Notes under the pieces: model-generated | Databases searched by the model: none | Seen by the model: only the letters and a program-made list of their open reading frames with translations | What the model was told of the DNA's origin: nothing | In this document: piece after piece, positions 1 through 64,000 of the stretch | Numbering within the stretch: the stretch's first letter is position 1 | How the letters are laid out: each line of letters starts with the position of its first letter | Program-made: the position numbers and the translations under genes | Source of the DNA: Ignisphaera sp. | GTDB lineage: Archaea > Thermoproteota > Thermoprotei_A > Sulfolobales > Ignisphaeraceae | Direction: 5' to 3' | Assembly: GCA_038831005.1 (NCBI GenBank) | Contig: JAWBKZ010000003.1 | Coordinates: 1-64,000 of the forward strand | DNA: 64,000 nucleotides

Positions 1-106
1 AACAGTACCAACAACAACAACAGTAACAGTACCAACAACAACAACAGTAACAGTACCAACAACAACAACAGTAACAGTACCAACAACAACAACAGTAACA
101 GTACCA
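1..106 (+). repeat. 24-bp tandem repeat encoding a TVPTTTTV stalk
   Basis: Four perfect copies of a 24-bp unit (positions 1-24, 25-48, 49-72, 73-96) and a partial fifth. The unit is a multiple of three, so copy-number changes stay in frame. It probably continues to the left of the window. Confidence 0.95.
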
Positions 107-334
107 TATACATATACCATTACGTCGCCATATACAATCACTACAACAACAAGTATTGTCATATCACAATTAATAACAGTAGTACAGACATCAACTTTAA
201 CGGATGTAAAGCCCACAACCGTTATCTCTACTGTTTACGAAGCCCCTAATTGGGTTATACCAATACTTGTTGTCCTAGGTGTAATCATTATAGGATTCAT
301 AGCTATGTGCATGTTTAGATGTAGAAAACCATAG
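2..334 (+). CDS. C-terminal end of a Thr-rich, membrane-anchored surface protein (partial)
   Basis: The frame is open from the window edge and ends with TAG at 332-334, so only the C-terminus (110 residues) is visible. It begins with about four copies of the octapeptide TVPTTTTV, continues as a Ser/Thr-rich stretch, and ends with one hydrophobic segment (about WVIPILVVLGVIIIGFIAMC) followed by the basic tail RCRKP. This is the usual layout of archaeal S-layer or substrate-binding proteins: an extracellular domain, a probably glycosylated Thr-rich stalk and a C-terminal membrane anchor. The catalytic or binding part lies outside the window, so the function cannot be named. Confidence 0.75.
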   Translation, partial: TVPTTTTVTVPTTTTVTVPTTTTVTVPTTTTVTVPYTYTITSPYTITTTTSIVISQLITVVQTSTLTDVKPTTVISTVYEAPNWVIPILVVLGVIIIGFIAMCMFRCRKP

Positions 335-358
335 TTGTTGCTAACTAATCTAAAGCAC

Positions 359-372
359 ATTTTTTGTTTTTA
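359..372 (+). terminator. T-rich putative terminator
   Basis: A run made almost only of T lies 25-40 bp after the stop of the Thr-rich protein. Archaeal transcription commonly ends at such T-tracts. No hairpin was seen. Confidence 0.45.
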
Positions 373-473
373 TCTTCGTACATGTAATCATTATTATTTA
401 TCAATGAATACAATGATAATACCTACCCTAAGTTCTTAAGCTTTGAGAACAATGATCCTTATTAGGTTTGGAT

Positions 474-1619
474 ATGGGTATATGCCGTCTATGTGGATAT
501 AGCAGTAAAACTATTAGTAGTGTTATTGGAGTTTGTGTAGAATGTTTAAGAAGTGATATTGATGCTCTCAGAATAGCTATGGAAGTTCATAAGAGATATA
601 GAGAAAGTGTAGGATTGTCTATAGAACCTCCTAGAGATCCTAGCGGAGTGAAATGCGTATTGTGTGTTAATGAATGTTCTATTCCTGTTAATGGATATGG
701 TTTCTGCGGTATATGGAGGAATAGTGGAGATGATCTAAAATTCGTTGAGCCTCCCGGATATGGTGTTCTTCATATGTATCTAGATCCTTTGCCAACAAAT
801 TGTGTAGCAACACCTGTGTGTCCTGCCGTTACTGGTGCTGGTTATCCTAAGTATAGCGTCTATCCTGGACCCGAGTATGGGTACTATAATTTAGCCGTAT
901 TTTTTGCTGGATGTAACCTCAATTGTATTTTTTGCCAGAATTGGCAACATAAGGATATAGCTGTATCATCAAAGCTTAGAAAGCGTTACTTAACATCTGT
1001 TGATCAACTTGTTAAAGAAGCTACCGAAAACACCAGAGTATCTTGTGTATGCTTCTTCGGTGGAGACCCTGGACCACACTCGATATATGCTCTTGAGGCA
1101 GCTAGAAAGATCTTAAGGTATAGTTCAGAAAATAATGTTGTTAAGAGAATTTGTTGGGAGACAAATGGTTTAGAAAATCCAAAGGTAATGAGGGAAATGG
1201 CTAAACTGAGTCTTGAGAGTGGAGGTATTGTTAAAATTGATTGGAAGGCATACACTCCCAATGTGTATCAAGCTCTCACAGGTGTTGACGGATATAGAGC
1301 TATTGAGAGAATTAAAGAAAATATCGTTCTTTTAGCTAATATGTCTAGAGAAAGAAAAGAAATCCCGCTACTAGTCATAAGCATTCTTCTCGTACCAGGC
1401 TACGTAGATGGAGAAGAAGTCGAGGGTATGGCTAAATATGTATCTTCAATTGATAAAACAATACCTATAGTTCTTCTAGCTTTCCATCCTGATCATCTCC
1501 TTAGAGACTTACCTCCAACAAGTATAAGTCATGTTAGGAAATCTGTAGAGATTTTAAAAACTTATGGAATTGAGAATGTGTTTGTAGGTAATGAATGGCT
1601 TCTTGGGTATTTCTATTGA
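474..1619 (+). CDS. Radical SAM protein, AmmeMemoRadiSam/PflA-like family
   Basis: The protein has about 381 residues. The N-terminus carries paired CxxC motifs (CRLC, CVEC, then CVLC and a GFCG) that look like zinc- or iron-binding ribbons. The radical SAM signature CNLNCIFC lies at about residues 147-154 (CxxxCxxC, ligating the 4Fe-4S cluster that cleaves AdoMet), followed by FFGGDPGPH, as in PflA-related enzymes. Family knowledge: this group co-occurs with AMMECR1 and Memo proteins (the AmmeMemoRadiSam system), substrate unknown. An AMMECR1 gene is in this window at 11.2-11.9 kb, but no Memo. ATG 474 is preferred over the in-frame TTG at 468 because AGGT at 464-467 is then 6 nt upstream. 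It stands alone, convergent with the next gene. Confidence 0.85.
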   Translation: MGICRLCGYSSKTISSVIGVCVECLRSDIDALRIAMEVHKRYRESVGLSIEPPRDPSGVKCVLCVNECSIPVNGYGFCGIWRNSGDDLKFVEPPGYGVLHMYLDPLPTNCVATPVCPAVTGAGYPKYSVYPGPEYGYYNLAVFFAGCNLNCIFCQNWQHKDIAVSSKLRKRYLTSVDQLVKEATENTRVSCVCFFGGDPGPHSIYALEAARKILRYSSENNVVKRICWETNGLENPKVMREMAKLSLESGGIVKIDWKAYTPNVYQALTGVDGYRAIERIKENIVLLANMSRERKEIPLLVISILLVPGYVDGEEVEGMAKYVSSIDKTIPIVLLAFHPDHLLRDLPPTSISHVRKSVEILKTYGIENVFVGNEWLLGYFY

Positions 1620-1654
1620 GATACTTGTGAAACGTCAAGATGTAGTCTCTATTC

Positions 1655-2668
1655 TTAGCGAAAACCCGGTGGCCTGATTTTTAGTACCTCTTTATTGACT
1701 AGTGTTGGTGGTTCTCTCCCTTCGTAGAACGCTATCAGATTCTCAGCTACTAGCTCTACCATAGCATGTCTTGTTTCATATGTTGCTGAACCTATATGAG
1801 GTAGTATAACAACGTTCTTGAACGCTGTCAATGGATGATTTGCAGGTAGAGGTTCTTGTTCAAATACGTCTAGACCTGCTCCAGCAATCCATCCCTCCTT
1901 TAAAGCCTTTACTAACGCTTCTGTATCTACTACAGATCCTCTAGCTGTATTTATCAGTATGGCTGATCTCTTCATTTTCTTCAATCTTTCTTCATTTATC
2001 ATATGGTATGTCTCTCTAGTTAATGGAACATGAAGCGACACTATGTCTGCTTCTCGTAAGAGTTGATCAAGTTCCTTGAATTCAGCTCCTATTTCCTTCT
2101 CTAACTCTTCATTTCTACTCCTATCAAAGTATATAACCTTCATTCCAAACCCTTTAGCACCTATTTCAGCAACTCTTGAACCTATTCTACCACAACCTAC
2201 TATACCTAGCACCTTGCCTCGTAACTCTATACCTAGCATCATCTTTGGATGCCATGCTGTTTTAAGTCTCTCCCATTCACCCCATCTAACGAAGTGATCT
2301 GCTTCTACAATTCTTCTAGCAACAGCTAGGATCAAAGCCCATGTCAATTCAGCTGTAGCTTCAGTTAATACCCCAGGAGTATTGGTTACGTAAATCCCTA
2401 ATTTTGTTGCACAATCAATATCTACATTATCGTATCCTACAGCTAGTTGTGCAACTATCCTTAAGTTCTTAGCTTGATACAGAAGATTGCAATCTATTCT
2501 ATCGCTAAGTAAACTAACTAAAGCATCTACCTCTCTAGCTTTCTCAAGTATCACCTCATATGGTGGTGGCTGATATCTATCCCATACCTCTACCTTATAA
2601 TACTTCTCTAGCTTCTCAATTACATCTGTAAACAACTCCCTAGTTATAAAGAGCTTGGGTTTAGCCAT
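1655..2668 (-). CDS. gyaR: D-isomer-specific 2-hydroxyacid dehydrogenase (glyoxylate reductase-like)
   Basis: Cytosolic NAD(P)H-dependent reductase of the glyoxylate/hydroxypyruvate reductase family. It shows the Rossmann motif [12 protein letters not shown] in the middle, then the catalytic Arg in NTARGSVVD, the Glu in DVFEQEP and the His in LPHIGSAT, all in family order. Length (337 residues from this start) matches archaeal glyoxylate reductases. The start at 2668 is chosen because GGTGT lies 5 nt upstream; an in-frame ATG at 2680 would place that motif inside the gene. The 2-oxoacid substrate (glyoxylate, hydroxypyruvate or other) cannot be settled from sequence. Confidence 0.88.
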
Positions 2669-2710
2669 AATTGACACCATCTATGTGTTAAAACGCTCAA
2701 TCCTAAAACA

Positions 2711-4870
2711 CTATAGGTTCAGAGATTTAGAGAGCTCTTTAATAGCATTAACGACTCTTTCCCTGAAGGCAATATAGCTATTCGTAAATTCTTTCAATGT
2801 TTTTGCACATGGTCCATATGTTGGCCAATCTTTAGGACTTACACCTCTATATCCATAGTCTTTGTTTATCCCCACCTTCTTTAATAGGTCTAAAACCTCT
2901 GGCGAAGCTTCATAAGCTTTCACAAAATCCTCATATTGCATGAGTATATCAAGATATTCTTTTGTTAGTTCTTGGTATATAGATTCCGCTAAATCATCTA
3001 ATCTAGTATTCTTTCCAACAACTTCATTAACTACAGAAAGTTGATGATCAGGAAATTCAGTATTGGTCATGTTTCTTGAAGCATATGTGTACAGTGTATC
3101 TATGGGCTTTCTCTTTGAGGCTGGTAGAAGATCTATTCTATCTAGTATAATTTCTGCTTGATCTCTCCTTATACCGAATTCTCTAACCAGATACTCTACC
3201 CATTTCTCTCTATTCCATGGAGAGAACAGTATTTCATAAACTCTTTGAGCTACATATGTACCTGAAAGTTTTAGAGCCATTTCAAGAGGTTTGAGTAGCC
3301 TTAGTAAATCTTCTTTAGAGCCATAGGCTCCTGTTTCAGCCAGTACTTCTATGTATGGTTCTCTAATGAGATCTCTACCCAATACCCTATGGCTACACAG
3401 ATACTCAGCTATATCTCTTATACTTAGCGACTTAATCTTAGTCCAAGTGGCTTCATCAACTTTCAATCCTTTAGCAAGTTTCTCAAGCAACATCATCTTC
3501 TTATCCTCATCTACGTTTTCAAGAGCTTTCATAAGTAGTTTCGCAGCTATATCTTCCCTAAGATGATCCTCAAGCCTTCCACCCATGTTTGTATCATAGG
3601 TTTGTGTAGGTATGATGCCTTTCTTAATTGCTTTAGCCATACCCTTCATGGCTCCAAAAGCCACTAAGACCTCTTGAGCAACAGTATAACTGACGGTTAT
3701 GTTCTGACCAATACCTATTTCATTCAATCTTTCTGCAATCTCTATAGATTCAGGATAGCCTGCCGCAACCTTGATAACTAGGTTAGGTCTACCTTTTTCT
3801 GGTACATTATAGCCCCACCAGAGATATTCATCGTATATCTTTAAATCCTCCTCAAGCCTCATTGCAAATATCTTTGCTGCTTCAACACTTTTCTCTACAT
3901 TATTAGCTATAAGTGGATTAAGCTGATAGCTAACAAGACCATCATGATATCTTGAAAGTATAAATGGTACCCTAAATACATAAAAGTTATCTAGGAGAGC
4001 AAATCTTGTTGCTTCCATCGCTATATCGTCAGCGTATCTATCAGGATCTTTAAACCATTCTGGATACCTTTTAGATAATATGTTTCTAGCATAATCAATG
4101 AATCTATTCCATAGATCAGGATCATCATCATAAGCCTTTCCAGCAAGCACAGGATTAGTAGATACTTGTACATACCCCAGATGTCTGAGCCACCTCAATC
4201 CCAGAGCATAATCATTACCAAATTTACACAACCCCTTCTCATAACTTTTCCTATAAACGTTTTCAGTAAACACATTTCTTACAGCTGAAACAAAACTTTT
4301 TGCAACAGCATTCATATCTAAACTATTCATAACTTTTTTGGCCATTTCAGCTACAAGACTCTTACCCTTATTAACCTTGAGCATTTCTTTTACATTAAGT
4401 TCTATTGTTGCTAGAAGCACATTCGGAGAACCAAGTTCTATTCTCTCAATATATTCCCATTCACTAAGCGCATTAGTCAAAATCGTGAGCGCGTCTTCGA
4501 TGGTCTCTTCATCAAAACCACTCCAGCGACTCTCAACACCAACAAGATTCATTACGAGTTCAAGAACTGTATCATATATTCTTGCTCTCCTAAGTATCCT
4601 GGTATTAAATGTCTCTAGATCAGTAGTAGATAAACACTCAGACTTGATTATGAGATTTGCTCTTCTAATAAAGCTTCCAAGCACATCTAGCAACATATTC
4701 TCCATATCGTAGTGAAGAATGTGATCTGCTGCTAGTTTCGTGTATCCTGCTAAAGCTGTTTTAAGCATATGGTCTGCATGATCTACAGCTGGAGGTACTG
4801 GAAGAAATAATGGTTCAATAGAAGTCTTCTTCAACAAATTGATTACATAATCTTTACTCAGATGAACCAT
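2711..4870 (-). CDS. Large transaldolase-like protein (719 aa)
   Basis: The middle of this protein resembles transaldolase (class I aldolase TIM barrel). VSTNPVLAG at about 235-243 matches the (T)TNPSL strand, VIKVAAGYPES at about 365-374 matches the strand carrying the Schiff-base lysine (candidate K367), and GIGQNITVSYTVAQEVL at about 386-402 matches the N-x-T-L-x-FS-x-x-QA strand. Flanking these are about 230 N-terminal and 310 C-terminal residues, mostly helical, that I do not recognise; ordinary transaldolases are 210-340 residues. It lies 30 bp downstream of no obvious partner and is followed by the 2-hydroxyacid dehydrogenase on the same strand. A role in pentose or other sugar-phosphate metabolism is inferred from fold only; substrate unknown. 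Confidence 0.65.
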   Translation of the reverse strand: MVHLSKDYVINLLKKTSIEPLFLPVPPAVDHADHMLKTALAGYTKLAADHILHYDMENMLLDVLGSFIRRANLIIKSECLSTTDLETFNTRILRRARIYDTVLELVMNLVGVESRWSGFDEETIEDALTILTNALSEWEYIERIELGSPNVLLATIELNVKEMLKVNKGKSLVAEMAKKVMNSLDMNAVAKSFVSAVRNVFTENVYRKSYEKGLCKFGNDYALGLRWLRHLGYVQVSTNPVLAGKAYDDDPDLWNRFIDYARNILSKRYPEWFKDPDRYADDIAMEATRFALLDNFYVFRVPFILSRYHDGLVSYQLNPLIANNVEKSVEAAKIFAMRLEEDLKIYDEYLWWGYNVPEKGRPNLVIKVAAGYPESIEIAERLNEIGIGQNITVSYTVAQEVLVAFGAMKGMAKAIKKGIIPTQTYDTNMGGRLEDHLREDIAAKLLMKALENVDEDKKMMLLEKLAKGLKVDEATWTKIKSLSIRDIAEYLCSHRVLGRDLIREPYIEVLAETGAYGSKEDLLRLLKPLEMALKLSGTYVAQRVYEILFSPWNREKWVEYLVREFGIRRDQAEIILDRIDLLPASKRKPIDTLYTYASRNMTNTEFPDHQLSVVNEVVGKNTRLDDLAESIYQELTKEYLDILMQYEDFVKAYEASPEVLDLLKKVGINKDYGYRGVSPKDWPTYGPCAKTLKEFTNSYIAFRERVVNAIKELSKSLNL

Positions 4871-5076
4871 GGTTTCTCATCCCATCTAAAAATACTCAAC
4901 ACATGATATAATGTTCACAAATAAAAACTTTACCATCCATGATGTTGTGGATAGAATCCACCAACTTTTGAGCTACACTATTCCAAACTAAGTGGTATTT
5001 CATTAGAAGTCCAGTAGAATTCATATCTAGATAGATTTATTAGCAAGATTATGTTGTGTTCGAGACAGGATCTAGT

Positions 5077-6405
5077 ATGAATGATTCGACAATTACGTCA
5101 AGAGAAAGAGTTTTAATTGCGCTTAGACATGAAGAACCAGATAGAGTTCCCATAGATTTTGGATCTACGCATGTATCAACAATAAATCCTCTAAGTTATA
5201 GAGATCTAAGAAAATACCTAGGATTGGTAGAGAAACCAGCTAGAATTAAAGATGTTGTTGCTCAGCTTACTGAAGTAGATGCAGACATCCTACAAATTTT
5301 TCACATTGATCTAATAGATGTTAATAGGCATTTGCCGCCAACAACTGGTGAAGACTATTATAGGGATCTCTTCTATCAATGTATGACGTGTCTCTACAAA
5401 GAGAGCGAAACAGGTAGAGCCGAAATATATGAACAAAATTGGAAGCAGTGGACTCATAGGTATCTTGGTTTTGTTGAAGAAATACCAGCATGCATAGATA
5501 TAGTTGAGGAGGGAGATTCTTTATCTATCTATCTAAATAAGTCAGTTCTACTTGGTAAAGGATCTAAAACTAGCTCTACATTCTCTCCTCCAGATGCACA
5601 TGGTATTAACCCGCTAGCTAATGCTAAGAATGTAGAAGATGTTAAAAACTTTGATTGGGAACTATTTAAGGTTAGCGATAGGTATGTAGAGTTTCTTAAG
5701 AAAAAATCTGAGTATCTTTATAAAAATACTAAATATGCATTAGTGTTTTCGTTAGCTGGACGTATGCATGCATGGGCGCAAGGTCTAAGAGGTTGGACAC
5801 GATGGCTCTCCGATTTACGTCTTAGAAAAAACTTAGCTGAAGCTGTTTTAGATTATATAATGGATGTGTTAATGTATAATGTTAAAAAGTATGTAGAAGC
5901 GTTTGGAGAATATGTACAAGTTATAGGTTTTGCAGATGATTTAGGAACTGAAGAAGGTCCCCAAATATCAATTCAAACATTTAGAGATATCTATAAGCAT
6001 AGATATGAAGAGATATTCAGTTACATTAAGAAACATTCAAAAATGTACGTATTCCTGCACAGCGATGGAGCAATATTCCCACTTATAAAAGAGTTCATAG
6101 ATACTGGTTTAGATATAATAAACCCCATACAATTGTCAGCAAAAGGTATGGATCCTGAAAAACTAAAGAAAGAATATGGTGAACAGATAACGTTCTGGGG
6201 AGGAGGGGCAGATGTTCAGCGTGTCCTCCCATTTGCTAAAGTTGATGAAGTAGTTCAGCATGTGAAAAACTTGATAAAGATTTTTGCACCACGTGGAGGG
6301 TTCATATTTGCAGCAACACATAATATACAACCACCTACACCTCCTGAAAACATAGTCTCAGTATTTAAAACAGCATATGAGAATGTAAGATATCTCATTA
6401 GGTGA
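5077..6405 (+). CDS. Uroporphyrinogen decarboxylase-family protein, probable corrinoid methyltransferase
   Basis: The N-terminus SRERVLIALRHEEPDRVPIDFG is typical of the URO-D superfamily, and the C-terminal barrel contains FLHSDGAIFPLI and FWGGGADVQ. A corrinoid-binding protein follows directly, which in this superfamily points to a methyltransferase acting on a corrinoid cofactor rather than haem synthesis (no haem genes nearby). The zinc-type HxCG motif of MtaA-like enzymes is replaced by HSDG, so it is not a standard MtaA. ATG 5077 is preferred over GTG 5056 because AGGA at 5067-5070 sits 6 nt upstream. The stop TGA (6403-6405) is part of the GGTGA Shine-Dalgarno of the next gene. The methyl donor or acceptor is unknown. 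Confidence 0.75.
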   Translation: MNDSTITSRERVLIALRHEEPDRVPIDFGSTHVSTINPLSYRDLRKYLGLVEKPARIKDVVAQLTEVDADILQIFHIDLIDVNRHLPPTTGEDYYRDLFYQCMTCLYKESETGRAEIYEQNWKQWTHRYLGFVEEIPACIDIVEEGDSLSIYLNKSVLLGKGSKTSSTFSPPDAHGINPLANAKNVEDVKNFDWELFKVSDRYVEFLKKKSEYLYKNTKYALVFSLAGRMHAWAQGLRGWTRWLSDLRLRKNLAEAVLDYIMDVLMYNVKKYVEAFGEYVQVIGFADDLGTEEGPQISIQTFRDIYKHRYEEIFSYIKKHSKMYVFLHSDGAIFPLIKEFIDTGLDIINPIQLSAKGMDPEKLKKEYGEQITFWGGGADVQRVLPFAKVDEVVQHVKNLIKIFAPRGGFIFAATHNIQPPTPPENIVSVFKTAYENVRYLIR

Positions 6406-6411
6406 GCGAAT

Positions 6412-7092
6412 ATAGCCGAAAATATACTTAATAAAATAAAGAATAGTTTAGCTGAACTTGATTTAGAAGGAACATTAAAGTGGATTGAAGAAGCTTTAAA
6501 CAATGGTGTGAATATTATGGATATAATTGAGAAGGGTCTTTCTGAGGGAATGAAAATTGTTGGCGATAAATATGAGAAGGGGGAGTATTTTGTAGCTGAT
6601 ATGATTGTGGCTTCAGAAATATTTAATGAAGCTATGAATGTGCTAAAACCCATAATTACTGAGTCGAAAAAAAAGATAAAAACGTTAGGAAGAGTAGTTA
6701 TAGGAACTGTTTATGGTGATATACACGACATAGGTAAAAACCTGGTTAAAGCTGTTCTAGAAGCAAATGGATTCGAGGTTATAGACCTAGGCGTAGATGT
6801 ACCTATTGAGAAATTTGTTGAGGCTGTAAAGATACATAAACCAAATGTCTTGGGAATGTCTGCTCTATTAACTTCATCAATGGTTCATATGAAGGATGTC
6901 ATAGAAGCTCTCAAAAGAGAAGGCTTAAGGGATAGTGTTAAAATAATTGTCGGAGGGGCACCAGTAACAGAAGAGTTCGCTAAATCTATAGGAGCTGATG
7001 CTTATGCAGAAAACGCCTTTAAAGCTGCCGAGATATGCAAAAAGCTCGTAACTTCTTTTGAGTTTGAAATATTTTACTTTGTTGTTGTTTAA
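6412..7092 (+). CDS. Corrinoid (cobalamin-binding) methyl-carrier protein, probable ATA start
   Basis: MtaC/MtbC-like protein: an N-terminal helical cap (motif KYEKGEYFVADMIVASE) and a B12-binding domain with GDIHDIGKNLV, whose His (about residue 105) would be the lower cobalt ligand, followed by IVGGAPVT. Homology to the cap extends upstream of the first ATG (6508) right to the stop of the URO-D gene, with no ATG, GTG or TTG except GTG 6502. The first plausible initiator is ATA at 6412, exactly 6 nt after the GGTGA at 6401-6405. Alternatives are readthrough of TGA 6403, which is in the same frame, or a shortened product from GTG 6502. It carries methyl groups for the adjacent URO-D protein (inferred). 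Confidence 0.8.
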   Translation: MAENILNKIKNSLAELDLEGTLKWIEEALNNGVNIMDIIEKGLSEGMKIVGDKYEKGEYFVADMIVASEIFNEAMNVLKPIITESKKKIKTLGRVVIGTVYGDIHDIGKNLVKAVLEANGFEVIDLGVDVPIEKFVEAVKIHKPNVLGMSALLTSSMVHMKDVIEALKREGLRDSVKIIVGGAPVTEEFAKSIGADAYAENAFKAAEICKKLVTSFEFEIFYFVVV

Positions 7093-7179
7093 ACATTGTC
7101 TTATTTATTTAACAAGTGTTCTTTGAAATATTAAAGTTATTTTATTTCTTATCGATGAATTAAGAATATGTGAAAAACT

Positions 7180-8454
7180 ATGCAGAACATAATTGAATCA
7201 GCAAACAAACTATATAGTGAGATACAAGATATAGATGTGGTTGACGTTCATGAACATTTGAATCCCAGTACACTTAGTGCAAAAAACTTCAATGATATTA
7301 TATTCTATCATTATATAGTTACAGAGTTAGTTTCCGCGGGCATGAGTAGAGAAGAATTTGAGAAGCTTCCCCCCACTGATAGGTTAGTCAAGACCCTACC
7401 CTACTTTAAGTTTATCAGAAATACCGCTACGTTTTGGTCATTAAGACAAATACTAAAGGATCTCTACGGGTTAAATATAGATGAAATAAATGAAAGTAAT
7501 TGGAAAAAGGTTGTCGAATCTATAGAGAGTAAACAGAGTGATTCTACATGGGTATATACCGTACTTAAAAAGTTCTGTAGAGTTAAGAAATCGTTTCTAA
7601 CATTGAGTCCTTTAGAGCCTATACCGATATACGATAGAGATATCTTTACAGGTGCTTTAAGACTGGATGTTTTAGTGCAAAACATAAGTAAGGATGTTCT
7701 ATTGGATCTCGAGAATAGATATGGCTTGAGTATTGAACATGCTGAAGATCTTGATCATGTCTTGGAGACTATATTCAATAAATTTGATCAAAATATTGTA
7801 GCAGTTACGCTACCTATACAGCCTGACGATATCTTCAGGATAGCGCATAGAAACGAAGTATCTCTCTATATTAGAGAATTGAGATCCAAAGGCGTTATAG
7901 GTTATGAGGCTAAGTATGCTTTAGCGTCTTACGCACTACACAAGGTGCTTACGCTATGTTCAGAACACAGGAAAGTATTTCAGATGATGCTTGGGGTTAA
8001 AAGACTTGTTCCTAAGGCTGCGCCACCAGACTATGCTATAATCATGTATAATCCAGAACAGTTATATGCACTTACACAAATTTTCGCAATATATTCTGAT
8101 GTAAAATTTGATGTATTTATAGCCGATTCTACTTTATCACACCAAGTAACTGTAATCGCTAAGAATTATCCCAATGTTTACCTAAGTGGATACTGGTGGT
8201 ACTCGATGTATCCTGAAATAATAAAGAGCTATCTTCATTTAAGGTTACAGATGCTACCATACAATAAGATTGGGGGATTCTTTAGTGATGCATACGTAAT
8301 TGAGTGGGTATATGGAAAAGCATTACTAGCAAAGAAACAGTTAGCATATGTTTTGGCGGAAATGATTTCTGAAGGATATATAGATAATGATTTAGCTATA
8401 GAGATAGCGCACGCTCTTCTCCATGAAAATGCTATAAAGCTGTATAACATATAG
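7180..8454 (+). CDS. Uronate (glucuronate) isomerase-like amidohydrolase-superfamily protein
   Basis: The N-terminal VVDVHEHLNP is the HxH metal-binding strand of the amidohydrolase fold. The C-terminal third (YPNVYLSGYWWYSMYPE, then GGFFSDAYVIEWVYGK with a candidate catalytic Asp, then the terminal LLHENAIKLY) resembles uronate isomerase UxaC. Length, 424 residues, is a little below UxaC (about 470). GTGA lies 6 nt before ATG 7180. It follows the corrinoid protein by 87 bp of AT-rich DNA that may carry its own promoter. It probably acts on a sugar acid or a related cyclic/sugar substrate; true uronate isomerase activity is not proven. Confidence 0.7.
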   Translation: MQNIIESANKLYSEIQDIDVVDVHEHLNPSTLSAKNFNDIIFYHYIVTELVSAGMSREEFEKLPPTDRLVKTLPYFKFIRNTATFWSLRQILKDLYGLNIDEINESNWKKVVESIESKQSDSTWVYTVLKKFCRVKKSFLTLSPLEPIPIYDRDIFTGALRLDVLVQNISKDVLLDLENRYGLSIEHAEDLDHVLETIFNKFDQNIVAVTLPIQPDDIFRIAHRNEVSLYIRELRSKGVIGYEAKYALASYALHKVLTLCSEHRKVFQMMLGVKRLVPKAAPPDYAIIMYNPEQLYALTQIFAIYSDVKFDVFIADSTLSHQVTVIAKNYPNVYLSGYWWYSMYPEIIKSYLHLRLQMLPYNKIGGFFSDAYVIEWVYGKALLAKKQLAYVLAEMISEGYIDNDLAIEIAHALLHENAIKLYNI

Positions 8455-8545
8455 TCGATAATAGTAACATTAAGTACATAGTGATTTAATTTACAACCAA
8501 AATACTTATTTTCTCAAATAATTGCAGTACAGTTTGGTGATATTG

Positions 8546-9469
8546 GTGCTCTATGGATTTATAAGGAGAAAAGATTTAGAGTATGTATCAAGATTTCCAT
8601 GGGATGTAGGTATAATATCGTTTATGTTATTTCCGGAGCTGATGAAGAGTTCAGAAAATGCTACAGAAAAGATAAGGCTACTGCTTGAAGACCCATTCTT
8701 TGACTTGATAGAAGTAACGGTAATAGACAATAGTGAATGGCTAAAGATAGCTGAAATCAATAAGTCATATGGTAAAAAATTTGTACTTGGATTACAACCT
8801 ATAATTCTTTCAAGAGGTCTGAATCCAAATGCATTAAATGAGGATGAGAGAAGAAAGACTATTGAGATTCTTACTCATGAAGTTGAAAAAGCTGGTGAGC
8901 GAGGGTATATAGGTGTAGGTGTATGTTCAGGACCAAATATAGAGGGACCCGAAAGATCAAAAGCAGTTGATGCTCTAGTAAAATCATTGATAGATCTTAG
9001 TAACATTACAAACAAGTATGGTATCAAATTATTTTTAGAGACTTTTGATGCTGTATGGGATAGAAAAAGACTTGCTGGTAACTTAGACGAAACTATAAAA
9101 ATAATTGAAAAGGTTAGAGAAGCTATTGATAATGTGTACATTATGTGGGATCTTAGTCATGCACCACTTCTTAATGAAAATCCAGAAATTCTGAAATCTT
9201 ATCCAGAGTACCTAGGACATATCCATATAGGATGCGCAAAGAAGATAGACAACAAGCTCTTAGATACACATCCGGGCTTTTACAGACCAGGAGCAATCAA
9301 CACAGAAAAAGATGTCGCTAAATTGTTATCAGTTCTACATGAGATAGGCTACAAAGGTGCTGTAAGTTTTGAGATACGGCCTGAAGAAGGGCAAAACCCC
9401 TTAGAGATACTTAATTCAGCAAAAGGTGTACTACTAAGAGCCTATCAATTATACTTAGAAAAAATATAG
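8546..9469 (+). CDS. Xylose isomerase-like TIM-barrel sugar isomerase/epimerase
   Basis: AP-endonuclease-2/xylose isomerase-like barrel of about 307 residues. Metal-binding residues appear in order: Glu in FLETFDA, Asp/His in MWDLSHAP, His in GHIHIGC and Glu in VSFEIRPEEG. These are the four strands that hold the divalent metal in sugar epimerases of this group. GTG 8546 is chosen because GGTGA (8536-8540) is 5 nt upstream; a TTG at 8522 would also open the frame. It completes the four-gene cluster starting at 5077 and probably works on the same carbohydrate as the uronate isomerase-like protein. Confidence 0.72.
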   Translation: MLYGFIRRKDLEYVSRFPWDVGIISFMLFPELMKSSENATEKIRLLLEDPFFDLIEVTVIDNSEWLKIAEINKSYGKKFVLGLQPIILSRGLNPNALNEDERRKTIEILTHEVEKAGERGYIGVGVCSGPNIEGPERSKAVDALVKSLIDLSNITNKYGIKLFLETFDAVWDRKRLAGNLDETIKIIEKVREAIDNVYIMWDLSHAPLLNENPEILKSYPEYLGHIHIGCAKKIDNKLLDTHPGFYRPGAINTEKDVAKLLSVLHEIGYKGAVSFEIRPEEGQNPLEILNSAKGVLLRAYQLYLEKI

Positions 9470-10121
9470 AACTCTGTACATTCAACAGTATATTTAGTTT
9501 ACAGAACATATAAACATTAGCATGAATTTGAATGCAAATGTAGAATTAGGAAGAATCTAATCCATGAGTGTGTATTCAAAAGTTTGTACAGGATTTAGAA
9601 TGCTTAAACAAATAAAATAGAACATAATAGATATATATCGTAAAGCTTATCATGTGACACGTTCATTGGAAAACTTTCTATAGATCTTAGTCCTATCGCA
9701 AGCTGGGTAATGATGTAACATAAACTTAGAAGTTCTGATATCTTCATAGCCATAGTTGTTCTTAGGAAGAAGACATTGTTAAATTAATGGTTTCCTCAAA
9801 CATTATTGTGTAGAGAAAAGATGGTAAAGAAGTCTTAAGTTTTCTTTATTTAGAACAAAATTGATGCAAGAGATTGTATAGCTTCTTAAAACGCTACATT
9901 TAATCTTGGTCTTCAGGTTCTAAGTAGTATCTCACTACACCCTACATATTTTGCTCGGTTCAGTTTTATGCCTGTTTTTTAAGGGAATCTAGAAGTATTA
10001 ATCATCTCATTATTTAATGTTTCTACATTACCCCTAAATAGAAAGTGATTAGTGACATGTCTGACATCAAGCTTATTGGAATCAAAGATATCAAGAAACT
10101 AGATTACTAGATCACAAAAGA
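9470..10121. other. 650-bp stretch with no gene recognised
   Basis: AT-rich, with no open frame of useful length in either direction and no tRNA or convincing C/D box RNA. It separates the carbohydrate cluster (plus strand) from minus-strand genes, so it may contain terminators for both. The tract 9950-9990 includes a T-run. Confidence 0.5.
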
Positions 10122-10391
10122 CTATTGAGAAGGTATTGTTAATGATCTACAATAAAGACACTTTCTATGAATATGACTGAGATCTATAACACATGATGCA
10201 AATCCTTTGCCACTTTCATCGATGAGATCTATGTAGAGTATATTATTCCTTAACTTAACTTCAACATTATGGACAGCTCTAGAAACATTATCAATATTTA
10301 TACATATGGTGCTGTCCATTATAGTGAGCCCAAGTTTAATTGTGTAATGATCATCAACCTTAGAGATCTCGGTTATGCGTACGTTAACCAT
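10122..10391 (-). CDS. Small protein of unknown function (89 aa)
   Basis: Not recognised. The predicted product alternates beta-strand-like segments (VRITEISKVDDHYTIKLGLTI, then VEVKLRNNILYIDLID) and ends with a CLYC pair. The amino-acid make-up is protein-like, and a TATA-like AATATATA lies about 40 bp upstream (around 10424-10432, minus strand). It may be a small beta-sandwich protein. It is not in an obvious operon. Confidence 0.5.
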   Translation of the reverse strand: MVNVRITEISKVDDHYTIKLGLTIMDSTICINIDNVSRAVHNVEVKLRNNILYIDLIDESGKGFASCVIDLSHIHRKCLYCRSLTIPSQ

Positions 10392-10553
10392 TTGCTAATC
10401 AGCCCGTCGTAGTAAATGCGCTCCTCTATATATTGATGCTATCATATCTCATATACTGTTTACATGGAGCTATTGTTGATTATAAATTGCTGAAAGCATC
10501 TAATGGATTTTGTATCATATCATTGGAACTTGAATTACTAGAACATATTATTG

Positions 10554-11090
10554 TCATGGAGTAAGGGGAAGTCTCGGAGGTTTCACTCCTTTCTGTTTCT
10601 GGTATCCACCGCTGTAGGGCTTCTCTATAGGGCTTGTAACTCTCGAGAACACTACATGGATGAACCTAGTTCCATATCTTAGCTTAACTGGAAAAGATGA
10701 TCCATGCAACTCTATTGTTATCTGTCCCTCGAATCCTCCATCTATTATTGTCGGCGGTATAGATAGACCCATTCTAGCAAATGTTGATCGAAGTTCTACG
10801 AATGCCATAAGCTCTGGAGGCACTTTTATGTATTCAAGTGTTGTCAAGAGGTACCTTCCATAGGGTTTCACAATGAATGTATCAGCCCTCCAGCATTTGT
10901 AGAACCTACTTAGATCAGCTTCGCTAGCCACATACGGGTCTAGAACTTCGTCGACCTCAATTAATTCGCATACCTCATCCCCAATCCTTAGATCAAGACC
11001 GTTTTCACGCACAATATCCTCGTCAAAAGGCTCTACAGCTACTCTACCGGACCTGATGTAGTTCTTTAGATCGAAATCAGAGAGTATCAT
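10554..11090 (-). CDS. dcd: dCTP deaminase
   Basis: Trimeric dCTP deaminase/dUTPase-fold enzyme, converting dCTP to dUTP for thymidylate synthesis. Key signature is RSTFARMGL followed by IIDGGFEGQITIEL (about residues 101-127), with the catalytic Glu in GFEGQ; the C-terminal SGGYQKQKG closes over the active site. The 178-residue length is typical. GGTGGG precedes ATG 11090. The promoter contains a TATA-like ATTTTAAT overlapping a 13-bp inverted repeat (see 11113-11125), so transcription may be repressible. Confidence 0.93.
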   Translation of the reverse strand: MILSDFDLKNYIRSGRVAVEPFDEDIVRENGLDLRIGDEVCELIEVDEVLDPYVASEADLSRFYKCWRADTFIVKPYGRYLLTTLEYIKVPPELMAFVELRSTFARMGLSIPPTIIDGGFEGQITIELHGSSFPVKLRYGTRFIHVVFSRVTSPIEKPYSGGYQKQKGVKPPRLPLTP

Positions 11091-11112
11091 ATACCCACCG
11101 TAAAAACCCAGG

Positions 11113-11125
11113 TACTGTTACAGTA
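11113..11125. promoter_or_regulatory. Inverted repeat TACTGT-T-ACAGTA at the dcd promoter
   Basis: Perfect 6-bp arms with a 1-bp centre, next to the TATA-like ATTTTAAT (minus strand, about 11124-11132) and 23-35 bp before the dcd start. The same arms with a 4-bp centre occur at the nfeD promoter. Candidate operator. Confidence 0.4.
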
Positions 11126-11219
11126 TTAAAATATCTAGCACAATAAATCGGTAACAGATTTTCTAGATTAGATCAAAAATCGGTGTGTTTCCTACAAAAA
11201 CCTATGGTACTTATGGCAC

Positions 11220-11909
11220 TTAGGTATCTAGTTCAAGTAGCCATAAACATTTATTCCTGTATTCATCTAGTAGGTTTTTCATCTTTATACTGCCTCTAGG
11301 ATTTTCTTCATAGAATACTGTAGCCTCGTAAACGTATATACGTGTCCTAGAATCCAACCAGCAATCAGGGTCTAAACTAGCTTTTAAACAACATTCAGCT
11401 AAGAATGTTTCTCTATCCCAACAATACTCTACGGGGACTTGAGGTAATAATGTTCCATTATACCAGCCCCTAGAAACTATAAGCCCATGTTTACCAACCA
11501 CAATATCGTTGATATTTTTTATCTGTCTAGGCATTGACAGTATGGAAACCTCTACTACTATTTTGTCGAGCTCATCTTTTGATAATGGGGGAAACCTAGG
11601 ATCTTCTGTGGCTGCTGCTATAGCAGCATTTATAACAGTTTTAACAAGAGGTGTTATAGGTTGAAGAAACCCTATACATCCTCTAAGCTCTTTTATTTCA
11701 CTATATCTCTCTATGGTTACAAAAGCCATACCAGGTTTTGTGAGCTTTTCTGGTGTATCTTTTGGTGGCTCAATCTTTACTCCTTCAGCTACATACTTCT
11801 CTATGGCTTGTCTAGCTAGTTTCACAAGAAATAATCCATCATTATATGTTAATTCACTAGGTTCTATAGGGTTAGACCCCGGAGATTTCATACATTTACC
11901 ACTATACAT
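11220..11909 (-). CDS. AMMECR1-domain protein
   Basis: Full AMMECR1 domain (229 residues): KPGMAFVTIERY, then the signature ELRGCIGFLQP at about residues 75-85, then AAIAAATEDPRFPPLSKDEL and GLIVSRGWYNGTLLPQVPVEYCW. Family knowledge: these proteins co-occur with a Memo-type protein and the radical SAM enzyme seen at 474-1619; biochemical role unknown. Its start overlaps the end of the Mut7-C gene upstream by 8 bp, so the two are probably co-transcribed. Confidence 0.92.
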   Translation of the reverse strand: MYSGKCMKSPGSNPIEPSELTYNDGLFLVKLARQAIEKYVAEGVKIEPPKDTPEKLTKPGMAFVTIERYSEIKELRGCIGFLQPITPLVKTVINAAIAAATEDPRFPPLSKDELDKIVVEVSILSMPRQIKNINDIVVGKHGLIVSRGWYNGTLLPQVPVEYCWDRETFLAECCLKASLDPDCWLDSRTRIYVYEATVFYEENPRGSIKMKNLLDEYRNKCLWLLELDT

Positions 11910-12426
11910 TTTTTTCTAATGGTTTAACTCTATTTAAAATCTTTAGTTTTTCTGTTTTAGCTCTATCTAATAACTCTGTAATTGTTTTCCAGTGGTTTCC
12001 TTGCCAATAAATCTTATCACACGAATTGCATATCCAGAATTCATTGTACTTTAACGCTATATTTTTATCTATTTTATGTGATACCTCTATTAATGATGTT
12101 GTGTATTTCAATTGATTGTTACAGTTAGGACATCGTGTATCGTTTTTATCGAAATCAAGCCTAATGCTGTATCTAATCGATAATATTGCTAGAACTTTTT
12201 CTAAAGATGGCTCTTCTATAAATAGTGTTCTAACACCGTTTTTTCTAGCTCTCCTATAGAGCCCCAGATCTCTTGTGAGTAGTATTCTATCTTCTTCTTT
12301 AGCTATCTTCATTAACCGCCAATCACTAATAGCACGGTAGTATAGAGTATCATATCCAAGCAACCTTAACCATCTAGCTATATGCCCAAGCATCGAATCT
12401 GCTATAAACCTTGGGTAGCTAGGCAT
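11902..12426 (-). CDS. Mut7-C RNase domain protein (PIN-fold, zinc ribbon)
   Basis: DUF82/Mut7-C protein. The N-terminal RFIADSMLGHIARWLRLLGYDT holds the first acidic residue of the PIN-like nuclease fold, LLTRDLGLYRRA the second, and the C-terminus has a CPNC ... CNSC zinc ribbon. Predicted ribonuclease of unknown target. It is the first gene of a pair with AMMECR1 (8-bp overlap). Confidence 0.88.
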   Translation of the reverse strand: MPSYPRFIADSMLGHIARWLRLLGYDTLYYRAISDWRLMKIAKEEDRILLTRDLGLYRRARKNGVRTLFIEEPSLEKVLAILSIRYSIRLDFDKNDTRCPNCNNQLKYTTSLIEVSHKIDKNIALKYNEFWICNSCDKIYWQGNHWKTITELLDRAKTEKLKILNRVKPLEKNV

Positions 12427-12589
12427 AGACCATTACCTTATTTGCTACTTACTTACCTTGTCTAGATGCTGCTATAGATCCTTACCCACCGATGTGTATT
12501 AAGTAGGATTTGTATACCAAAATTAAAAACGTTAACATATGTATTGCTGATGGATAAAAATGGTTAGGTGAGCATTTGAGACATTCTGA

Positions 12590-13264
12590 TTACCGTCCAT
12601 AACCATGAAGATACCTATCTAACGATTCCCTCGATCTTATAATTTTATCAACTGTTTTCCATGATCTTCTGACAATAGGCGGTAACTTCTTATGCTCATT
12701 ATAGTAGGTTTTCAGCCATTCTATTGTACGTTTATCGCTAGGGTACCCACTACCGAAATCTCCGTAGAACTGTTTGAGCATATCTATATGGCTATCTCGT
12801 AGAACTTTAGCAATAATACTTGCAGCACTAACTACAACATACTTGTCGTCTGCTCCATATTCTACTACCATGTTATGCAGATTCGTGCAGATATTATTGC
12901 ACAACTTTATGTACTCCATAATCTTCTGGTAATATGCAAATGCATCTATGTAAATCCGATCTATCTTCAGAATGCTACATGCATGCGATATAAGTCTACA
13001 GAGAGCTCTAGCTTCAAGAATATTGAGATTTTCATTATCTATTTCATGTGGTTGTATTCTAGTTACTATAGCTACTTCAAGTAGATTCAATATTGTACTA
13101 AACAATCTCTCTCTATCAGCTTTCGTTAATTTCTTGCTGTCTTTAACACCCATGGTCTTGAGCTTCTGTACATCACTTTCTTTAACGATAACCATAACCA
13201 TAAACATATCTCCTATAAGAGGTCCTCTACCAGCCTCATCAATTCCCGCAACTATGGGTTCCAT
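12590..13264 (-). CDS. rnhB: Ribonuclease HII
   Basis: Removes RNA from RNA-DNA hybrids, including single ribonucleotides and replication primers. VAGIDEAGRGPLIG contains the catalytic D-E pair (about residues 9 and 10), later acidic residues lie in YIDAF and YGADDKYVVVSAASIIAKVLRD (typical GADxxxxxVSAASIIAKVxRD), and GSGYPSDKRT is conserved. ATG 13264 (MEPIVAGIDEAG) is preferred because it starts just after the stop of the upstream DUF354 gene; a longer form from 13288 would overlap that gene. Confidence 0.95.
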   Translation of the reverse strand: MEPIVAGIDEAGRGPLIGDMFMVMVIVKESDVQKLKTMGVKDSKKLTKADRERLFSTILNLLEVAIVTRIQPHEIDNENLNILEARALCRLISHACSILKIDRIYIDAFAYYQKIMEYIKLCNNICTNLHNMVVEYGADDKYVVVSAASIIAKVLRDSHIDMLKQFYGDFGSGYPSDKRTIEWLKTYYNEHKKLPPIVRRSWKTVDKIIRSRESLDRYLHGYGR

Positions 13265-13268
13265 GATT

Positions 13269-14324
13269 TTACGCAACCTCATTAACAATTTTCAGTACAT
13301 AATCTGAAGGTCTCTCAAATTCTTTCAATAGGCTTAATGCGTATCCCTTATACCTTTCAGGCTCCTTTAAATAGCTGGTTATTATCGCTAGACATTCATC
13401 TATGTTTTTGCATCTCGAGAGGGGAAGCATCTTTTCTTGAAGACATTTATCTACATAGAGATCTTCTGGAAAAAGACTTAGTCCTGGCGTTCCTAATAAA
13501 GCAGCTTCTCTAGCTAATGATGCTCCACCTGTTACAACAATAGACGCATAGTAGATAAGTTTATGCCCTACTATTCCTTTCTCAAACTCTGGAATAATTA
13601 TTCTCTTGTCATGTCCAATTGATTTAAGTACAGAATCTTCTCTATACCTAGGTAGATACACTATCGTTAGATCATTCTCGAGCAATTTCTTGATAATGTT
13701 TCTGAAGAGTTCTACTGCATCACTATACCTATAATACGATGCCTTAATCTCTGGAGGTCTAACAATAGCGTAACTATATGGTTCAAGTTCCCAGAGCCTT
13801 ACGTAGTATGTATCTGGTGTAAGATCCTTGAGCCATTCGACTTCATCTACACCATTGTATTGAATAAGCTTCGATTTATTCTTATATACATAGGCTTCTA
13901 TGGTTTCACGAGGTATACAGCTAGAAAATACAACATAATCTGCTAGAGGTAGAGAAAGTCTTGAGGGTATCTCGCTATGTGGGCTATCTGTTAACACTAT
14001 GTATGGTTTACCTAAACCGAAAGCAATTCTAGCTGCTAAGGGGTTTGGATACGATATAGTTAAATCAAATCTATTGTTAACAATATTCAGTAACTCATGC
14101 ATTCTTTCAATTTCTTTAATAAGCTTCTCATACCTATCTTCTCCATATCCTCCAATAGAAGTAAAGCTTATCCCAAGGTTCTTGAGAACTGCTTCTGTGT
14201 AATCATAGCTCCGTGTAGTTACAATAGTATTAAAACCATGCTTATTTAATCTGATTGATAGTGTACCAAGTAGTAATGCTTGTTTTGGAGTTAGTATATC
14301 TAACCATATTGATACCCTTGACAT
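13269..14324 (-). CDS. DUF354 family protein (glycosyltransferase/epimerase-like fold)
   Basis: N-terminal VSIWLDILTPKQALLLGTL and the C-terminal VVTGGASLAREAALLGTPGLSLF are the hallmarks of DUF354, a family with a GT-B/UDP-GlcNAc 2-epimerase-like fold. ILTDSPHSEIP and the region around LPRYRED are conserved. The biochemical activity is not established; nucleotide-sugar handling is plausible from the fold and from the divergently transcribed phosphoglucosamine mutase next door. Its TAA is 4 bp before the rnhB start. Confidence 0.82.
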   Translation of the reverse strand: MSRVSIWLDILTPKQALLLGTLSIRLNKHGFNTIVTTRSYDYTEAVLKNLGISFTSIGGYGEDRYEKLIKEIERMHELLNIVNNRFDLTISYPNPLAARIAFGLGKPYIVLTDSPHSEIPSRLSLPLADYVVFSSCIPRETIEAYVYKNKSKLIQYNGVDEVEWLKDLTPDTYYVRLWELEPYSYAIVRPPEIKASYYRYSDAVELFRNIIKKLLENDLTIVYLPRYREDSVLKSIGHDKRIIIPEFEKGIVGHKLIYYASIVVTGGASLAREAALLGTPGLSLFPEDLYVDKCLQEKMLPLSRCKNIDECLAIITSYLKEPERYKGYALSLLKEFERPSDYVLKIVNEVA

Positions 14325-14420
14325 TGTCAGCTACACACCACTAGATCCTATTTAAGACAAGAAAATAAGGATTATCAAAAAACTTGTAAAAGCTATCACA
14401 GTTACGTTGTGATTAATGGA

Positions 14421-14433
14421 AATATATTTTTAC
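14421..14433 (+). promoter_or_regulatory. TATA box for the glmM-Trm112 unit
   Basis: AATATATTTTTAC, ending 33 bp before ATG 14467, at a position fitting a short 5' leader that includes the GGTGT ribosome-binding site. Confidence 0.6.
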
Positions 14434-14466
14434 TCTAAAACCTAAGGACTAAAGATGGTGTCTGGT

Positions 14467-15846
14467 ATGGATATTGAACGCAAACTGTTTGGTACGGATG
14501 GTGTTAGATGGATTGTGGATAAAGAGTCGATAGAATTTGTACTAAGGTTGACATACGCTATTGCAAGCTATTTTCCTTCAGGTTCTAGAGCTTTAGTGGG
14601 TATGGATGGGAGAGTAGGAAATCCGGCCATCTATGGAGCTGTGATTAGTGCTCTAGCCTCTAGTGGATCGAAAGTTTATGATGCTGGTCTACTTCCTACA
14701 CCTGCCTTACAGCTATGTGTTAGAGATCTAGGATTTGATTACGGGATAATGGTTACAGCTAGCCATAATCCTCCCGAATGGGTTGGTATAAAGGTCGTTC
14801 TTAGCGACGGTATAGAAGCTCCACCAGAGGTCGATAAACAAATCGAAGAAATATTTTTCTCGAATAAGTTCAGGAGAGTTTCGTGGTATAACATCAAATC
14901 TGTAGAGAAATTCGATACAGCGTTGATCCACTATATAGAGGCTGTAAAAAAACATATAGATAGTGAAGTTATACAGCGTAGAAAACCTAAAATAGTTGTA
15001 GATTGTGCAAATAGTGTTTCAGCTTTAACAACTCCACGCATACTGAAGGAACTAGGCGCTAAGGTGCTTTCAGTAAACTGTGATATTGGTATTCCGTATA
15101 GAGCTTACGAACCTACACCAGAATCATTGAGAGACTTTATGGAGATAGTCAGAAGTATTGGTGCTGATTTTGGTGTTGCTCATGATGGTGATGGAGATAG
15201 AGCTGTGTTTATTGACGAGAAAGGTAATTTCGTAGCTGGCGACATATTCGCCGTTATACTCACAAACTATGTAGCTAGAAAGAATCCTGAGCTTCCTAAA
15301 AGAATTGTAACAGCGATATCCACAAGCCACTTCTTGATTCAGAAAAACATTGTGTCAAGAGGTATCGATACTATATGGACTAAAGTAGGATTCCTCAATA
15401 TAGCTAGAAAGATAAAGGAACTGGATGGTGCTCTCTCGGGTTTTGAAGATAACGGTGGATTTGCATATATTCCCCATCAATTAGTTAGAGATGGATCCAT
15501 GACAGCGGCTCTTGTCACTGAAATGATAAGTACTGGAACCAGATCTCTGTCTCAATTTATTAATGAAGTTGAAAATCCTGTTATAATAAGGACAAAGATA
15601 CCTATATCAAGTAAGGAAGAGGTTTTCAAGATAGTTGAAACTCTTAGAAATAGTTTCACTAATTATAACCGTATCGAAATAGACGGTATAAAGGTTGTGA
15701 GCAACAGCTATGCATTTCTTGTGAGACCAAGTGGAACAGAGCCTCTCATAAGGATAACTGTTGAGTCGTGGGACAAAGATGTAGCTGAAAGAGTTTTAAC
15801 TGAATTAGTATCTATTATACAGAAGTCTCGTGGTGACACAAACTGA
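14467..15846 (+). CDS. glmM: Phosphoglucosamine mutase / phosphomannomutase
   Basis: Alpha-D-phosphohexomutase converting glucosamine-6-P to glucosamine-1-P (or mannose/glucose phosphates) for nucleotide-sugar synthesis. The N-terminus has FGTDGVRW, the phosphoserine loop TASHNPPEW (Ser about 99), the Mg-binding loop DGDGDRAVF, the sugar-binding GFEDNGGFAY and the phosphate-binding RPSGTEPLIRI. All four domains are present (459 residues). ATG 14467 has GGTGT 5 nt upstream; an ATG at 14455 contributes that motif instead. The archaeal family is often dual-specific, so the exact sugar is uncertain. Confidence 0.88.
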   Translation: MDIERKLFGTDGVRWIVDKESIEFVLRLTYAIASYFPSGSRALVGMDGRVGNPAIYGAVISALASSGSKVYDAGLLPTPALQLCVRDLGFDYGIMVTASHNPPEWVGIKVVLSDGIEAPPEVDKQIEEIFFSNKFRRVSWYNIKSVEKFDTALIHYIEAVKKHIDSEVIQRRKPKIVVDCANSVSALTTPRILKELGAKVLSVNCDIGIPYRAYEPTPESLRDFMEIVRSIGADFGVAHDGDGDRAVFIDEKGNFVAGDIFAVILTNYVARKNPELPKRIVTAISTSHFLIQKNIVSRGIDTIWTKVGFLNIARKIKELDGALSGFEDNGGFAYIPHQLVRDGSMTAALVTEMISTGTRSLSQFINEVENPVIIRTKIPISSKEEVFKIVETLRNSFTNYNRIEIDGIKVVSNSYAFLVRPSGTEPLIRITVESWDKDVAERVLTELVSIIQKSRGDTN

Positions 15847-16238
15847 AGTACCGACTGCTGAACTATATTGCATGTCCTTATTGCAAAGATGGTGGCTTTC
15901 CATTGAAGCTTTTTGTTTTTGAAAGCTCTATCTATGAAAAAAGATTTCTACCACCACAAGTATCTAAACCTCTTTGCGATCTATACTGTGGTTATAAAAA
16001 TGCTTATATAAAGGATTTAACGGAGTACAGTTGTGATGAGTGTATAAAGATTGAAATTAAGGATGGTGTACTGTATTGTAGTTCATGCCTGAGATGGTAT
16101 CCAGTAATAGATGAAATACCGAGAATTCTTCCAGATAACTACAGAAAATCTGAAGAAGATCTAAAGTTTCTATCCATGTACAGAGATAAAGTTCCTGAAG
16201 AAATAAGAAAACAAGGCAAACCATTCAAACTAGACTAA
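15843..16238 (+). CDS. Trm112-like zinc-ribbon protein, probable CTG start
   Basis: The reading frame clearly extends upstream of the first conventional start (TTG 15903) as (M)KYRLLNYIACPYC, the usual beginning of archaeal Trm112-like proteins, and gives the first CxxC (CPYC) that pairs with CSSC near residue 80. The only candidate initiator is CTG at 15843, which overlaps the glmM stop (CTGA) and lies 6 nt after GGTGA at 15832-15836. Trm112 activates partner methyltransferases acting on tRNA and release factor; partner not visible here. It is probably translated by coupling to glmM. Length from CTG is 131 residues. Confidence 0.82.
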   Translation: MKYRLLNYIACPYCKDGGFPLKLFVFESSIYEKRFLPPQVSKPLCDLYCGYKNAYIKDLTEYSCDECIKIEIKDGVLYCSSCLRWYPVIDEIPRILPDNYRKSEEDLKFLSMYRDKVPEEIRKQGKPFKLD

Positions 16239-16303
16239 GTAGAGAAATACCCTCATATTAAGTTAAAATCCGTATAAAGTATAATGAGGTATAGTGCTGA
16301 AAC

Positions 16304-16714
16304 ATGTCTTCATTATATGAGAGTTTAACTCGTTGGGTAGAAATGCAAAAGAAAGTAAAGGAATGGTTTGATGGCATATATAGTAATGTAAAGAATGGAG
16401 ATAGACTTGAGCTAATACTCTACACAAGAATGGCTTTTCAACACATACTAAGAACAGTAAAAGCTTTTGATAACTGGCTCCAGGACCCCTTCATAATAAG
16501 CAATATGCCAAAAGAAGAACTAGAATCTGTGTGGGAGTCCACATACAACCTGCTTCAGCAACTTCTCGATCTTGATGTAAAGCACACTAGTGGTGTACGA
16601 GATTATTTGATGAAGCTTGAGAAAGAAGGCAAAATCAATCCTATGCTTGTTGAAATCTTCGGTGAAGGTTCTAGAAGGAGAGAGAATAGAGAAAGAGTAA
16701 CATTATCCATATAG
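16304..16714 (+). CDS. DUF2153 family protein
   Basis: 136-residue, probably all-helical protein (SLYESLTRWVEMQKKVKEWF, then AFQHILRTVKAFDNWLQDPF and a leucine-rich helix LLQQLLDLDVKHTSGVRDYL) matching what I recall of DUF2153, an archaeal family of unknown function. It ends with a basic tail. It follows the Trm112-like gene by 65 bp and probably has its own promoter in that gap. Confidence 0.7.
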   Translation: MSSLYESLTRWVEMQKKVKEWFDGIYSNVKNGDRLELILYTRMAFQHILRTVKAFDNWLQDPFIISNMPKEELESVWESTYNLLQQLLDLDVKHTSGVRDYLMKLEKEGKINPMLVEIFGEGSRRRENRERVTLSI

Positions 16715-16805
16715 CAGTAAAGTAAAACGAGTTAGAATATAGTAGTGGAATATTTTTGATAATCGGTATATAAATCTAAACACTTGGTGTTATTTGCCTT
16801 CTATT

Positions 16806-17273
16806 TTATCTTCTGCCTGTAGCTATTAGCGATACCTCTTCATCAACAAGCTGAACCCTTGTCTTCAACTCTTCTGCTGCTTGTAAAACATCATTAAAAC
16901 TCTCTACTTCTTTACTTGTTGATTCTAGAAACTCTTGACCATTGCTTGTAAGTCTAAGCTTCTTATTCTTTGGGTTAACTTCAACAAGACCTGTGTACAG
17001 TAGTGCCTTAATATCGTCTTGCAATTCTCTAACTATTGCCCTATTACCTAATTTGACTGTGGTGTAATTTATATTAAATCCTTTTTCATCCTTAAGTAAC
17101 GTTATGAGATAGGCCAAGCCTTTTTCACTTACCTCATTATAGTTCTTTATGATGTTGAGTAGTAGTAGCTTCCTTTTGTCCTTTTTTATCTGATCTAATG
17201 TTATTATCTGTGTTGAAAATATTTTTAGTTCCTTTGTTTTTTGTTGGGTTCCTACTGTTTTTTCAGGAGACAA
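16806..17273 (-). CDS. Unknown protein with winged-helix-like region (155 aa)
   Basis: I do not recognise the family. The central part (LLLLNIIKNYNEVSEKGLAY, then IVRELQDDIKALLYTGLVEV and KKLRLTSNGQEFLE) looks like a winged-helix domain, with the beta-wing pattern LRLTSNGQEFL. The C-terminus may form a short coiled coil. A TTG start is supported by GGTGA about 7 nt upstream. It is the last of three minus-strand genes with a membrane protein and a glycosyltransferase, spacing 21 bp. Confidence 0.6.
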   Translation of the reverse strand: MSPEKTVGTQQKTKELKIFSTQIITLDQIKKDKRKLLLLNIIKNYNEVSEKGLAYLITLLKDEKGFNINYTTVKLGNRAIVRELQDDIKALLYTGLVEVNPKNKKLRLTSNGQEFLESTSKEVESFNDVLQAAEELKTRVQLVDEEVSLIATGRR

Positions 17274-17294
17274 TTTTCTATCACCTTCTTCAGA

Positions 17295-18092
17295 TTAGGA
17301 TAGTTTTTGCATATCGTTTATATATCTGATAAGTTCATAAGCTTTATCGCTGTATATGTTTAAATACTTTTCTAGATCAACCGTTTTTACCTGTTTCTTA
17401 CTAAATAACTCATATATCGATTCTGCAAGATGGTGCAGCTTTTTCTCTAAATTAAATATAGTTAACATCAACTTCTTATAGTTATCGATATTCTGCGACA
17501 AGAATAGTAATGCAATAATTGATGCAACTATGTGTAGTATTAATGCATAACGCATCTTATCGACTCCCAAACCTGTATTTGTGAATGTTGCTATCATGGA
17601 AACTAGAGGAAGAGCAGTAACGAAGAATAATGATGATTGTATGTCGAGTAGAAGTAAAGCCACTACAGCTATATTTAGCCATAGGATCATATTTACTAAT
17701 ATTAATGTGCTTTCTGTAGCCGCAATTGATGCTGTTGCCGATATAGATGCAATAACGTATAATGTTGTTAATAATATTACAGTAAATTTGGTTCTTATAT
17801 ATTTAGAGCAGATATTGTTGACAACATTATCTATATTGTTAATAAGGTTTTCTAGTTCATTCTTGACTACTTCTTTACTTTCTTTTTGATTATGTATTTT
17901 TTCACTAATATGCGATACCATGTCGTAGAATCCGTTAAACATATCCACGTACTTTCTACTGAATATAGTTACTTTCTCTATTTCTCTAAGATTATATATA
18001 GATTTTTCGAGACGTTGTGCCGTACTTTCCATCCCTATATTTCTTAGTACTTCAATTAATTTCACCAAGCTATTAGTTATTCTTCTATACAT
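17295..18092 (-). CDS. Unknown membrane protein with four transmembrane segments and flanking coiled coils
   Basis: Not recognised. About 100 N-terminal residues are helical and charged (coiled-coil-like), then four hydrophobic segments follow at about residues 103-125, 129-150, 153-173 and 182-201, then a C-terminal helical tail of about 60 residues. Both ends would face the same side. It is 16 bp downstream of a PMT-type glycosyltransferase and 21 bp upstream of the winged-helix-like gene, so the three are probably one operon. Confidence 0.6.
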   Translation of the reverse strand: MYRRITNSLVKLIEVLRNIGMESTAQRLEKSIYNLREIEKVTIFSRKYVDMFNGFYDMVSHISEKIHNQKESKEVVKNELENLINNIDNVVNNICSKYIRTKFTVILLTTLYVIASISATASIAATESTLILVNMILWLNIAVVALLLLDIQSSLFFVTALPLVSMIATFTNTGLGVDKMRYALILHIVASIIALLFLSQNIDNYKKLMLTIFNLEKKLHHLAESIYELFSKKQVKTVDLEKYLNIYSDKAYELIRYINDMQKLS

Positions 18093-18107
18093 AGTTGAAA
18101 TAATTAT

Positions 18108-19535
18108 TCACCTAAACATACTAAGGATTGCTTTTACCAAAGCCAAGACCAGTTTTCTCCAAAGACTTAATGTTTCGATGATTCTTTCTCTATTTAGATA
18201 TTCATATAGCTGAATAATCAGATAGCTATATATTAATGGTGTTAGCTGAACTGCATAGAAACTGTATTGTGTTCTACTCCCTAGCAACCATATGATTAGA
18301 TAACCTAAGAAGATACCGAATATCATGTACCATGCTTTTCTAGACATTCTATCATTTACCATACTCGGTAAAGCAAACCACATGAGGACGAAGCTTATGG
18401 TGTACGCTGGTACAAATCCTTGTGCATATATGTTTGGAGAAAGGTATAGTACAAAAGAATTGATTCCAAAGAACCATTCCCAAGGAGCTGAATAAGGAGG
18501 ACATTTAGCGGGGTCAATGCATTTGGCAGATAGATGCCACGATATTGCACCAAAGATCCCTTGCTTAAGCCATTCATTCAATCCTATCTTAAGGATGAAT
18601 GGTATAGATACAAGTAATTGAAAGAATATAAAGGATAAAACCATCAATATCACAAAATAAGTTGCACTGGTTATCACATCAGGTACTTTGAAACCCTTCT
18701 TAAACACGTGATTTAGATACATAAATACTAGAGGTATAGCTACAATAACTGCTGTAAACTTAAACGTAGATGCAAAACCCAAGAGTAACGCCGCTTCCTT
18801 AAACCTGCCTTTAGCAGCAACATATAATGTTAATGTCGTGAAAGCAGCTACATATATGTCTAGTAATGCTACTACAGACATAACCTTAATAAGGGGATCT
18901 ACTGCTACAACTGTAGCTGCTATAAGACCTAGCTCTTGGGATTTCGTCAATTCATAAACTAGTAGGAATGTAGATATAACAGTTAATACACCCATTATTA
19001 TTGATGGAATCCTCCAGATGAGAGGCTTGTCACCAAACACGTATATGAATAAAGCTATGATGTACTTGACTGTTGGTGGATGCTCGAGATTAAGGTAGTT
19101 ATTTATGTTTTCGTGATCACCTATAATCCATCCATAGACTACATCACTTGCATTTACATTTCTAGCAAAATTGGCTATTGTTTCAATAGATTGGGCTTCC
19201 ACATATAGTGTGTTTAATTTACTAAAGACATTAGCACCAGCAATTATCTTTATGTTATAAAGATTTGCAAGTGATTCCGCTCTTAATAAACCTTCTTTTG
19301 AGGTAAATATGATTGATGCTCGAGGAGGGGATGTATATGGTGCTAAATTGAATATTTCATGCAATATATTTCGAGCAGAATTGACGTACCATACTTCATC
19401 AGATACATAACCTTTAGCGCTAGGGAATGTTGATAGCTCTTTTTTCTCTAGAAACGATGCAAGATCGTAATATGTGTATACGGCTATAGCCACAATTAGT
19501 GTAAGCACTACATATACCATGAGTTTATTCAGCAT
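18108..19535 (-). CDS. Membrane glycosyltransferase, PMT/ArnT-like (GT-C)
   Basis: Integral membrane protein of 475 residues. After an N-terminal transmembrane helix comes an extracytoplasmic loop with SDEVWYV, the acidic D-E motif of GT-C enzymes such as Pmt and ArnT that use dolichyl- or polyprenyl-phosphate sugars. LEHPPTVKYI is the usual next conserved loop (HPP), followed by at least eight hydrophobic segments. It likely glycosylates protein or lipid at the cell surface. GGTGA is 6 nt before ATG 19535. Confidence 0.85.
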   Translation of the reverse strand: MLNKLMVYVVLTLIVAIAVYTYYDLASFLEKKELSTFPSAKGYVSDEVWYVNSARNILHEIFNLAPYTSPPRASIIFTSKEGLLRAESLANLYNIKIIAGANVFSKLNTLYVEAQSIETIANFARNVNASDVVYGWIIGDHENINNYLNLEHPPTVKYIIALFIYVFGDKPLIWRIPSIIMGVLTVISTFLLVYELTKSQELGLIAATVVAVDPLIKVMSVVALLDIYVAAFTTLTLYVAAKGRFKEAALLLGFASTFKFTAVIVAIPLVFMYLNHVFKKGFKVPDVITSATYFVILMVLSFIFFQLLVSIPFILKIGLNEWLKQGIFGAISWHLSAKCIDPAKCPPYSAPWEWFFGINSFVLYLSPNIYAQGFVPAYTISFVLMWFALPSMVNDRMSRKAWYMIFGIFLGYLIIWLLGSRTQYSFYAVQLTPLIYSYLIIQLYEYLNRERIIETLSLWRKLVLALVKAILSMFR

Positions 19536-19572
19536 AGCGTTTCACCTATTGCGTAAATATAGTCGACATTTT

Positions 19573-19584
19573 AGGTTTTAAACG
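19573..19584 (-). promoter_or_regulatory. TATA box for the glycosyltransferase operon
   Basis: On the minus strand this reads CGTTTAAAACCT, about 38-50 bp before the ATG at 19535, with the GGTGA ribosome-binding site between. Confidence 0.55.
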
Positions 19585-19730
19585 AAATAATCTATATACC
19601 TTTATGAAATTCATTACTTCGCATATGATGCAATGTTATAGTTAGTTAAATTGAATTGATGTGTTTCTACTTAGTGCTACGACAAAAATATAGTATGGAT
19701 AGAAAAAATAAAATTGATGAAGTTAGTAAA

Positions 19731-20150
19731 CTAGTTTCGTACTCTTGAGAAACTACTTCTATCTGCATAATTAACTGTAAAGTATTTTGGATTCAAACAC
19801 TTCACTATATATTCAAATGCTTTCCAAGGGTCACTCTTTTCTCCACATGTGTATACATCTACTGTTGCATAACCATATTCGAGCCATGTGTGTACAGCTA
19901 TATGGCTTTCAACAATAAGCGCTATAACAGAAACTCCACCTTTTCTACCACCAAAACTCCACGACTTTATATCGTATAAAGTCATGTTAGCTATTTTTGC
20001 TGCCTCTATAACTACTTCTCTCAGTTTTTCTTCGTTTCCCGCTATCTCTATATCTACATCATACAGATTGCCATAGACATGCTTTCCTATGACTCTATCC
20101 ATACCCTCATTATTATGCTCTATATTTTGACTATCTCCTTTATCTACCAT
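19731..20150 (-). CDS. speD: Pyruvoyl-dependent S-adenosylmethionine (or arginine) decarboxylase proenzyme
   Basis: Small SpeD-type proenzyme of 139 residues. The self-cleavage site [10 protein letters not shown] has the E81-S82 bond at which serine becomes the pyruvoyl group, followed by [13 protein letters not shown] with the catalytic Cys. It supplies decarboxylated AdoMet for polyamine synthesis. Crenarchaea also have a close paralogue that is an arginine decarboxylase, and I cannot distinguish the two here. An approximately 20-residue polar N-terminal extension precedes the conserved [10 protein letters not shown]. Confidence 0.87.
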
Positions 20151-20227
20151 CCCGTTTTAACCCATCATGCTAACAATCTATCGCTAGAATGTTCTCCGGT
20201 TTATAAGCACTACGGTCATAATACCTT

Positions 20228-20869
20228 TTACTGTTCATTAGGGTTACTCATATGTTTTTTATTCGGACAAAGAATTGCAAATGTACAGTAAGAACATTCC
20301 CATAGATATCTGGGGGCTGGAGAACCAGAAAGTGTACTTCTAATTAAATCTGAAACTTCTCCTTCTGTAACGGGTTTATCTACAACATATTCTGCAACTC
20401 TACTAGATGTTATATACAGAAGGAGAGCTTTTTTGAAACCTGTTAACCATAGATATATCCGTGTTTGAAGTACATGATGATTTTGTGGAATAGATATATC
20501 GAATCTACTAGTCTTTATCTCGACAATATAGTCGCCCACTATTACATCAATACGTCCACTAATTATATACGTAATGCCATCTACATCTATGCTCTTTTCA
20601 TATTCTACTTCTGTCTTTACGTTATCGTGACCTAACGTTTCTATTAGAAACTTTTCTACTCCATAATGCGAAAATTCACCCAAAATTGATGTAGGATTTA
20701 CTGCTGAAGATATTGCTAGTTCCCTATAGATTTTTTGATACATATATTTCATTGGACAATAAACAAGGTCTGTTACATAGAGCTCGTTATCAAGCTTTTT
20801 CCCAATTCTTTTCATGTTTTCAGTTATTCTCCATTTATATATTATGTCGACTATACTCAAGTTACTCAT
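20228..20869 (-). CDS. Solitary Cas4-like RecB-family nuclease
   Basis: 213-residue protein with a complete Cas4/RecB (DUF83) pattern: C38 in VTDLVYCPMKY, Asp108 in SGRIDVI, Glu117 and Lys119 in VEIKTS, Gln135 in QTRIYLW, and the C-terminal cluster C192, C195, C201 (CSYC ... CP) that with C38 would bind a 4Fe-4S cluster. Cas4 proteins are exonucleases/endonucleases that process DNA ends. No CRISPR array or other cas gene is seen in the window, so it is probably a housekeeping Cas4-like nuclease for DNA repair. Confidence 0.85.
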   Translation of the reverse strand: MSNLSIVDIIYKWRITENMKRIGKKLDNELYVTDLVYCPMKYMYQKIYRELAISSAVNPTSILGEFSHYGVEKFLIETLGHDNVKTEVEYEKSIDVDGITYIISGRIDVIVGDYIVEIKTSRFDISIPQNHHVLQTRIYLWLTGFKKALLLYITSSRVAEYVVDKPVTEGEVSDLIRSTLSGSPAPRYLWECSYCTFAILCPNKKHMSNPNEQ

Positions 20870-20980
20870 AACTACATCCTCTACTTACTAGACCGTAATT
20901 TTATTGCATACAGATTACATATTGTTAATTGTTTACTAAAAACTTATCTAAATTTTTATTCAAATTGGAACTGGAGAAAT

Positions 20981-21038
20981 AAATGCTGAAGGGACCACGA
21001 ACTGAAGAATATAGTGATGATCTAAGCTAGGCTGAGAA
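20981..21038 (+). ncRNA. C/D box guide RNA candidate upstream of DUF1152
   Basis: Order and spacing fit an archaeal C/D sRNA: box C ATGCTGA (20983-20989, one mismatch to RTGATGA), 12-nt guide, D' CTGA (21002-21005), 8-nt spacer, C' GTGATGA (21014-21020), 11-nt guide, D CTGA (21032-21035). An AT-rich TATA-like tract lies about 25-35 bp upstream. The box C mismatch falls in the tandem G-A pair region, so this is the weakest of four candidates here. Confidence 0.5.
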
Positions 21039-21039
21039 C

Positions 21040-22065
21040 TTGATTGATACATGTCTTCATATAAATGGTTATAACAAGGTACTGTTTCTAGCTATTGGTG
21101 GTGGAGGAGATGTTGCTCTAGCGTCAACTCTAGCTCTATCCTATGAAAGGTGTGGAAAGCAAGCTATTGTTGGGTCTATCATCTGGGAACGCTATTCAGT
21201 AGATCCTGTTCCAGGACCTATATCAATAGATGAACTATTTAATACTGTAAAAAAGACTGAAGATTATGCTATTGTAAATGCTAACACCTTTGCTATAAGA
21301 GGTGGTAGAGTCGTTATACCTCAACCAGCTAATGTATCAAAATTTCTGAAGAGAAACGTTATTGTTTTTGAACTAAGCAAAGGTGCTAAAGGTTTGGCTA
21401 GAGCTATAGAAAACTACATGAATAGCCATGGAATTGAGGCTGTTATCGGTGTCGATGTTGGAGGAGATTCGTTAGCTGAAGGTTTTGAAGATGAACTTTG
21501 GAGTCCTTTAGCTGATGGTATATCTGTAGCAGCGTTAGCACACATCAAGGGATCTTACTTGGCTGTAGTTTGTCCTGGAGCTGATGGAGAACTATCTCTG
21601 AACTATATAGAGAAAAGACTACGCAGAATAGCTCGATTAAACGGTTATTTAGGAGGCTATATACTTTCTCGAAAGGATCTTGAAGTATTGAGAAACATAC
21701 TTATTGAAGTGATATCAGAAGCAAGTACAATACCACTAACAGTACTTAGCACAGATCTGGATAACATTGTGATTAGAAATGGAAGTAGAGAAGTACGACT
21801 ATCCATCATGAATCTAGCGGTATTTCTACTGGATGCAGTTACTGTAGCTAGAGATACTGTTGCTCGGTATATATACGATACTGATAGCTTTAATGAAGCG
21901 AAGTGGATACTCAATAAGTTGGGAATAGTAACAGAATACGATATCGAGGAAGAGATATTTAATGAGATTGTTCAGGGGAGAAACTGTGCTGATATAGATC
22001 TGGTAGAAATAAGAAATAGATTAAAAAATAGACTTATAAAACTACATAAACCTAACGAAAAATGA
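21040..22065 (+). CDS. DUF1152 family protein
   Basis: 341 residues. N-terminal FLAIGGGGDVALASTLAL is a glycine-rich, nucleotide-binding-like loop, followed by VGSIIWERYSVDPVPGPISIDEL and IGVDVGGDSLAEG, all typical of DUF1152. This family is archaeal and of unknown function; its fold is probably Rossmann-like. A TTG start at 21040 is used, directly after a guide-RNA candidate; no strong ribosome-binding site was found, so the start is uncertain by a few codons. Confidence 0.8.
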   Translation: MIDTCLHINGYNKVLFLAIGGGGDVALASTLALSYERCGKQAIVGSIIWERYSVDPVPGPISIDELFNTVKKTEDYAIVNANTFAIRGGRVVIPQPANVSKFLKRNVIVFELSKGAKGLARAIENYMNSHGIEAVIGVDVGGDSLAEGFEDELWSPLADGISVAALAHIKGSYLAVVCPGADGELSLNYIEKRLRRIARLNGYLGGYILSRKDLEVLRNILIEVISEASTIPLTVLSTDLDNIVIRNGSREVRLSIMNLAVFLLDAVTVARDTVARYIYDTDSFNEAKWILNKLGIVTEYDIEEEIFNEIVQGRNCADIDLVEIRNRLKNRLIKLHKPNEK

Positions 22066-22282
22066 ATATGAAAATACGTGAGCCAAAATGTGCTCAAACC
22101 TAGTGTCGTTAATGATTATCTAATATCGTAAATGAAGCTCTGTAACCATATTACGTAACTATTAGACACGACTAAAGCAGTATAACCTTGATTGCTACAT
22201 AGAGAAAAGGAGATAGATGATAATTCTAGCGAGCTAAATTCGTACCTAGATGTTACAGCTAGAGCTACTAGTGATCATTTTG

Positions 22283-22341
22283 TTCATCAGAAACACAAGC
22301 CTTCATCATTAGGTCAGTTACAGCCGTGATCATCATTCTTC
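22283..22341 (-). ncRNA. C/D box guide RNA, canonical boxes
   Basis: Read on the minus strand: C ATGATGA (22336-22330), 12-nt guide tcacggctgtaa, D' CTGA (22317-22314), 4-nt spacer, C' ATGATGA (22309-22303), 12-nt guide aggcttgtgttt, D CTGA (22290-22287). All four boxes match consensus and both guides have the canonical length. It would direct 2'-O-methylation at the target base paired to the fifth guide base before each D box; targets were not identified. It lies in the 300-bp gap between DUF1152 and the winged-helix gene, which contains nothing else recognised. Confidence 0.94.
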
Positions 22342-22364
22342 GATATATTCTGGAAGGCGCTAGC

Positions 22365-22637
22365 TTATCTGCTACTAGGTTTTTGCTCTTTTTTAGCTCT
22401 TTTGTATACACGTACAAGTATAAGTCCTGCAAATGTTATTTTATATCTTCCACTTCTTGTTCTCCTTATGAATCCAGCTTTACGTAGCTTTCTTATCATT
22501 GTCTTAGTTCTATATGGGTCTAGATTCCATAGCCCAGAAAGTTCTTCTTCAGTAAATGATTTGTTTGGAGCTGTATCGAGATCTTTGATAAAATGTATGT
22601 AGTTTTCGAGTGAGAATATATCTATAGAGTCTGTCAA
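22365..22637 (-). CDS. Winged-helix DNA-binding protein (90 aa)
   Basis: Compact wHTH: helices FTEEELSGLWNLDPYRTKTMIRKLRKAGFIRR, with the recognition helix in TKTMIRKLRKAGF, then the wing RTRSGRYKITFAGLILVRVYKR and a basic tail. It is probably a small transcription regulator or chromatin protein. A TTG start is used. It follows the TIP49 gene by 24 bp on the same strand, suggesting an operon. Confidence 0.72.
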   Translation of the reverse strand: MTDSIDIFSLENYIHFIKDLDTAPNKSFTEEELSGLWNLDPYRTKTMIRKLRKAGFIRRTRSGRYKITFAGLILVRVYKRAKKEQKPSSR

Positions 22638-22661
22638 ATTCGTTCAGCTCAATACCGATTT

Positions 22662-24029
22662 CTATTTTAAGAGCTTTGATTCCCATGACTTTGCTAATGC
22701 TATACTTTGTGAAATATCTATAAAGAGTTTGGTTGCTTCCTCAATATCTTCAGATCTAACCTCTGATCTCCCTTTTCGTTCAGCTATTATTTTTGCAGGA
22801 TGCATTAACTGTACAGCATATCTTAAGCCTCTGTCACCTGCAATCTTAACTAGATAGTCTATAGCTTCTGATGACAGTTCTATCTCTTCTTCACTAGCTC
22901 TAATCTTTATTATCTCTTTAATCTCATTCTCTGTATAAGGTCTGAAGGGTATTATCAGAAGTCTGTCAAGGACATCTAATGGTATACCATGAGGAGACTC
23001 TATATCTGTTCCACGTATCTTGGTTGTACCTCTGTTTGTCGCCATTATTATTATAGGTGAGAACTCGCTCTCCATAACTCTTGATAAGAAACTAAATGCC
23101 TCTATATCGAGCATATGTACATCATCTATGAACAATACCCCTGGAACCAACGATGCCTTGTTTTCAGATAGAAGTTTTCTCACAGTTTCATTTGAAGCCT
23201 TCCTTATCTCGGGGTCTATCTCTTTCTCTTCTACAAACAGACTTATTATCGATGCAGCCCTTCTTTGAGCTAGATAAGCTTCATCTATATCATGAAGAGT
23301 TATTGTTCTAATAATCTCTTTCTCTTTAAATATCTTACCTTTGGGCATATCTTCATAAACTTCGTAGGTCTCGACATCAAAATAACGAGCTTTTTCAATA
23401 CCTTTCACACGCCCAAGTTTGAAGACTTCACCAGTGTCACTATCAATGCTTATAAGGTCTCCTCTCCTTATACCGAGTTGAGCTAACTGCATAGCTATAC
23501 TTTGATCTACCTCTATAGTCTTTTCTTCATCTTTTGTAGATAATGTTATTCTTGCTGCTCTTGGTATTTTTGCATAGGGATTAAATGGATGTGAAGCTAA
23601 AGAGAACTTCAGTTCTTTAACAACACCCTCATAGACTCTTCTAATCTCTTTATATCTAAGCCCTATAGCTCTTCTAACAGCTCTCATAAGTATTTCAGTC
23701 TTCTTTAGTTCTGTAGAATATAGCTCAGATCCATTGATCATTACGAAAGGTGTGTCTTCGCCAAGTTCTCTAGCTATACCTATTGCTAAAGCTGTTTTAC
23801 CTACACCAGGTGGACCCACAAAAAGTATTCCTCTACCTGCGAGTTTACCTTCCTTAATCATCTTAACAATTATTCCTGCTGCACGTCTAGCTTCTAACTG
23901 ACCCACAAGTCCATCTGCAACAAATATTGGTTCACTTTTTTCATCAAGACCGAGCCCCCTTATGTGACTATGTGCGCTGATCCTCTTTAACATTTCAATC
24001 TTGCTTTCTTCTTTGATTTCTCTAATCAT
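22662..24029 (-). CDS. TIP49 (RuvB-like) AAA+ ATPase
   Basis: 455 residues. Walker A GPPGVGKT at 72-79, an inserted OB-like domain (about 120-250, with RRGDLISIDSDTGEVFKLGRV), Walker B LFIDDVHMLD near 300, sensor 1 in MATNRG, and the C-terminal SSEAIDYLVKIAGDRGLRYAVQLM lid. This is the order in RuvBL1/2 (TIP49) rather than bacterial RuvB. Its relatives act in chromatin, snoRNP and transcription complexes; the archaeal role is not established. GGTGA is 6 nt before ATG 24029. Confidence 0.93.
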   Translation of the reverse strand: MIREIKEESKIEMLKRISAHSHIRGLGLDEKSEPIFVADGLVGQLEARRAAGIIVKMIKEGKLAGRGILFVGPPGVGKTALAIGIARELGEDTPFVMINGSELYSTELKKTEILMRAVRRAIGLRYKEIRRVYEGVVKELKFSLASHPFNPYAKIPRAARITLSTKDEEKTIEVDQSIAMQLAQLGIRRGDLISIDSDTGEVFKLGRVKGIEKARYFDVETYEVYEDMPKGKIFKEKEIIRTITLHDIDEAYLAQRRAASIISLFVEEKEIDPEIRKASNETVRKLLSENKASLVPGVLFIDDVHMLDIEAFSFLSRVMESEFSPIIIMATNRGTTKIRGTDIESPHGIPLDVLDRLLIIPFRPYTENEIKEIIKIRASEEEIELSSEAIDYLVKIAGDRGLRYAVQLMHPAKIIAERKGRSEVRSEDIEEATKLFIDISQSIALAKSWESKLLK

Positions 24030-24064
24030 CCTAGATCACCTAGCACAAATCAATTCTATATAGA

Positions 24065-24076
24065 GTATTTATAAAC
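24065..24076 (-). promoter_or_regulatory. TATA box for TIP49
   Basis: Minus-strand GTTTATAAATAC about 37-47 bp before the TIP49 ATG, with GGTGA between. The rest of the gap up to 24266 shows no gene. Confidence 0.55.
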
Positions 24077-24266
24077 TATATCTTAACTTTAAATATATAG
24101 TGTATCCAGCTATAAGCTTTGATAAAGATGTACATGATGATTTAATTGACCAATACATATTTATAACTTATAGTTTTAGACGTAAAGAGGATCTTACAAG
24201 AGATATTAGATTCTCTAATTCTCTATAGATGTGACGTACATCTTTATTGTCAAATATATTAAGTAG

Positions 24267-25421
24267 CTATAGAGCACTACGAACAATGTCTATCATAATG
24301 TCCTCTGTTACGACAAAGGGCGTGTTGCTGAACATGTAGTTAAGTCTTGCGAGAGCTAATTCAGCTATGATTTTTAATTCTTTTTCAGTAAAGCTATAAT
24401 CTCCTAAACGTTCCTTGAACCCTACTTCCTCTTGAAACTTGAATACTGCTCTTGAGGCCTCTTCTGCATATTCAGGTGAAGGTTTTATAGATGGATTTAT
24501 GTGTCTAAGTAGTTTAGCTGATTGCTCTGGTCTAACTCTATGTGTATAATATACTGCTCTAGGTCCTAATAGAGCTAAACCACATGCGTGAGCTAATTTC
24601 GGTTCTAATCCACTTAATGTGTGTTCAATTCCGTGAATAATATGTGTAGAGCCCATATCAATGGCTATTCCAGCAATCATTGCTGCATACATCATTTTGT
24701 ACCTCAGTTCAATATTCTTAAGGTCGTTGACAAGTTGTGGAAGGACTTCTGATATGACTTTAACTGCCTCTTCACTAAGCATCTCTATGAAGATATTTGA
24801 TGCAAGTGATGTAGCGGATTCATAAACATGATAGAAGGCATCTAGAGATGTGTACAATGTCTGTCTTCTATCCAGTGTTAATGTGTACTTAGGATCATCG
24901 ACAGATACATTAGGATATTTAATGCTTAGACCGTGCTTTTCCTTCACATCATCTAATGTTATAACAGCGTATCTATCAACTTCGGTACCAGTTCCATGAG
25001 TTGTATTTATAGCTATTAAAGGTAGAGATCTCTTAACCTTTTTCACACCATCGATATAATCCTTAACCTTACCACCATTTACCGCAATAGTCAATCCGAT
25101 CTTAGCAGTATCTATTGGGCTTCCACCACCGATAGCTATAACAGCCTCAGCTCCCTCAAACCATATGGTTTTCGCAAGATCTTCAGCTTGATTTGCCCAG
25201 GGATTTGGTGAAACATTGTCGTAAACAGTATACTTGATTCCTAGATCTCTGAGAATGTTCTCGATATCGTTGAGAGCTCCTGAGAGTTTAGCTGAAGCTC
25301 TACCTGAAACAATTACAGCTCTTTCAAATTTGGATAGATAGTCCTTGATATTCTGTACAGCGTCTAGACCAAAGTATAGCGTTGTTTCTGCGTATCTGAG
25401 TCTAAAGTTCTTGAGCTCCAT
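24267..25421 (-). CDS. Iron-containing alcohol dehydrogenase
   Basis: Group III metal-dependent alcohol dehydrogenase of 384 residues, NAD(P)-dependent. GGGSPIDTAK at 98-107 binds the cofactor. The metal ligands fall where the family expects them: D194 and H198 in DAFYHVY, H263 in IIHGIEH and H278 in KLAHACGLAL. THGTGTEVDRYAV is also conserved. The physiological alcohol or aldehyde is unknown. It precedes the CitG-like gene's minus-strand neighbour by 62 bp and may be co-transcribed with it. Confidence 0.92.
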   Translation of the reverse strand: MELKNFRLRYAETTLYFGLDAVQNIKDYLSKFERAVIVSGRASAKLSGALNDIENILRDLGIKYTVYDNVSPNPWANQAEDLAKTIWFEGAEAVIAIGGGSPIDTAKIGLTIAVNGGKVKDYIDGVKKVKRSLPLIAINTTHGTGTEVDRYAVITLDDVKEKHGLSIKYPNVSVDDPKYTLTLDRRQTLYTSLDAFYHVYESATSLASNIFIEMLSEEAVKVISEVLPQLVNDLKNIELRYKMMYAAMIAGIAIDMGSTHIIHGIEHTLSGLEPKLAHACGLALLGPRAVYYTHRVRPEQSAKLLRHINPSIKPSPEYAEEASRAVFKFQEEVGFKERLGDYSFTEKELKIIAELALARLNYMFSNTPFVVTEDIMIDIVRSAL

Positions 25422-25483
25422 ATAATCACCTATGAGCCTTATCTGGTGATATAATTTAATAAATTTTGTGTATGTGACTAAAC

Positions 25484-26449
25484 CTAAGTAACTCTGAACA
25501 AGCTCTGGTTCTTATATAGAGAATATATTGATATTGCTACTGCTACGATATCTGCTGTAGATCCCGGATTCACTCTAGCTGAAGCTAATTTATCGTCAAA
25601 TGCCTTTAATTTTTCGAGACATCTAGTCCACGATTCTTTACACAACTTCATAACCTCTTTTGCCTCTTCTTTTACTCTTTGAGCTACTTCATACCCATTT
25701 TTTCTTACAACAAGTGTATCTAGTTCACTAGATAGTTGATATAGATATGTCTCTACAATAGCTCTATTCCATATTCCATGATTTTTAAGACGGGCAAGTA
25801 TGTATTTTGAAAGTGTGTAGGATCTGGGATAGCACTCTACAATCTCTCTTGCTACAATATCATAAGAACTACTATACTCGATGAGATTCCACAGCCTAAG
25901 ATTCTTTTCAATCAATTCTTGTCTATACTTTTTGCTCCACACACTTGGAAACTCTCCAGTAACATCAGATTTCTTTATATAGCTAGGTCTAGCGATTCTT
26001 ATAGCTCTATAGAAATATATGGCATCTAATACTGTTGAATATTTTTTAAAGCATGCACAAGCATCGCTCAATAGATCATCAATATTTATCTCGCCATATA
26101 GTATAAGGTTTCTACCTAAGGCAACCGATAGAGGAGACAATAGTAAGGCTGTACCAAGACATGTATTACCGCCACCACTAATAACTTTAGAAATACCGAC
26201 CATATCTAGTATTATGTCTCCATATATGATTCGTAGTCTATCTAAGCTCCTGCCATATCTGTAGCCTCTCCTAATACCTCTGTAAAGAGGATACACAGAC
26301 TCTATGGCCGTAGCTATGAAGTCCTCATAAATAGTATCATCAAAATCTCTCAGTCTATGAACGTTACCCGGTTTAGGGAATGCTGAAGCTTCTAGAGCTA
26401 TTCCAAGAGCAAGTTTCTCAGCATATTTGATGATGTTCGTAAACGACAT
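25484..26449 (-). CDS. CitG-like triphosphoribosyl-dephospho-CoA synthase family protein
   Basis: 321 residues with the family motifs EASAFPKPGNVHRLRDFDD near the N-terminus, SGGGNTCLGTALLLSPLSVALG near 85-110 and VNPGSTADIVAVAISI near the C-terminus. In bacteria this family makes the prosthetic-group precursor of citrate or malonate lyase, but no lyase gene is visible here, so the archaeal member probably has another role in ATP/CoA or ribosyl chemistry. The middle region is divergent. Confidence 0.78.
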   Translation of the reverse strand: MSFTNIIKYAEKLALGIALEASAFPKPGNVHRLRDFDDTIYEDFIATAIESVYPLYRGIRRGYRYGRSLDRLRIIYGDIILDMVGISKVISGGGNTCLGTALLLSPLSVALGRNLILYGEINIDDLLSDACACFKKYSTVLDAIYFYRAIRIARPSYIKKSDVTGEFPSVWSKKYRQELIEKNLRLWNLIEYSSSYDIVAREIVECYPRSYTLSKYILARLKNHGIWNRAIVETYLYQLSSELDTLVVRKNGYEVAQRVKEEAKEVMKLCKESWTRCLEKLKAFDDKLASARVNPGSTADIVAVAISIYSLYKNQSLFRVT

Positions 26450-26572
26450 ACGATATACACCACACCGTTATTCTGGTATCCACTATTATTGCTTCTTAAT
26501 CTCCATACATTATCTAGATCTAGGTATCTTTTTGATGAAACACGTTCTCTCTTACTAGTAAGAATTGTCAAC

Positions 26573-26586
26573 AAAAGTTTTTAACC
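26573..26586 (+). promoter_or_regulatory. TATA box of the hydrogenase operon
   Basis: AAAAGTTTTTAACC, about 35-48 bp before ATG 26621. The same A3GT5A2-type element precedes the cimA and, in related form, the ilv genes. Confidence 0.6.
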
Positions 26587-26620
26587 AGACCCCACCTTAA
26601 ACCTTTGTCAGGTTATGTTT

Positions 26621-27064
26621 ATGGACAAGGTATGTGTTCTCAAGTATTCACCATGGCTTGTCCATTTCAATACTGGTGCCTGTAACGGATGTGATATAGA
26701 GGTTCTAGCTGCTATAACCCCTCTTTATGATCCTGAGAGATATGGAATAAAGCTTGCTCCTTCTGTTAGACATGGAGATATCCTTATAGTTACTGGTGTT
26801 GTTACTAAAAAGGTTGCAGAAAGACTGAAGAGACTCTATGACCAAATGCCAAATGCTAAATATGTTGTTGCTGTAGGTGCTTGTGCCTACAATGGAGGAG
26901 TTTTTAAGGGAAGCTACAGTATAGCTGGTGGAGCTAATAAGGTTGTTCCTGTACATGCGTATGTTCCTGGATGTCCTCCTAGACCCGATGAAATACTTAG
27001 AGCACTCCTCATGCTTCTTGGCAGAGAAAAAACTGCAGAGGTAGATAGAGTTGAGCAGAGCTGA
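26621..27064 (+). CDS. mbhJ: Membrane-bound hydrogenase small subunit (NuoB/MbhJ-like)
   Basis: First gene of a 13-gene energy-converting hydrogenase operon. It carries the proximal 4Fe-4S ligands: TGACNGCDIE (C21 and C24), GACAYNGG and PGCPPRPDEI, equal to the N2-type cluster of complex I subunit NuoB. It passes electrons from the ferredoxin-like subunit to the [NiFe] site. ATG 26621 has AGGTT 6 nt upstream; an earlier ATG at 26615 overlaps that motif. The end overlaps the next gene by 14 bp. Confidence 0.93.
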   Translation: MDKVCVLKYSPWLVHFNTGACNGCDIEVLAAITPLYDPERYGIKLAPSVRHGDILIVTGVVTKKVAERLKRLYDQMPNAKYVVAVGACAYNGGVFKGSYSIAGGANKVVPVHAYVPGCPPRPDEILRALLMLLGREKTAEVDRVEQS

Positions 27065-27500
27065 AGACCTAGATAGTATTCTAAAGCCTTACACTATTAA
27101 GAAAGATGTTATGAAACCAAATAGAGATGTTTACACAGTTGATGCTAAAAACATTAGGGAAGTTATGAAGAACTTGAAGAATATTTATAAAGAAGACTTG
27201 TATCTAGCCACAATAGTAGGTGTTGATAAAATAAAGGAAAATCTATTCGAACTTAACTATTTCATCCATATAGTTCCCCTAGGTAAAACAATAGTGATAA
27301 AAACCTATATCTCTAGAAATGAGCCTAAAATAGATACTATACTAGATATATGCCCTGGCGCATATGGAGCTGAAGCAGAAATCTATGATTTACTAGGTAT
27401 AGAATTTATAGGCAATAACTACCTTAGGCGTGGATTCTTTGTACCTGCTGATGTTGTTTCGCAAAATATTTATCCACTTCGAAAAGACGTACAGGTGTAA
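27051..27500 (+). CDS. mbhK: Hydrogenase NuoC-like subunit (MbhK-like)
   Basis: 149 residues with the 30-kDa-subunit pattern in the C-terminal half: ICPGAYGAEAEIYDLLGIEFIGN followed by LRRGFFVPAD. It connects the small and large subunits in complex I relatives. It uses TTG 27051 inside the end of the preceding gene, so translation is probably coupled. Confidence 0.85.
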   Translation: MSRAEDLDSILKPYTIKKDVMKPNRDVYTVDAKNIREVMKNLKNIYKEDLYLATIVGVDKIKENLFELNYFIHIVPLGKTIVIKTYISRNEPKIDTILDICPGAYGAEAEIYDLLGIEFIGNNYLRRGFFVPADVVSQNIYPLRKDVQV

Positions 27501-27506
27501 TTCTTT

Positions 27507-28724
27507 ATGGTTTCTGACATAGAGAAGGAGACAACGACATTAATAAAGATACCCATCACTCTTGACGTACCTATAGGACCTCAGCATCCGGCTCTTCATG
27601 AGCCAGTAATGCTTAAATTATATGCCGATGGAGAGGAGGTAGTTCATGTAGAGATTAATACTGGATATAACCATAGAGGAATAGAGAAGCTCATGGAAAA
27701 GAACTCTTTTTACAAAGACAAATTTATTGCCTCCAGAGTTTGCGGAATATGTAATGGTGTCCATGAGAACTGCTACACACGTGCCGTTGAATATCTAGCT
27801 GATATAGAGCCTCCACCCCGGGCCAAGTATCTAAGAGTACTGGTTATGGAGCTAGAGAGAATACACAGCCATATGCTTATTAATGCCATAATGGCTGAGA
27901 TAATAGGTTTCGATACATTATTCATGTATATAATGAGAGATAGAGAACTCGTAATGAAAGCAAAAGAGATTGTCCTAGGCCATAGAGTTCAGTCAGACAT
28001 ACATATGTTTGGAGGTGTCAGAAGAGATATTGACGATGTGAAGAAGGACAAGATATTGGATCTACTGAATAAATTAGAGCCTCGTATAAAATACTATAGA
28101 AAACTATTTGAAGAAGACTCCTCAATCTCCAGTAGATTAACTGAAGTGGGAAAACTTAAATCCTCTGAGGTTCTTAACAATTCACTTTTAGGACCTATAC
28201 TCAGAGGAAGCGGTATCAAGAGTGATGTGAGGTTAGAGGATAGGTATGATGCTTATGGAGATATACCTTGGTCCATAGTTGTGAGATCTGAAGGAGATTC
28301 TCTAGCTAGAATGCTTGTGAGATGGGATGAAGCTATAGAATCTCTAGAGATGTGCAGATATGTACTTGAACATCTTCCCCAAGGACCAGCTGTGGTAGAT
28401 GAAAGAAAACTTCCGAGAACATTTCCTTCAGGAGAATCATATGCTAGAGTTGAGGCACCGCGAGGAGAACTAATATACTATGTAGCTAGCGTAGGAGGGG
28501 CTAACCCCTATAGGGTTAAGATAAGAACACCATCAGCTACAAACATAATCAATAGTGGTTTCAGTTACATAGGTCATAGTATTGCTGACATACCTGTAAT
28601 ACTCGTAAGCTACGACCCATGTATTTCATGTATGGAGAGAGCGATAATTGTAGACCTAAAGAATAGATCGGAAAAGAATGTTCCATTAAGATACTTAGCA
28701 CAAACCAGTAAGGTGAGAGCATGA
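27507..28724 (+). CDS. mbhL: [NiFe] hydrogenase large subunit (NuoD/MbhL-like)
   Basis: 405 residues. Both nickel-iron ligand pairs are intact: C79/C82 in SRVCGICNGVH and C372/C375 in DPCISCMER. PIGPQHPALHEP and NHRGIEKLME are the group 4 hydrogenase/NuoD signatures. A 27-residue tail beyond DPCISCMER is of the kind that a maturation protease removes once nickel is inserted. Four intact Cys imply real H2 chemistry rather than a sulfur-reducing complex that has lost them. Confidence 0.93.
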   Translation: MVSDIEKETTTLIKIPITLDVPIGPQHPALHEPVMLKLYADGEEVVHVEINTGYNHRGIEKLMEKNSFYKDKFIASRVCGICNGVHENCYTRAVEYLADIEPPPRAKYLRVLVMELERIHSHMLINAIMAEIIGFDTLFMYIMRDRELVMKAKEIVLGHRVQSDIHMFGGVRRDIDDVKKDKILDLLNKLEPRIKYYRKLFEEDSSISSRLTEVGKLKSSEVLNNSLLGPILRGSGIKSDVRLEDRYDAYGDIPWSIVVRSEGDSLARMLVRWDEAIESLEMCRYVLEHLPQGPAVVDERKLPRTFPSGESYARVEAPRGELIYYVASVGGANPYRVKIRTPSATNIINSGFSYIGHSIADIPVILVSYDPCISCMERAIIVDLKNRSEKNVPLRYLAQTSKVRA

Positions 28725-29104
28725 GTATAGTTAGAGAAGTTATTAAGAGTTTCTTCTCAAAACCATCAACAATAGAATATCCACGAAAAGCCTCTATAGC
28801 TGTAGAGAAAGATCTAAGAGGGCGGCATTACGCTAACCTAAATAAATGCATAGGATGCTCGATATGTGCTATAGAGTGTCCATCTAAAGCCATAGAAATG
28901 AAAAAGCTATCTGAAGACATAAAACTCAAACATAATCCTAGAGGACTATACCCCGTTATAAACTATATGTCATGCGTATTTTGTTATCGATGTGTAAGAG
29001 TGTGTCCAGTAGATGCATATATAACGACACCCGTACATCAGTTATCATCAGTAAAGGAGGTATTTTCAGAGAATTTAACACTAAAAACTCTTGAGGTGAA
29101 ATAA
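28721..29104 (+). CDS. mbhN: 2x[4Fe-4S] ferredoxin subunit (NuoI/MbhN-like)
   Basis: Two classical clusters: CIGCSICAIECP at about residues 47-58 and CVFCYRCVRVCP at about 86-97. It would take electrons from reduced ferredoxin and pass them to the small subunit. The ATG overlaps the stop of the large subunit, and its stop overlaps the start of the MnhF-like gene. Confidence 0.92.
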   Translation: MSIVREVIKSFFSKPSTIEYPRKASIAVEKDLRGRHYANLNKCIGCSICAIECPSKAIEMKKLSEDIKLKHNPRGLYPVINYMSCVFCYRCVRVCPVDAYITTPVHQLSSVKEVFSENLTLKTLEVK

Positions 29105-29388
29105 TGGACATCGAAACACATGTTATAATGGTTATGAGTCTCGTTGTCCCAATCTTCATAGTGTCTATTATTCTCTACACTATAAGACTTCTTAAGGGTC
29201 CCACGATACCAGATATGGTTATAGCTGTAGACGCCATTTCATATGATGTAGCTGTGTTTTTAGCAGTCCTATCCATACTCTTCAAATCACCTACACTTAT
29301 ATCCTGTGCCATGATACTCATGCTCTGGGCATATGCCTTAGATGTCTATGTAGCTAAATATCTTGAAGCAAAAGAAATGGGTGAATAA
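29104..29388 (+). CDS. mbhB: Mrp/MnhF-like antiporter subunit
   Basis: 94-residue membrane protein with three hydrophobic segments; RLLKGPTIPDMVIAVDAIS is the MnhF/MrpF signature. First of the sodium/proton antiporter module that couples H2 formation to an ion gradient. The start overlaps the previous gene's stop. Confidence 0.87.
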   Translation: MDIETHVIMVMSLVVPIFIVSIILYTIRLLKGPTIPDMVIAVDAISYDVAVFLAVLSILFKSPTLISCAMILMLWAYALDVYVAKYLEAKEMGE

Positions 29389-29390
29389 AT

Positions 29391-29768
29391 ATGATTGAAT
29401 GGGTATTAGTGATAATAGGAGAGATATTAGTAGTAATAGGAGCAATATGCGATCTATTAGGAGCTATAGGATTGCTAAGATTTCCTAACTTCTATGTAAG
29501 GCTACACGCATTAACTGTTGGAACTATTGGAGGCGCATTTGTACCCTTAATAGGTGTAGCTCTAATAGCTATAGGCTCCGAATTCCTAGGTTTCTATAGA
29601 TGGGTTATAGCCGGGACCTCAATTGTAACAGCTCTTCTATTACTTTTTCTAGCTCCTGCTGGTTCTCATGCCATAGCCAGAGCTACTCATAGATCTCAGG
29701 CCACGGAGGTTTATCCAAAAACTGTTGATAAACTTGAAGAAGATAGAGAAAGAGGTGAATTAAAGTAA
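29391..29768 (+). CDS. mbhC: Mrp/MnhG-like antiporter subunit
   Basis: 125 residues, three membrane segments. DLLGAIGLLRFPNFYVRLHALTVGTIGGAF is the MnhG/MrpG signature; the charged C-terminal tail is cytoplasmic. It follows the MnhF-like gene by 2 bp. Confidence 0.87.
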   Translation: MIEWVLVIIGEILVVIGAICDLLGAIGLLRFPNFYVRLHALTVGTIGGAFVPLIGVALIAIGSEFLGFYRWVIAGTSIVTALLLLFLAPAGSHAIARATHRSQATEVYPKTVDKLEEDRERGELK

Positions 29769-30034
29769 TGAGTATCGTGATACTGCATTACATGTTGATG
29801 GCTATAGCGTCGCTTTTATCCGTAGTATCTGTTTATCTAGCTATAATAGAAAGAGATTTAGTGAAAGCTGTTGTATATTCAGCTCTTCAAAGCACTTTCT
29901 ACGCATTGCTATTCTATCTAATCATGGCACCAGACATATTTTTGACATATGTTCCCGTATCTGTAGGTCTCTATACAGCCTTGATACTCGTTTTAATAAA
30001 GAAGACTGAACGTTTTGAAGGTGAAGAGAAATGA
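29768..30034 (+). CDS. mbhD: MbhD-like membrane subunit (DUF4040)
   Basis: 88 residues, three membrane segments. LAIIERDLVKAVVYSALQS and YVPVSVGLYTALILVLIKKTER match the MbhD/DUF4040 part of antiporter MrpA. Start overlaps the preceding gene by 1 bp and the end overlaps the next by 4 bp. Confidence 0.85.
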   Translation: MSIVILHYMLMAIASLLSVVSVYLAIIERDLVKAVVYSALQSTFYALLFYLIMAPDIFLTYVPVSVGLYTALILVLIKKTERFEGEEK

Positions 30035-30852
30035 ATAGATATATTCATGCAATGGTAATACTAACACTGATAGTGTTGACCATAGTTTTAGCTACAGCTT
30101 TTGCACTAGGTGGCATAACTCTCTATCTACCTCCACGTAATGTAAGATCTCTTGCAGAAATATTCCTCAATACCACCTTCAATTTGGAATACCGTATAAG
30201 CCCTATGTCACCAGAAGCTGTTACAGCTATTGTATGGGACTATAGAGGACTAGATACACTATTCGAGACCTCGGTTATGTTTTTAGCTATTGTTGGAGCA
30301 CTCACCCTCTTCAGAGGTCTTAGCGAAAAACTTCCACAAGAAGAAACAGAATATAGAGGAGGATTATCGGTAATAGTCAAGACTATTACTAGAATAGCAA
30401 CAGTTATGATTATAGCTGTTGGTGCTTCATTAGCGCTTCATGGACATTTAACACCTGGTGGGGGCTTCCAAGGGGGAGCAACAATAGCTGTAGCCCCAAT
30501 GCTTATTATAATCACATTCTCTACATATTTTATGTTCAGAAGCATACCTGTTAAAAAAGCTGTACTTCTTAGAAGTATAGGACTTAGTGTAATAGCCTTG
30601 ACCACGTTCTTGGTACTCATTATAGCCTTAACACAAAACGGTACTGCCTATATATTCCAAAACCAACCTAAGATTCATGCAGACTATGGAATACCATCAT
30701 ATCTAGGTGATACAATAGTGTTAGGAGGAACACTTCTACTGTTTAACGCTGCAGAAACCTTTGCTGTTGCCTTTGGTTTTATAGCATTACTGATTCTGAT
30801 AACTGTTCCAGAGGATTATGCCAAAACTATTGTTTTAGAGGGTGAAGAATGA
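30031..30852 (+). CDS. Fused MbhE/MbhF-like antiporter subunit (MnhB domain)
   Basis: 273 residues. The first third (LPPRNVRSLAEIF ... EAVTAIVWDYRGLDTLFETSVMFLAI) matches MbhE, and the rest (VIVKTITRIATVMIIAVGASLALHGHLTPGGGFQGGA) matches MnhB/MbhF. In Thermococcus-type operons these are separate genes, so the fusion is a difference worth noting. Confidence 0.82.
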   Translation: MNRYIHAMVILTLIVLTIVLATAFALGGITLYLPPRNVRSLAEIFLNTTFNLEYRISPMSPEAVTAIVWDYRGLDTLFETSVMFLAIVGALTLFRGLSEKLPQEETEYRGGLSVIVKTITRIATVMIIAVGASLALHGHLTPGGGFQGGATIAVAPMLIIITFSTYFMFRSIPVKKAVLLRSIGLSVIALTTFLVLIIALTQNGTAYIFQNQPKIHADYGIPSYLGDTIVLGGTLLLFNAAETFAVAFGFIALLILITVPEDYAKTIVLEGEE

Positions 30853-31247
30853 TGGAAGTAGTACAATTCTTATTCAATATAGTTGTCGTATCAATGATAA
30901 TGAATATAGCTATATCTCTCTATGGAGTTTTTGCGAGACCCAGCTTAATAAAGAAGATAATAGCTCTCACTATATTCGGTGATACAATCAACTTGATGGT
31001 TATATTGATAGGATTTAGATACGTAGAACCAAATCCGCTACCACCAATACTAACAACGATACCGCCAACTTCTATAGATATCTCTACTTTTGTTCAAAAA
31101 GCTGTAGATCCTTTACCTCAGGCTCTTGTACTAACTGCAATAGTTATCGGCTTAGCTGTAACTCTATTCCTGATATTTTTGACTATACAGATCTATCGTA
31201 TATACAGAACAACGAATGTCAAGAAGATAGCTAAATTGAGGGGATAA
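30849..31247 (+). CDS. mbhG: Mrp/MnhC-like antiporter subunit (MbhG)
   Basis: 132 residues, three membrane segments. LYGVFARPSLIKKIIALTIFGDTINL and DPLPQALVLTAIVIGLAVT are the NuoK/MnhC signatures. It overlaps its upstream neighbour by 4 bp (ATGA). Confidence 0.88.
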   Translation: MMEVVQFLFNIVVVSMIMNIAISLYGVFARPSLIKKIIALTIFGDTINLMVILIGFRYVEPNPLPPILTTIPPTSIDISTFVQKAVDPLPQALVLTAIVIGLAVTLFLIFLTIQIYRIYRTTNVKKIAKLRG

Positions 31248-31249
31248 AG

Positions 31250-31756
31250 ATGAGGAGAGCGCTAAAAGCTGTACCAGCTACACTACTAGCATTTGTAACA
31301 TATATTGTTTTCTCAGGATCAATCACATTATACGATATATTGACAGGTATAGCAGTATCAATTCCTATAGGAGTTATTACAGCAAATACGTTGTTAACAA
31401 ATCCATTAAAGATGCTGGACCTTAGGAGATGGATATGGCTGGTTGCATATACTTTGCGTTACTTCTTTATAGATGAGGTAAAAGCCCATATAGATGTTAT
31501 CAAGAGAATAGTGCATCCAAAAATGCCTATAAATCCAGGAATAGTAAAGGTCCCGATAAAGGTCTCAACAGATTATGCATTAACGGCTGTAGCAAATTCG
31601 ATAACTAATACACCTGGGACAGTAGTTGTAGATGTAGATAAAGAGAAGGGTTATCTCTATATACATTGGATCGATGTAAAGACTATAGAACCTGATGAAG
31701 CATGGAAACAGATATCACAAGTTTTTGAAAAATTTGCTAAAAAGGTTTTCGATTAG
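31250..31756 (+). CDS. mbhA: Mrp/MnhE-like antiporter subunit (MbhA)
   Basis: 168 residues. Two N-terminal hydrophobic segments, then the soluble part with VKVPIKVSTDYALTAVANSITNTPGTVVVDVDKE and YIHWIDV, the MnhE signature. In Thermococcus operons this gene is first; here it is tenth. Confidence 0.87.
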   Translation: MRRALKAVPATLLAFVTYIVFSGSITLYDILTGIAVSIPIGVITANTLLTNPLKMLDLRRWIWLVAYTLRYFFIDEVKAHIDVIKRIVHPKMPINPGIVKVPIKVSTDYALTAVANSITNTPGTVVVDVDKEKGYLYIHWIDVKTIEPDEAWKQISQVFEKFAKKVFD

Positions 31757-31765
31757 GTGATACCC

Positions 31766-33388
31766 ATGATTTCGTTGTTCGATACCATCTATGGTATAGT
31801 TCCACCTCTACTTATATCTCTGGCTTTTGTGACCCCGTTTTTAGGTCTCTTTATAAAGAATAAAAAGTTTTTCACGATATACATCATAGTTATAACAATG
31901 ATAACATTAGTAATGACGTGTCTAGTAGCCTACAACATATTTTCTAGAAATACTGTAGCTATCTATCCTTTTGGTGGATGGCCTCCACCTATAGGCATAG
32001 CTTATACTATAGATAAGCTTAATGCATCATTAGCGCTACTGGCTACATTAATAATATTACTTTCAGCAATATCAACAAAGAGTTACCTAAGTAGATACAA
32101 AAAATCTTCAACTCTTTCATATATGTACACAGCTCTAATAGGGTTTACAGCAGGCGCTATAGGGGCTCTGTATACTGGTGATATATTCAATCTTTTCGTA
32201 ATGATGGAGGTTATGTGTATATCCCTATATGTTCTAATAGCTTTTCATAGAACTAGATCAGAAGCTATTGAAGCATCAATAAAGTATTCACTTGTCAGTA
32301 TAATTGCGCTTATCATCTACTTCTTCTCGACAATACTAATATATAGTGGCTACCAAACGTTAAACATGGCTGATTTAGCCACAAAGGCTAGACCAATCAT
32401 ACTTGATATACTTAAAATGTATTCTATCGATATGCTTAGTAGTAGCTATTACTCCGATATATACATTATCACACCCATAGCTATAGCACTAATAATCTGG
32501 GTCTTCACTTTGGAATCTGCTTTATTCCCTAACCATTTCTGGTTACCAGATGCTATAAGTGAAGCACCTACACCAGTTTCAGCTATTCTTCCTATAGCAG
32601 AAATGGTTTCTATATACGTCGTTATTCGTTACCTCTTTACAATATTTGGACCAGACTCTATTTTAGCTGAAAACAATGTGAGAAATATAGTACTTTACAT
32701 CCTATTGATATTAGGAATCATTGCTTCGATAGTTGGAAGCATTATGATGACATTACAGAAGGATTCAAAACGACTTTTAGGATATAGCTCTGTGAGTCAT
32801 ATAGGGTTCATATACATTGCCATAGGCTTAACAGCATTTACATCAGAACCCACAATACCTCTTGTTGCCTCTATATTCCATATGATTAACTATGTCATAT
32901 CGAGTTCATTACTATTCTTGGCTATAGGTGCTATAGAGAGCGTTATTGGTAGTCGAAACATCGATGATATGGCAGGTCTAGGTAGAAGCGCTAAACTTGC
33001 CGGATTTAGTATTGTAATTGGTGTTCTTAATTTAATAGGTTTACCACCTCTAGGAGGATTCTTCAGCAAATTCATGATATATCAAGCTGCATTAACTGTT
33101 TCACAACCAATAATAGCTCTTCTCATTGTCGTAGCTACAGCTATAAGTGTTATGGGTTACGCAAAACTACTCCTCATACCATTTGGTATAAATAGTGAAA
33201 AGAACATAAAGGAAAGTTACAGCTTCTCAGTACCTAGCTTCATATTAGCATTAATGATTATATTGCTAGGTCTGATGCTTCCAATAGGATTGAACAAATA
33301 TCTAGAGGATATCGCTAAATCAGCACATGAATATGTATACTACGTTGAATCATTTCTTAAGTACATGGTTACATTATGGCCTAGGTGA
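31766..33388 (+). CDS. mbhH: Mrp/MnhD-NuoN-like proton/sodium pump subunit (MbhH)
   Basis: About 540 residues and some 14 membrane segments. GDIFNLFVMMEVMCISLYVLIA has the conserved membrane Glu, and FPNHFWLPDAISEAPTPVSAILP the conserved loop of NuoL/M/N proteins; KDSKRLLGYSSVSHIGFI is also typical. Only one such large subunit is in the operon, as in Mbh rather than Mbx. GGTGA is 5 nt before ATG 31766, so GTG 31757 is not used. Confidence 0.92.
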   Translation: MISLFDTIYGIVPPLLISLAFVTPFLGLFIKNKKFFTIYIIVITMITLVMTCLVAYNIFSRNTVAIYPFGGWPPPIGIAYTIDKLNASLALLATLIILLSAISTKSYLSRYKKSSTLSYMYTALIGFTAGAIGALYTGDIFNLFVMMEVMCISLYVLIAFHRTRSEAIEASIKYSLVSIIALIIYFFSTILIYSGYQTLNMADLATKARPIILDILKMYSIDMLSSSYYSDIYIITPIAIALIIWVFTLESALFPNHFWLPDAISEAPTPVSAILPIAEMVSIYVVIRYLFTIFGPDSILAENNVRNIVLYILLILGIIASIVGSIMMTLQKDSKRLLGYSSVSHIGFIYIAIGLTAFTSEPTIPLVASIFHMINYVISSSLLFLAIGAIESVIGSRNIDDMAGLGRSAKLAGFSIVIGVLNLIGLPPLGGFFSKFMIYQAALTVSQPIIALLIVVATAISVMGYAKLLLIPFGINSEKNIKESYSFSVPSFILALMIILLGLMLPIGLNKYLEDIAKSAHEYVYYVESFLKYMVTLWPR

Positions 33389-33394
33389 ATGGAG

Positions 33395-33757
33395 ATGATG
33401 GTACAGACATGGATATTGGATCCTGTAACCCTGAGCATAGTTGTTTCAGGATTAATGCTATTTGTAGCACTCGTTATAGCTATAGTAATTGGTCTTTTTA
33501 GAGGAGGAAAGATCTCTACAGAAGGTAGCGAGATGTATATAGGTGGTGAAAATGAAGATGTATTGAAATATAGAGTTCCAAGCATCATAGCACTGTACTG
33601 GGGTATTGTGAAACGTGCATGGAGGAAAGCATTTGAGTATCTTAGAGATGCTATACATACTGGTGTACTTAACGATTGGTATGGATTTATGAGTAGTTGG
33701 TTAGGCTTTTTACTGCTTATAGCATTGATTGCAATACTTGTTTATCTATTCATGTAG
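33395..33757 (+). CDS. mbhI: MbhI-like hydrogenase membrane subunit
   Basis: 120 residues with one hydrophobic segment near each end and a charged middle (GSEMYIGGENEDVLKYRVPS). Position between MnhD-like and NuoH-like genes and length match MbhI, which anchors the hydrogenase to the antiporter. GGTGA is 6 nt before ATG 33395. Confidence 0.72.
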   Translation: MMVQTWILDPVTLSIVVSGLMLFVALVIAIVIGLFRGGKISTEGSEMYIGGENEDVLKYRVPSIIALYWGIVKRAWRKAFEYLRDAIHTGVLNDWYGFMSSWLGFLLLIALIAILVYLFM

Positions 33758-33768
33758 AGGTGTGAGAC

Positions 33769-34764
33769 ATGATCAATGAATATCTGTACATACTATTTGT
33801 AGTGATGGTGTTTCCCGGACTACTTTTTATGGTAGCTATAGCTCTATTTAGTGAATGGTTTTATAGAAAAGTTGTTGCTAGAATGCAGAATAGAATGGGT
33901 CCTGCATATACAGGACCTATAGGGATTCTACAGCCTTTAGCAGACATCCTGAAGCTTCTCTTAGTTAAGGAAGTTAAGAAACAGCGCTACTCATCATTAA
34001 TGTTGGCAGAAGTGGGTATGTCTATAGCTATAGCATCTATCGTAGCTTCGGTATTTATGTTACCTATATCACCTCTACGTTTTTCAGCTCCTTACGATAT
34101 AATTGTACTATTATATCTCTATGCTGTATGGCACTTCATAGGCTTAGCCATAGCTGTATTAGCGTATCCCAATCCTTTCGTTATAGCAGGATTGTCAAGA
34201 TTAATAGCTCTAACAGTAGTTATAGAGCCAGCAATATTTTCCTCTATACTTGTTCCCGCTATACTTACATCAACCAATTGTTCACCAACATATTCAGTCC
34301 TATGCATATCAGCAAATTCATGGAGATTGTGGCTTAACTCACCTCTAGCATTCATATCCATGCTCTTAGCCCTACTATCAATTATTATAGCTACCCAAGC
34401 TAAACTAGGATTGAAACCTTTTGATATTCCAGAAGCTGAACAAGAGCTTATAGCTGGACATATAACTGAATATTCAGGTAGTATTCTAGCTCTCTACAAT
34501 CTATTACATGATATTAAGCTAGCTTTTTCAGCACTTTTAATAACCTATCTATTCCTAGGAGGTCCCTACCCATACAGACATCTAAGTATAGCAGGTATAA
34601 CACTTCTCGTAATCAAATACGTAGCCGTTCTATATACACTCTCATTATTACGAGCATCTTTTGGACGTAGAAGAATAGATCAAGGTATAGTAATGATCAT
34701 GAAATACAGCTTAATGCCCTCCATAGCAGCTCTACTTATCAGCCTCATTACCCTAATCATATAG
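33769..34764 (+). CDS. mbhM: NuoH-like membrane anchor (MbhM)
   Basis: 331 residues, about eight membrane segments. The loop RKVVARMQNRMGPAYTGPIGILQPLADILKLL and LKPFDIPEAEQELIAGHITEYSG (the conserved acidic loop of NuoH) identify it. It links the peripheral arm to the pump and ends the operon. Confidence 0.94.
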   Translation: MINEYLYILFVVMVFPGLLFMVAIALFSEWFYRKVVARMQNRMGPAYTGPIGILQPLADILKLLLVKEVKKQRYSSLMLAEVGMSIAIASIVASVFMLPISPLRFSAPYDIIVLLYLYAVWHFIGLAIAVLAYPNPFVIAGLSRLIALTVVIEPAIFSSILVPAILTSTNCSPTYSVLCISANSWRLWLNSPLAFISMLLALLSIIIATQAKLGLKPFDIPEAEQELIAGHITEYSGSILALYNLLHDIKLAFSALLITYLFLGGPYPYRHLSIAGITLLVIKYVAVLYTLSLLRASFGRRRIDQGIVMIMKYSLMPSIAALLISLITLII

Positions 34765-34882
34765 TACCGTAAATCTCTATTTGCATCAATCTACTATATC
34801 AAGAAGATAAAAATCAGTGTATAGAGATAAAAGTCGATTTTTAGATTTACTACGCAAGGTGAACTTATGAGGTAAATGTATT

Positions 34883-35080
34883 ATGAGTGTAGTAGAGCTT
34901 CATAAATCCTATTTAACAATATTGATATGGGGTCTAATATGCGAAATAATAGTCCTGATTTACTATCTATCAAATAATAAATACTCATTCGAATTCTATT
35001 TAACTTTAGGCTTACTACCTATAACATTAGGAGGGGTAGTAGCCATAGTGAGAGCCATTAAGAGGGAAGTGAGCGGCTAA
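34883..35080 (+). CDS. Small two-helix membrane protein of unknown function
   Basis: 65 residues, hydrophobic segments about 12-29 and 38-57, C-terminal basic tail. Not recognised. It lies 118 bp after the hydrogenase operon, with AT-rich promoter-like DNA between, and may be separate from it. Its stop abuts the DUF2148 gene. Confidence 0.5.
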   Translation: MSVVELHKSYLTILIWGLICEIIVLIYYLSNNKYSFEFYLTLGLLPITLGGVVAIVRAIKREVSG

Positions 35081-35584
35081 CTATGTTTTAAAAACTCTAT
35101 CGAAATATGGATTCTTGGCTAACGCTGTTAGAGGTATAGCATACACTATATCACCTTCAATAAGCCCTAACTCTTGTGCCGCTATACCAGCACTAAACAT
35201 AACTCTATTATCTACATTATGTATAGATGCTGTCTTTACTGCTGAACCTATAGCTATACCTAGATTTATCAAGCTGTTCACTACATTGGCATCCAGGTTC
35301 CATTTTTGTGGAGTTTTTAGACCCATATCAACGATTTTGCACCCTATCAGTATTACTGCTAAGCTTTTCCTAATGCTTTGAGCATCTCTTTTAAAGAAAT
35401 CTCCGTATGTTGATGATAATTCCTCCATCTTATTCGCTAGATACTCTATCTCCTCTACATCATCAAGTATCTTTATCACTATATTGTCGTAACCTCTGGC
35501 TTTTGGTGCTGTTAATGCTGATATAGCCATGAGTTTAGCAACATATACTATAACCTCTCTTTTGATATTATCTAGATTTAGCAC
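35081..35584 (-). CDS. DUF2148 family protein
   Basis: 167 residues. AISALTAPKARGYDNIVIKIL and ILIGCKIVDMGL are the family's conserved parts. Members are annotated as ferredoxin-domain proteins with several Cys, but here only one Cys is seen, so metal binding is doubtful. GTG 35584 has GGTGT 7 nt upstream. Often found near hydrogenases, as here. Confidence 0.7.
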   Translation of the reverse strand: MLNLDNIKREVIVYVAKLMAISALTAPKARGYDNIVIKILDDVEEIEYLANKMEELSSTYGDFFKRDAQSIRKSLAVILIGCKIVDMGLKTPQKWNLDANVVNSLINLGIAIGSAVKTASIHNVDNRVMFSAGIAAQELGLIEGDIVYAIPLTALAKNPYFDRVFKT

Positions 35585-35600
35585 TCGATAAACACCTGTA

Positions 35601-35954
35601 CTACAACTTTATCCTACGTATTTTAACACCATTATCCATACAGAGCTTCCTAACATCATCACTGAGCTTAGAACCAGTAGAATACAGAATCAATACAGGT
35701 TTTGCTTTCAACAGTTTTGCTTTCTCGATAAAAACCTTAATCTTCTCTATATCCACCTTATCGTTGTTTTCAACTACCTCTATAGCCATTATAGATCCTC
35801 TTCCTCGCACTAGTAATGATACTGGTCCATATCGTGTAGGATGATTGAATTCGACACCATATCCCGCACCTACATATCTACCCGCTATCCTACCTAGTCT
35901 TCCATATTTCTTCTCATAAATATTCTGTATATATCTAATCTTTGCTGAAGTCAT
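35601..35954 (-). CDS. Small protein with restriction-endonuclease-like fold (probable)
   Basis: 117 residues. RYGPVSLLVRGRGSIMAIEVVENN and KAKPVLILYSTGSKLSDDVRKLC resemble a PD-(D/E)xK-type core, but the catalytic acid-lysine pair is not clear. The fold is guessed from the strand order; nothing in the context suggests a job. ATG 35954 is taken as start because the upstream region (35980-36010) contains a TATA-like CTTAAAACC. Confidence 0.55.
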   Translation of the reverse strand: MTSAKIRYIQNIYEKKYGRLGRIAGRYVGAGYGVEFNHPTRYGPVSLLVRGRGSIMAIEVVENNDKVDIEKIKVFIEKAKLLKAKPVLILYSTGSKLSDDVRKLCMDNGVKIRRIKL

Positions 35955-36057
35955 GATATTTCGCCAAAAATAGATTTGCATCAGAAAAGGTTTTAAGGTT
36001 TTAACTGTGTAGATTTGTCTATAGTAAACCTATATGACATGAACCCTACGATGAATA

Positions 36058-37260
36058 TTATGTTCTTATTTCTTTCAGAATATTCTGTACGAGTGTCTCT
36101 AGCTTTTTCAATTCATCTGGATCTGGAATAGATTTTGTTTCAACTACAGGCTCTATAATCTTGAACCCAGCTTTTGTTGCTAAATCTACTGCGTATCTAG
36201 CTGTTGGAGTCCATGAATACGTATTGACTATAGCTATACTCCTTCCTTTACCAGCCTGTTTCAACTGAAATAGAGACATCAAATTCTCCATGTATGGAAA
36301 TATACCTGAATCATAAGACGGATAGACAGCGATTACAACATAAGCTTCAACAACATCAGACAATATATAGGATGTATGAGATAACGATACATCATGAACT
36401 ATTAGCTTAATCCCTGCATTACCTAATTCTCTAGATATTTTCTCAACAATTGTCTCACTTCTTCCGTACATCGATCCATAGACTAAGACTGCTCTATCTT
36501 TCTCTAGCTCAGGTTTAGACCACTTTCTATAAAGTTCTATAATTCTATTAATGTTAGATCTATATATAGGACCGTGTGATGGAGCTAAAACCTTTATTTC
36601 TAGGTTTTTCAGTTTCTCTAGAGCCTCTATAACGTTTTTAGCGTACTTGATAACTATGTTTGAGAAATACCTTCTGGCTTCCTCTAGATAGAAATCCATA
36701 TCAAGTTCATCATCAAATATATCTGTACGTAAAGCTCCATAACTACCAAAGGCATCACATGAAAACAGTATCCTGTCTTCTTCAATATAGGTAACCATAG
36801 TTTCAGGCCAATGAAGCCACGGAGTGTATATAAACCTTAGGGTCCTTCCGCCTAAGGTAATTCTATCACTATCTTTAACAACATGTATTCTACCTTCTGG
36901 TATCCTATAGATAGATTTTAGAATCTTGCTACCAATAGGTGTTGTCACAACCTTTGTTTGAGGCATAATGTCTAGAACATGGGGTGTAGCTCCATGGTGA
37001 TCTGGCTCTAAATGGTTAATAACTATGTATCGAATTCTATCAAAATCTTTAACAACTTCTTTAACCTTACCTAGATACTCATACGTATATCTCTCATCAA
37101 CTGTATCAATAAGTGCAGCAGCGTCACTACCTATTACCGCATAAGCATTATACGATATACCGAATGGTAGAGGCCAAAGCGATTCAAAAAGCTCTTTAAT
37201 TTCATCATCTACACCAATCCAATAGACATTATCTGAAATAGCTACAGGTCCTAAAACCAT
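36058..37260 (-). CDS. fprA: Flavodiiron protein (A-type flavoprotein)
   Basis: O2/NO-reducing flavodiiron protein of 400 residues. The N-terminal beta-lactamase-like domain binds two irons through H83, E85, D87, H88 (NHLEPDHHG), then LHWPE, CDAFGS and SHGP; the C-terminal flavodoxin domain starts at about 255 with VYGSMYGRSET for FMN. It would protect the oxygen-sensitive hydrogenase system; no rubredoxin gene is visible beside it. Confidence 0.94.
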   Translation of the reverse strand: MVLGPVAISDNVYWIGVDDEIKELFESLWPLPFGISYNAYAVIGSDAAALIDTVDERYTYEYLGKVKEVVKDFDRIRYIVINHLEPDHHGATPHVLDIMPQTKVVTTPIGSKILKSIYRIPEGRIHVVKDSDRITLGGRTLRFIYTPWLHWPETMVTYIEEDRILFSCDAFGSYGALRTDIFDDELDMDFYLEEARRYFSNIVIKYAKNVIEALEKLKNLEIKVLAPSHGPIYRSNINRIIELYRKWSKPELEKDRAVLVYGSMYGRSETIVEKISRELGNAGIKLIVHDVSLSHTSYILSDVVEAYVVIAVYPSYDSGIFPYMENLMSLFQLKQAGKGRSIAIVNTYSWTPTARYAVDLATKAGFKIIEPVVETKSIPDPDELKKLETLVQNILKEIRT

Positions 37261-37431
37261 ACCACCACCTTATAGTTGATTATGTTTGATAAACAATAAA
37301 AGCTTTAGCATTATGATTGAGGTATATTCGTAGACAGTAGCGTGTTATGTATATTTTTGGACACCTCTCAGTATATAACGTTACCAAGTTAAGATAACAT
37401 ATGGATATTCAGGACACTCATAGTGATGCTT

Positions 37432-39594
37432 ATGGATATCCCTGAGCCTATAGCTAGTGGACTAAGAGAAAAAGGAATAAAGAGTTTCACACCTCCACAA
37501 GCCGAGGCTTTAAGAAAAGGTCTTCTCGATATGAATAATATGGTCATTGTAGCACCTACTGCTAGCGGTAAGACTCTTATTGGTGAAATAGCTCTAATTG
37601 CTGCTACAAAAAATGGAAAAGGCATCTATACAACACCACTAAAAGCTCTAGCTTATGAAAAGTATAGTGAATTCAAATTTTGGGAACGATATGGTATAAA
37701 GGTTGGTATATCTGTTGGAGATTACATCGTTACTCAAGAAGAGATAGAGAACTTAGGTAGATTCGACCTAATTGTTACTACCTATGAACGTCTAGACTCT
37801 ATTATGAGGAAAAGACCTAGATGGTTTGATAATGTAAGAACCATAGTCATAGATGAAATGCATATGCTTGGGGATGCTGGTAGAGGACATATAGTTGAGA
37901 TGATAGCCATGAGGGCTAAAATGCTAGGAATACAGATAGTGGCTTTATCGGCAACTATAGGCAATCCTGATGAGATAGCTAAATGGCTTAATGCTATTCT
38001 CATTAAATCTGATTGGAGACCTGTGAAGCTTTACGAGGTTATAGCTTATAAGAATAGAGGTGAAAAAACTTGGACCATGCTCATACCTAGAGAAGTAGCT
38101 TATGGTCTAGCCACTATAACTGTCGATGATTTAACTAATTACTGGTTGCAAAAAGCTGTTAGTGAAGGTTTTAATGTGTTAGAGTTCAAATATTCTAGAA
38201 AAGCAGTTGAAGAATTAGCTTATACATATGCTCCCGTATTGTGCAAATCCCTACCAGATTATGAACTACGAGAACTAGATGTTTTAGCAAAAAAACTCAA
38301 AGATCAGCTCCATGATTTTGAGTACGAAAAACTATATCCGTTAATACGTTGTGGAGCATCTTATCATCACGCTGGTTTATCGTTTAACGCTAGACAATTC
38401 ATAGAAAAGGCATTTAGAGAAAGACTACTAAGGTATCTAGCTGCTACACCAACATTAGCCATGGGTGTTAATCTGCCCGCTAGAGTAGCGATCATAAACA
38501 CCAGATACTTTAGCGAGAAATACATGAAGAGGATCAGTATATTAGAATACAAACAGCTTTCGGGTCGTGCTGGAAGACCTCAGTATGATCCCTACGGTAT
38601 AGTTGTGATAGGTAAAGACGTGACATCTCTATCTGAAGCCAAAAAATATATCGAGGGTACACCAGAAGCTGTAGGTTCAAGTCTATGGAATGATGATGCT
38701 TTGCGAAAACACGTTCTCGCTTCAATATCGTCAGGAGAAACAACAACATTAGGGGATCTTGTCAAGTTTTTTAGTATGTCGTTCAATGCAGTAAATATGA
38801 ATTCAATAACCATAGAAGAAAAATTAAGAAAGACAGTAACTATGCTAGAAGAGCTTGCAATGATTAGATCACGAAAGACCGGAACAGAAGTAACATTCAC
38901 ACCTACAAACTTAGGTATGGCAACATCGTGGCTCTACATAGACCCTGTCTCAAGTTTCATAATAATAGATGGACTAAAAGACAGAGAAGATGTACCTCCT
39001 CTATACTATCTTTCGCTCATAGGTATGACTCCTGATTTTGCTGATGTACATATAGCTAAACAGGCATATGAATGGTTCGAAGAACTTGTAACAGATCTTG
39101 AAATAAGGGGAGAGGTTCCGCCACAATCTCTAGAGTATAGAGCAAAAGACCCTAATGTAAATTGGTTTAGAGGATGTATAATTGGATTGATATTAAGGGA
39201 TTGGATAGAAGAGGTTCCCGAGAGAGTTATTGTTGAGCGATATGGTATAGAACTTGGTGATCTCGGAGTTATCAAAGAAACTGGTGAATGGCTTGTATTT
39301 TCAGCATACATTATTACGAGAACTGCGAGATTAAAGAGACACAGCGATAAGCTTGAAGTACTAATTGATAGAGTGAGACACGGAGTCCGAGAGGATGTTC
39401 TGGATTTAGTCAAGCTCAAGTACATAGGTAGAGTCAGAGCTAGAATTCTCGTTAATAATGGTATAAGAAACGTTAAGGATATAATCGAGAAGCGTGAGCT
39501 TCTGATAAAGCTTCTAGGTGAGGGATGGGGTAAAAAGATTTTGGAAGAATTAGAGAATATCTATACTAATGATGTAAGCAGTAAAGAGAGATAA
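37432..39594 (+). CDS. Ski2/Hel308-type DNA helicase
   Basis: About 720 residues, SF2 helicase. Q-motif FTPPQAEAL, Walker A PTASGKT (about 42-48), TTPLKALAYEKY (Ia), DEMH (II), LSATIGN (III), LAATPTLAMGVNLPAR (V), QLSGRAGRPQYDPYG (VI), then a C-terminal helix-hairpin-helix (KLKYIGRVRARILVNNGIRNVKDI). This is the order in Hel308, which acts at stalled replication forks, though the family also includes other archaeal Ski2 helicases. GTG 37423 and ATG 37426 are alternative starts; GTGAT favours 37432. Confidence 0.87.
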   Translation: MDIPEPIASGLREKGIKSFTPPQAEALRKGLLDMNNMVIVAPTASGKTLIGEIALIAATKNGKGIYTTPLKALAYEKYSEFKFWERYGIKVGISVGDYIVTQEEIENLGRFDLIVTTYERLDSIMRKRPRWFDNVRTIVIDEMHMLGDAGRGHIVEMIAMRAKMLGIQIVALSATIGNPDEIAKWLNAILIKSDWRPVKLYEVIAYKNRGEKTWTMLIPREVAYGLATITVDDLTNYWLQKAVSEGFNVLEFKYSRKAVEELAYTYAPVLCKSLPDYELRELDVLAKKLKDQLHDFEYEKLYPLIRCGASYHHAGLSFNARQFIEKAFRERLLRYLAATPTLAMGVNLPARVAIINTRYFSEKYMKRISILEYKQLSGRAGRPQYDPYGIVVIGKDVTSLSEAKKYIEGTPEAVGSSLWNDDALRKHVLASISSGETTTLGDLVKFFSMSFNAVNMNSITIEEKLRKTVTMLEELAMIRSRKTGTEVTFTPTNLGMATSWLYIDPVSSFIIIDGLKDREDVPPLYYLSLIGMTPDFADVHIAKQAYEWFEELVTDLEIRGEVPPQSLEYRAKDPNVNWFRGCIIGLILRDWIEEVPERVIVERYGIELGDLGVIKETGEWLVFSAYIITRTARLKRHSDKLEVLIDRVRHGVREDVLDLVKLKYIGRVRARILVNNGIRNVKDIIEKRELLIKLLGEGWGKKILEELENIYTNDVSSKER

Positions 39595-39596
39595 GT

Positions 39597-39890
39597 CTAT
39601 GTTTTTCGTCTGATCTTTCTGGGCAACCTCCTCATTTCAAGCTCTTTGTCATCGATATCAGGATACTGTATATTCTCTAAATCTTTAATGTATTCTGGAA
39701 GCTCATCAACATTTATCAGCTTTTTTTCTAGAGCGAAATGAAGCAGATATTCATAGTCTACATCTTCTAGAGAAATTGGATCTCCATCATCTCCAAGTTT
39801 CTTCTTAATCCAAGAAGCGAATTCTTCAACCATGCCATTACGAACTATAACATCTATTAATTCATCCCTCGGTATGTACACAACTAACAC
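39597..39890 (-). CDS. Conserved-looking small protein of unknown function (97 aa)
   Basis: Not recognised. The N-terminal half is helical with acidic and basic patches, the middle is rich in Asp/Glu and the C-terminus is basic (RRLPRKIRRKT). It is convergent with the helicase, 2 bp from its stop. A GTG start is used. Confidence 0.5.
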   Translation of the reverse strand: MLVVYIPRDELIDVIVRNGMVEEFASWIKKKLGDDGDPISLEDVDYEYLLHFALEKKLINVDELPEYIKDLENIQYPDIDDKELEMRRLPRKIRRKT

Positions 39891-40008
39891 CCAGCACCTA
39901 GATAATGTAGTGTGAATTTGTTAATAAGCTATATATATTCATGAATGATCGCTATGCATATAGATACCTTAGTTCTATGGTTTTTGTATAAATGATGTAA
40001 TACACTAA

Positions 40009-40019
40009 GCTTAAAAACC
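40009..40019 (+). promoter_or_regulatory. TATA box of the histidine operon
   Basis: GCTTAAAAACC, with its centre about 30 bp before ATG 40044, consistent with a transcript starting at or very near the initiation codon. Confidence 0.6.
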
Positions 40020-40043
40020 CTACACAAGGTTGAATGAAAGGGG

Positions 40044-41069
40044 ATGTTTATTGCACCAACACAAATCCGCTATGTGTATGAAGAGCCTCCAAATGAAGCC
40101 ATAAGGTTGCATCTCAATGAATGTTTATACAATGTACCTGATTTTGTAGTAGAGGCTGTTACAAAATATCTAAAGAGCTGTAATCTATACCCAAATAAGA
40201 GCCTCTTTGATAGATTAAGAGAACTTCTAGCTGAATACACCAAAACTAATAAAGACAATGTCTATCCATTTGTTGGAGGCGATGGTGCCTTAAGATCTAT
40301 TTTCTATAACTTAGTTAACCAAGGTAACAAGGTTCTATACATAGATCCAACATTCGCTATGATAAAGGTATATGCAGAAGCAAGAGGATTAGTAAGCGTA
40401 ACTGTTAACAGTTATGAAGATGGTGATTGGTGGAGAGTAGATACTGATGCTCTAATAGAGAAATCTAGAAATGTAAACCTAGCCGTAATAGTTGATCCTA
40501 ATAATCCTACTGGTGGTCCTGTGGTACACGCTAAAGAGAATGTAGTTGAAGCCTTAGCAAAGAATGTTAATGGTTATGTTGTGTTCGATGAAGCATATCA
40601 TGAATATGCAGGTTATACTGTAGTCCCCTATATAGATCGATACCCAAACATTATAGTTGTTAGAAGCCTTAGCAAAGCTTTCTGTTTAGCCGGCTTCAGA
40701 CTTGGCTATATCGTGGCAGACAAAAATGTTATAGAAAGGATATCAGCGATACACACGACCTTCGATATACCTACACCATCACTTGTAGCAGGTATAAGCG
40801 CATTAGAAAATAGGTGGCATATGGAGAAGGTGGTGAATAATATAAAGGAGATACGAAACTACCTCTATGAAAAATTCAAAACCCTGAATCTGAAGGTTTA
40901 TAGATCTTTAACGAATTTCCTACTAATCAGAGATAAAAGAGATCTTAGTAGTATTCTGCGAAAACATGGTATATACATTAAGAAAGTTGGTGAAGATCTA
41001 TATAGACTAACAATACCGCCACCAGAGCTATGTAGCAAGATATTATACGTTATAGGTAGAGAGTTATGA
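40044..41069 (+). CDS. hisC: Histidinol-phosphate aminotransferase
   Basis: PLP enzyme transferring the amino group from glutamate to imidazole acetol-phosphate. Schiff-base lysine K211 in SLSKAFCLAGFRLGY, DPNNPTGG at 151-158, DEAYHEYAG and the phosphate-binding region RGLVSV are in family order. First gene of the nine-gene histidine operon; its end overlaps hisG by 4 bp. Confidence 0.94.
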   Translation: MFIAPTQIRYVYEEPPNEAIRLHLNECLYNVPDFVVEAVTKYLKSCNLYPNKSLFDRLRELLAEYTKTNKDNVYPFVGGDGALRSIFYNLVNQGNKVLYIDPTFAMIKVYAEARGLVSVTVNSYEDGDWWRVDTDALIEKSRNVNLAVIVDPNNPTGGPVVHAKENVVEALAKNVNGYVVFDEAYHEYAGYTVVPYIDRYPNIIVVRSLSKAFCLAGFRLGYIVADKNVIERISAIHTTFDIPTPSLVAGISALENRWHMEKVVNNIKEIRNYLYEKFKTLNLKVYRSLTNFLLIRDKRDLSSILRKHGIYIKKVGEDLYRLTIPPPELCSKILYVIGREL

Positions 41070-41926
41070 AGATAGCTATACCTAATAAAGGTAGACTTCA
41101 AGAACCATCGCTAAAACTTCTTCAAGCAATAGGAATAAAGCCTAAAGTGTTTGATGAAAGAGCTTTAGTCATTCCAACTAATTGGAGTGATGTAGAGCTT
41201 GTAGCAGTAAGAACAGAAGATATACCATATATTGTTGAAAGTGGAGGAGCTGAACTAGGCATAACAGGTCATGACTATGTTGTGGAATCTGAAGCAGATG
41301 TTGAAGAGCTAGTGAAGCTCGATTTCGGTGAAGCAAGTATAGTGTTTGCCGTACCAAGTAGCTGGAATATACAAGATGCATCTCAGATTAGGGATAAAAG
41401 TATAAGGATTGCAACCAAGTACTACAATATCGCTTCTAAATATATCAGAGAACAGAATCTAAAGGCAAAAATAGTAAGAGTTAGTGGAGCTACAGAAGTT
41501 ATGCCATATCTAGGTGCAGCTGACGCAGTTATAGACGTTGCTAGTAGTGGTACAACACTTCGTATCCATGGTCTAGAGCCTATAGATACTGTGTTACAGA
41601 CATATGCAACACTTATTGCTGGTAAGAACTGGCGAAATAGTCGTTACGCTGAGATGATAAAGCTTATTGTAACACTTGTCCAGGGAGTTATAAACGCCAA
41701 AGGGAAGAAGATGGTCTTCATGAATGTTCCTAACAATAGACTCAATGATGTGCTTAGCGTTCTCCCAGCGATGTTGGCTCCGGCTGTAACGAAATTAAGT
41801 AAGGCTGATGCTTGGGAGGTCATAACGGTAATTAATGAAGATGATATCCCTATTGTAGTAACTAAATCTATATCTAAAGGAGCTAGAGATATAGTTGTAC
41901 TAGATATCGAAAAGGTGATATCTTGA
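41066..41926 (+). CDS. hisG: ATP phosphoribosyltransferase, long form
   Basis: First committed step of histidine synthesis, joining PRPP and ATP. IPNKGRLQEPSLKLL at the start, ELGITGHDYV, and DVASSGTTLRIHGLEPID at the PRPP-binding loop. 286 residues place it in the long form with a C-terminal regulatory domain, usually inhibited by histidine. Confidence 0.94.
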   Translation: MKIAIPNKGRLQEPSLKLLQAIGIKPKVFDERALVIPTNWSDVELVAVRTEDIPYIVESGGAELGITGHDYVVESEADVEELVKLDFGEASIVFAVPSSWNIQDASQIRDKSIRIATKYYNIASKYIREQNLKAKIVRVSGATEVMPYLGAADAVIDVASSGTTLRIHGLEPIDTVLQTYATLIAGKNWRNSRYAEMIKLIVTLVQGVINAKGKKMVFMNVPNNRLNDVLSVLPAMLAPAVTKLSKADAWEVITVINEDDIPIVVTKSISKGARDIVVLDIEKVIS

Positions 41927-42621
41927 TTAAGGTTATGCCCAGCATAGATATAAGTGATGGCAGGGCTGTGAAACGTGTTAAAGGTGTTAGGGGTACCGGT
42001 ATAGTTATTGGCGATCCTATTAAAGTTGCTGAAGAACTGTATAGCAATGGATATGAAGCAGTACATGTAGTAGATCTAGATGCTGCAGAAGGAGTGGGAG
42101 ATAATAGTCATTTAATAAGCAATATATCGTCTATAGGATTTAGTTGGATTCAAGTTGGAGGTGGCATAAGAAGTTTAACTAAAGTTTATAGAGTTCTTGG
42201 ATATGGTGCTTCAGCTGTCGTAATATCTTCGTTATTCTTTAGAAATAGAAGTGAGTTTAACCATATAATCAACAATGTTGGTGGTGATAAAGTCATTCTT
42301 ACACTAGATTACAGATCTGATGGATACGTGTATGTTTCTGGATGGAACGAGAAGGCAATAGAAATTGATAAAGCAATAGAAATTGCTTCGCAATATCCTT
42401 TACTAGGTATAATGTTTACCTATATAGATACTGAAGGAACTATGAGTGGAATAGATAGTAATATAGCTAAATATGTATCAAAGGTTAAAGGGCTGAAAGA
42501 ATATGCTGGAGGTATCTCGAAATACGAAGATATATTGTTGCTGAACTCTATGGGTTTTGATTACGCTATAGTCGGTATGGCTCTCTTCAGAGGCTTTCTT
42601 AGGGGTGTAAAAAATGACTAG
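41923..42621 (+). CDS. hisA: ProFAR isomerase (HisA)
   Basis: TIM-barrel isomerase. PSIDISDGRAVKRVKG at the start, VVDLDAAEGV, VGGGIRS and AGGISKYEDI carry the two phosphate-binding sites. Starts with TTG overlapping the hisG stop (TTGA). 232 residues. Confidence 0.9.
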   Translation: MIKVMPSIDISDGRAVKRVKGVRGTGIVIGDPIKVAEELYSNGYEAVHVVDLDAAEGVGDNSHLISNISSIGFSWIQVGGGIRSLTKVYRVLGYGASAVVISSLFFRNRSEFNHIINNVGGDKVILTLDYRSDGYVYVSGWNEKAIEIDKAIEIASQYPLLGIMFTYIDTEGTMSGIDSNIAKYVSKVKGLKEYAGGISKYEDILLLNSMGFDYAIVGMALFRGFLRGVKND

Positions 42622-43195
42622 GCAGTGTAGATATTCAAGGGAGACACTAGAAACTTTTACAGAAGTCTATATAGATATAGACTCAGAGGGAGAGATCAGG
42701 ATTGATACACCTATACCGTTTCTAAACCATATGCTTGAAACATTATTCAAACACATGAATTCCTCTGCAACCATTAAAACTGTTGATAAAAAGCCTTACG
42801 ATGATCACCACATTGTGGAAGATACAGCCATAGCTATAGGTGAAGCTTTGGCCAAATGTATAGAAGATAAATCAGGTATAAAGAGATATTCACATGTTGT
42901 TGTACCAATGGACGATGCCTTGATTCTTGTAGCAGTTGATATATCTGGAAGAGGTGGTAGTTATATAGATCTAGATTTAGAGAAAACAGTTATAGGTGGA
43001 ATGAGTACTGAAAATGTTAATCACTTCATAGATACATTGGCCACCCGATCAAAGATAACTATACATGTTCTAAAGATTAGAGGTCACAATATACACCACA
43101 TTATAGAGGCTGTGTTTAAGGGATTAGGTCTAGCTCTACATGATGCTACACGAATCATTGGTAGCGGTATCAGGAGTACAAAGGGAGTAATATGA
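42614..43195 (+). CDS. hisB: Imidazoleglycerol-phosphate dehydratase
   Basis: 193 residues, dehydratase only (no fused phosphatase). [33 protein letters not shown] (the metal-binding HHxxE) and the late [15 protein letters not shown] are hallmark motifs. Overlaps hisA by 8 bp and hisF by 4 bp. Confidence 0.94.
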
Positions 43196-43947
43196 CTGTT
43201 AAGAGAATAATTCCCTGTCTAGATGTAAAGAATGGAAGGGTAGTCAAGGGTGTAAAGTTCCAGAACTTGAAAGATAAAGGTGATCCAGTAGAGCTTGCTG
43301 CTAGATATGAAGAAGAAGGTGCAGATGAGATAGTGTTTCTTGATATAACTGCAAGTATAGAGAATAGAAAGACTTTACTCAATGTTGTTAAAGATACTGC
43401 AAGTGTGTTATCAATACCTTTGACTGTTGGAGGAGGTATAAGAGATTTAAATGATGTAGCTGACGTTCTATCATATGGAGCAGATAAAGTAAGCATAAAT
43501 ACAGCTGCAGTAAATAATCCAAAAATAATTTCAAGAAGTGCTGAAGAATTTGGTTCACAGTGTATTGTTGTAGCTATAGACGCTAAGAGGAGTGGCGATA
43601 AATACCTTGTATATACGTACTCAGGCACATACAACACAAACCTAGATGCTGTAGAGTGGGCTAAAACCGTTGAAGCCTTAGGGGCAGGCGAAATACTTTT
43701 GACCAGTATAGACAGAGATGGAACTAGACTTGGATATGATGTAAAGCTAACTAAAAGTATAGCATGTGCCGTTAGATTACCAGTTATAGCTAGTGGTGGA
43801 GCTGGGAGTATGGAGCATTTCTACGAGGTTTTTGTACAAGGTTACGCTGATGCTGCATTAGCTGCCGGTATATTTCATGACTGTATTGTAAGTATAAGGG
43901 AACTCAAGCTCTACCTCAGATCCAAAGGTGTTGAGGTCAGATTATGA
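43192..43947 (+). CDS. hisF: Imidazole glycerol phosphate synthase cyclase subunit
   Basis: 251 residues. [19 protein letters not shown] at the start and [14 protein letters not shown] at the second phosphate site; Asp in CLDVKNG and in LTSIDRDGT are the catalytic acid-base pair. It works with HisH to close the imidazole ring and release AICAR. Confidence 0.95.
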
Positions 43948-45158
43948 CTATATATTACCGGTTCCCAAATGTAAGACCTTTAGAACTTGAAAAAGTTTTA
44001 GATGTTGTTAAAAACACTATAGAGTATGTTAGAAAATATGGTGATAAAGCTTTAAAAGAATTTACAAAGAAGTTCGACGGTGTGGATATAGATACTATTG
44101 CAATAGACAGGCAATACTTATTGAAATGTTGTAAAGATCTTGAGCCTGGTCTCAAGAAATCTATAGATATTGTCCATGATATTCTATTCAAAATTCATGA
44201 GCTTCATCTACCTAAAGATGTTATAGTAGAAGTTGAAGGTGTTAGATTGGGATATGTTTGGAGAAGCATTGATAATGTAGGTATATACGTACCAGGAGGA
44301 AAAAAATCTTATCCTTCATCACTATTAATGGCTGGAGTACCAGCTAAAGTTGCAAAAGTTAAGAAAATGTATGTAGCCTCTCCACCTATGCCTGATGGCT
44401 GTGTTAATCCAGCCGTAGCTTACGTAGCTCTAAAGCTAGATGTTGATGAAGTGTATAGAATAGGTGGTGCACAAGCTATAGCGGCACTTGCCTATGGAAC
44501 TGAATCTGTTAAGAAGGTTGACAAAATTGTGGGTCCTGGAAACATATATGTCCAAGCAGCAAAATTTCTCGTACAGGATGCTGTAGCTATTGATGGTATA
44601 GAAGGACCCACAGAACTTGTTGTTGTAGCTGATGAATCAGCTGAACCAGAGATGGTTTCAATTGACATGATGGCACAAGCTGAACATGGCCAGGGAACAT
44701 TTATAGTATTGATATCTAATTCGAAAAAGCTTATACAAGAAGTAGGTAAAATCCTAGAGCAAGATAAAGATCATGACTATTACATTGTTGAAGTTAGTAG
44801 TATTGATGAAGCTATAGATATAGTCAATACTATTGCACCTGAACATCTATCGCTTCATGTAGCTCAACCACAAAAGTACCTGAACTATATAAGTAATGTG
44901 GGTGCCATATCTTTGGGGAAAGAACCTCCAGCACTAATAGACTACATAGGTCCTAACCATATACTTCCAACAAATAGATGGGCTACATCTAAGGGTGCAT
45001 TAAGTGTCTACGACTTTCTCAAACCTTTATCAATAATACTCGATAGTTCGTCCATAAAGAGAGAAGTTATTCAAGCTGTTCTACAACTAGCTGAATATGA
45101 AGGGTTTAAAATACATAGCAAGAGCATAGGTGTAAGATTTGGATCTAGTCCTAGCTGA
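43944..45158 (+). CDS. hisD: Histidinol dehydrogenase
   Basis: 404 residues; NAD- and zinc-dependent four-electron oxidation of histidinol to histidine. [56 protein letters not shown] and [10 protein letters not shown] are the conserved blocks, including the zinc-binding Gln/His and catalytic Glu/His. Overlaps hisE by 20 bp. Confidence 0.95.
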
Positions 45159-45420
45159 ACTTTATAGCACTATAGTTGATAGAATAGAAAAGAAGCCTAC
45201 AAACAGCTACACGGTTCAGCTAGTAAGTAAAGGTATTGAATATGTTGCTAGAAAGTTTGGTGAAGAATCTATAGAGGTAATAGTGGCCGCTTTAGCAGAA
45301 TCTAGAGAAAGACTTGTAAGTGAAGTAGCTGATCTCCTATATCATCTCTTGGTGTTGATGGCGCTCAAGAACATTACACCAGAAGATATTGCTAAAGAGT
45401 TATTGAGGAGACGTAAATGA
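45139..45420 (+). CDS. hisE: Phosphoribosyl-ATP pyrophosphohydrolase
   Basis: 93 residues. KGIEYVARKFGEESIEVIVAAL contains the metal-binding Glu cluster, and SEVADLLYHLLVLM is the second conserved helix. Uses TTG 45139 within the end of hisD. HisE and HisI are separate genes here, not fused. Confidence 0.93.
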   Translation: MDLVLAELYSTIVDRIEKKPTNSYTVQLVSKGIEYVARKFGEESIEVIVAALAESRERLVSEVADLLYHLLVLMALKNITPEDIAKELLRRRK

Positions 45421-46022
45421 GAGCTCTGGTACTTAATTATGGTGTAGGCAATCTTTTCAGCATATCGTCAGCATTAAAACGTGTAGGTTTTGATGTACAT
45501 ATATCTAGTGATCTTGAATACGATTATGATCTCCTAGTCTTACCGGGTGTAGGTTCATTTAAGGCTTTGGGACCTTATATAGAAAAGGAAGGTTATGTGC
45601 TTAAAGAAGCAGTTAGTAAGGTTTCTGCAATACTTGGTATATGTCTAGGTATGCAGATACTGTTTGAGTATAGTACAGAGTATGGATACTCAAAAGGATT
45701 AGGTATACTGGAGGGATATGTAGACAGAATTATAACCAGCAAGAAACTTCCACACATAGGTTGGGATAAAGTGTACCTCTTCAACAAAAACGATAAATGC
45801 GAAGTGTTCGCCAAACTTGATGGTAAATATGTGTATTTTGTCCATAGCTATGTTGTTTATCCCAGACATCTCGACCACATATGCATGCTAAGTCATTATG
45901 ATATGCTCTTTCCAGCAGCTATAGCCTATAGAAACATATTTGGAACACAATTCCATCCAGAAAAAAGCGGTTCTACAGGTAAACAGCTTCTTGAGGCTAT
46001 TGCTCAATGGATAAAGAGATAG
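45417..46022 (+). CDS. hisH: Imidazole glycerol phosphate synthase glutaminase subunit
   Basis: 201 residues, class I glutamine amidotransferase. NYGVGNLFSI, PGVGSFKALG, catalytic C76 in GICLGMQILFEYS and the FHPEKS His/Glu near 183-185. Supplies ammonia to HisF. Overlaps both neighbours. Confidence 0.95.
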   Translation: MRALVLNYGVGNLFSISSALKRVGFDVHISSDLEYDYDLLVLPGVGSFKALGPYIEKEGYVLKEAVSKVSAILGICLGMQILFEYSTEYGYSKGLGILEGYVDRIITSKKLPHIGWDKVYLFNKNDKCEVFAKLDGKYVYFVHSYVVYPRHLDHICMLSHYDMLFPAAIAYRNIFGTQFHPEKSGSTGKQLLEAIAQWIKR

Positions 46023-46387
46023 TTGAGTTCAGTAGAGAGAGAGCTGAAGAGATTGCAAATAAGCTGAGATTTAGATACGAACAGAATACCGTTATAGTTG
46101 TTGTACAAGATATCGATACAAAGGATGTGCTTATGGTGGGACATATGAACAGAGAAGCATTTATAAAAACATTAACCACGGGATATCTACATCTATGGTC
46201 TATATCACATAGCAAGATCTGGCTTAAAGGCGAAACTAGCGGTAATTATCAAGTTGTTGTAGATATTAAAGTTGATTGTGATGAAGATGCCATTGTAGTT
46301 CTAGTTAGACCTCTAGGGCCCATATGTCACACTGGTAATAAAACTTGTTTTTATAGGAATATAAGGAATATTGCTGAAGAACCTTAG
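46007..46387 (+). CDS. hisI: Phosphoribosyl-AMP cyclohydrolase
   Basis: 126 residues. VLMVGHMNREAF, LWSISHSKIWLKGETSG, the metal-binding DCDEDA and CHTGNKTCFYR are the conserved blocks with the Cys ligands for zinc. Last gene of the operon; it is convergent with leuB, overlapping by 4 bp. Confidence 0.94.
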   Translation: MDKEIVEFSRERAEEIANKLRFRYEQNTVIVVVQDIDTKDVLMVGHMNREAFIKTLTTGYLHLWSISHSKIWLKGETSGNYQVVVDIKVDCDEDAIVVLVRPLGPICHTGNKTCFYRNIRNIAEEP

Positions 46388-47406
46388 TAGCTGATTTTTT
46401 CGAGGACAGCTTCAGTAAATTCAATTGTTTTACTGTTTCCACCAAGATCTGGCGTTAGTTTTGTACCGTCCTTGAGGACCTCTAGAATAGCTCTATCTAT
46501 TGATTTAGATGCCTTGATATATGTATCTATACTGTGTTTCTCACCTAACCATTTAAGCATCCATGAAACACAGAATATCATTGCCATAGGATTGGCTAAA
46601 CCTTTACCAGCTATATCGAATGCTGCACCATGTATAGGTTCAAACATTGCCTTCTCATCACCTATGTTTGCTGATGCAGCTAAACCTATGCTTCCAGAAA
46701 CATAAGCTGCTAGATCGCTAAGTATATCACCGAATAGGTTAGTGGTCACAATTACATCAAATCTTTCAGGCCTCCTAACTATATCCATAACTGCAGCATC
46801 TATATACATTTCATCTACCACTACATCATTGTAGTTCTGAGCTACTCTATATATACACGATCTAAATAAACCATCACTAACAGTTAAAACATTAGCCTTA
46901 TGAACTACTGTGATCTTCTTCCTTCTACTTAATGCTAAATCAAAGGCTACTTTAGCTATTCTTTCGCTTGCCCTTTTACTTACTACACGTAAAGCTATAG
47001 CTACATCATCTGTAACCATGTGTTCAGCTCTTACATATATGTCTTCAGTATTTTCTCTAACTATCACCAAATCTATATCTCTTCTCAGCGAGTTAACACC
47101 TGGTAAAGCTTTAGCTGGCCTGATATTAGCATACAGATCTAGACCTCTTCTGATTTTCACTACAACATCTCCCGCACTTTCACCTACAGGACCCTTAAGT
47201 ATTGCATCACTTCTCTTTATGATATTCCACGAATCTTCTGGAAGAGCCTCACCAAACATTTTAACCGCAGTATCTCCGCCATAAACTTTCGTAACCACAA
47301 TTTGAAGACCATAGAATCTAACAACTTTCTCTAGCACTTTAAGAGCTGATGAGACTATCTCGGGCCCTATACCATCTCCTTCTATAACAGCTATATTGAA
47401 GACCAT
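46384..47406 (-). CDS. leuB: 3-isopropylmalate dehydrogenase, crenarchaeal type
   Basis: 340 residues. EGDGIGPEI, LKGPVGESAGDVVVK, YANIRPAKALPG, RENTEDIYVR, KANVLTVSDGLF and FEPIHGAAFDIAGK form the family pattern. The RENTEDIY form and overall sequence fit the crenarchaeal (Sulfolobus-type) isopropylmalate dehydrogenase, but isocitrate or homoisocitrate dehydrogenases are related. ATG directly follows the leuA stop. Confidence 0.87.
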   Translation of the reverse strand: MVFNIAVIEGDGIGPEIVSSALKVLEKVVRFYGLQIVVTKVYGGDTAVKMFGEALPEDSWNIIKRSDAILKGPVGESAGDVVVKIRRGLDLYANIRPAKALPGVNSLRRDIDLVIVRENTEDIYVRAEHMVTDDVAIALRVVSKRASERIAKVAFDLALSRRKKITVVHKANVLTVSDGLFRSCIYRVAQNYNDVVVDEMYIDAAVMDIVRRPERFDVIVTTNLFGDILSDLAAYVSGSIGLAASANIGDEKAMFEPIHGAAFDIAGKGLANPMAMIFCVSWMLKWLGEKHSIDTYIKASKSIDRAILEVLKDGTKLTPDLGGNSKTIEFTEAVLEKISY

Positions 47407-48576
47407 TCATATTCTCCTCATAGCCTTTCTAATCACATCATCTAATACATATTTATCGATTTTAATGCCCTTGTCTCCAAGTTCTTTAACCATCTTTAGG
47501 ACCTCCGTAACCACCTCTTCTCTCAGTTCTATACCCATTTGTTTCAATACATATTCAACAGCATGTCTACCGCTATGTTTCCCTATAACTATAAGTCTTT
47601 CAGCTCCCACAATAGCTGGATCTATAGGCTCATAGGTTAGTGGATGGCTGAGAACCCCATGAACATGTATTCCTGATTCATGCGCAAATGCGTTGCGACC
47701 AACTATAGCTTTATTGGGCGGTACAGAAATCCCGAAATATTTTGCTACTATATCAGCTACTTTACGTATCTTCTCAAAATTTATACCAACCCTACAGCCT
47801 AGGAGGAATTTTGACGCAGAAGCTACTTCTTCTAGAGCGGCATTACCTGCTCTTTCACCTACACCAATGACTGTTACATGTACTTGTTCTGCACCTGCCT
47901 CGATAGCTGATATACTGTTTGCTACAGCCATACCAAAATCGTTATGACAGTGAACACTAACTATGTAATTACCTTTAACATTATTCTTGACATACGATAC
48001 CAAGCGTGATATGTAGCTTGGATATGCAATACCAACAGTATCAGCTATATCTATCCTACTTGCACCAGCATTAACAACAGCCTGAAATATCTCAACCAGA
48101 AACCTTGGTTCAGATCTTGTAGCATCTTCAGCACTAAATTCAACAACAACTCCATGAGCTTTCGCATACTCAATTGCCTGAACAGCTTTTTCTAAAACTT
48201 GTTCACGAGTCATCTTGAGCTTGTACTCCATATGTAAATCCGATGTAGCTATAAAGGTATGAACTGCATCTACATCAGCATCTATAGCCTTATCTATATC
48301 GGCTTTTACTGCTCTAGCCAATGCAACAACTTCTGCACGACTAACACTCTTAGCTATAAGTTTAACAGCTTCAAACTCACCTTGACTCGTTATGGGAAAT
48401 CCTGCCTCTATAGAGTCCACACCTAGTTCATCTAACAGTAACGCTATCTCTAATTTTTGCTCAACACTTAAATCAACCCCCGGCATCTGTTCTCCGTCTC
48501 TTAATGTAGTATCAAGTAACCTAATGTATTTGTCTAGGTTTTTCCTACCTATTTCCAGGGGGTAAGCAATAGACAT
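47407..48576 (-). CDS. leuA: 2-isopropylmalate synthase-like enzyme without regulatory domain
   Basis: 389 residues. LLDTTLRDGEQMPGVDL, HCHNDFGMAVANS, VTVIGVGERAGNAALE and HESGIHVHG are the catalytic HMGL-like motifs. The C-terminal LeuA dimerisation/regulatory domain is absent. Location directly before leuB favours isopropylmalate synthase, but homocitrate synthase has the same domain shape. Confidence 0.82.
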   Translation of the reverse strand: MSIAYPLEIGRKNLDKYIRLLDTTLRDGEQMPGVDLSVEQKLEIALLLDELGVDSIEAGFPITSQGEFEAVKLIAKSVSRAEVVALARAVKADIDKAIDADVDAVHTFIATSDLHMEYKLKMTREQVLEKAVQAIEYAKAHGVVVEFSAEDATRSEPRFLVEIFQAVVNAGASRIDIADTVGIAYPSYISRLVSYVKNNVKGNYIVSVHCHNDFGMAVANSISAIEAGAEQVHVTVIGVGERAGNAALEEVASASKFLLGCRVGINFEKIRKVADIVAKYFGISVPPNKAIVGRNAFAHESGIHVHGVLSHPLTYEPIDPAIVGAERLIVIGKHSGRHAVEYVLKQMGIELREEVVTEVLKMVKELGDKGIKIDKYVLDDVIRKAMRRI

Positions 48577-48707
48577 CCCCTACACTACATCATTTTTAGA
48601 GGTATATAAGCCTTCATTAACATATTAAGATGATACACAAGTGGTATAGTATACAAACAGATATAAATATGTTTAAATTGTAATTGTTAGTAAATGCTTA
48701 GAAGAAA

Positions 48708-48720
48708 AGTTTAAAAACTC
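48708..48720 (+). promoter_or_regulatory. TATA box of the ilv leader and operon
   Basis: AGTTTAAAAACTC, about 30 bp before TTG 48744. The 48577-48707 part is divergent-promoter DNA shared with leuA and holds nothing else recognised. Confidence 0.55.
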
Positions 48721-48743
48721 GCTACAAGAAGGGGTAAATTGGT

Positions 48744-48875
48744 TTGCGTGGTGAGGCTGATGGAACTCCAAGTCCGTTAACGTCAGACAACGAGCATAGT
48801 ATGTTCATAGATAATGAGATTGATGTAGAGATCTGGACCAACAGACTGTATATCAAGTCCGGAGGAGAATTCTAA
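48744..48875 (+). CDS. Small ORF leading the ilv operon (43 aa)
   Basis: Opens with TTG about 30 bp after a TATA box and ends in TAATG, so its stop overlaps the ilvB start. The product (start MRGEADGTPSPL, end RLYIKSGGEF) is polar and acidic and not a known domain. It may be a coupled leader peptide or a real small protein. No run of Leu/Ile/Val codons for attenuation is obvious. The strong GGAGGA before ilvB lies inside it. Confidence 0.4.
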   Translation: MRGEADGTPSPLTSDNEHSMFIDNEIDVEIWTNRLYIKSGGEF

Positions 48876-50573
48876 TGATAGGAGCTAAACTTATGGTAGA
48901 ATCTCTTGTTAGGGAAGGCGTTAGGGTTATATTTGGTATACCAGGTCTATCGAACATGAAATTCTATGATGTCTTATACGACTATGTTAAAGATGGATAC
49001 CTAAGAAACATTCTAATGAGACATGAACAAGGTGCAGCTCATGCAGCTGATGGATATGCAAGAGCTTCAGGTTTTCCTGGTGTATGTACCGCTACCTCAG
49101 GACCTGGAGCACTTAACCTTGTAACAGGTATAGCTACAGCTTATTGGGATAGCTCTCCCATAATAGCTATAACAGGTCAAGTACCATTATCATCGATGGG
49201 TAAAATGGCTTTCCAAGAAGCAGACATAATAGGTGTTGTACAGAATATCTCTAAGTTTGCAATTAGGTTGAATAGTGCAGATGAAATACCTATATGGATT
49301 AGAAACGCTTTCTATATAGCTTTAACAGGTAGACCCGGTCCCGTTGTGATTGATGTACCTAGAGATATTTGGACTCAAAACGTAAACAATGGTGTAAAAA
49401 TCTCTGATATACAAAGTATTAAGGGTTATAGAGAGTTTCCATTAAAGATAGATCAAATAGCTATCAAGAAGGCTATAGAGTTGCTCGTTAATGCTGAAAA
49501 GCCATTGATTCTTGTTGGAGCAGGAGTCGTTTGGAGCAATGCTACAGAAGAAGTCGTAACTTTATCGGATCTTCTTGTTGCACCAATAGTATCCACATTT
49601 CTCGGTAAAGCTGCTGTACCACATGACTATCCACTCTACTTAGGTATGATGGGATACTATGGGCGGGCCGAGGCTAATCAAGCTTTCTTAGAGTCTGATG
49701 TAGTTCTTGTTGTTGGCGCTAGATTAAGTGATAGAACAATAACTAAGTATGACGATATCAAAGATTCAAACAAGAAGATAATTATGATCAACATAGATCC
49801 AACAGAAATAGAGAAACAGAGCATAAAAATCGACGTAGGTTTGGTAGGCGATGCCAAAACGATATTGAGGGAACTGATATCAGCACTAACAATAGTGGCT
49901 AAAAAGTATGATAGAACTGAATGGATTAGACGCATCAGGGAGCTTAAAGACTACTACACGAGGATATACTATGAAGACGATGGTAAAGGTTTAAAGCCTT
50001 GGAGAGTGCTCAAGACAATTAGAGATGTACTTCCACGAGACGCTATCGTGACAACTGGCGTAGGTCAGCACCAGATGTGGACTGGAGTATTCTGGGATGT
50101 ACTTAAGCCTAGAACATTTATCTCTTCTGGAGGCATGGGCACCATGGGTTTCGGATTTCCTGCGGCAATAGGTGCAAAACTTGCTAGACCTCAGAACGTG
50201 GTTGTTGATTTAGATGGTGATGGCTCCTTCCTAATGACTGCAAACAATCTTCCTGTTGTTGTTGAAGAAAATATTCCTGTAATAGTTGTTGTATTTGATA
50301 ATAGAAATCTAGGTCTAGTTCGTCAAGTTCAAGATCTATTCTTTGGCGGTAGAATAATATCTGTAGAGCTAGGCTATAGAACTGACTACATAAAGTTGGC
50401 GGAAGCTTTTGGAGCTTTGGGATTTGATGTCCAAAGCTATGAAGATATTGCTACATCTGTTAAAACTGCAATTAAGGAGAATGTAGCTACTGTTATAAGA
50501 GTACCTATACCTGAAGATGAACTAGCCATACCTACACTACCTCCTGGAGGAAGTCTTAGAGAGATGATCATAC

Positions 50574-50596
<23 letters not shown>
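48875..50596 (+). CDS. ilvB: Acetolactate synthase, catalytic subunit
   Basis: 573 residues, TPP-dependent. RHEQGAAHAADGYARASG has the catalytic Glu; TSGPGALNLVTGIATAYWDSSPI, FQEADIIGVVQNISKF and DGDGSFLMTANNLPVV (TPP motif) are conserved; FDNRNLGLVRQVQDLFF follows. It makes acetolactate and acetohydroxybutyrate for valine, isoleucine and leucine. Confidence 0.93.
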
Positions 50597-51936
<1,340 letters not shown>

Positions 51937-51989
51937 ATGTGAATGGTATTCATACCTGTTTATACAATTTGTATCCAATAATCCTACAT

Positions 51990-52002
51990 AAAGTTTTTAA
52001 AC
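51990..52002 (+). promoter_or_regulatory. TATA box of cimA
   Basis: AAAGTTTTTAAAC, close in sequence to the hydrogenase and ilv boxes; the transcript would start about 52022-52030, just before the doubtful start region of cimA. Confidence 0.5.
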
Positions 52003-52049
52003 TTCTACAATATTTTCGGATTCGGTGTAGTAGGTGGTTGGTGGTTTAG

Positions 52050-53627
52050 AAATCCGTTGAAATACTGGATACAACACTTAGAGATGGTTCGCAAGCCAGC
52101 GGTATCTCTCTAACAGTTGAAGACAAGATAAAAATCGCATTAGCTCTTGATGATCTAGGCGTAAACTATATAGAAGCAGGATGGCCTGGATCTAATCCGA
52201 AAGATGCAGAATTCTTCAATGTAATAAAGAGGTATAGCCTATCACATGCGAAAATAGCTGCTTTTGGAAGTACACGAAAAAGAAATTCTAAGGTCTATGA
52301 AGATGAGAATATTAAGGCTATATTGAAAGCAGATGTAGATGTTGCTGTAATCTTTGGAAAAAGTTGGTCTCTACATGTATACGAAATTCTACATGCCTCT
52401 AAGGAAGAGAATCTAGAGATGATATATGATACCATCAACTACCTAAAGAGCCATGGAGTTAAGGTGATATTTGATGCTGAACACTTCTATCAAGGATACA
52501 AAGAAGATCCCGAATACAGTTTAGAGACACTCAAGATTGCTGAAGAAGCTGGTGCACAAACCATAGTTCTATGCGACACAAACGGCGGTACAACACCTTT
52601 AGAGGTCTATGAAATAACTCGTAAAGTTGTATCTACAGTTAAGATACTAGTAGGACTTCATATGCATAACGATATTGGTTGCGCTATTGCAAACACTATT
52701 GTAGGTGTAGCAGCTGGTGCTAGACATGTTCAGGGCACAATAAATGGTATTGGTGAGAGGACAGGTAATGCCGATCTTGTGCAGATCATACCAACACTAT
52801 TCTATAAACTGAACCTAAAGGTACTAAATGGTATCGAATCAATCAAAAAATTGAAAACAATATCCAGATTGGTCTACGACGCACTTAATATGAAGCCTAA
52901 TCCCTATCAACCATATGTAGGTGACTACGCTTTTGCTCATAAAGCTGGAGTCCATGTAGATGCTGTTCTAAAGAATCCGCGAGCTTATGAACATATAGAT
53001 CCAGAAGTCGTAGGAAATACACGAAAATTCATTCTATCAGATCTATCAGGTAGTTCAAACATTGTCGCTATTCTTAAGGAGATAGGTATAGATGTGGATA
53101 AGAAGGATTCTAGAGTTAGAAGCGCTTTATCGAAGATTAAAGAGCTTGAGAAATTCGGTTATAGTTTCGATATAGCGCCAGCATCAGCTATACTGATTGC
53201 TTTGAAGGAGCTCGGATACGTTGAAGAAACACTAACTCCCTATAGCTGGCGTATATTTCTCGACTCAAGTGGCTTAAGTGTAGCTGTAGTTGATATCAAG
53301 AATGTTAACGCTAGAGCTATAGATGTAGATGCAGTTAAGGCTGTAGCTAGAGCATTTTCTGAAGCTGCATCAATAGTATATCCCTCGACATCTGGTATAA
53401 AGATCGTAAGCTCATCTATATCTGTGCTGAATGGTGGCCTTTTTAGAGTTACAGTAGAATTAGGGTACGGCAACTATAGATGGTCTGCTCAAGGTGTGTC
53501 CATAAATGTTGTAGAAGCATTCATTAGAGGGCTTATTGATGCTTATGAATATTTTCTAGCTATCTTGAAAAAGAGTCAACAACTACTTATCCTCAGCAAA
53601 CAGAGTTTTAATTTCCTAACTCTTTAA
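52050..53627 (+). CDS. cimA: Citramalate synthase-like (CimA) enzyme; start codon not found
   Basis: About 525 residues, HMGL-like domain then LeuA-type dimerisation domain. VEILDTTLRDGSQASG, GWPGSNPKDAEFF, HMHNDIGCAIANT, GIGERTGNADL and AHKAGVHVDAV are the CimA blocks, and the C-terminal half is the regulatory domain. Homology runs back to AAA 52050, immediately after an in-frame TAG (52047). No ATG, GTG or TTG occurs between that TAG and the LDTTLRDG motif; the first conventional start is TTG 52323, about 90 residues too late and inside the barrel. Substrate would be pyruvate plus acetyl-CoA for isoleucine synthesis; the R-citramalate versus isopropylmalate specificity is inferred. Confidence 0.8.
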   Translation, partial: KSVEILDTTLRDGSQASGISLTVEDKIKIALALDDLGVNYIEAGWPGSNPKDAEFFNVIKRYSLSHAKIAAFGSTRKRNSKVYEDENIKAILKADVDVAVIFGKSWSLHVYEILHASKEENLEMIYDTINYLKSHGVKVIFDAEHFYQGYKEDPEYSLETLKIAEEAGAQTIVLCDTNGGTTPLEVYEITRKVVSTVKILVGLHMHNDIGCAIANTIVGVAAGARHVQGTINGIGERTGNADLVQIIPTLFYKLNLKVLNGIESIKKLKTISRLVYDALNMKPNPYQPYVGDYAFAHKAGVHVDAVLKNPRAYEHIDPEVVGNTRKFILSDLSGSSNIVAILKEIGIDVDKKDSRVRSALSKIKELEKFGYSFDIAPASAILIALKELGYVEETLTPYSWRIFLDSSGLSVAVVDIKNVNARAIDVDAVKAVARAFSEAASIVYPSTSGIKIVSSSISVLNGGLFRVTVELGYGNYRWSAQGVSINVVEAFIRGLIDAYEYFLAILKKSQQLLILSKQSFNFLTL

Positions 53628-53657
53628 CTATAGCAGATATCGTTTAGGTGTTTGTCC

Positions 53658-55316
53658 ATGAGAAGCAATGTTGTAAAGAAAGGTATTGAGAGAGCTCCTC
53701 ACAGATCTCTATTCAAAGCCTTAGGTTTAACTGACGAAGAGATAGAGAAGCCCTTGATAGGTATAGCGAACTCGTGGAATGAAGTTATACCTGGACACAA
53801 GCACCTTAACCAGATCGCTGAAGCCGTGAAAATCGGTGTAAGACTTGCTGGTGGAACACCCCTAGAGTTCAACACTATAGGTATATGTGATGGTATAGCT
53901 ATGGGTCACGAAGGGATGAAGTATTCTTTACCATCGAGAGAGCTTATAGCTGATAGCATAGAGGTTATGGCTAAAGCCTATCAATTCGATGGTTTAGTCC
54001 TTATAGCATCATGCGATAAAATCATACCAGGTATGCTCATGGCTATAGCTAGACTAAATATACCATCAATATTCATATCAGGTGGACCTATGCTTGCCGG
54101 AAGATATAGAGGTAAAGATATTGATCTACACGATGTCTTCGAAGCTGTTGGAGCAGTAAAGATAGGCAAAATTTCTTTAGATGAGCTGAAGCATATAGAA
54201 GAAGCTGCATGTCCTGGTGTAGGATCATGTGCAGGAATGTTCACAGCCAACACACTAAATATACTGACTGAAGCTTTAGGTATATCTCTACCTGGTAATG
54301 GAACGATACCTGCTGTAGATGCTGCTAGAATAAGGCTTGCCAAGATTACTGGTATGAATATCGTGAAACTTGTTGAGAAAAACATAAAGCCTAGAGATAT
54401 ATTGACCAGAGAGGCTTTTCTAGATGCTATAGCTGTCGATATGGCTCTAGGTGGATCAACAAACACCGTTCTACATCTAATGGCTATAGCTAAAGAATGT
54501 GAGATTGATTTAAGTCTAGATGATTTCGATAGAATTAGCGAGGCCACGCCTACATTAGCTAGGCTTAGTCCTGCTGGACCTCACCATATACAAGATCTCC
54601 ATGAAGCTGGAGGTGTAGCTGCAGTTATGAAGGAACTCGATAAGAAAGGACTCATACATAGAGATCGTTTAACTGTAGCTCTAAAAACCGTTGGGGAGAT
54701 AATAGATGGTTCACAAGTTATGCGCAGAGATGTAATTAGACCTATAGAGAATCCCATGCTACCGAGAGGAGGCATAATGATTCTAAAAGGTTCTTTAGCA
54801 CCTCTTGGTGCTGTTATAAAAGTTTCAGCTCTACCGGAGAACCTCTACTTCTTCGATGGTGTAGCAAATGTCTATAATTCAGAAGAAGAGGCAGTAGCAG
54901 ATATTCTTAATGGAAGAGTTGAGAAAGGTGATGTAGTTGTGATAAGATATGAAGGACCTAAAGGAGGGCCAGGGATGAGAGAAATGCTGACTGCCACATC
55001 TGTTCTCGTTGGCATGAATCTCGATAGAGATGTAGCTCTTATAACAGATGGAAGATTCTCTGGAGCTACTAGAGGTATCTCCATAGGTCATGTATCACCT
55101 GAAGCAGCTGAAGGAGGTCCTATAGCTGTTGTCGAGAATGGTGATAGGATAAGAATAGATTTGAAGATGAAGAAAGTCGATTTATTAGTAGATGAAGATG
55201 AATTGAATGAAAGATTCAAGAAATGGAAACCTGCTAAAATAAGGTTTAAGGGCTATCTAAAAAGATACTCAGAACTCGTTACCTCATCATGTACAGGTGC
55301 TGTATTTAAGGAATAG
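53658..55316 (+). CDS. ilvD: Dihydroxyacid dehydratase
   Basis: 552 residues, Fe-S dehydratase. [23 protein letters not shown] and [13 protein letters not shown] supply the cluster and Mg ligands; [25 protein letters not shown] is the C-terminal active-site loop. ATG 53658 has GGTGT 6 nt upstream, better than TTG 53652. Last of the ilv plus-strand genes; it follows cimA by 30 bp. Confidence 0.95.
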
Positions 55317-55410
55317 AGCTTTCTAGAGAGTAATAATGTTCAAATCCTTCATAAGTTTCAAAATGTTTTCAGTTAAAGATATACCTATATTTCATTAAAT
55401 TATGTTTAGT

Positions 55411-55464
55411 AGATGATGTTTTGAACCTGGGTCTGAAAAATGATGAACGGTGCAAACGCTGAAG
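55411..55464 (+). ncRNA. C/D box guide RNA, possible tRNA target
   Basis: C ATGATGT (55413-55419), 13-nt guide, D' CTGA (55433-55436), 3-nt spacer, C' ATGATGA (55440-55446), 12-nt guide acggtgcaaacg, D CTGA (55459-55462). The first guide is the complement of a T-arm sequence (CCAGG TTCAAA), suggesting a tRNA target near position 51 by the fifth-base rule (inferred). It lies in the 200-bp gap after ilvD, with a TATA-like tract about 25 bp upstream. Confidence 0.92.
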
Positions 55465-55516
55465 ATACAAGAACTATATATTTCTTCTTTGCAAACTAAG
55501 AAGTGGGTAATGATAT

Positions 55517-56404
55517 ATGGATGTGTGTGTTATTGGTTTAGGTTTGATGGGTTCTGCTCTCGCTAAAAGGCTTAGGAATAGTGGATACAATGTTATACTA
55601 TACAATAGAACTATTGATAAAGCGTATAGACTTGCAGATGAGATAAATGCAAAAGTTGCTGAAAGCCCTAGAGAATGCTGTAACTCGTCAGATATTACTG
55701 CTATATTTGTTGCAGATGATAATGCGTTAATAGATGTAGTGTTTCCACCAAATGGTTTTGCTGATTCAAGTAGAGACAAGGATATAGTTAATATGTCGAC
55801 AGTATCAACAGCAGTATCAGAAAGAATACATAGATTTATTGAGGCTAGTGGAGGAAACTATGTAGAGAGCCCTGTGTATGGAAGTGTATCAGAAGTTCTA
55901 GAAGGAAGACTAGTGGCTATAGTTGCAAGCAATAAGAATATTAATGAAAATGTTAAACAGTTCTTATCATCTATATCCAAAAAAATCATGTATGTAGGAA
56001 ACATACCTAGAGCAATGGCACTTAAACTAGCTCTAAACCAGCTAAATATGGTTATAGTGGCTACGCTAGCAGAAACTCTCTCGTTTTTGAAGATCAATGA
56101 AATAGACTACTCGCTACTTGAAGAACTTGTTAGAGGAACATGGATGGAACCTATACTAGATAGATTCATGAAAAGAGCTCTAGAAGAACATCCACCAAGA
56201 TTCAGAATAGAATTAGCGGCAAAAGATCTACAAAGCTTTATAGAATCTGCAAGAATAAAGAAACTGAATACCCCAATAACAGCAGCCGCAATGCATAGAT
56301 ATCTAGAAGCAACACTACACAACTATGGAGATAAAGACTATCCAAACATAACAAAATACATAATAGATACTATACACAAACAGAACACTAAAACCAAACA
56401 ATGA
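55517..56404 (+). CDS. 3-hydroxyisobutyrate dehydrogenase-family reductase
   Basis: Beta-hydroxyacid dehydrogenase of 295 residues. VIGLGLMGSALAKRL is the NAD(P) loop, SPVYGSVSEVLEGRL the substrate region (usually DAPVSGG), and ALKLALNQL has the catalytic Lys. The substrate-binding Ser-Gly-Gly is changed to Tyr-Gly-Ser, so the hydroxyacid may differ from hydroxyisobutyrate. Tail rich in Lys/Thr. Confidence 0.85.
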   Translation: MDVCVIGLGLMGSALAKRLRNSGYNVILYNRTIDKAYRLADEINAKVAESPRECCNSSDITAIFVADDNALIDVVFPPNGFADSSRDKDIVNMSTVSTAVSERIHRFIEASGGNYVESPVYGSVSEVLEGRLVAIVASNKNINENVKQFLSSISKKIMYVGNIPRAMALKLALNQLNMVIVATLAETLSFLKINEIDYSLLEELVRGTWMEPILDRFMKRALEEHPPRFRIELAAKDLQSFIESARIKKLNTPITAAAMHRYLEATLHNYGDKDYPNITKYIIDTIHKQNTKTKQ

Positions 56405-56535
56405 CCACAACTAAAAAACACCTCTACAACAATAACACCTACATAGATAAACACTAAGGAGCTATCTCAAAGACACTAAACCTATTAAGCTAGATAAATA
56501 GATCCAAAACTACTGAAACCAAGAACATACACAAT

Positions 56536-56572
56536 ACAAATAATAAAAATAAATATTATATTAAATAAAAAG
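56536..56572 (-). terminator. T-rich terminator of archaellin gene
   Basis: On the minus strand this is a long T/A-rich tract with several T runs, 30-60 bp after the archaellin stop. The 56405-56535 stretch is A/C-rich intergenic DNA with no gene seen. Confidence 0.5.
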
Positions 56573-56599
56573 ATCTTTATCTACACTATCTCTAACTCT

Positions 56600-57421
56600 C
56601 TAACCTAGATCTACAACACCTTGTGTTAAGCTTGGTGGCACACTTCTCTCTATCGTTAAAGGAGCTCCTATAGGTACCCTAACCTCAAACTTAACAATAT
56701 CGTAACTCTGAGGCATAGAGTTACTTGAATTATAGTATGTTAGCATAAGTACTTTTTCACCAGGATCAAGCACTATATCCTCATTTATCTTGGTGAGCCA
56801 AGCTATAACAGTAACAACCTCACCACCAGTAAACCTTCCAAAGAACTCCTTCAACATAATGCCATTAGTGTCAACATCATCTGGAAGAGCTATCAATATC
56901 TTATAATCTCCAGCCGTATCGCCTATTGTGCATCCTTGTTCATTACAAGTTGCGTAGTATGTCTTTACTTCTCCCTTCTTACCACTAATCATGATAACGC
57001 TCTCATTTATTAATGCTTTTGTTATATTTGCTAGTTTTTGTGGTGTATCTATTGGTGTTAGTATTGCTGCTAGATAGGTGTTTGCTATTGATATTCCTCT
57101 TTGTGGACTCCAGTACGCAACTATAGATTTACCTGGTGTTAGATCTACTACATATTGACCTGTAGATAGTTTTATAGGTACATAGACGAACTGTATCCTG
57201 GATTGAGATACATCTACATTAGCTACAAGTGTTCCATCTACTTCTAGTGCTGATGCTGATTGACCTAAACCTCTCTGAATTACTTGCCTAGTTTGCTGAG
57301 TTGTGAAGAATCCCATGTTTAGTACTACGAATGCTAATGCTGCTGCTACAATAACGAATGCTATCATTACTATAGCTGCTTCTATACCTACGATACCTTT
57401 TCTGTTTAAGGGTTTCTTCAT
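56600..57421 (-). CDS. Archaellin (flagellin-type filament protein)
   Basis: 273 residues. Class III signal peptide MKKPLNRKG/IVGIEAAIVM is cut after Gly9 by the prepilin peptidase, leaving a hydrophobic helix of about 25 residues for filament assembly. LVANVDVSQSRIQFVYVPIKLS and the later beta-rich region match archaellins. No other archaellum genes (arlCDEFGHIJ) lie nearby. GGTGA is 6 nt before ATG 57421; the promoter region carries three ACTAG repeats (57465-57491). Confidence 0.85.
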   Translation of the reverse strand: MKKPLNRKGIVGIEAAIVMIAFVIVAAALAFVVLNMGFFTTQQTRQVIQRGLGQSASALEVDGTLVANVDVSQSRIQFVYVPIKLSTGQYVVDLTPGKSIVAYWSPQRGISIANTYLAAILTPIDTPQKLANITKALINESVIMISGKKGEVKTYYATCNEQGCTIGDTAGDYKILIALPDDVDTNGIMLKEFFGRFTGGEVVTVIAWLTKINEDIVLDPGEKVLMLTYYNSSNSMPQSYDIVKFEVRVPIGAPLTIERSVPPSLTQGVVDLG

Positions 57422-57562
57422 AGAGGTTCACCCATTTCGTGAAGGTATTGGGGTTTGATGCTAAACTAGTTTGACTAGAGGATGCGACTAGTAGTCGAAG
57501 GTTTCTCTATATCTATAGAATTGAATTGTGTGTCGTTAGTGGTTTTACCATGATTTTGATAG

Positions 57563-57584
57563 CTTATATACTGTATACACAGTA
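57563..57584 (+). promoter_or_regulatory. nfeD promoter with inverted repeat TACTGT-atac-ACAGTA
   Basis: TATA box CTTATATA (57563-57570) overlaps a perfect inverted repeat at 57569-57584, 27 bp before ATG 57611. The arms equal those at the dcd promoter. A bound repressor would cover the TATA box. Confidence 0.45.
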
Positions 57585-57610
57585 CATGGATTGATCGAGG
57601 TACACTATTC

Positions 57611-58855
57611 ATGAGAATCACACAAAATAGCTCTCTCTTGATAATTCTCCATATTATTCTAGCCATTTACATACCTCTACTCTCCATACACACTATCTAT
57701 GGATCTAGTAACCTTAACGCTGTTATAGTGGACTTTGATATAAATGTTGATGGTGGTGCTCTTGTTTTTTGGGAAAGAATTTTGAATAGCTATAGAGGTA
57801 ATGTTCTTGTGCTAAAGATTAATAGTTATGGTGGGTATCTATCTGTTGCTGATAGAATTGTGAACAGTATTCTAGAGAAGAATGTAGAGTGTTATACATG
57901 GATACCTCCAGGTGGTTATGCTGTTTCAGCTGCATCCATGATTGCACTAGGGTGTAGAGGTATATATATGGGTTCTGGTTCTGTTATTGGTGCTGCTACT
58001 CCTAGCCCTTCTGAACCTAAGGTTGTAGAATATGTTGCCGCTAGATTTAGATCTCTTGCTGAAAGAATATTTGATAGAGAGGAGCTTGTAGATATTGCAG
58101 AAGCTATGGTTAGAGAAGGAAGAGCTCTAACAGCTGAAGAAGCTGTATCTATAGGTTTTGCGAAAAGAGCTGAATCTGTTAAAGAGATTGAGGATTCTAT
58201 AGGTATTAGAGTAGCATATGCGGTATCTCCATCTCAATGGGATAGACTTTTATCAATTTTATCACTACCAATAGTATCGAATATCCTTCTAGTTGCCGGT
58301 TTATTCCTGATCTTGGCCGAGATATTTACAACAGGTTTTCAGGGTTATGCTATTGCTGGTGTTCTTCTGATTCTTCTGGCTCTATACTCTATGAATGTTG
58401 TTTCACCTGACCTATTTGCGCTTCTTGTTATGTTGATTGGAACGATACTATTAGCTATAGAGATGTATACACCAGGTTTCGGTCTTTTTGGATTAACAGG
58501 TCTCGTGCTTCTGCCTATAGGTATTGTGTACCAGCTGTATCTAACTCCACCAGAGCTACTAACTCAACCAGTCTACGTCGTTATCGGAGGTATCTTAGCG
58601 ATTACATCGATCATGGGATATATAGCGTATAAAGCTGTACAGACTGTTAGAAAGAAGAGAATCTCTTTAGAACAACAACTCCTATCGTCAATAGGTATAG
58701 CTAAAACTGATATACGTGAGGAAAATCCTGGTGTAGTATATGTATTAAATGAGGAATGGACCGCATATTCGGTTAAGGGAGTAATTCCGGCAGGATCTAG
58801 AGTAAAGATTGTTCGTATAGATGGTTTAAAGCTCTATGTAGAAAAAATCGATTAA
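57611..58855 (+). CDS. nfeD: NfeD-type membrane serine protease
   Basis: 414 residues: signal peptide, ClpP-like protease domain (GGYAVSAASMIALGC with the candidate catalytic Ser about residue 98; a following Lys, in EPKVVEY, may be the general base), then at least four membrane segments at about 220-350 and a C-terminal OB-like domain (GVVYVLNEEWTAYSVKG). In archaea this long form cuts stomatin, whose gene is next, 44 bp downstream. Confidence 0.92.
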   Translation: MRITQNSSLLIILHIILAIYIPLLSIHTIYGSSNLNAVIVDFDINVDGGALVFWERILNSYRGNVLVLKINSYGGYLSVADRIVNSILEKNVECYTWIPPGGYAVSAASMIALGCRGIYMGSGSVIGAATPSPSEPKVVEYVAARFRSLAERIFDREELVDIAEAMVREGRALTAEEAVSIGFAKRAESVKEIEDSIGIRVAYAVSPSQWDRLLSILSLPIVSNILLVAGLFLILAEIFTTGFQGYAIAGVLLILLALYSMNVVSPDLFALLVMLIGTILLAIEMYTPGFGLFGLTGLVLLPIGIVYQLYLTPPELLTQPVYVVIGGILAITSIMGYIAYKAVQTVRKKRISLEQQLLSSIGIAKTDIREENPGVVYVLNEEWTAYSVKGVIPAGSRVKIVRIDGLKLYVEKID

Positions 58856-58899
58856 AACATAAATATCTGAACTATATTACTATGCTGGAGGTGTAGACC

Positions 58900-59760
58900 T
58901 TGGATCCTATTACTATAGCTATAGCATTACTATTCATACTTATTGTTGCTGCTATAGTGTTGCCAAGGATCAAGGTTGTGTCTGAATACAAGAGGCTTGT
59001 AGTGTTTAGATTAGGTAAACTTGAGTCTGTAAGAGGACCTGGCCTAGTATTTCTGTTACCTCTAATAGATAGAGGTATTGATGTTGATTTAAGGGAATTC
59101 GTTATAGATATACCTCCACAGACATGTATCACTAAAGATAATGCTCCAGTAGATATAGATCTCCTGGTATATATGAAGATATTCGATCCTGTTAAAGCTG
59201 TTACAGCAGTACAGAACTATGTATCTGCAGCTACAGGTATAGCTATAACAACTCTTAGAGCTGTTATAGGTGATATGGTTCTCGATGATGTTTTAGCTAA
59301 AAGAGAATACATAAATTCAACTCTTAGAGCTAGACTAGATGATGTTACAGATAGATGGGGCATAAAGGTTACCTCAGTAGAGATAAAGGAGATAAAGCCT
59401 CCAAAAGATGTGCAAGAAGCAATGATTAAGCAGATGGCAGCTGAAAGGAATAGAAGAGCTATGGTTGCAGAAGCAGAAGGCAAAAGAACTGCAGCTATAC
59501 TTGAAGCTGATGGACAGAGAGAAGCATTGATTAGGAAAGGTGAAGGTGAAAGACAATACAATATACTTGTCGCCGAAGGTAAAGCCAAATCTCTAGAGCT
59601 TATAAATGAGACTGCTATGAAGCTTGGAAGTAATGCTATCCTGCTTCAGTATCTAGAGGCCTTAAGATCTATAGCAGAAAGCCCATCAACAAAGATAGTT
59701 ATTCCTCTAGAACTCCTGACAACATTAACAAAGATTGTGGGTAGATCTAGAGAAGAGTAG
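58900..59760 (+). CDS. Stomatin/prohibitin (SPFH) protein
   Basis: 286 residues: N-terminal membrane anchor (IALLFILIVAAIVL), SPFH domain (RLGKLESVRGPGLVFLLPLIDR, DNAPVDIDLLVYMKIFDPVKA), coiled coil (AAERNRRAMVAEAEGKRTAAI) and oligomerisation tail. It forms ring-like scaffolds and is the partner and substrate of NfeD. TTG start after a strong GGAGGTG. Confidence 0.93.
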   Translation: MDPITIAIALLFILIVAAIVLPRIKVVSEYKRLVVFRLGKLESVRGPGLVFLLPLIDRGIDVDLREFVIDIPPQTCITKDNAPVDIDLLVYMKIFDPVKAVTAVQNYVSAATGIAITTLRAVIGDMVLDDVLAKREYINSTLRARLDDVTDRWGIKVTSVEIKEIKPPKDVQEAMIKQMAAERNRRAMVAEAEGKRTAAILEADGQREALIRKGEGERQYNILVAEGKAKSLELINETAMKLGSNAILLQYLEALRSIAESPSTKIVIPLELLTTLTKIVGRSREE

Positions 59761-60600
59761 CTACTCTATTTTTCCTCCATAGTAATCTAGGTTCATGTAT
59801 TTTTTAGCCACAGTCTTTATCTTCTCGATATCATTTAACACATCAATATCATTTAATTCCTTTAATCTCTTATCATTAGACTCTAAAACAAATTCAAAGA
59901 GCTTTGATTTATAGTGAGACATTAGCATCTTCGTATTTGGTATAAGACAGTGACCACCTATATAGCTAGGATAGTATATAGGTCTATCCTTAAGAACCTC
60001 ATGTACCTCTCCAATAAATTCTGCTACAACCTCTATATCAACACCAAACCTCTTTGCCACTCTATGCAACTCCTGCCATGAAGCAATCATTATAGCTCTA
60101 TAGACTGTTTCCCAAAGTTTCGCAAGTTCTAGAGATTCTGGAAATCCTCTATACATCCTCACCTTAAATCCTGCCTCAAGTAAATGCTTAGCACATTTCT
60201 CGATTTCCTCTATAGGTATTGAGGCAATCCATTTACTCCAGAACAGAATGTGTTTAACGAGATTTGGGTGTTTACCTCTGATAGGTGTATAAGCTACAAT
60301 AGTTTTTGCTGAAGCATGTAGCGCTCTAGTTGTTCCAATAGCTACAGTTGAATGTATGAACACTATTTTCGGTTTGAAGATCTCTACATAATCTTTAACT
60401 ATATCAATAAAACTAGATGTATAGGGTATTGCTATATGTAGATAATCTACAGGTTTCTCTATAGATTCGAAAGAATCAGTTGATTTAGAGGGATCTACAT
60501 CATATCCATATACCTTAAACTTGCTGACTCCTTTAATAACATGGTATATAGCTGAACCAACTTCACCTAAACCTACAACCAATACCCTCTCCATGGGCAT
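59761..60600 (-). CDS. UDP-glucose/GDP-mannose dehydrogenase-like protein
   Basis: 279 residues, shorter than usual (400-450): the C-terminal third of the family is missing. VVGLGEVGSAIYHVI is the NAD loop, FIHSTVAIGTTR, YTPIRGKHP and YIGGHCLIPN, with the catalytic Cys. It could oxidise a nucleotide sugar for surface glycans, but may be specialised or non-catalytic. Convergent with the stomatin gene, adjoining its stop. Confidence 0.72.
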   Translation of the reverse strand: MPMERVLVVGLGEVGSAIYHVIKGVSKFKVYGYDVDPSKSTDSFESIEKPVDYLHIAIPYTSSFIDIVKDYVEIFKPKIVFIHSTVAIGTTRALHASAKTIVAYTPIRGKHPNLVKHILFWSKWIASIPIEEIEKCAKHLLEAGFKVRMYRGFPESLELAKLWETVYRAIMIASWQELHRVAKRFGVDIEVVAEFIGEVHEVLKDRPIYYPSYIGGHCLIPNTKMLMSHYKSKLFEFVLESNDKRLKELNDIDVLNDIEKIKTVAKKYMNLDYYGGKIE

Positions 60601-60747
60601 CTCACAAGATAATAAACACAGAAACTAGTATATTTGTTTATGAAAAACTCTTTATGACTCCATATATGATACATCTTTGACTTAGTTAAACTAGTAATTC
60701 TTATAAGTATTGCTTAGCTTTAAAGTGGTGGTAAGGTGTAGCACTAC

Positions 60748-61467
60748 ATGGATGAATACACACTACCACCATATATAGCTGAGATGTTTAGATTCAACTT
60801 TACACAAGCTGATATAGAGGCTATAAGAGATGCATTGAAAGACATGGTTAGCAAAGTGCATGTAGCATTATTTATTTCCAGAAGCAGGTACGAGTGTTTT
60901 TCATGTGAAGATACTGTGAACCTAGTTAAGGTGCTTAGCGAAAACAGCCCAATGGTAGGAGATAGACATGCAATAGATGTAGATATTCTCAGTATCTCTG
61001 AGTCACTTGATATAGCTAGGAAGTATGGAGTTAATAGAGTACCAACAATACTGTTAGCTGATGGATCTATAAGGTATATAGGCATGCCCGCAGGTGAAGA
61101 AATTAAAGGATTTATAGAGACCTTAATCAGAATCAGCACAAACGATCATGGACTATCTAGTGAAACTGTAAGAGAAATATCTTCATTAGAAGGTAAAGCA
61201 GTTATAGAAACTGTTGTGACTCCTCCATGCCCTTATTGCCCTTATGCTGCATTACTAACAAACATGTTTGCATATGTTAGCAAAATCTATGGTAATGGAA
61301 ATGTGGAGTCTCATATTATTGAAGCATACGAGAATCCTGATATAGCTGATAGATATGCTGTTACAACTGTACCAACAATAGCCGTAAATGGTAGAGTTGT
61401 ATTCGTTGGTCTTCCATATGAGGTACAGCTACTAAGAGCAATCAAAAAACTTGCGAAATCTCTTTAA
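60748..61467 (+). CDS. Protein disulfide oxidoreductase (PDO, two thioredoxin folds)
   Basis: 239 residues with an N-terminal fold containing CFSC (C50-C53) and a C-terminal fold containing CPYC (C161-C164); VPTILLADGS and VPTIAVNGR follow as cis-Pro loops. PDO forms and reshuffles disulfides in hyperthermophiles, whose cytosolic proteins are disulfide-rich. Confidence 0.93.
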   Translation: MDEYTLPPYIAEMFRFNFTQADIEAIRDALKDMVSKVHVALFISRSRYECFSCEDTVNLVKVLSENSPMVGDRHAIDVDILSISESLDIARKYGVNRVPTILLADGSIRYIGMPAGEEIKGFIETLIRISTNDHGLSSETVREISSLEGKAVIETVVTPPCPYCPYAALLTNMFAYVSKIYGNGNVESHIIEAYENPDIADRYAVTTVPTIAVNGRVVFVGLPYEVQLLRAIKKLAKSL

Positions 61468-62407
61468 ATGCTGAAACAAGGTCTGCTCTCTTAGGAATAG
61501 ATGAAGAGATACATAACCTTATTTTTGCTTTAGAGTTCATGGGCATTGACATCCTGATCACATTATACTTAGGTTTGAATCTAACTAGTTCATCTATCAC
61601 TATCTCATCTATATATCCGTAGACCTTGATTATGGTATTGTACAAAATATTTGTCGGATTAACTATCTCTAGATCTACGCATCCTTCAATGAAATCTATA
61701 GGTTTCGATAAAGCTATAGGATCTAGTATCTCGATAAGTGGCTGCACATTCTTTTGTTTACCTGTAACCATTACTATATTTGAATACATCAGCGCTTCTC
61801 TAAACATTTGAACATGTGTTCTGTTTCTAGATACCACCATAACTCTTGCCACAGGTACGTAGAGATTATACATTAATCTTCCTATATCCTCGATAACCAT
61901 GGGTTCAGAAGAAGCTAACGATAGTGTATCCCTGTTGCTCATCTTGACAGATAGTGCGTAAACACCTGCATATCTGAGTCTAGTACCTTTAGCTACATCT
62001 ATTCTTTTCTCTCTCATATCTAGATCTATTAATACTATCTCCTCTACCTCTCTTTTAATAATCAAGTCTATGTACTTGCCACTTAAATCATATATGTATA
62101 GCTTTTCGTCCCTTGCAGTGTACCTAAAGTTGTCCATACTCATCAATTTGGCGGAACCCAAATCTATAGTATTTCCTACAAAAGCTCTTCCCACATCCTT
62201 CTCTAGACACAGACTCATGGCCAGACATCTACAGAATTTAACGATATTTTTATCAATCATAGGAATAGTGGATGAAAAAGGTAACGGATTAGCATAAAGA
62301 TTTTCCAAACCTTCAGTTAAAACTCCTTGAATACTGAGAAATTTTGTGAAGTTCTCTAATCTATGGTCGGTTCGCGATAATCTCTTCACCATATCTGTAG
62401 GGGGCAA
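61442..62407 (-). CDS. Unknown protein (321 aa)
   Basis: Not recognised. The middle (about 90-200) looks like a mix of strands with a Rossmann-like or ATP-grasp-like rhythm (KYIDLIIKREVEEIVLIDLDMREKR), and the C-terminus is beta-rich with a Met/Ser stretch (NVIRMSMPMNSKAK). Its first codons are within a duplicated DNA segment (see 62383). TTG 62407 or ATG 62392 could start it. Confidence 0.6.
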   Translation of the reverse strand: MPPTDMVKRLSRTDHRLENFTKFLSIQGVLTEGLENLYANPLPFSSTIPMIDKNIVKFCRCLAMSLCLEKDVGRAFVGNTIDLGSAKLMSMDNFRYTARDEKLYIYDLSGKYIDLIIKREVEEIVLIDLDMREKRIDVAKGTRLRYAGVYALSVKMSNRDTLSLASSEPMVIEDIGRLMYNLYVPVARVMVVSRNRTHVQMFREALMYSNIVMVTGKQKNVQPLIEILDPIALSKPIDFIEGCVDLEIVNPTNILYNTIIKVYGYIDEIVIDELVRFKPKYNVIRMSMPMNSKAKIRLCISSSIPKRADLVSAFKEISQVF

Positions 62408-62464
62408 GTCTCCTCATCCCATCAGTGGCTACCACTATCTTCACCATATCTGTAACGGCCAAGT
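62383..62464. repeat. Direct repeat (27 bp) overlapping a gene start and a guide RNA
   Basis: Copies at 62383-62409 and 62438-62464 share 24 of 27 bases and are 55 bp apart, so they are out of frame. One copy encodes the first codons of the unknown gene, the other the D'-C' part of the sRNA candidate. Confidence 0.75.
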
Positions 62465-62473
62465 ACATCATCT
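62420..62473 (-). ncRNA. C/D box guide RNA candidate
   Basis: Minus strand: C ATGATGT (62471-62465), 12-nt guide acttggccgtta, D' CAGA (62452-62449), 4-nt spacer, C' GTGAAGA (62444-62438), 12-nt guide tagtggtagcca, D CTGA (62425-62422). Spacing is exactly canonical although D' and C' are one base off. A TATA-like tract lies about 20 bp upstream. Confidence 0.62.
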
Positions 62474-62543
62474 ACTAGCTATCTGTAACAACAAATTAAT
62501 ATCTTTTAATATTTTTCTGCAAACTACATTAAAGGTACATCTA

Positions 62544-62783
62544 TTGGTGAGAGTATTGAGTCGATGTTCATCAAATAGAGCCACCGTATCGGCATTCATT
62601 AAGATGATGCTATACATTACTTTAATCATGTTATCGCTAGTTGGAGCTGTGTATATCGTAAGCATTTTCCCTTTGAAACATGAATTCCCTAGAATGGCAC
62701 TATTAGGTATACTGATTATAGCTATCCTCTACTTATGGTATAAAGCAACCATTGTAGTTATAGGAAAACTCTACACAAAATAG
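62544..62783 (+). CDS. Small two-helix membrane protein of unknown function
   Basis: About 79 residues. Polar N-terminus, then two hydrophobic segments (YITLIMLSLVGAVYIVSIF and LLGILIIAILYLWY) and a short basic end. TTG 62544 has AGGT 7 nt upstream and a TATA-like TTAATATTTTT about 30-40 bp upstream; the frame is open further upstream, to 62346, but that part is antisense to another gene and not protein-like. Function unknown. Confidence 0.55.
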   Translation: MVRVLSRCSSNRATVSAFIKMMLYITLIMLSLVGAVYIVSIFPLKHEFPRMALLGILIIAILYLWYKATIVVIGKLYTK

Positions 62784-62906
62784 TACTTCATATATTAGCT
62801 CTAGATCAGGCCCCATTAACTGTTAATATGTTAAATATTTATTTGCTCCTTACTTTGTTTCTTAATTAGCTACATTACCTAGTTCAGAGTAGTTAAGGAG
62901 ATTCAT

Positions 62907-64000
62907 ATGAGCAGTAATTTGAATGAATATTTTGTAAAGCTAGCTGAGAAATGGAGCAAGATACTTCGTGAAAACCATGTATATGAAGCTAACAGAGATA
63001 GCTCTAGACCTAAGTTTTATGTAACTGCTGCATTCATGTACCCTAACGGACCTATACATATAGGTCATGGGCGTACATACTTAGTGGCAGATATTTTAAC
63101 AAGATTTAAGAGAGTTATGGGATATAACGTTCTCTTCCCTATGGGGTTCCATTATACAGGCACACCAATTATTACCATGGCCGAGGCTATAGCTGCAAAA
63201 GATAGAGAGCTTATAGAGTTGTTCAAACATGACTACGATGTTTCTGAAGAAGATATTGAGAGAATGCTTGATCCACTCTATATGGCTAGATATTTCCATA
63301 ACATTTCTAAAGAGGTTATGAATCTCTACGGACTTTCAATTGATTGGAGAAGAGAGTTCACGACAATAGATCCGGAATTCGTATCGTTCATTCACTGGCA
63401 GTTCGTAAAACTCTATGATAAGAACTATATCGAGAAGGGTTCTCATCCCGTTGGATGGTGTCCTAAACATGGTATGCCTGTGGGTATGCATGATACCAAA
63501 GGTGATGTAGAGCCAGAAATAGGGGAGTTTGTCGCTATATTCTTTAAAGATTTAGACGGAGTAGTTTACCCTACGGCTACACTTAGACCTGAAACAATTT
63601 TTGGAGTTACAAATATCTGGATCAATCCTTCGGCTAAATACATGAAGATAAAGACAGGTAATGGATCTATATGGATTGTAGGCATTAGGGCCGCAGAAAG
63701 ACTACTCCATCAGCTCGAGTTTGAGGTATTGGGATATATAGAAGGAAAGGAATTGATCGGTAAAAGAGTTGTAAACCCCATAACAGGTGAACAAGTGTTG
63801 ATTCTTCCAGCCAGTTTTGTAGATGATTCGTTTGCCACTGGTATAGTTATGAGTGTTCCTGCACATGCCCCGTATGATGCTGTAGCTCTAGAAGATCTGA
63901 AGATGAATCCCATATACAGAGATATAGTTGCATCTATAGTTCCTCGTATAATAATTGAAACAGATGGAAGACTTATTGCTAACGCATATGAAGCTCTAAA
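62907..64000 (+). CDS. leuS: Leucyl-tRNA synthetase, N-terminal part (partial)
   Basis: Frame open from ATG 62907 to the window edge (364 codons). MYPNGPIHIGHGRT has the HIGH signature (about 51-54) of class I synthetases, and GWCPKHGMPVGMHDTKGDVEPE is the archaeal/eukaryal LeuRS zinc-type and editing region. Attaches leucine to its tRNA. GGAG is 6 nt before the ATG; the gene continues beyond the window. Confidence 0.95.
   Translation, partial: MSSNLNEYFVKLAEKWSKILRENHVYEANRDSSRPKFYVTAAFMYPNGPIHIGHGRTYLVADILTRFKRVMGYNVLFPMGFHYTGTPIITMAEAIAAKDRELIELFKHDYDVSEEDIERMLDPLYMARYFHNISKEVMNLYGLSIDWRREFTTIDPEFVSFIHWQFVKLYDKNYIEKGSHPVGWCPKHGMPVGMHDTKGDVEPEIGEFVAIFFKDLDGVVYPTATLRPETIFGVTNIWINPSAKYMKIKTGNGSIWIVGIRAAERLLHQLEFEVLGYIEGKELIGKRVVNPITGEQVLILPASFVDDSFATGIVMSVPAHAPYDAVALEDLKMNPIYRDIVASIVPRIIIETDGRLIANAYEAL

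Follow-up and report, generated by a model that had tools for sequence, protein, structure and literature searches.

A conserved box C/D sRNA of Ignisphaera with two predicted, closely spaced targets in 23S rRNA

The sRNA locus and its conservation

The minus strand of the window (the whole 64,000-nucleotide stretch of Ignisphaera DNA analysed) carries a gene for a TIP49/RuvBL-type AAA ATPase, downstream of it a gene for a winged-helix (wHTH) protein and, 28 nt further downstream on the same strand, the C box of a box C/D sRNA (Table 1). Read from 22336 to 22287, the RNA has the order ATGATGA-TCACGGCTGTAA-CTGA-CCTA-ATGATGA-AGGCTTGTGTTT-CTGA, and all four boxes are exact matches to the consensus (RUGAUGA for C and C', CUGA for D' and D) in the expected order. 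A sequence-only reading of this DNA had proposed a canonical C/D box sRNA here, on the minus strand, with four consensus boxes, 12-nt guides and a 4-nt spacer, all of which was confirmed. Its span of 22283-22341 does contain the sRNA, with a few extra flanking bases at each end (boxes 22287-22336); the mature sRNA is itself probably a few nucleotides longer than the C-to-D body at both ends. The DUF1152 gene that it had named as adjacent lies on the opposite strand and is adjacent only in some relatives, so we regard this proximity as incidental. The targets, the same-strand wHTH/TIP49 synteny and a second sRNA directed at the same two rRNA segments, all described below, go beyond that reading.

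Table 1. Parts of the sRNA and the genes upstream of it (window coordinates)
Feature	Position	Strand	Evidence or remark
Box C/D sRNA body, C to D box	22287..22336	-	50 nt; 0-mismatch four-box match
C box ATGATGA	22330..22336	-	sequence
D' guide TCACGGCTGTAA	22318..22329	-	12 nt; pairs with 23S 706-717
D' box CTGA	22314..22317	-	sequence
D'-C' spacer CCTA	22310..22313	-	4 nt; variable in orthologues
C' box ATGATGA	22303..22309	-	sequence
D guide AGGCTTGTGTTT	22291..22302	-	12 nt; pairs with 23S 688-699
D box CTGA	22287..22290	-	sequence
Winged-helix (wHTH) protein gene, 90 aa	22365..22637	-	weak Pfam wHTH matches
TIP49/RuvBL-type AAA ATPase gene	22662..24029	-	Pfam TIP49, E 7e-137

A pattern search of the whole window for the exact four-box layout with this spacing returned a single match with 0 mismatches, and the layout was absent from 100 dinucleotide shuffles of the window even when up to 3 mismatches were permitted, bearing out the earlier expectation that chance agreement is very unlikely. 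UGA-containing words are common at the 3' ends of genes, which would favour a chance arrangement of box-like words; however, the lack of shuffle matches, the synteny and guide conservation, and the joint complementarity to rRNA leave that explanation with a negligible probability. Across the 1.7 Mb of the genome, a looser C-D'-C' pattern had about nine matches versus none for the reversed control, and thus real C/D sRNAs stand out in the Ignisphaera genome. Elsewhere in the window, a weak C/D-like match at 62422-62471 (minus strand), with 3 mismatches and poor boxes and adjoining a TTG-start ORF, is probably due to chance. Fold prediction of the window sRNA revealed neither a convincing terminal stem nor a convincing overall fold (z 1.26); in many archaeal sRNAs the terminal stem is short or absent.

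The C/D sRNA was found behind the wHTH gene, on the same strand, in 10 of 10 same-genus relatives, all ten of which also have TIP49 upstream of wHTH. These relatives were retrieved by a wHTH protein search that was independent of the sRNA, and in all of them the guide cores are invariant (CACGGCTGT before D', and GTGTT-N before the CTGA of D), with variable flanks and spacer. The orthologue in one of them (G010) was read by eye owing to its long spacer. Three further members of the alignment (n=15), G017, L153 and L154, were found by sRNA sequence or guide pattern, and the statement of invariance refers to the protein-derived set. Of 214 genomes from the order, 32 matched the pattern of the D-guide module, most of them from Ignisphaera's own family, f2 and f4, versus 3 control matches. 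When public genomes were scanned for the D' module, the matches came mainly from Ignisphaera and other Desulfurococcales MAGs, and three bacterial records that also appeared look like chance matches.

The 28-nt gap and the conserved gene order point to co-transcription of the sRNA with the upstream genes, and the wHTH gene is probably its co-transcribed host gene. Relatives of TIP49/RuvBL in eukaryotes assist the assembly of C/D snoRNPs, and the adjacency of a TIP49 gene to a C/D sRNA is probably a coincidence. Most archaeal C/D sRNAs are missing a promoter of their own (PMC7994747).

Comparison with the Rfam sR5 model (RF01304) gave 41.1 bits against a gathering cut-off of 40. The boxes and spacing of the window RNA align with sR5, whereas both guides differ from its consensus, and identity with sR5 was rejected since few guide positions agree (gcgCCaUcGAAa versus UCACGGCUGUAA, acGgaUGccUga versus AGGCUUGUGUUU). 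As the agreement lies in the boxes, it supports membership of the class alone and not orthology with sR5. A model of the sRNA's own family gave 52.9 bits, as expected for a model built from that same family. Archaeal box C/D sRNAs in general (PMC4644070, PMC7994747) have the same C/D'/C'/D consensus, 12-nt guides, short spacer and close N+5 targets in 23S rRNA, and likewise lie close behind a protein gene with no obvious promoter of their own; nothing essential differs in the window RNA. A literature search for Ignisphaera sRNAs found nothing, and no description of this orthologous group and its target pair was found in the literature examined, supplementary site lists apart.

Targets in 23S rRNA

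The 16S and 23S rRNAs of the same genome were scanned with the two guides, G-U pairs being allowed; sites are numbered on this genome's 23S rRNA and not on that of E. coli, against which a blastn search of the target segment gave no match. The best rRNA match of each guide lies in 23S rRNA. With its target, TCACAGCCGTGG, the D' guide forms nine consecutive Watson-Crick pairs; a G-U pair lies at the end remote from the D' box, and the second base from that box is mismatched. The D guide forms with AAACACGGGCCG, counting from the D box, six Watson-Crick, two G-U and three Watson-Crick pairs. By the N+5 rule for predicting the methylated nucleotide (PMC4644070), the sites are A710 for the D' guide and A692 for the D guide, only 18 nt apart. 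The sequence-only reading had placed its predicted sites at the fifth base before D' and D, and both of these bases are Watson-Crick paired; its presentation of the guides as target strands (reverse complements) was also right. It had been unable to match the guides to any rRNA or tRNA, a result overturned by the scan that it had itself suggested, in which both guides paired with stable RNA of the same genome. The two G-U pairs of the D guide and the mismatch of the D' guide would defeat an exact-match search, which accounts for its having found no target.

A single guide attains its score in 5-7% of shuffles, and hence it is the joint placement alone that is significant. None of 20,000 shuffled guide pairs obtained both scores within 40 nt of each other, nor did any of 20,000 pairs drawn from the other 12-mers that stand before a CTGA in the window. 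The best scores in 16S rRNA (7.3 and 7.0) were lower than those in 23S rRNA, and the best score among tRNAs (6.6, with 29 of 44 tRNAs scanned) was far under the rRNA scores.

In the Rfam archaeal LSU model the two sites are positions 659 (A692) and 677 (A710); the former is paired within a CCGU/ACGG hairpin, and the latter is a paired base of the 5' strand of a long-range helix. Since the mature fold has both segments base-paired, the sRNP would have to act before those helices form, and binding of the guides would also hold the segments open for a time, in the manner of a chaperone. The RNA could belong to a genuine C/D sRNP whose main role is that of an rRNA folding chaperone and which methylates one of the two positions inefficiently or not at all, as would fit the pairing of the covered strands in the mature model, the two G-U pairs of the D guide and the mismatch near the D' box; such roles have been proposed for these sRNAs (PMC4644070). 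We consider this unlikely, however, as every orthologue has the same D register and the N+5 base forms a Watson-Crick pair in each of the two duplexes. The mismatch and the G-U pairs could lead to low efficiency at either site. The segment addressed by the D guide, GAAACACGG, is one that we take to be the target region of U18 (SNORD18) in yeast 25S rRNA, A692 then being Am649; homology of the guide RNAs is not claimed.

Changes in guide and rRNA, and a second sRNA

Guide and rRNA sequences were compared across families of the order. The 23S rRNAs of this genome and three others (G000, G004, G007 and G008) read TTCACAGCCGTGG, and in all four the form CACAGCCGTG goes with the guide CACGGCTGT. 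The 23S rRNAs read from other families have TTCACGGC[A/T/C]GTGG or similar, and G140, a member of another family, combines the CACAGCCGTG form with the CACGGCTGT guide. In G020, 23S rRNA has CACGGCAGTG and the D' guide is TGCCGTGA, while the guide of G142, ACTGCCGTGA, fits CACGGCAGT in the 23S rRNA of relatives from its family, its own 23S rRNA not having been found. Each D' guide scores higher with its own type of 23S rRNA than with the other type. On these comparisons, which take in only a few further families of the order, D' guides track the rRNA and complementarity is kept. The D target, AAACACGGGCC, is invariant across all 23S sequences read, and the D-guide core next to it varies mainly from C to U, so that pairing is kept as G-U. 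Most genus members (AAACCCGTGTTA) show poorer pairing at the outer D-guide bases than this genome does.

The genome also has a second dual-guide C/D sRNA outside the window (L040; G000:C4:98314-98365), whose guides, AACGGCTGTGAA and ACCGTGTTTAAT, address the same two 23S segments in a shifted register, with C709 and A689 as predicted sites. Relatives of L040 occur in several genera of the family, some with degenerate D' boxes. The shared guide order and targets suggest that L040 and the window sRNA arose by duplication. Orthologues of the window sRNA in G002, G003 and G010 (L054, L062 and L056) have unusually long D'-C' spacers. Their D' guide is longer by one base, so that C709 becomes its predicted site; a blastn search, which may have missed one, found no clear second sRNA in these three genomes.

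The existence of L040 raises the question of whether the window sRNA might be a decayed or unexpressed copy, its role being carried by L040. The D' complementarity of L040 extends over 11 continuous pairs, L040 is present in other genera of the family, and at two positions where other genus members have C, the D guide of the window sRNA forms G-U pairs. Decay would erode the boxes, however, and those of the window sRNA are all perfect consensus; its orthologues are retained in 10 of 10 genus relatives, it is the second sRNA that has degenerate D' boxes in some relatives, and the two RNAs predict different nucleotides. We therefore judge a decayed copy very improbable.

A precedent for two such RNAs is found in Methanopyrus kandleri, whose sR24 and sR25 are duplicated sRNAs that underwent register shifts after duplication (PMC4644070, Fig. 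4b). As there, the Ignisphaera genome has two sRNAs on one rRNA segment, and indels beside a box move the predicted site by a few nucleotides; unlike in sR24/sR25, the two sRNAs have both their guides directed at the same pair of segments, and several genera retain both RNAs. Possibly, though we offer this only tentatively, the two sRNAs share an ancient relationship and are both kept to serve the same pair of 23S segments in offset registers (A692/A710 versus A689/C709), one acting after the other on a single folding element, while in some species (G002, G003 and G010) a shift of register makes up for the lost partner.

Four further C/D candidates in the genome (L034, L039, L041 and L042) have strong matches at 16S A876, 23S U1864, 23S G2661 and 23S A2636; none of them attains an Rfam cut-off.

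Proposed function and significance

Taken together, the window RNA is, very probably, a canonical archaeal dual-guide box C/D sRNA that would guide 2'-O-methylation of A710 and A692 in 23S rRNA. From the observed boxes, complementarity, synteny and joint change of guide and rRNA, we infer its transcription, assembly into an RNP and role in methylation along the following lines. The sRNA would probably be excised from a longer transcript of the TIP49 and wHTH genes that lie upstream. Its C/D and C'/D' box pairs would fold into a k-turn and a k-loop, respectively, to be bound by L7Ae, after which Nop5 and fibrillarin would join. The two guides would base-pair with neighbouring segments of the nascent 23S rRNA, where the D' guide would direct methylation of A710 and the D guide that of A692.

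In its class and mechanism the window sRNA is textbook, an ordinary archaeal guide RNA. What it adds for hyperthermophilic archaea, in Ignisphaera and its relatives, is a conserved, hitherto unannotated gene for a methylation guide, together with its predicted targets, as well as a clear case of guide and rRNA changing together between families and of two sRNAs of one genome sharing a target pair in shifted registers.

Follow-up and report, generated by a model that had tools for sequence, protein, structure and literature searches.

A C/D box guide RNA of Ignisphaera with a predicted target at wobble U34 of tRNA-Ala(UGC)

Introduction

Most archaeal C/D box guide RNAs target rRNA. Others are already known in archaea to address tRNA, at nt 34 or in the T-arm (PMC7994747, PMC7912444, PMC7668247). 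In Pyrococcus, nt 34 is addressed in tRNA-Leu(CAA), Leu(UAA), Met and Trp (reviewed in PMC7994747). For S. acidocaldarius, PMC7668247 gives predicted guides for U34 and G18 of tRNA-Gln(UUG) and for C50 of tRNA-Gly(CCC), and it reports that Um34 was observed in tRNA-Gln. A Pyrobaculum C/D guide directs formation of Cm56 in the T-arm (Renalier 2005, as cited in PMC7912444), and Pyrobaculum also has families of tRNA-targeting C/D RNAs whose partner guides are reported to have no target (Lui 2018, as summarized in PMC7994747). A large RNA-seq survey noted tRNA targets of archaeal C/D RNAs but did not compile them (PMC4644070). As to tRNA-Ala(UGC) itself, U34 is reported to be unmodified in Haloferax (PMC2584109), and a methylated G22 is mentioned in PMC7668247 as an unexpected finding in Methanococcus maripaludis.

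Here we analyse a C/D box sRNA gene in 64,000 nt of Ignisphaera DNA (the whole stretch, referred to as ‘the window’). Like the wobble guides of Pyrococcus, the sRNA has the C/D architecture, follows the +5 rule, by which the fifth guide base from the box marks the methylated nucleotide, and would address nt 34 of one tRNA; unlike them, its predicted target is U34 of tRNA-Ala(UGC), which is not among the Pyrococcus targets (PMC7994747). S. acidocaldarius belongs to the same order, and Um34 together with T-arm ribose methylation by fibrillarin RNPs is a common theme, only predicted in our case; compared with PMC7668247, the tRNA is a different one and the T-arm nucleotide is 51 instead of 50. 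What the locus shares with the Pyrobaculum families, as they are summarized in PMC7994747, is that a guide addresses either nt 34 of one particular tRNA or a sequence common to many tRNAs. It differs from that summary in that the partner guide matches a tRNA, both here and in another family of the class (f4), where the match is to nt 22 in the D-arm of tRNA-Ala. In the literature covered, with Lui 2018 as summarized in PMC7994747, we found no description of the U34 target in tRNA-Ala(UGC), of its breadth or of the tRNA-directed partners; an earlier description is possible.

Results and discussion

The sRNA gene lies on the plus strand at 55411-55464 (ends approximate), between an IlvD-like gene that ends at 55316 and a dehydrogenase-like gene that starts at 55517, both named by eye. 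It was examined by its box pattern, by comparison with Rfam profiles and by a surrogate test. From 55413 to 55462 the sequence reads ATGATGT-TTTGAACCTGGGT-CTGA-AAA-ATGATGA-ACGGTGCAAACG-CTGA, that is, a C box (55413-55419), a D' guide (55420-55432), a D' box (55433-55436), a C' box (55440-55446), a D guide (55447-55458) and a D box (55459-55462), all on the plus strand. With 13 nt, 3 nt and 12 nt between successive boxes, this is the arrangement of an archaeal C/D RNA, which has four boxes and guides of about 12 nt. The C box is likewise ATGATGT or GTGATGT in the congeners G001, G007 and G008. The same architecture was absent from all of 20 surrogate sequences generated from the whole window with a first-order Markov model. 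A possible BRE/TATA element, AAAGATATA, was read by eye at 55375-55383 on the plus strand, some 26 nt before the point where the RNA probably starts, and the genome carries a fibrillarin gene (C6:21894-22565, PF01269, E 3e-103). Judged by its sequence, then, the locus is a genuine, standard archaeal C/D guide RNA, in agreement with the original prediction.

The sRNA shares box signatures and spacing with Rfam sR28, sR3, sR18 and snoPyro_CD, while its guides differ from theirs. E-values against Rfam C/D families ranged from 8e-5 (sR28) to 4e-3, with snoPyro_CD at 8e-4; all scores were below the gathering score, so the sRNA is taken in by no Rfam 15 family. Sixteen homologous loci compared with Rfam at a looser threshold gave no score above gathering either. 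When species genomes were scanned for exact copies of the D' guide and its boxes, a single Ignisphaera locus came up, together with two matches in bacteria that we judged to be due to chance. The matching sRNA in the public record, from an uncultured Ignisphaera, is identical in sequence to that of congener G008. In a near relative (L108) the locus has no ilvD neighbour, so the genomic place of the gene is not conserved.

Targets were sought among the 44 tRNAs of the genome, which is 99.5% complete, and in its rRNA. The D guide, ACGGTGCAAACG, which the original prediction had missed, has the better supported target. Nucleotides 55449-55457 pair with nt 31-39 of tRNA-Ala(UGC) in an unbroken run of nine Watson-Crick pairs, and the +5 base, A55454, stands opposite U34. 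This is a four-codon-box tRNA, and the genes for it that we read are intronless. The pairing has the length used as a criterion in PMC4644070, at least nine consecutive pairs spanning +5, here with +5 on nt 34; of 1000 shuffled D guides, 22 matched some tRNA equally well. These data point to U34 of tRNA-Ala(UGC), through the D guide, as the better supported target of the sRNA, with Um34 as the predicted product.

It is quite improbable that both guides act on rRNA and that their tRNA matches are coincidental. Such an assignment would suit the usual targets of archaeal C/D guides, and the D guide does have a seven-pair site in 23S rRNA (local nt 2259). However, seven is its best run in rRNA and is at chance level, since about half of shuffled guides equalled the best rRNA runs of both guides; the site of the D guide in tRNA-Ala is longer, and its sequence is conserved across the class. 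We therefore rejected rRNA targets for either guide of this sRNA.

The D' guide, TTTGAACCTGGGT, matches nt 47-59 of tRNA T-arms through 12 Watson-Crick pairs and one G-U pair. With G-U pairs allowed, none of 1000 shuffled guides equalled its score against the 44 tRNAs, so the relation between guide and T-arm is real. The full 13-nt match, ACCCGGGTTCAAA, is found in tRNA-Glu(UUC), Glu(CUC), Arg(CCG) and a fourth tRNA, probably Asp, and about ten further tRNAs, Ala(UGC) being one, have a 12-nt match, TCCCGGGTTCAAA. That the first guide is antisense to T-arms and that its +5 base stands opposite nt 51 had both been proposed from the window, and both hold; the base in question is T55428. The Cm56 guide of Pyrobaculum is also antisense to the T-arm, but its offset falls on C56 (Renalier 2005, as cited in PMC7912444), whereas +5 falls on nt 51 here; we rejected a guide of that type for this reason.

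The identity of nt 51 is another matter. The original prediction had correctly read the 13-nt guide as the complement of ACCCAGGTTCAAA and named A51 as the methylated nucleotide, yet nt 51 is G in 42 of the 44 tRNAs, and every tRNA that carries ACCCGGGTTCAAA or TCCCGGGTTCAAA has G there, never A. The D' methylation site is thus a U-G pair, and A51 is not the target. A search of the genome's tRNAs for CCAGGTTCAAA, which had been set in advance as the refuting test, found it in 0 of 44. The guide is indeed the exact complement of CCAGGTTCAAA, but this sequence occurs only three times in the genome, once as the other strand of the guide itself and twice outside tRNAs. A51 is present in one tRNA only, Asn, whose stem is different and whose pairing with the D' guide is poor. 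The proposal of a tRNA with such a T-arm, methylated at A51 through the D' guide, is contradicted by a genome of this completeness and can practically be dismissed.

Whether the contact with G51 is productive turns on the fifth base. With strict Watson-Crick pairing across the methylation site, the best run of the D' guide against tRNAs is 7, which is not significant, and the U-G pair at +5 leaves this genome without nine consecutive pairs spanning that position. The congeners G001, G007 and G008 do have them: their D' guides form 11-13 consecutive Watson-Crick pairs with the T-arm of their own tRNA-Ala. Eight further sRNAs of the genus could be read, and in each the +5 base is C, which gives a proper pair with G51 and makes the window copy the exception. 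Complementarity to the T-arm is weak in G003, G004, G005 and G010, and at chance level in G003, G005 and G010.

Even with the U-G pair, the D' guide might have full activity and methylate G51 in this genome too, on the roughly 14 tRNAs whose T-stem is CCGGG. Its remaining 12 pairs are perfect, its score stands above those of all the shuffled guides, and the proper pair with G51 is kept in congeners. We nonetheless regard full activity as unlikely, since Dennis and colleagues consider a Watson-Crick pair at +5 to be critical and class double guides without one as binding but not methylating (PMC4644070, which counts mismatches at +5 and gives G-U no separate treatment). The opposite view also seems doubtful to us, namely that the D' guide, as an orphan or relic, resembles an antisense T-arm by accident and has no function here, so that only the D guide matters. 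D' guides are highly variable in the genus, some of them at chance level against tRNA, and orphan guides are common (PMC7994747), but a 13-nt contact with 12 Watson-Crick pairs is not expected by chance, and the contact is common to three congeners. We suggest that the function of the D' guide in the genus would be Gm51, now or formerly, and that the contact here is probably non-productive or weak.

Taking both guides together, we consider it likely that the locus encodes a C/D guide RNA devoted to tRNA, whose D guide would direct Um34 of tRNA-Ala(UGC) and whose T-arm contact is probably unproductive in this genome. The sRNA, if expressed, would assemble with L7Ae, Nop5 and fibrillarin, and the D guide would pair with nt 31-39 of tRNA-Ala(UGC), leading to 2'-O-methylation of the wobble uridine. 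The D' guide would pair with nt 47-59 in the T-arm of tRNA-Ala and of further tRNAs whose T-stem reads CCGGG, a pairing that would direct Gm51 in related species. In this genome, because the fifth base is U and faces G at the methylation site, the contact probably serves to dock the tRNA or to chaperone it, and G51 would be methylated weakly or not at all.

The D guide is not confined to Ignisphaera. We surveyed 229 genomes of the class, from 87 genera, with the pattern TGATGA-N-GGGTGCAARC-N-CTGA (C' box, guide and D box), allowing at most two mismatches. The Ala-U34 guide with its boxes was present in 79 genomes and 40 genera, as against 1 of 229 genomes for the reversed pattern. Since the pattern was built on the guide, its matches must resemble the guide, and the count is evidence only relative to this control; the checks on seeding bias consist of the reversed pattern and the trend at nt 32 described below. 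In most families the guide is GGGTGCAARC and its pairing reaches nt 40, while in the genus Ignisphaera it mostly stops one pair earlier, where a guide C stands opposite C40. The guide base opposite nt 32 tends to follow the tRNA base, with G opposite C32 in 14 genomes, G opposite U32 in 4, A opposite U32 in 18 and A opposite C32 in 9. This trend is moderate (Fisher p 0.006, uncorrected for relatedness), its significance being overstated because related genomes are not independent. The nine genomes with the A-C mismatch, eight from family f7 plus G016, show that there is no strict need for the pair at nt 32, which is the third counted from the box. The guide is thus conserved in 40 of 87 genera and tends to change together with its target tRNA, with these nine exceptions, and the predicted Ala-U34 guide is a widespread family with no Rfam match above threshold.

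The same pattern found the element in none of about 40 genomes of family f9 and in few of family f11, which we take to be Sulfolobaceae and most of whose genomes had no match. Um34 on tRNA-Ala(UGC), if formed as predicted, is therefore not universal in the order. These absences may reflect lineage-specific loss, or divergence past the reach of the pattern. A conserved guide for wobble U34 of tRNA-Ala(UGC) amounts to a specific prediction, for which the lineages without the guide are natural controls.

The partner guide, by contrast with the constant Ala-U34 guide, differs from family to family. In the search for its targets, the window's genome supplied the rRNA and all tRNAs other than tRNA-Ala as stand-ins. 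The f4 partner, CGCGCTCTTCG (for example in L110, L113 and L114), forms nine pairs with the D-arm of tRNA-Ala, with +5 on G22. Taken singly this match is within chance (115 of 1000 shuffles were as good); it recurs in all three f4 genera that have a survey match. The partner guide makes a weak T-arm contact in f7 and has a strong T-arm match in G170. In G131 (L149) the partner, GCGGGGAAAA, pairs perfectly with 10 nt of 16S rRNA (local nt 425-434), so that the tRNA-Ala guide is joined there with an rRNA guide, and several other partner guides had no evident target among the stand-in tRNA and rRNA. This comparison of sequences suggests that the Ala-U34 guide is the constant part of the RNA and that its partner has been replaced over time, leaning to tRNA. 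We put forward only tentatively, as somewhat short of an even chance, that this is an old class-wide family with a fixed Um34 guide, whose second guide has repeatedly turned to tRNA and often to the same tRNA-Ala (nt 22 in f4, nt 51 in Ignisphaera). If true, such a double-guide RNP would act on two sites of a single tRNA, in contrast to the one-guide RNAs for tRNA described in Pyrobaculum.

Some other C/D guides came to light alongside these. The D' guide of L117 (G191), GTACCTCGCATCT, matches 13 nt, including two G-U pairs, of the stretch before the intron in tRNA L075 of the window's genome, perhaps Trp. L096 and L097 (G121 and G087) appear to be another C/D sRNA, with TTTGAAACCGGGT as first guide and a distinct second guide ending in GGTCGGTTTA. 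The window itself contains a second C/D sRNA on the minus strand at 22287-22336, which matches Rfam sR5 (41.1 bits); its guides are TCACGGCTGTAA and AGGCTTGTGTTT, and their best candidate targets are in 23S rRNA.
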